From an uncultured Opitutia bacterium (lineage in GTDB: Bacteria > Verrucomicrobiota > Verrucomicrobiia > Opitutales > Coraliomargaritaceae): a stretch of 11,359 bases of DNA. The notes beneath the pieces are model-generated. The model worked only from the letters and a program-made list of their open reading frames with translations. It ran no database searches and was not told the origin of the DNA. The DNA is taken from the NCBI GenBank assembly GCA_937899295.1, contig CALBPO010000384.1, positions 1-11,359 of the forward strand, given 5' to 3'. Positions 1 through 11,359 of this stretch are shown here, in pieces. The translations under genes were made by a program, and so were the position numbers. Positions within the stretch are counted from its first letter, which is position 1; the number at the start of each line of letters is the position of its first letter.

Positions 1-14
1 GCTCGCGTGAGTGA

Positions 15-998
15 GTCAGTCTTGCTTCCGCCTGTTCCGAGGGAACGATCGGCGAACATAGCGCCAATGATGTACTAGGTGGTGTTCTTCTTCGCCTTGA
101 AGAAATGGTCGAGCTTGATGAAGGTTCGCAGTCACTCCTCGAGCGCGCTCGAAGCTTACAGATTGAGTTGCAAGATCTCGGCGAAGAGCTCGGGCACCTG
201 GTGACTGATTATGACTTCGACCCCGAAGCTATCGAGGCCGCCACAGAACGTATGAATCTCTGGCAAGAGCTACGTCGCAAATATGGCGGTAGCGTTGAAG
301 CTGTATTGAGCAAGCGCGAAGAACTTGCCCAGAAAATCGAGATTCAGGGTGACCTTGAAGGCGTGCTTGCTAAGAAACGCAAAGCGAGCGTCGACCTTGA
401 AGCGGAGCTTAAAAAACAAGCCCAGAAACTGACCGCTTCCCGTAGAAAATCCGCCAAAGTACTTGCGCAAAAAGCCGCTGATCTCTTGCAAGCACTCGGC
501 TTTAAAAAGGCGCGCTTAGAGATCGAACTCATTGCCGACGCCAAGCTCCACGAGTACGGTGATAGCCATTGCCAATTCCTCTTCGCCCCCAACGCCGGAC
601 AGAACCTCCAACCGCTTAATCAAATCGCCTCTAGCGGCGAGACCGCCCGCGTAATGCTAGCGCTCAAAACTGTGCTTGCTGAGGCGGATGCCACACCACT
701 CCTGGTCTTCGATGAAGTTGATGCCAACGTGGGGGGCGAAGTCGGTCGCGCTGTCGGTGCCGAGCTAGCGCGCTTGGCAAAAAAACACCAAGTCCTCTGT
801 GTGACCCACCTTCCCCAAGTGGCTTCGCTCGCTCACAACCACTACGTCGTTACTAAATCCCAGGATAAAGATTCCACCGCCGTGAACATTGCATCACTCG
901 GTGACAGTCGCAACGATCGCCTTGAGGAGCTGGCCCGCATGCTTGGCGATCGAAAGTCGGCCTCTGCCAGAGCGCATGCAGAAGAGTTGTTAGGTTGA
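15..998 (+). CDS. recN: DNA repair protein RecN, C-terminal part
   Basis: RecN is an SMC-like ATPase that acts in the cytoplasm at DNA double-strand breaks. Only the second half is here: the end of the coiled coil (heptad-like, Glu/Leu/Lys rich) followed by the C-terminal ATPase lobe. That lobe has an ABC signature reading ASSGETARVMLALK, a Walker B LLVFDEVDANVGG and the H-loop region VLCVTHLPQVAS, all typical of RecN. The Walker A half would lie left of position 1. The reading frame continues upstream of the first ATG (105) with RecN-like sequence to position 15. It is then interrupted by TGA at 12-14, so the gene is either broken or the edge sequence has an error. RecN is normally about 550 residues and 327 are visible. 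It is convergent with folA. The family call is firm; intactness is not. Confidence 0.9.
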   Translation, partial: VSLASACSEGTIGEHSANDVLGGVLLRLEEMVELDEGSQSLLERARSLQIELQDLGEELGHLVTDYDFDPEAIEAATERMNLWQELRRKYGGSVEAVLSKREELAQKIEIQGDLEGVLAKKRKASVDLEAELKKQAQKLTASRRKSAKVLAQKAADLLQALGFKKARLEIELIADAKLHEYGDSHCQFLFAPNAGQNLQPLNQIASSGETARVMLALKTVLAEADATPLLVFDEVDANVGGEVGRAVGAELARLAKKHQVLCVTHLPQVASLAHNHYVVTKSQDKDSTAVNIASLGDSRNDRLEELARMLGDRKSASARAHAEELLG

Positions 999-1008
999 TC
1001 GTAGCCAG

Positions 1009-1032
1009 CGGGTCTATATCCGTAGTTTTTTT
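1009..1032 (+). terminator. Weak intrinsic terminator after recN
   Basis: A 5-bp hairpin (CGGGT with ATCCG, one G-T pair, loop 1014-1017) is followed three bases later by seven T (1026-1032). It starts 11 bp past the recN stop, and folA ends on the other strand at 1058. The stem is short, so this is a plausible but weak terminator. Confidence 0.4.
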
Positions 1033-1057
1033 GGCGCGAGCAAGCTAGCAAGGCGCT

Positions 1058-1531
1058 CTACTTTTTTAACCAACGCTCAATGGAAAAATCATCGTTTCTT
1101 TCCATGACTGAGTCTAATTGGAAGTCGCTTTCAAATTCAGGGAAGAACGCGTCGCCTTCTACGCTTCGGTGCACACGGGTAAGGTAAAGTTCGCTACATT
1201 TGCCTAGCATTTGTTTGTAAATTTCACCGCCGCCAGCAATCCAGATAGTTTGATTCGTTTTAAGATGATCGAGTGCTTCTAAATCGGTAAAACTATGCAC
1301 GCCTGCGATCTCGCGAGGTGTTCGACTCAGCACGTATGTGTCACGCCCTGGTAGTGGGCGACCGATGGACTCGTAAGTCTTTCGACCCATGACAAGGATG
1401 TCGCCCATCGTAGTTTTTTTAAACCATTTAAAATCCTCAGGTAGGTGCCAAGGGATGTCGCCCCTGTTACCGATCACACGATTCTCCGACATTGCCGCGA
1501 TGGCTTTAAATTTTTTTGAAGAGTCTATCAT
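1058..1531 (-). CDS. folA: Dihydrofolate reductase
   Basis: FolA reduces dihydrofolate to tetrahydrofolate with NADPH in the cytoplasm. The protein has 157 residues, normal for bacterial DHFR (159 in E. coli). Visible landmarks in order are VIGNRGDIPWHLPEDF, with the folate-binding acidic residue Asp33 (E. coli Asp27 position); the NADPH-binding MGRKTYESIGRPLPGR; IWIAGGGEIYKQML (the GGG cofactor motif); and the C-terminal VEGDAFFPEF. The ATG lies 3 bp after the thyA stop codon, so the two are almost certainly one transcript and possibly translationally coupled. No Shine-Dalgarno sequence precedes the ATG. The pairing makes metabolic sense because ThyA oxidises the folate that FolA reduces. 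Nothing looks damaged. Confidence 0.97.
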   Translation of the reverse strand: MIDSSKKFKAIAAMSENRVIGNRGDIPWHLPEDFKWFKKTTMGDILVMGRKTYESIGRPLPGRDTYVLSRTPREIAGVHSFTDLEALDHLKTNQTIWIAGGGEIYKQMLGKCSELYLTRVHRSVEGDAFFPEFESDFQLDSVMERNDDFSIERWLKK

Positions 1532-1534
1532 TTT

Positions 1535-2329
1535 TTAAACTGCAATCGGCGCTTTGATTGCAGGATAAGGGTCGTAGTTAAGCAGTTCAAAATCCTCGAA
1601 CTTGAAGTCGTTGATGTCCTTCACGCTAGGGCTTATTTTCATTTGTGGCAGAGCGCGTGGTGCGCGCGCGAGTTGCTCTTTGGCTTGCTCGACATGGTTA
1701 GAGTAGAGGTGTAAGTCGCCGAAGGTGTGGACAAACTCTTTGGCTTTTAATCCACAGACTTGTGCGATCATCATGGTGAGCAGTGCGTAAGACGCTATGT
1801 TGAAAGGCACGCCTAGAAAGATGTCGGCACTGCGTTGGTAAAGTTGACAGCTCAGTTCGCCCTTAGCCACATAGAACTGAAAGAGGGCATGGCAAGGTGG
1901 GAGTGCCATGTCTTTTACCTCGCCAGGGTTCCAGGCGCAAACCATGTGGCGGCGACTGTCGGGATTTTTTTTGAGCGATTCGATGACTTCGGCTAGCTGA
2001 TCGACACGCGCGCCGTCGGGTGCAACCCAGTCCCGCCACTGCGCTCCGTAAACGCGGCCGAGGTTGCCGTCTTCGTCCGCCCATTCATCCCAGATGCGGA
2101 CTTTGTTTTCCTTTAAGTAGCCGATATTGGTATTACCCTGAATGAACCAAAGTAGCTCGTGTATGATTGAGCGTAGATGGAGCTTTTTCGTGGTAAGCAG
2201 GGGAAAGTTTGGCTCTAGTGAGAATCGTGCTTGTGCCCCGAAAAGAGAATAAGTGCCTGTCCCCGTACGGTCGTCACGGTAGGTGCCAGTTTCCATAACG
2301 GTGCGAAGTAGATCGTGGTAGCTTTTCAT
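1535..2329 (-). CDS. thyA: Thymidylate synthase
   Basis: ThyA methylates dUMP to dTMP using 5,10-methylenetetrahydrofolate and releases dihydrofolate; this is the de novo source of thymidylate. The protein has 264 residues, the same length as E. coli ThyA. Landmarks are [11 protein letters not shown] near residue 18 (phosphate-binding Arg), [13 protein letters not shown] at 56-68, the catalytic [11 protein letters not shown] with Cys146, [20 protein letters not shown] at 161-180 and [12 protein letters not shown] at 201-212. All are intact. The ATG at 2329 gives the canonical N-terminus and has no Shine-Dalgarno sequence. It is the first gene of the thyA-folA pair, and the DUF721 gene lies 129 bp upstream on the same strand, so thyA may be read through from it or use its own promoter. 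Confidence 0.98.
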
Positions 2330-2341
2330 ATAAGATGTTAT

Positions 2342-2370
2342 GATTCTTTAGGAATCTATACGCCTGTCAA
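2342..2370 (-). promoter_or_regulatory. Possible thyA promoter -35 and leader hairpin
   Basis: Read on the minus strand, a perfect TTGACA (2370 to 2365) lies 35 bp upstream of the thyA ATG. The hexamer 17 bp further on, AGAATC, is a poor -10, so the promoter call is weak. The same stretch contains a 5-bp perfect inverted repeat, GATTC and GAATC (2342-2356, 5-base loop), which would sit at or just before the transcript start. The rest of the 129-bp gap (2371-2458) shows no gene. Confidence 0.3.
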
Positions 2371-2458
2371 TCCAGTGCAGATTGAAAATGGAAGCTGCGC
2401 TTTGCGCGACCGTTCTTGTCCATGTGGGTAGATAGAAGTTGGGGAGGTAATATTACAC

Positions 2459-2824
2459 TTAGCTGCGGATCACTAATTCCTTGATTTTACTGCAATGCTC
2501 CAATGACTGTATTTTTTTTAACACCGAGCGTTTCATGAACTGTAACTCAGAGCGAAGGGTTTGATTTGTTACTGAAACGATTAGAGTGTGCTCGTCTTTA
2601 ATCCTTACAGGGTGGCAACGTTCACAGAGTCTGGGCCCGAAGATTTTTTCCCAATTTTCGACCAAGCTACGCTCTGGGCTGGGTTTCTCTAATTTGTATT
2701 GTTCTTGAAGCACTACCAGCACGCTATCAAGAAGCGCGGGCTCGTGCCGAGAAGATGTGCTCACCGTGTGTGGCAGGCCACGGAAGTCGGCGATGACATC
2801 TTCGATGTTTTTAGAAAATTTCAC
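2459..2824 (-). CDS. DUF721 / DciA-like protein
   Basis: The protein has 121 residues. From about residue 37 it matches the DUF721 pattern: NWEKIFGPRLCERCHPVRI (57-75), a beta segment HTLIVSVTNQTLRSEL (79-94), a basic helix MKRSVLKKIQSL, and an ending KIKELVIRS. DUF721 members include DciA, which helps the replicative helicase DnaB load in most bacteria that lack DnaC or DnaI; many relatives are uncharacterised. The residues LCERCHP contain a CxxC-like pair, unusual for the family core and possibly incidental. The start is GTG at 2824. No ATG is available nearby and no Shine-Dalgarno sequence is seen. The gene heads the minus-strand run dciA-like, thyA, folA, with a 129-bp gap before thyA. 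The family call is good; the DciA role is inferred. Confidence 0.8.
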   Translation of the reverse strand: MKFSKNIEDVIADFRGLPHTVSTSSRHEPALLDSVLVVLQEQYKLEKPSPERSLVENWEKIFGPRLCERCHPVRIKDEHTLIVSVTNQTLRSELQFMKRSVLKKIQSLEHCSKIKELVIRS

Positions 2825-2916
2825 TAGTGGCTTAAAAAAAAGAGAAAATTAGGAGATTTTGAGATAATTGGCACAATTTTTGTTATACAGGATACAGTTC
2901 TTTCAAACATTTTTCA

Positions 2917-3010
2917 TTTTCTCTCATGTATGGGAGTTGGGGTAAAAAATACAAAGCATAAAACAGTGTGGCGCGGGGTTTAGGGGTATTCTCCGCGTCA
3001 CTTTGCTTTT
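2917..3010 (+). ncRNA. Candidate small RNA, unit A
   Basis: This lies in the 489-bp gene-free gap. A 5' hairpin (CTCTC 2921-2925 with GGGAG 2932-2936) is followed by TTGGGGTAA (2937-2945), an A-rich linker, and an 11-bp terminator-like hairpin (2968-2978 with 2991-3001) whose loop reads TTTAGGGGTATT. The same order of elements recurs in unit B about 200 bp downstream with different stem bases but conserved pairing, which argues for an RNA selected for structure. A weak promoter is possible upstream: TTGTTA at 2880-2885 and AAACAT at 2905-2910. No coding potential is seen. It matches no RNA family I know. Ends are estimates. Confidence 0.45.
2968..3010 (+). terminator. Terminator-like hairpin of unit A
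   Basis: The 11-bp stem GTGGCGCGGGG (2968-2978) pairs with CTCCGCGTCAC (2991-3001), with two G-T pairs. The loop is TTTAGGGGTATT and a T-rich tail (TTTGCTTTT, 3002-3010) follows. The tail is interrupted, so termination may be partial. No plus-strand protein gene lies upstream, so it should end a non-coding transcript. Confidence 0.5.
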
Positions 3011-3015
3011 GATCC

Positions 3016-3124
3016 AACTAATAAGTAATTTTAATACTAACTATAAGCAAAATTAGTATATCGCACGTAGGCTTATTAACATCTTGCATATAATTATACT
3101 TATTTCACAAATAAGCTTATTAAC
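3016..3124. repeat. AT-rich stretch with repeated AATAAG words
   Basis: Between the two candidate RNAs, the word AATAAG or its complement occurs five times: 3020-3025 and 3110-3115 on plus, and 3072-3077, 3099-3104 and 3116-3121 on minus. It forms a direct repeat GCTTATTAAC (3071-3080 and 3115-3124), a perfect 12-bp palindrome AATAAGCTTATT (3110-3121), and an inverted repeat CTTATTT-CAC-AAATAAG (3099-3115). A separate inverted repeat ATACTAA/TTAGTAT lies at 3034-3059. The position just before unit B suggests regulator binding sites or a promoter region. AT richness alone produces some such repeats. Confidence 0.4.
3084..3112 (+). promoter_or_regulatory. Possible promoter of unit B
   Basis: TTGCAT (3084-3089) and ACAAAT (3107-3112) are 17 bp apart and would start transcription near 3120, just before the 5' hairpin of unit B. 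Unit A has a similar upstream layout (TTG, nine bases, ATAC; then TTTCAAACAT against TTTCACAAAT here). A TATAAT at 3089-3094 is an alternative -10 but has no good -35. The hexamers are weak matches; the shared layout is the main support. Confidence 0.3.
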
Positions 3125-3243
3125 TTTCTCCCGAAAGGGAGTTTGGGGTAACAGAAAAAGTCCTCTTTAGGTTTATCTTTAGAGGCATTAAGTAGACAAT
3201 GGTTGGCGCAGTCCTTAGGGGTAGGGACTGCGCCATTTTTTTA
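3120..3243 (+). ncRNA. Candidate small RNA, unit B
   Basis: This is the second, better-formed unit in the gap. Its 5' hairpin CTCCC-GAAA-GGGAG (3128-3141) has a GNRA tetraloop and is followed by TTTGGGGTAA (3142-3151). The middle contains a further possible hairpin (CCTCT with AGAGG, about 3162-3185). It ends in a strong terminator (3204-3243) whose loop carries TTAGGGGTAG. Compared with unit A, the linear GGGAGTT(T)GGGGTAA and the terminator loop are conserved, while stem bases differ yet still pair. No convincing reading frame is present and no plus-strand gene feeds into the terminator. A riboswitch is unlikely because dinB downstream is on the other strand. The family is unrecognised; ends are estimates. 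Confidence 0.55.
3204..3243 (+). terminator. Strong intrinsic terminator of unit B
   Basis: A perfect 11-bp stem, TGGCGCAGTCC (3204-3214) with GGACTGCGCCA (3225-3235), carries the 10-base loop TTAGGGGTAG and is followed by an unbroken run of T from 3236. This is a textbook Rho-independent terminator acting on plus-strand transcripts. Its presence without an upstream plus-strand protein gene is the best evidence that the gap is transcribed. Confidence 0.85.
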
Positions 3244-3251
3244 TTTATTTT

Positions 3252-3277
3252 AAAGCGACTCGTTAGTCGCTTTTTTT
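3252..3277 (+). terminator. Second tandem terminator
   Basis: A perfect 9-bp stem, AAAGCGACT (3252-3260) with AGTCGCTTT (3265-3273), has loop CGTT and runs into seven T (3271-3277). It lies 16 bp after the first terminator hairpin and gives the plus strand a double stop before the convergent dinB end at 3314. Read on the minus strand, the stem is followed by only three T and then A-rich sequence, so it is a poorer terminator for dinB. Confidence 0.8.
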
Positions 3278-3313
3278 GTGCTGACTATTCTTTTAGTAAG
3301 CGGGTATCACATA

Positions 3314-4363
3314 TTAAAGCCCAAGTTCCAACTGCTCGCTCCCTCCCTCGCTCTCTTTGAAACGCACGCCAATACCCAGTAATCGTATGGGCTCGCCGCT
3401 GCGCCCCCAGGCATCTTCGAGCAGTTTGTGAAAACTCGTCAACTCTGCTAGCGGGCCTGACATCTCCGCGGTGGTGCGGCGGAAGTCGCTGAACTTTAAT
3501 TTGACCAACAGTTTGGCTATCTTTCGATCGGGCGCATTTTTGCGTAAGTCTTCAACTAGCTCGCGGTGCTGTCTGTTTAAGGCTTCGCGGCAGTCTTCCA
3601 GCGTTTCTAGGTTTTTTGTAAATGTTTGCTCATTACTAAGGCTTTTGCGGATACGATTCGCTTCCACTGGCCGCTCGTCGATACCGCGACAAAGATCGTA
3701 GAGTTCCAGCCCGAAGCTACCAAATTCCTTAGCAAGCCAAGCTTTATCTCTAGTTTGGAGCTGTGCGCAGGTTTTGATACCGTGCTTGGCTAGACGGACT
3801 GAGCTTTTGGGACCGACTCCCCAAATACGCCTCACGGAGAGTTCACTCATAAAGAGGTCGACCTTTGATGGTGCCACGACGCATTGGCCGTTTGGTTTGT
3901 TCCAATCGCTCGCGATCTTGGCGATCAGCTTATTGGGTCCGATCCCCGCCGAGGCAGTCAATTCTGTCTCGGATAGAATCGCAGCGCGTATTTCCTGTGC
4001 GATCTCTGAACCGGAGCGCTTCAAATGGCTCACATCAAGGTAGGCTTCGTCGAGTGAGAGCGGTTCGACCATATCTGTATAACGGGCAAAAACTAACCGC
4101 ACAGCCTTAGAGGCAGCTCTATATAGTTCGAAGCGTACTGGTACGATAACTAGTTGAGGGCAGAGCTCACGCGCTTTAAAAACGGGCATCGCTGAACGCA
4201 CCCCAAATTCGCGAGCGGCATAATTGCACGTCGTTAACACGCCCCGACCCGAAGCGCCGCCCACCGCCAATGGGCGATTCGCTAACTCGGGGCGCTCGCG
4301 CATCTCGACTGCTGCATAAAAGCAGTCCATGTCAATGTGTATGATGCGGCGCGAGGTCTTCAT
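3314..4363 (-). CDS. dinB: DNA polymerase IV (Y-family)
   Basis: Pol IV is an error-prone translesion polymerase. Starting at ATG 4363 it has 349 residues, close to the E. coli 351. Landmarks are RRIIHIDMDCFYAAVE with catalytic Asp11, the SLDEAYLDVS motif with Asp105 and Glu106, ASAGIGPNKLIAKIASDWNKPNG (the Y-family fingerprint), a helix-hairpin-helix-like IWGVGPKSSVRLAKHGI, and the little-finger domain. It ends QLELGL, matching the E. coli C-terminal beta-clamp-binding QLVLGL. A TTG 42 bp upstream could extend the frame, but those residues are not family-like and that TTG lies inside the predicted -35 box, so ATG 4363 is preferred. No Shine-Dalgarno sequence is present. The gene is monocistronic as far as visible. 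I saw no TGTTC-N4-GAACA type LexA box upstream. Confidence 0.96.
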   Translation of the reverse strand: MKTSRRIIHIDMDCFYAAVEMRERPELANRPLAVGGASGRGVLTTCNYAAREFGVRSAMPVFKARELCPQLVIVPVRFELYRAASKAVRLVFARYTDMVEPLSLDEAYLDVSHLKRSGSEIAQEIRAAILSETELTASAGIGPNKLIAKIASDWNKPNGQCVVAPSKVDLFMSELSVRRIWGVGPKSSVRLAKHGIKTCAQLQTRDKAWLAKEFGSFGLELYDLCRGIDERPVEANRIRKSLSNEQTFTKNLETLEDCREALNRQHRELVEDLRKNAPDRKIAKLLVKLKFSDFRRTTAEMSGPLAELTSFHKLLEDAWGRSGEPIRLLGIGVRFKESEGGSEQLELGL

Positions 4364-4369
4364 AGATTT

Positions 4370-4405
4370 TTCTTTTATTACAATGTCATGGCTTTGAATT
4401 TTCAA
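4370..4405 (-). promoter_or_regulatory. dinB promoter, near-leaderless
   Basis: On the minus strand, TTGAAA (4405 to 4400) and TGTAAT (4382 to 4377) each match the sigma-70 consensus at five of six bases and are exactly 17 bp apart. The expected start is near 4370, only about 7 bases before the dinB ATG. This supports the ATG at 4363 and explains the absence of a ribosome binding site. Confidence 0.6.
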
Positions 4406-4622
4406 TGGGTATGTGAGGAGATTTTACCCGTATTCACTTTCTCACTTTATTCTTTGATCTACCCATTCCGATTTCGGGATGGTGTCATTCTAGAATTTCA
4501 TGTGCAATTATCTCCTATGGCTTGCTACTCTCTCAAGCGTCCAAAAGGTTGAATTTTGAAGAAGTTTAGATACTAATACATAGGTAATTTACCTGAATAA
4601 ATTTAAATCTCCTGAAAGACCA
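4406..4622. other. Divergent gap with dyad symmetries
   Basis: This is the gap between the dinB promoter and rsmG. It holds a 9-bp inverted repeat CCATTCCGA/TCGGGATGG around two T (4463-4482), a perfect palindrome ATTCTAGAAT (4487-4496), and a 13-bp dyad AGGTAATTTACCT (4582-4594). The last lies 28 bp before the rsmG ATG and could be an operator. A poor rsmG promoter is possible (TTGAAT near 4553, ACTAAT about 17 bp on), which would place the dyad at the transcript start. No convincing gene is seen here. The 54-codon frame 4388-4552 has no family resemblance and no ribosome binding site. Confidence 0.35.
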
Positions 4623-5288
4623 ATGGATTCGATACGTAAACAATTTCCCCAGATTGAAGAAGCTGCATGGCCATTGCTCGAAGCCTGGGCTGCGCTTCTT
4701 AGAGAGTGGAATACAAAGATTAATCTCATCTCACGTAAAGACATTGAGTATCTCGAGGCGCGGCATCTGTCGCACTGCCTATCGATTACTAATCACCTTA
4801 AACTGATGAGCGGTACGCGTATCATGGATGTGGGTACTGGTGGTGGTTTTCCTGGTATCATTATGGCAATCTGCTACCCGCAGGCCCATTTCACTCTGAT
4901 CGATTCAATCGGTAAGAAGATTACCGTCGTTCAAGATCTCGTGGACAAGCTTGAACTTAAGAATGTAGAAGCTCGTCAATGCCGCGCCGAAGAGGTCAAA
5001 AAAAAGTTCGACTTTATTACCGGGCGTGCAGTCAAAAATTTACCTGAATATTTTAGCTGGATCAAAGATAACGTTCGCCGGGGCGAGCGTAACTCAATTC
5101 CCAACGGAGTGCTCTATTGGAAAGGCGGTGAACTCGACGACGAATTAGCCGAACTCGGGATTCGCCCGCGAAAGACGATTTCTTTGGGTGAGACTTTCAG
5201 CGATCCATACTTCGAACAAAAATATATCCTCCACTTTGATGCGCGCGACGTGCCAAGAGCGCGCAAGCCTAAGCAGGAAGTTCATTAA
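4623..5288 (+). CDS. rsmG: 16S rRNA (guanine-527-N7) methyltransferase RsmG
   Basis: RsmG (GidB) methylates N7 of G527 in 16S rRNA using S-adenosylmethionine, in the cytoplasm. The protein has 221 residues, near the usual 205-240. Features are the N-terminal [21 protein letters not shown] (29-49), the SAM-binding [12 protein letters not shown] (68-79), the acidic LIDSIGKK (92-99) that contacts the cofactor, the [10 protein letters not shown] segment (131-140), and LPNG-like [13 protein letters not shown] (159-171). The IPNG/WKGGEL form resembles the Bacteroidetes-Verrucomicrobia branch rather than E. coli. The ATG has only a weak GAAAG about 6 bases upstream. It stands alone, divergent from dinB and convergent with the C39-like gene. 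No clear terminator hairpin was found in the 85-bp convergent gap. Confidence 0.95.
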
Positions 5289-5373
5289 ACGGGGCGTGTG
5301 AGCTTGCTAAATCTTATTGCTTGGATTGCTGGTTTTGATAGTAGTATTTTTAGACAGAGTAAGGAAGCCATAC

Positions 5374-6759
5374 TCAGAAATCGATCAAGTAGATCGAACC
5401 TTCCGATACTTGTTCCATCTGCTCGACGGGCACCCATCGCTCCGCGTAGCTTAGACCCCACGAGTCACTCACCGCGATTTCATTAGTTGCTTTGTTATAG
5501 CCGATAATCATGCACGCGTGTGCTGACATAAAGTCTTTGCGCAAATTGACACTGCGTGCCTCGGTCTTACTTCGGTCTTTCCATGCCTCCCAATCGTAGA
5601 CACTCCGCCGTTCAATTGTGCGCTTATTAACAAAGCTGTTGTAATCATGCGAGGAGAACATCGTCCAAATAATCGGAAGACCCTCATCGATGTATTTTTT
5701 TATCGTGCGTAATTTAATCTCGCCGCTGACTTCTTTCATTGAGCGGTTTTGCGAGCCTACGTAGCCATCGACTGCATCGATAATACTCGCTAGCGAAGTG
5801 CCACCGCCGACCTGCGTCTGTCCCGCCATTGCAAGGATATACATGTCGGCGGGGATTTGCATGTAGCGTAGGTAGCGCTCAAAGGTAGCTGGGACGCAGT
5901 ATCCCTTAGGTCCCTGATCGACCATCGGTATGTTACCGATCAGCACATCACCGTTAGCTTTGGTTATGATGTTCTCCGTAGTCAATCTACGCAACTCGGC
6001 GTCGGATATTTTTTTACCGCGACCTTTATTATCAGCAGCAGAGGAGTGCATGATCTTCAGGCTGGTATACTCTCCGTCCTTAGAGGCGAGGAGAAAGGCA
6101 TGTGATTTCCAGTCCCAGCGATCAATGAGTTGTTTAATCCCTCGGCCTGCACCGAACTGTTGGCGATCTGGCTCGCCGAGTTGCTCGCTAAGGAGATTAC
6201 GGATTTGTTCAAAGTCCCGTTCAATCGCTCGCTCCATATCACCGATTTCGCCCGCGCCTGGCGAGTTACTGAATTTGAAGTCCCCCTTGTTAGCAAAAAC
6301 GATACTGACGTGCTGCACCTTACCGTCTTCAGCGTAGAGTACGGCTGAGTAGGGTCTAGCTTGCAGTAAACGGTAGTTCGCGTGCGGATAATAACGAAAA
6401 CTGCTTTGCGAGTCTGTTTTTGATTCATGCGGCCAGCTCAAGCGTTCGGCTACTGCTGCGCTGGGGTCGTTCCACAGGTTCGAATCAGTGAACAAATTGA
6501 TGCCAAGTAGTTCATTGAGAGCTTCATGTGCGTTTTGCTCCCTCGTTTCTTTATCTTTGATCATTTTTTGGCTCTCCTCGGATAGCCTTGCACGATCTAG
6601 CCAAGTTGACTGCCCATTTGCCATTTGAATTTGGATACGGGTATCATCAATTACGAGAATCTCCACCTCGATAATGATACCCTCGCGATTGGAGATTTCC
6701 ACGGCATGCAGACACAGAGTGGTGATGGCCAATAAACCAGTGAGAAGAAGTCCTTTCAT
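5374..6759 (-). CDS. Secreted C39-like cysteine peptidase, SHD1-like N-terminus
   Basis: The 461-residue protein is probably exported. It has a Sec-type signal peptide at residues 1-19 (basic Lys2, hydrophobic core, LHA cleavage site). Residues 22-67 resemble the SHD1 (SLA1 homology) beta-rich domain common in exported planctomycete and verrucomicrobial proteins (REGIIIEVEIL, LDRARLSEES). Residues 70-250 are unrecognised. Residues 270-461 look like a papain-fold C39-like peptidase: IPMVDQGPKGYCVPAT with Gln282 and Cys288 at papain spacing, His414 in SAHACMIIGYN, and Asp432 in VSDSWG. The triad looks complete, so the protein could be active, though many C39-like proteins have no known substrate. 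It is divergent from the MFS gene with 110 bp between. No ABC transporter for bacteriocin export is nearby, so maturation of a double-glycine peptide is unlikely. Confidence 0.75.
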   Translation of the reverse strand: MKGLLLTGLLAITTLCLHAVEISNREGIIIEVEILVIDDTRIQIQMANGQSTWLDRARLSEESQKMIKDKETREQNAHEALNELLGINLFTDSNLWNDPSAAVAERLSWPHESKTDSQSSFRYYPHANYRLLQARPYSAVLYAEDGKVQHVSIVFANKGDFKFSNSPGAGEIGDMERAIERDFEQIRNLLSEQLGEPDRQQFGAGRGIKQLIDRWDWKSHAFLLASKDGEYTSLKIMHSSAADNKGRGKKISDAELRRLTTENIITKANGDVLIGNIPMVDQGPKGYCVPATFERYLRYMQIPADMYILAMAGQTQVGGGTSLASIIDAVDGYVGSQNRSMKEVSGEIKLRTIKKYIDEGLPIIWTMFSSHDYNSFVNKRTIERRSVYDWEAWKDRSKTEARSVNLRKDFMSAHACMIIGYNKATNEIAVSDSWGLSYAERWVPVEQMEQVSEGSIYLIDF

Positions 6760-6869
6760 TGATCAGAAACTATGTAGTGACGGTCCCTCGACCAGTTTTA
6801 TCTTTATTAATATCTTTGCTCGCTCCAAGGCTTGATCGGGCTATCTTTAAAAATCTTATCATTTACCCT
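6760..6869. promoter_or_regulatory. Divergent promoter region, C39-like gene and permease
   Basis: This 110-bp gap must hold promoters for both flanking genes. It contains a small inverted repeat GGTC-cctc-GACC (about 6782-6793) in the leader of the minus-strand gene, and AT-rich blocks around 6798-6812 and 6845-6862. I found no hexamer pair good enough to place either promoter. The permease ATG is preceded by TTTACCCT, with no Shine-Dalgarno sequence. Confidence 0.35.
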
Positions 6870-8165
6870 ATGAGTCAAAGCACAAGCACCACCCGAAATC
6901 CTTGGTCATGGGTGCCTTCAGGATATTTCGCCGAGGGTATTCCTTATGTCATGATCACCTGGGTCGCGGCGACGATGTTTAAAGACCTTGGGCATTCAGA
7001 CACTGAGATCACTTTCTGGGTGGGAAACATTACCCTGATGTGGTCGCTGAAGCCCCTTTGGGCCGCTTTTCTCGATATGTTTAAGACAAAGAAGTGGATT
7101 GTCTTGGTGATGGAATTTGGGATGGTGAGTTTGTTGGCCTTAGTTGGTTTTTGTCTGCCGATGTCGAGCTACTTCCTGATTTCGATAGCTGTGTTGTGGA
7201 TGATGGCATTCGCTTCGGCGACGCAGGATATCTGTATGGATGGTATCTACATCACGAGCTTAAACAAGAAAGAGCAGGCCAAGTATGTAGGTATACAAGG
7301 GGTATTCTGGAATGTTGGGCGTATTTTTTCGATGGCCTTCATCGTCTATGTCGCGAGTTACTTCGGGGAGGGAGAAACATCTTCCTGGACGATCGCTTGG
7401 TGCGTGGCGGCAGCCGTGATGTCGGCTTTGGCTGGCTACCATATATTTTTCTTACCCAAGGGCTCAGTGGCGGATCGCCCTGAAAGTATAAAAGAAGCGC
7501 GAGCCACTTTCATTGATGCGTGGATTGATTTCTTTCGAAAGCCACAAATCTGGGGCATGTTAGCGTTTGTTTTTCTGTTTCGAAGTGGAGAGGGCTTGTT
7601 GTTAGGGGTGGGTCATTTATTTCTACAAGCTGACTCAGAGTTGGGTGGCATTGGACTGTCTCTTGCTCAGAAGAGTATTATCGATGGCACAGTGAGTACA
7701 GTGGTGAGTCTGGCGGGTGGTATCCTGGGAGGAATGTTTATCTCTAAATACGGGCTGAAGAAGACTCTCTTTACCATGGCGATTTGCCTCAACCTACCGA
7801 ATTTGACTTATGTTTATCTCGCATTTGCGGCTCAGGGTGGGGAGCCCGTGACACTCTGGACCGTGGGGTCATTGGTCACGATCGAGAAGTTTTTCTATAG
7901 TTTTGGATTTATCGCGAACATGCTCTATATGATGCAGCAGATCAGTCCTGGGAAGTATCATATGACGCATTATGCTTTCTGCACGGCAATCATGAACCTT
8001 GTGCTCTGGCCGACGACTGCAGTGAGTGGATTTTTGGCTGATTATCTCGGATATCTGACTTTCTTTATCATCGTCATGTTTGCCACAATCCCTTCGTTCT
8101 TAGCGGCTTGGTATGCGCCGTTCCCACGCAGTGAAGACGAACTGAACTTTTTGACGAAGAACTAG
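6870..8165 (+). CDS. AmpG-like MFS permease
   Basis: An inner-membrane transporter of 431 residues with about 12 hydrophobic segments (roughly 18-37, 46-68, 76-97, 101-118, 143-165, 172-195, 227-247, 271-293, 299-319, 328-355, 367-390, 393-415). Family landmarks of the AmpG/PAT branch are GYFAEGIPYV (18-27), ATQDICMDGIYITSLNKKEQAKYVG split across 117-141, and GKYHMTHYAFCTAIMN (361-376). AmpG imports GlcNAc-anhydroMurNAc muropeptides for cell-wall recycling; relatives transport other substrates, so the cargo is unproven. A TTG at 6759 could extend the frame by 37 residues, but it overlaps the start codon of the divergent gene. ATG 6870 gives the expected short cytoplasmic tail. It is convergent with galK, 8 bp apart. 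Confidence 0.85.
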   Translation: MSQSTSTTRNPWSWVPSGYFAEGIPYVMITWVAATMFKDLGHSDTEITFWVGNITLMWSLKPLWAAFLDMFKTKKWIVLVMEFGMVSLLALVGFCLPMSSYFLISIAVLWMMAFASATQDICMDGIYITSLNKKEQAKYVGIQGVFWNVGRIFSMAFIVYVASYFGEGETSSWTIAWCVAAAVMSALAGYHIFFLPKGSVADRPESIKEARATFIDAWIDFFRKPQIWGMLAFVFLFRSGEGLLLGVGHLFLQADSELGGIGLSLAQKSIIDGTVSTVVSLAGGILGGMFISKYGLKKTLFTMAICLNLPNLTYVYLAFAAQGGEPVTLWTVGSLVTIEKFFYSFGFIANMLYMMQQISPGKYHMTHYAFCTAIMNLVLWPTTAVSGFLADYLGYLTFFIIVMFATIPSFLAAWYAPFPRSEDELNFLTKN

Positions 8166-8173
8166 AGGGTAAG

Positions 8174-9328
8174 CTATTTTAGCAGCTTCGCTCCATCACC
8201 TGCTTGGGTGTGAAAGATAGATGGCTGTAGGCCGTGCCTAGCTTCGAAGGTTGTGGCGATGACATCGGCTTGGGCCTGTCCGAAATTAGTATCCGTCAGC
8301 GCCATGACAGCACCGCCAAAGCCACCACCAGTTAGGCGGGCACCATAAACGCTAGGCTGGAGCTTGAGCAGTTCGACTAGTGTATCGAGCTCTTCGATAC
8401 TGTTTTCAAAATTAACGCGGGAACTTTCGTGTGACTGGTTTAGGCATGCACCAACGGCTTTAAGGTCGTTATTAGCTAAAGCCATTTCGACCTTACGCAC
8501 GCGGGCATTTTCACCGACGATGTGAGCGGCGCGTAGGAAGATTAGCTCGTCGATATTGTGCTTTGAGGCAGCTAACTGTCCTTCGCTAATCTCTGAGAGG
8601 GTCTTTGCTTCAGGATAGTCAGCTTGTAGTTGTGCCAGCGCATCATGACACTCTCTGAAACGATCTGCGTAGGCGGAGTCAACGAGGGCGTGTTTTTTGT
8701 TAGAATTAAAAATCCAAAAGTGCGCGCCGCGAGGCATCGGTTCAGTCACGAAGGTCTCGGTCGCGCAATCAATTTTGACTAGATGATCGGCTTTACCGAA
8801 GGCTGAGACACCTTGGTCAAGAATGCCGCAGGGCATGCCGACGAATTCGTTTTCTGCCTTACGCCCAATGCGTGCAAAGCCAGCAGTATCTGTCTCGAAG
8901 CCGTAAAGGGCGGCAAGCGCTTTGGCTGTAGCTAATTCAAAGGCGGCACTGCTACTCATACCTGCGCCCGAGGGGAGTGTGCTCGTCACAGCCATGTTGT
9001 AGCCAGTTGGCGTTGCCATGCCGAGATCTGCCATTACCTTTGTCACGCCAATCGGATAGTTCGTCCAAGAGGCTGCGCCCTTCACAGCTTTGTAATTACC
9101 AAGGGGGATCTCAACCAGATCGCCTGCGTCGCTCACGATGTGAATCATTGCATCTTCGCGTAGACTTACGCCCACTGTGATTCCTTCCGTCACTGCGGCA
9201 CCCATCACGAGGCCTCCATTGTAGTCAGTGTGGTTGCCGATAAACTCGATCCGTCCAGGTGCGAATGCATAGTGTACGGGCTGACGAGGGAAGTACTGCT
9301 GAAACAGTTCAAGTGTGGGTGCGTGCAT
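8174..9328 (-). CDS. galK: Galactokinase
   Basis: GalK phosphorylates alpha-D-galactose at C1 with ATP, the entry step of the Leloir pathway. From ATG 9328 it has 384 residues, normal for the family. It shows the galactokinase signature APGRIEFIGNHTDYNGG (23-39), the GHMP phosphate loop LPSGAGMSSSAA (118-129), CGILDQ with the likely catalytic Asp171, and the GHMP motif 3 LTGGGFGGAV (332-341). In the signature the usual Glu of GEHTDYN is Asn32; Arg26, His33 and Asp35 are kept. A TTG at 9352 would overlap glnS, so the ATG is preferred; it lies 5 bp past the glnS stop, which indicates co-transcription. No galT, galE or galM is in the window, so the rest of the pathway must lie elsewhere. Confidence 0.93.
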   Translation of the reverse strand: MHAPTLELFQQYFPRQPVHYAFAPGRIEFIGNHTDYNGGLVMGAAVTEGITVGVSLREDAMIHIVSDAGDLVEIPLGNYKAVKGAASWTNYPIGVTKVMADLGMATPTGYNMAVTSTLPSGAGMSSSAAFELATAKALAALYGFETDTAGFARIGRKAENEFVGMPCGILDQGVSAFGKADHLVKIDCATETFVTEPMPRGAHFWIFNSNKKHALVDSAYADRFRECHDALAQLQADYPEAKTLSEISEGQLAASKHNIDELIFLRAAHIVGENARVRKVEMALANNDLKAVGACLNQSHESSRVNFENSIEELDTLVELLKLQPSVYGARLTGGGFGGAVMALTDTNFGQAQADVIATTFEARHGLQPSIFHTQAGDGAKLLK

Positions 9329-9333
9329 AGAGT

Positions 9334-11001
9334 TTAATTGTTTTTTGCCCAAGAGTCACGGAGCGCCACTGTGCGGTTAAAGACTAGGGTGTCGGGTTGA
9401 CTCATTTTTGAGTCGAGGCAAAAGTAGCCGATACGCTCGAATTGGCAGGTCTCGCCCACGGGTAATTCGCTTAGGCTCGGTTCACAGAGTACAGCGGCTT
9501 CGGTCAAGGAGTCTGGGTTTAAAAACTCGGTAAATGTCCGTTCTTTATCAGACTCTGGCTTTTCGAGTGAAAATAGGCGGTCGAAGAGTCGAACTTTCGC
9601 TTTGACGGCGTGAGCCGTGCTGACCCAATGGATGACGCCTTTCACCTTACGGTCTTCGGGATTTTTCCCGAGCGTGTCGAGGTCGACACTGCAAAGCAAT
9701 TTGGTAACAGTGCCGTCAGCATCCTTTTCACAGTCTTCGCATTTAATTACATAGGCGCCGCGAAGTCGTACTTCGTGCCCTTTCTTTAGCCGCTTGAACT
9801 TCTTGTTGGCCTCTTCGCGAAAGTCTTCTTGCTCAATGAAAATTCGCTTCCCAAAGGGGATCTTACGCGTGCCCGCAGTTTCATCTTCCGGGTTGTTGAT
9901 CGCTTCGACTTCGAGGACTTTGCCTACTGGCCAGTTGGTCAGCTCGACTTCGAGCGGATTCATGACAGCCATTCGCCGACTACTAGAGAGATTAAGCTCT
10001 TGGCGTACGGCGTGTTCAAGCAGCGCGACGTCGCTTGTCGATGGTGTCTTGGTGATGCCAACGGTTTGGCAGAAGCTACGAATCGCGGCAGCAGGGTAGC
10101 CGCGGCGACGCATCCCCGATAGAGTTGGCATACGAGGATCATCCCAGCTCTCGACCCGGCCTTCTTCGACCAGAGTCCGTAGCTTACGCTTACTCACCAC
10201 TGTGTAGGTTAGGTTGAGGCGGGCGAATTCTGTTTGCTTTGAGGGGAAGATACCAAGCTTTCCGATAAACCAATCGTAGAGCGGTCGGTGGTCTTCAAAT
10301 TCCAGCGAGCAGAGCGAGTGAGTGACGCCTTCGAGTGAGTCGCTTTGGCCATGGGTGAAATCGTAACTCGGGTAAATCGGCCATGCGTCGCCCACCCGGT
10401 GGTGGTGCATTCGCTTGATGCGGTACATGACTGGGTCGCGCATGTTCATGTTTGGATGTGCCATATCGATCTTGGCGCGGAGCACCTTGGCACCGTCTTC
10501 AAATTCGCCCGAGCGCATCCGTTTAAATAGATCAAGACTTTCGGTAGCTGGGCGGTCGCGGTGGGGACTGTTTTTGCCCGGCTCATTGACAGAGCCCCTG
10601 TATGCGCGCATTTCGTCAAAGCTCAGTTCGTCTACATAGGCATCGCCCGACATGATGAGCTTACAAGCCCAGTCAAAAAGCTGGCCGAAATAGTCACTGG
10701 CAAAGCAGACCTTCGCCCATTCGTAACCCAGCCATTTGATGTCCTCTAAGATCGCTTGGACGAATTCGTCACTCTCTTTCTCCGGATTTGTATCGTCGAA
10801 ACGAAGGTTACAGAGGCCGCCAAAGTCCTTCGCGATATCGAAGTTCAAACAGATCGCCTTCGCGTGGCCAATTTGGAGGTAGCCATTGGGTTCAGGCGGG
10901 AAACGCGTCTGCACACGCCCGTCATGCTTACCAGCCGCCACATCGGCCGCCACCATTTGGCGAATGAAATCAGTTGGAGTTTCTGGATTGTCGTGGGACA
11001 T
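9334..11001 (-). CDS. glnS: Glutaminyl-tRNA synthetase
   Basis: GlnRS is a class I synthetase that charges tRNA-Gln with glutamine. The protein has 555 residues (554 in E. coli). It shows RFPPEPNGYLQIGHAKAI (33-50), in which IGHAK is the HIGH motif, NLRFDDTNPEKE (65-76), FDFTHG-type PSYDFTHGQSDSLEGVTHSL (211-230), and VVSKRKL (268-274) as the KMSKS motif. A C-terminal anticodon-binding beta-barrel region follows, including a CEDCEKD segment. All are intact. The presence of GlnRS implies direct glutaminylation rather than sole reliance on the GatCAB route. It is followed by galK after 5 bp, an odd functional pairing. The ATG at 11001 starts the expected SHDNPETPTDFIRQMV N-terminus and has no Shine-Dalgarno sequence. 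Confidence 0.98.
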   Translation of the reverse strand: MSHDNPETPTDFIRQMVAADVAAGKHDGRVQTRFPPEPNGYLQIGHAKAICLNFDIAKDFGGLCNLRFDDTNPEKESDEFVQAILEDIKWLGYEWAKVCFASDYFGQLFDWACKLIMSGDAYVDELSFDEMRAYRGSVNEPGKNSPHRDRPATESLDLFKRMRSGEFEDGAKVLRAKIDMAHPNMNMRDPVMYRIKRMHHHRVGDAWPIYPSYDFTHGQSDSLEGVTHSLCSLEFEDHRPLYDWFIGKLGIFPSKQTEFARLNLTYTVVSKRKLRTLVEEGRVESWDDPRMPTLSGMRRRGYPAAAIRSFCQTVGITKTPSTSDVALLEHAVRQELNLSSSRRMAVMNPLEVELTNWPVGKVLEVEAINNPEDETAGTRKIPFGKRIFIEQEDFREEANKKFKRLKKGHEVRLRGAYVIKCEDCEKDADGTVTKLLCSVDLDTLGKNPEDRKVKGVIHWVSTAHAVKAKVRLFDRLFSLEKPESDKERTFTEFLNPDSLTEAAVLCEPSLSELPVGETCQFERIGYFCLDSKMSQPDTLVFNRTVALRDSWAKNN

Positions 11002-11093
11002 AAGCGGTCAGACAAAAGCAGTGCTACAATTTGCGCCAGTCAAAAAGTTGGAGTCCTGTCTTTAGATAGTTTTATAACGCCGCCGTGCGGATA

Positions 11094-11359
11094 CTATTTC
11101 CCGAACACCGCTGCACTAAGAGGCGGCAGTCGTCTTGTGTTGACTATAGGATCGGTGCTATGGATGACTTTCAAGCCCTTTAAATAATTGATATTTAAAG
11201 TGGCTTCATCTTGGCCTCGATTGAGTATGATGACTAGTCGTTCGTCGCCGAGCCTGCGCTCGAAGGCGAAAAATTGGCTTTCGTCGCGGGTTTCTAATAC
11301 TTTAAAGCCGCCACGTCGAAGTGCTGGGTGAGTGTGGCGTAGTAAAAAGGCGCTTTGGT
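11094..11359 (-). CDS. C-terminal end of a GH13 alpha-amylase-family enzyme
   Basis: Only the last 87 residues are in the window; the gene runs off the right edge and has no start codon here. The frame reads QSAFLLRHTHPALRRGGFKV, then FFAFERRLGDERLVIILNRG and a closing PPLSAAVFGK before TAG at 11094-11096. The LRxxHPALRRG phrase at the end of the catalytic barrel, followed by a small beta-sandwich with FAFER and LNR, is characteristic of GH13 enzymes that act on alpha-glucans or maltodextrins, such as amylases, cyclomaltodextrinases and neopullulanases. The exact activity cannot be read from this end. It lies 92 bp upstream of glnS on the same strand; that gap shows a TTGACT (11043 to 11038, minus) but no matching -10 and no terminator. 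Confidence 0.8.
   Translation of the reverse strand, partial: QSAFLLRHTHPALRRGGFKVLETRDESQFFAFERRLGDERLVIILNRGQDEATLNINYLKGLKVIHSTDPIVNTRRLPPLSAAVFGK

Follow-up and report, generated by a model that had tools for sequence, protein, structure and literature searches.

A candidate family of tandem, structured small RNAs with two GGGGUA motifs in the order Opitutales

Several small RNAs (sRNAs) of other bacteria are driven by sigma54, among them the Qrr RNAs of Vibrio, which are present in multiple copies, GlmY of E. coli and CrcZ of Pseudomonas. RNAs of the CsrB/RsmZ type are characterized by many GGA motifs displayed in hairpin loops. In Listeria, the accessible part of the report on LhrC1-5 describes RNAs of 111-114 nt that pair with mRNA through a redundant CU-rich motif, located in two loops and in one stretch without pairing of its own (PMC4132741). 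For the entire Planctomycetes-Verrucomicrobia-Chlamydiae group, a 2022 review lists, in its accessible part, 8 distinct annotated sRNAs (PMC9029176).

Our analysis concerned an 11,359-nt stretch of DNA (hereafter the window) from an uncultured Opitutia bacterium (contig CALBPO010000384.1), in which inspection of the sequence located two RNA units in tandem at positions 2895-3242, in the gap between dciA and dinB (Table 1). In both units the 5' hairpin is followed by a free GGGGUA and then by a linker, and the terminator-type hairpin at the end carries GGGGUA once more in its loop; this common order had been proposed in a first-pass annotation of the gap, and every element named there was located in the sequence. 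The 5-bp 5' hairpin given in that annotation holds for unit 2 (CTCCC/GGGAG), but in unit 1 the stem has six pairs, one of them G-U. Likewise, the presence of two units in the gap stood, but unit 1 probably starts further upstream than had been assumed, near 2895 and about 12 nt past the -12 element, since its start was estimated from the position of that element. The folding of both units surpassed that of 200 out of 200 dinucleotide shuffles (z-scores in Table 1).

Table 1. Features of the dciA-dinB region, in window positions
Feature	Position	Strand	Basis
dciA	2459-2824	minus	Pfam DciA match
sigma54-type -24/-12 element of unit 1, TTGGCACAATTTTTGTTATA (TTGGCAC...TGTTATA)	2868..2887	+	GG 2870-2871, 10 nt, GT 2882-2883
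RNA unit 1 (type B), predicted extent	2895..3009	+	R1 match 2920-3002, 41 bits, E 7e-7; fold z -4.1
5' hairpin, unit 1	2921..2936	+	CTCTCA/TGGGAG, 6 pairs incl. one G-U
First motif copy TTGGGGTAA, unit 1, single-stranded	2937..2945	+	fold prediction
Terminator-type hairpin, unit 1	2968..3001	+	2968-2978 with 2991-3001, 11 pairs, two G-U
Loop motif TTAGGGGTA, unit-1 terminator-type hairpin	2980-2988	+	sequence
CTTGCA, possible -35 element of unit 2	3083..3088	+	CTTGC[AG] recurrence upstream of units
RNA unit 2 (type A), predicted extent, start guessed	3115..3242	+	R1 match 3125-3237, 119 bits, not independent (R1 training sequence); fold z -5.0
5' hairpin, unit 2	3128..3141	+	CTCCC GAAA GGGAG
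First motif copy TTTGGGGTAA, unit 2	3142..3151	+	sequence
Optional linker hairpin CCTCT/AGAGG, unit 2	3162..3185	+	3162-3166 pairs with 3181-3185
Conserved A-rich linker TAAGTAGACAATGG, unit 2	3189..3202	+	comparison of homologues
Intrinsic terminator, unit 2	3204..3242	+	terminator scan: 14 pairs, 4-nt loop; stem-loop 3204-3235, then T7
Loop motif TTAGGGGTA, unit-2 terminator	3215-3223	+	sequence
dinB	3314-4405	minus	impB/mucB family match

Homologues of unit 1 carry the 5' hairpin as CTCCCG/TGGGAG and in other paired variants as well. The T tract 3' of its terminator-type stem is weak, and the terminator scan of the window did not pick this hairpin. As to unit 2, the stretch TTGGGGTAACA within the first motif copy is unchanged in all 17 type-A sequences, and the linker hairpin is present only in some relatives, several others lacking the insert. 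A second intrinsic-terminator-like structure, a plus-strand hairpin at 3252-3273, begins 17 nt past the end of the unit-2 hairpin and is perhaps a back-up terminator or tied to the convergent end of dinB.

The units resemble Qrr, GlmY and CrcZ as sRNAs lying behind a -24/-12 element, and Qrr also in being multicopy, but they have no Rfam match and the element precedes only some of their copies. With CsrB/RsmZ they share a repeated, short, G-rich and exposed motif, often in several copies per genome, but the motif is GGGGUA instead of GGA and occurs twice per RNA, inspection of both units disclosed no series of GGA loop motifs, and CsrA was not found in most of the genomes searched. The likeness to LhrC lies in the multiple copies, the similar length and a redundant motif placed both in a single-stranded part and in the terminator loop; however, as far as the available sections of that report go, the LhrC motif is CU-rich (UCCC) and occurs three times per RNA, whereas the Opitutales units carry two copies of the G-rich GGGGUA, and the five LhrC copies are under one two-component system, whereas the upstream elements of the Opitutales units vary by copy (PMC4132741). 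LhrC models, if contained in Rfam, gave no match to the units; by analogy, the Opitutales RNA may work like LhrC without being an LhrC. The FopS RNAs of Bacteroides, in the available sections of their description, are likewise paralogous multicopy sRNAs with an intrinsic terminator in a genome that encodes an RRM-type RNA-binding protein, but they consist of a single-stranded 5' seed stretch followed by the terminator, have no 5' hairpin, depend on one promoter class and are restricted to Bacteroidaceae (PMC11697453).

In the search against Rfam 15, no match in the window reached the gathering threshold, the one overlapping unit 2 being traJ_5 on the other strand (E 2.4), and 15 homologue loci yielded one chance-level match (E 0.72; locus L204, 3372-3462) away from the unit. 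ARAGORN found no tmRNA or tRNA match within the window, and identities as 6S, tmRNA, SRP RNA or a riboswitch are unsupported, the Rfam matches all being sub-threshold; the initial description of the family as unrecognised agrees with this result. Among the matches listed in a search of the open-access literature on sRNAs of Opitutales and Verrucomicrobia, no fitting family was found, and the available main text of a 2010 list of 104 candidate RNAs contains none of the terms Verrucomicrob-, Opitut- and Coraliomargarita (PMC2864571). The family is apparently uncatalogued and well supported.

The distribution of the units was followed with two covariance models, R1, built from 17 type-A (unit-2) homologues of the window's own and 15 other genomes, and R2, built from 55 Opitutaceae-type units. 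Although trained on unit-2 homologues, R1 recovered unit 1 with E = 7e-7, and R2, trained without the subfamily of the window, matched unit 2 at 3164-3237 with 36 bits. With reverse-strand matches left out, the A/B tandem was detected by R1 in 14 distinct genomes, all of the same family and the window's own included, within a set of 32 loci, of which one (L018) is the window itself and another (L028) repeats L005; at L007 the tandem units are spaced by about 650 nt. The recovery of unit 1 by R1 and the recurrence of the tandem support the suggestion that two related small RNAs arose by an old duplication.

When genomes were searched for a 15-base pattern built on the free motif, tolerating one mismatch, 23 of 37 gave matches, some of them by chance, and the model confirmed a unit in 19 of the 30 loci fetched in this way (again including the window and the repeated locus L028). 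Scanning of named genomes for the terminator plus its loop returned at least 118 stretches, and 78 of the 80 listed loci also match R1 at E <= 0.006, reverse-strand matches again being disregarded; since the scan pattern selects the terminator, what is new here is that the 5' half recurs as well. Most of the 80 listed loci are labelled Opitutia, Opitutae, Opitutales, Opitutaceae, Puniceicoccaceae, Coraliomargarita, Pelagicoccus or Ereboglobus, and others merely Verrucomicrobia, Verrucomicrobiia or 'bacterium'. The two R1-negative loci (Parabacteroides and Haladaptatus) and two viral contigs look like chance matches. One locus (L065, PBCW01000002.1) is labelled Rhodospirillaceae bacterium and shows the full tandem beside relatives of the window's dciA, thyA and dinB; it probably stems from a mislabelled or mis-binned genome.

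Within the order Opitutales, R1 matches 129 of 273 genomes and R2 170 of 273, or 135 of 182 when good genomes are considered; the homologous paired structure in related genomes, on which the first-pass annotation had made its proposal depend, is thus found across the order. The search of Verrucomicrobiota by covariance model that had been recommended there gave, with R2, matches in 43 of 288 genomes of a phylum-wide sample, 42 of them in Opitutales and one weak match (27 bits) outside. Twelve of 20 listed R2-negative Opitutales genomes (20 of 103) do not exceed 1.3 Mb. The number of matches per genome ranges from 1 to about 7, some of these being reverse-strand matches in which the palindromic terminator is read backwards; in one genome (G140) the matches fall at seven distinct places, of which two score low. 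In two loci (L192 and L220) an additional hairpin separates the free motif from the terminator; this variant is located behind GG-N10-GC elements and is possibly a separate old subfamily. A further locus (L215) harbors two near-identical units about 220 bp apart with similar upstream regions, a pair that is, judged by its sequence, a recent local duplication.

Covariation was counted within each type, because MAFFT misaligns the 5' hairpin across subfamilies. In the type-A set, double changes occur at 4 pairs, all of them in the terminator, and 99.6% of cells are paired; the 5' hairpin of this set has 98.8% of cells paired and zero double changes. The alignment of 55 Opitutaceae-type sequences revealed double changes in 11 of 17 pairs, five of them within the 5' hairpin, with pairing in 95.5% of cells overall, 89% in the 5' hairpin and 99.8% in the terminator. 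Shuffle controls, which ignore kinship, gave a mean of 7.6 double-change pairs, reached 11 in 1 of 500 runs and contained 26 double-change cells against the 93 observed; the control with partners slid by 1-3 columns, which does better in this respect, gave just 1-3 double-change pairs and 4-12 cells. When the 5' hairpins of 59 units were aligned gaplessly from the loop outward, 500 of 649 cells were paired, compared with a mean of 430 and a maximum of 452 in shuffles that are equally blind to kinship. Some stem pairs are invariant and hence uninformative on pairing. Individual cases can be seen in one genome (G016), two copies of which differ in the terminator stem and keep both pairing and loop, and at L223, where by eye both loop-closing pairs are altered on both sides. 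Compensatory changes thus back both stems and support the view of the units as structured RNA, and the selected structure first suspected from the differences between the two units is consistent with the covariation in the type-A and Opitutaceae-type sets.

Of 76 covariance-model units (a set from which L202, a 28-nt partial match, is left out), 73 have the GGGGTA motif in the terminator part and 61 have it in the 5' part, with 59 showing it in both; these shares are rough and somewhat inflated, since the training sequences of the models contained the motif and the two parts were separated by position. We infer that GGGGUA acts as a recognition motif. The loop copy is followed by T in 9 of 15 units with a -24/-12 element versus 2 of 61 others, the former coming mostly from the window's own family and not being independent; this bias hints at an old subfamily driven by sigma54. 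At one locus (L211), GGGTAATACCCCTAC, which is complementary to the motif, lies within 60 nt upstream of a unit.

The elements found upstream of the units are sequence matches, which we take, from general knowledge, to represent classes of sigma factors. The sigma54 consensus is GG-N10-GC. The element of the window is GG-N10-GT, with GT in place of the consensus GC, and GG-N10-GC itself precedes units in L062, L066 (Pelagicoccus mobilis), L073, L100, L192, L197, L220, L221 and L225. Type-B units, as assigned by a crude A/B rule, are preceded by a -24/-12 element in 14 of 19 cases under a strict and 17 of 19 under a relaxed definition, and the two exceptions (L026 and L050) are type A misassigned by the rule. 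Among 168 upstream regions, counted without regard to kinship and compared with shuffles that preserve letter counts alone, the -24/-12 element occurs in 22 (shuffle mean 0.2, maximum 3), CTTGC[AG] in 31 (4.1), mostly 40-50 nt before the hairpin, GGAAC[CT][CT] in 26 (2.1), TTGAC[AG] in 36 (6.7) and TGAAAC in 16 (3.7); the positions of TGAAAC are scattered, and the three elements named before it sit mostly 35-55 nt ahead of the hairpin. The background of the -24/-12 pattern is 100 matches in 2.99 Mb of loci on both strands, the unit-linked ones included. RpoN was detected in 17 of 18 genomes, the missing one being the window's own, which is 83% complete. A sigma70 scan of 2780-3320 returned zero promoters, which speaks against CTTGCA as the -35 element of unit 2. 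Single copies in other lineages likewise stand behind a -24/-12 element, and sigma70- or ECF-like elements precede other copies.

On balance, and with confidence slightly above even, we assign both units to a single family of independent small regulatory RNAs that act in trans and carry GGGGUA twice. Both units would be transcribed, and the RNAs of the family, about 75-130 nt long, would each be produced from the promoter of its own copy; in the window, transcription of unit 1 would depend on sigma54 and that of unit 2 on a housekeeping-type sigma factor. Less surely, the two GGGGUA copies may serve as redundant G-rich seeds for UACCCC-like sites in mRNA, just as LhrC of Listeria pairs with mRNA through its CU-rich repeats. 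With redundant seeds under varied promoters, several signals could therefore feed one regulatory output. Against such pairing, TACCCC was not enriched near 704 predicted starts (3 seen versus 5.7 expected); TTACCC was seen 11 times versus 6.4 expected. The search for exact long complements of either motif, which also speaks against pairing, found no target set; in the four of 38 genomes compared (G108, G129, G140 and G233), 14 of 21 and 15 of 18 exact-complement sites are the RNA genes themselves, and stop triplets within the motif compromise the control counts of this search. Hfq was found above the cut-off in none of 28 genomes, with one sub-threshold match (G014), by a search that was positive in 5 of 14 control genomes; the possibility of an Hfq-dependent sRNA was dropped on this ground.

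By analogy with known systems, redundant seed pairing is the most likely mode of action, and the titration of a protein comes second. In the latter case, which we consider rather unlikely, GGGGUA would bind a regulatory RNA-binding protein whose free level is set by the RNA copies, as CsrB/RsmZ do for CsrA. The short motif exposed twice per RNA, the multiplicity of copies with differing upstream elements and the little sign of extended complementary targets would all suit such a sponge; however, no CsrA was detected in 24 of 28 genomes, including all 14 of the window's genus, nor in any of the 18 searched genomes of the window's family, and a CsrA sponge was rejected for this lineage. Three (G025, G032 and G033) of the four genomes with CsrA also carry the RNA. 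RRM proteins are encoded in 22 of the 28 genomes, and the available sections on Bacteroides RbpB describe an RNA-binding protein that binds a 14-member sRNA family (PMC11697453). Against an RRM partner, no such protein was found in the RNA-carrying genomes G028, G032 and G033, the last two of which are 95% complete, and G024, G027 and G030 encode RRM proteins but were matched by neither R1 nor R2; an RRM protein as the sole partner was rejected, its co-occurrence with the RNA not fitting.

Tentatively, and with less assurance than we attach to trans-acting RNAs as such, the family might form an order-wide regulatory hub, in which GGGGUA twice per RNA, up to 7 copies and varied sigma factors (sigma54, ECF and housekeeping) operate mostly without Hfq and CsrA; the partner of this putative hub would be either a regulon defined by a short UACCCC seed or a novel UUAGGGGUA-specific RNA-binding protein. 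Its presence in about three quarters of good Opitutales genomes makes the family a tangible starting point for the study of RNA regulation in the absence of Hfq. Furthermore, the association of a single RNA core with varying types of promoter could make the rewiring of an sRNA network traceable across an order.

The genomic contexts of the units are diverse. One set of neighbours comprises dciA-thyA with dinB or an S1-domain protein, another a GCV_T-domain (YgfZ-like) gene with DAHP synthase, and phoH, nitrite/sulfite reductase and peptide deformylase genes were found next to further units. According to crude ORF calls around 129 units, the nearest downstream ORF of at least 110 aa is on the same strand in 55 and on the opposite strand in 58 of 113 cases, and the nearest upstream ORF of this size is on the opposite strand in 69 and on the same strand in 34 of 103. 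Unrelated contexts with the downstream gene on either strand equally often argue for independent trans-acting RNAs and against leaders. Units that are intergenic and end in terminator-type hairpins might still be cis-acting leaders or attenuators, or mere terminators of adjacent genes, a reading that is very improbable given the near-equal strands of downstream genes, the more often divergent upstream genes, the conservation of 5' hairpin, free motif and linker, and the promoter-like elements that precede many units. Spreading as DNA in the manner of a REP- or MITE-like mobile repeat, to which as many as seven places per genome could point, appears less probable still, since the stems diverged with pairing kept, upstream regions differ between copies and some positions are syntenic across genera. 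That the unit encodes a small peptide is hardly credible: UUG-GGG-UAA behind GGGAG could pass for a start region, but this frame has two codons and leaves no space for a ribosome site, differences in linker length are not always multiples of three and sequence changes track pairing.

Apart from the RNA units, the window contains at 5374-6759 a gene for a 461-aa protein, residues 276-434 of which weakly match Pfam Peptidase_C39_2 (E 2e-4, 22.2 bits, slightly below the cut-off of 24).
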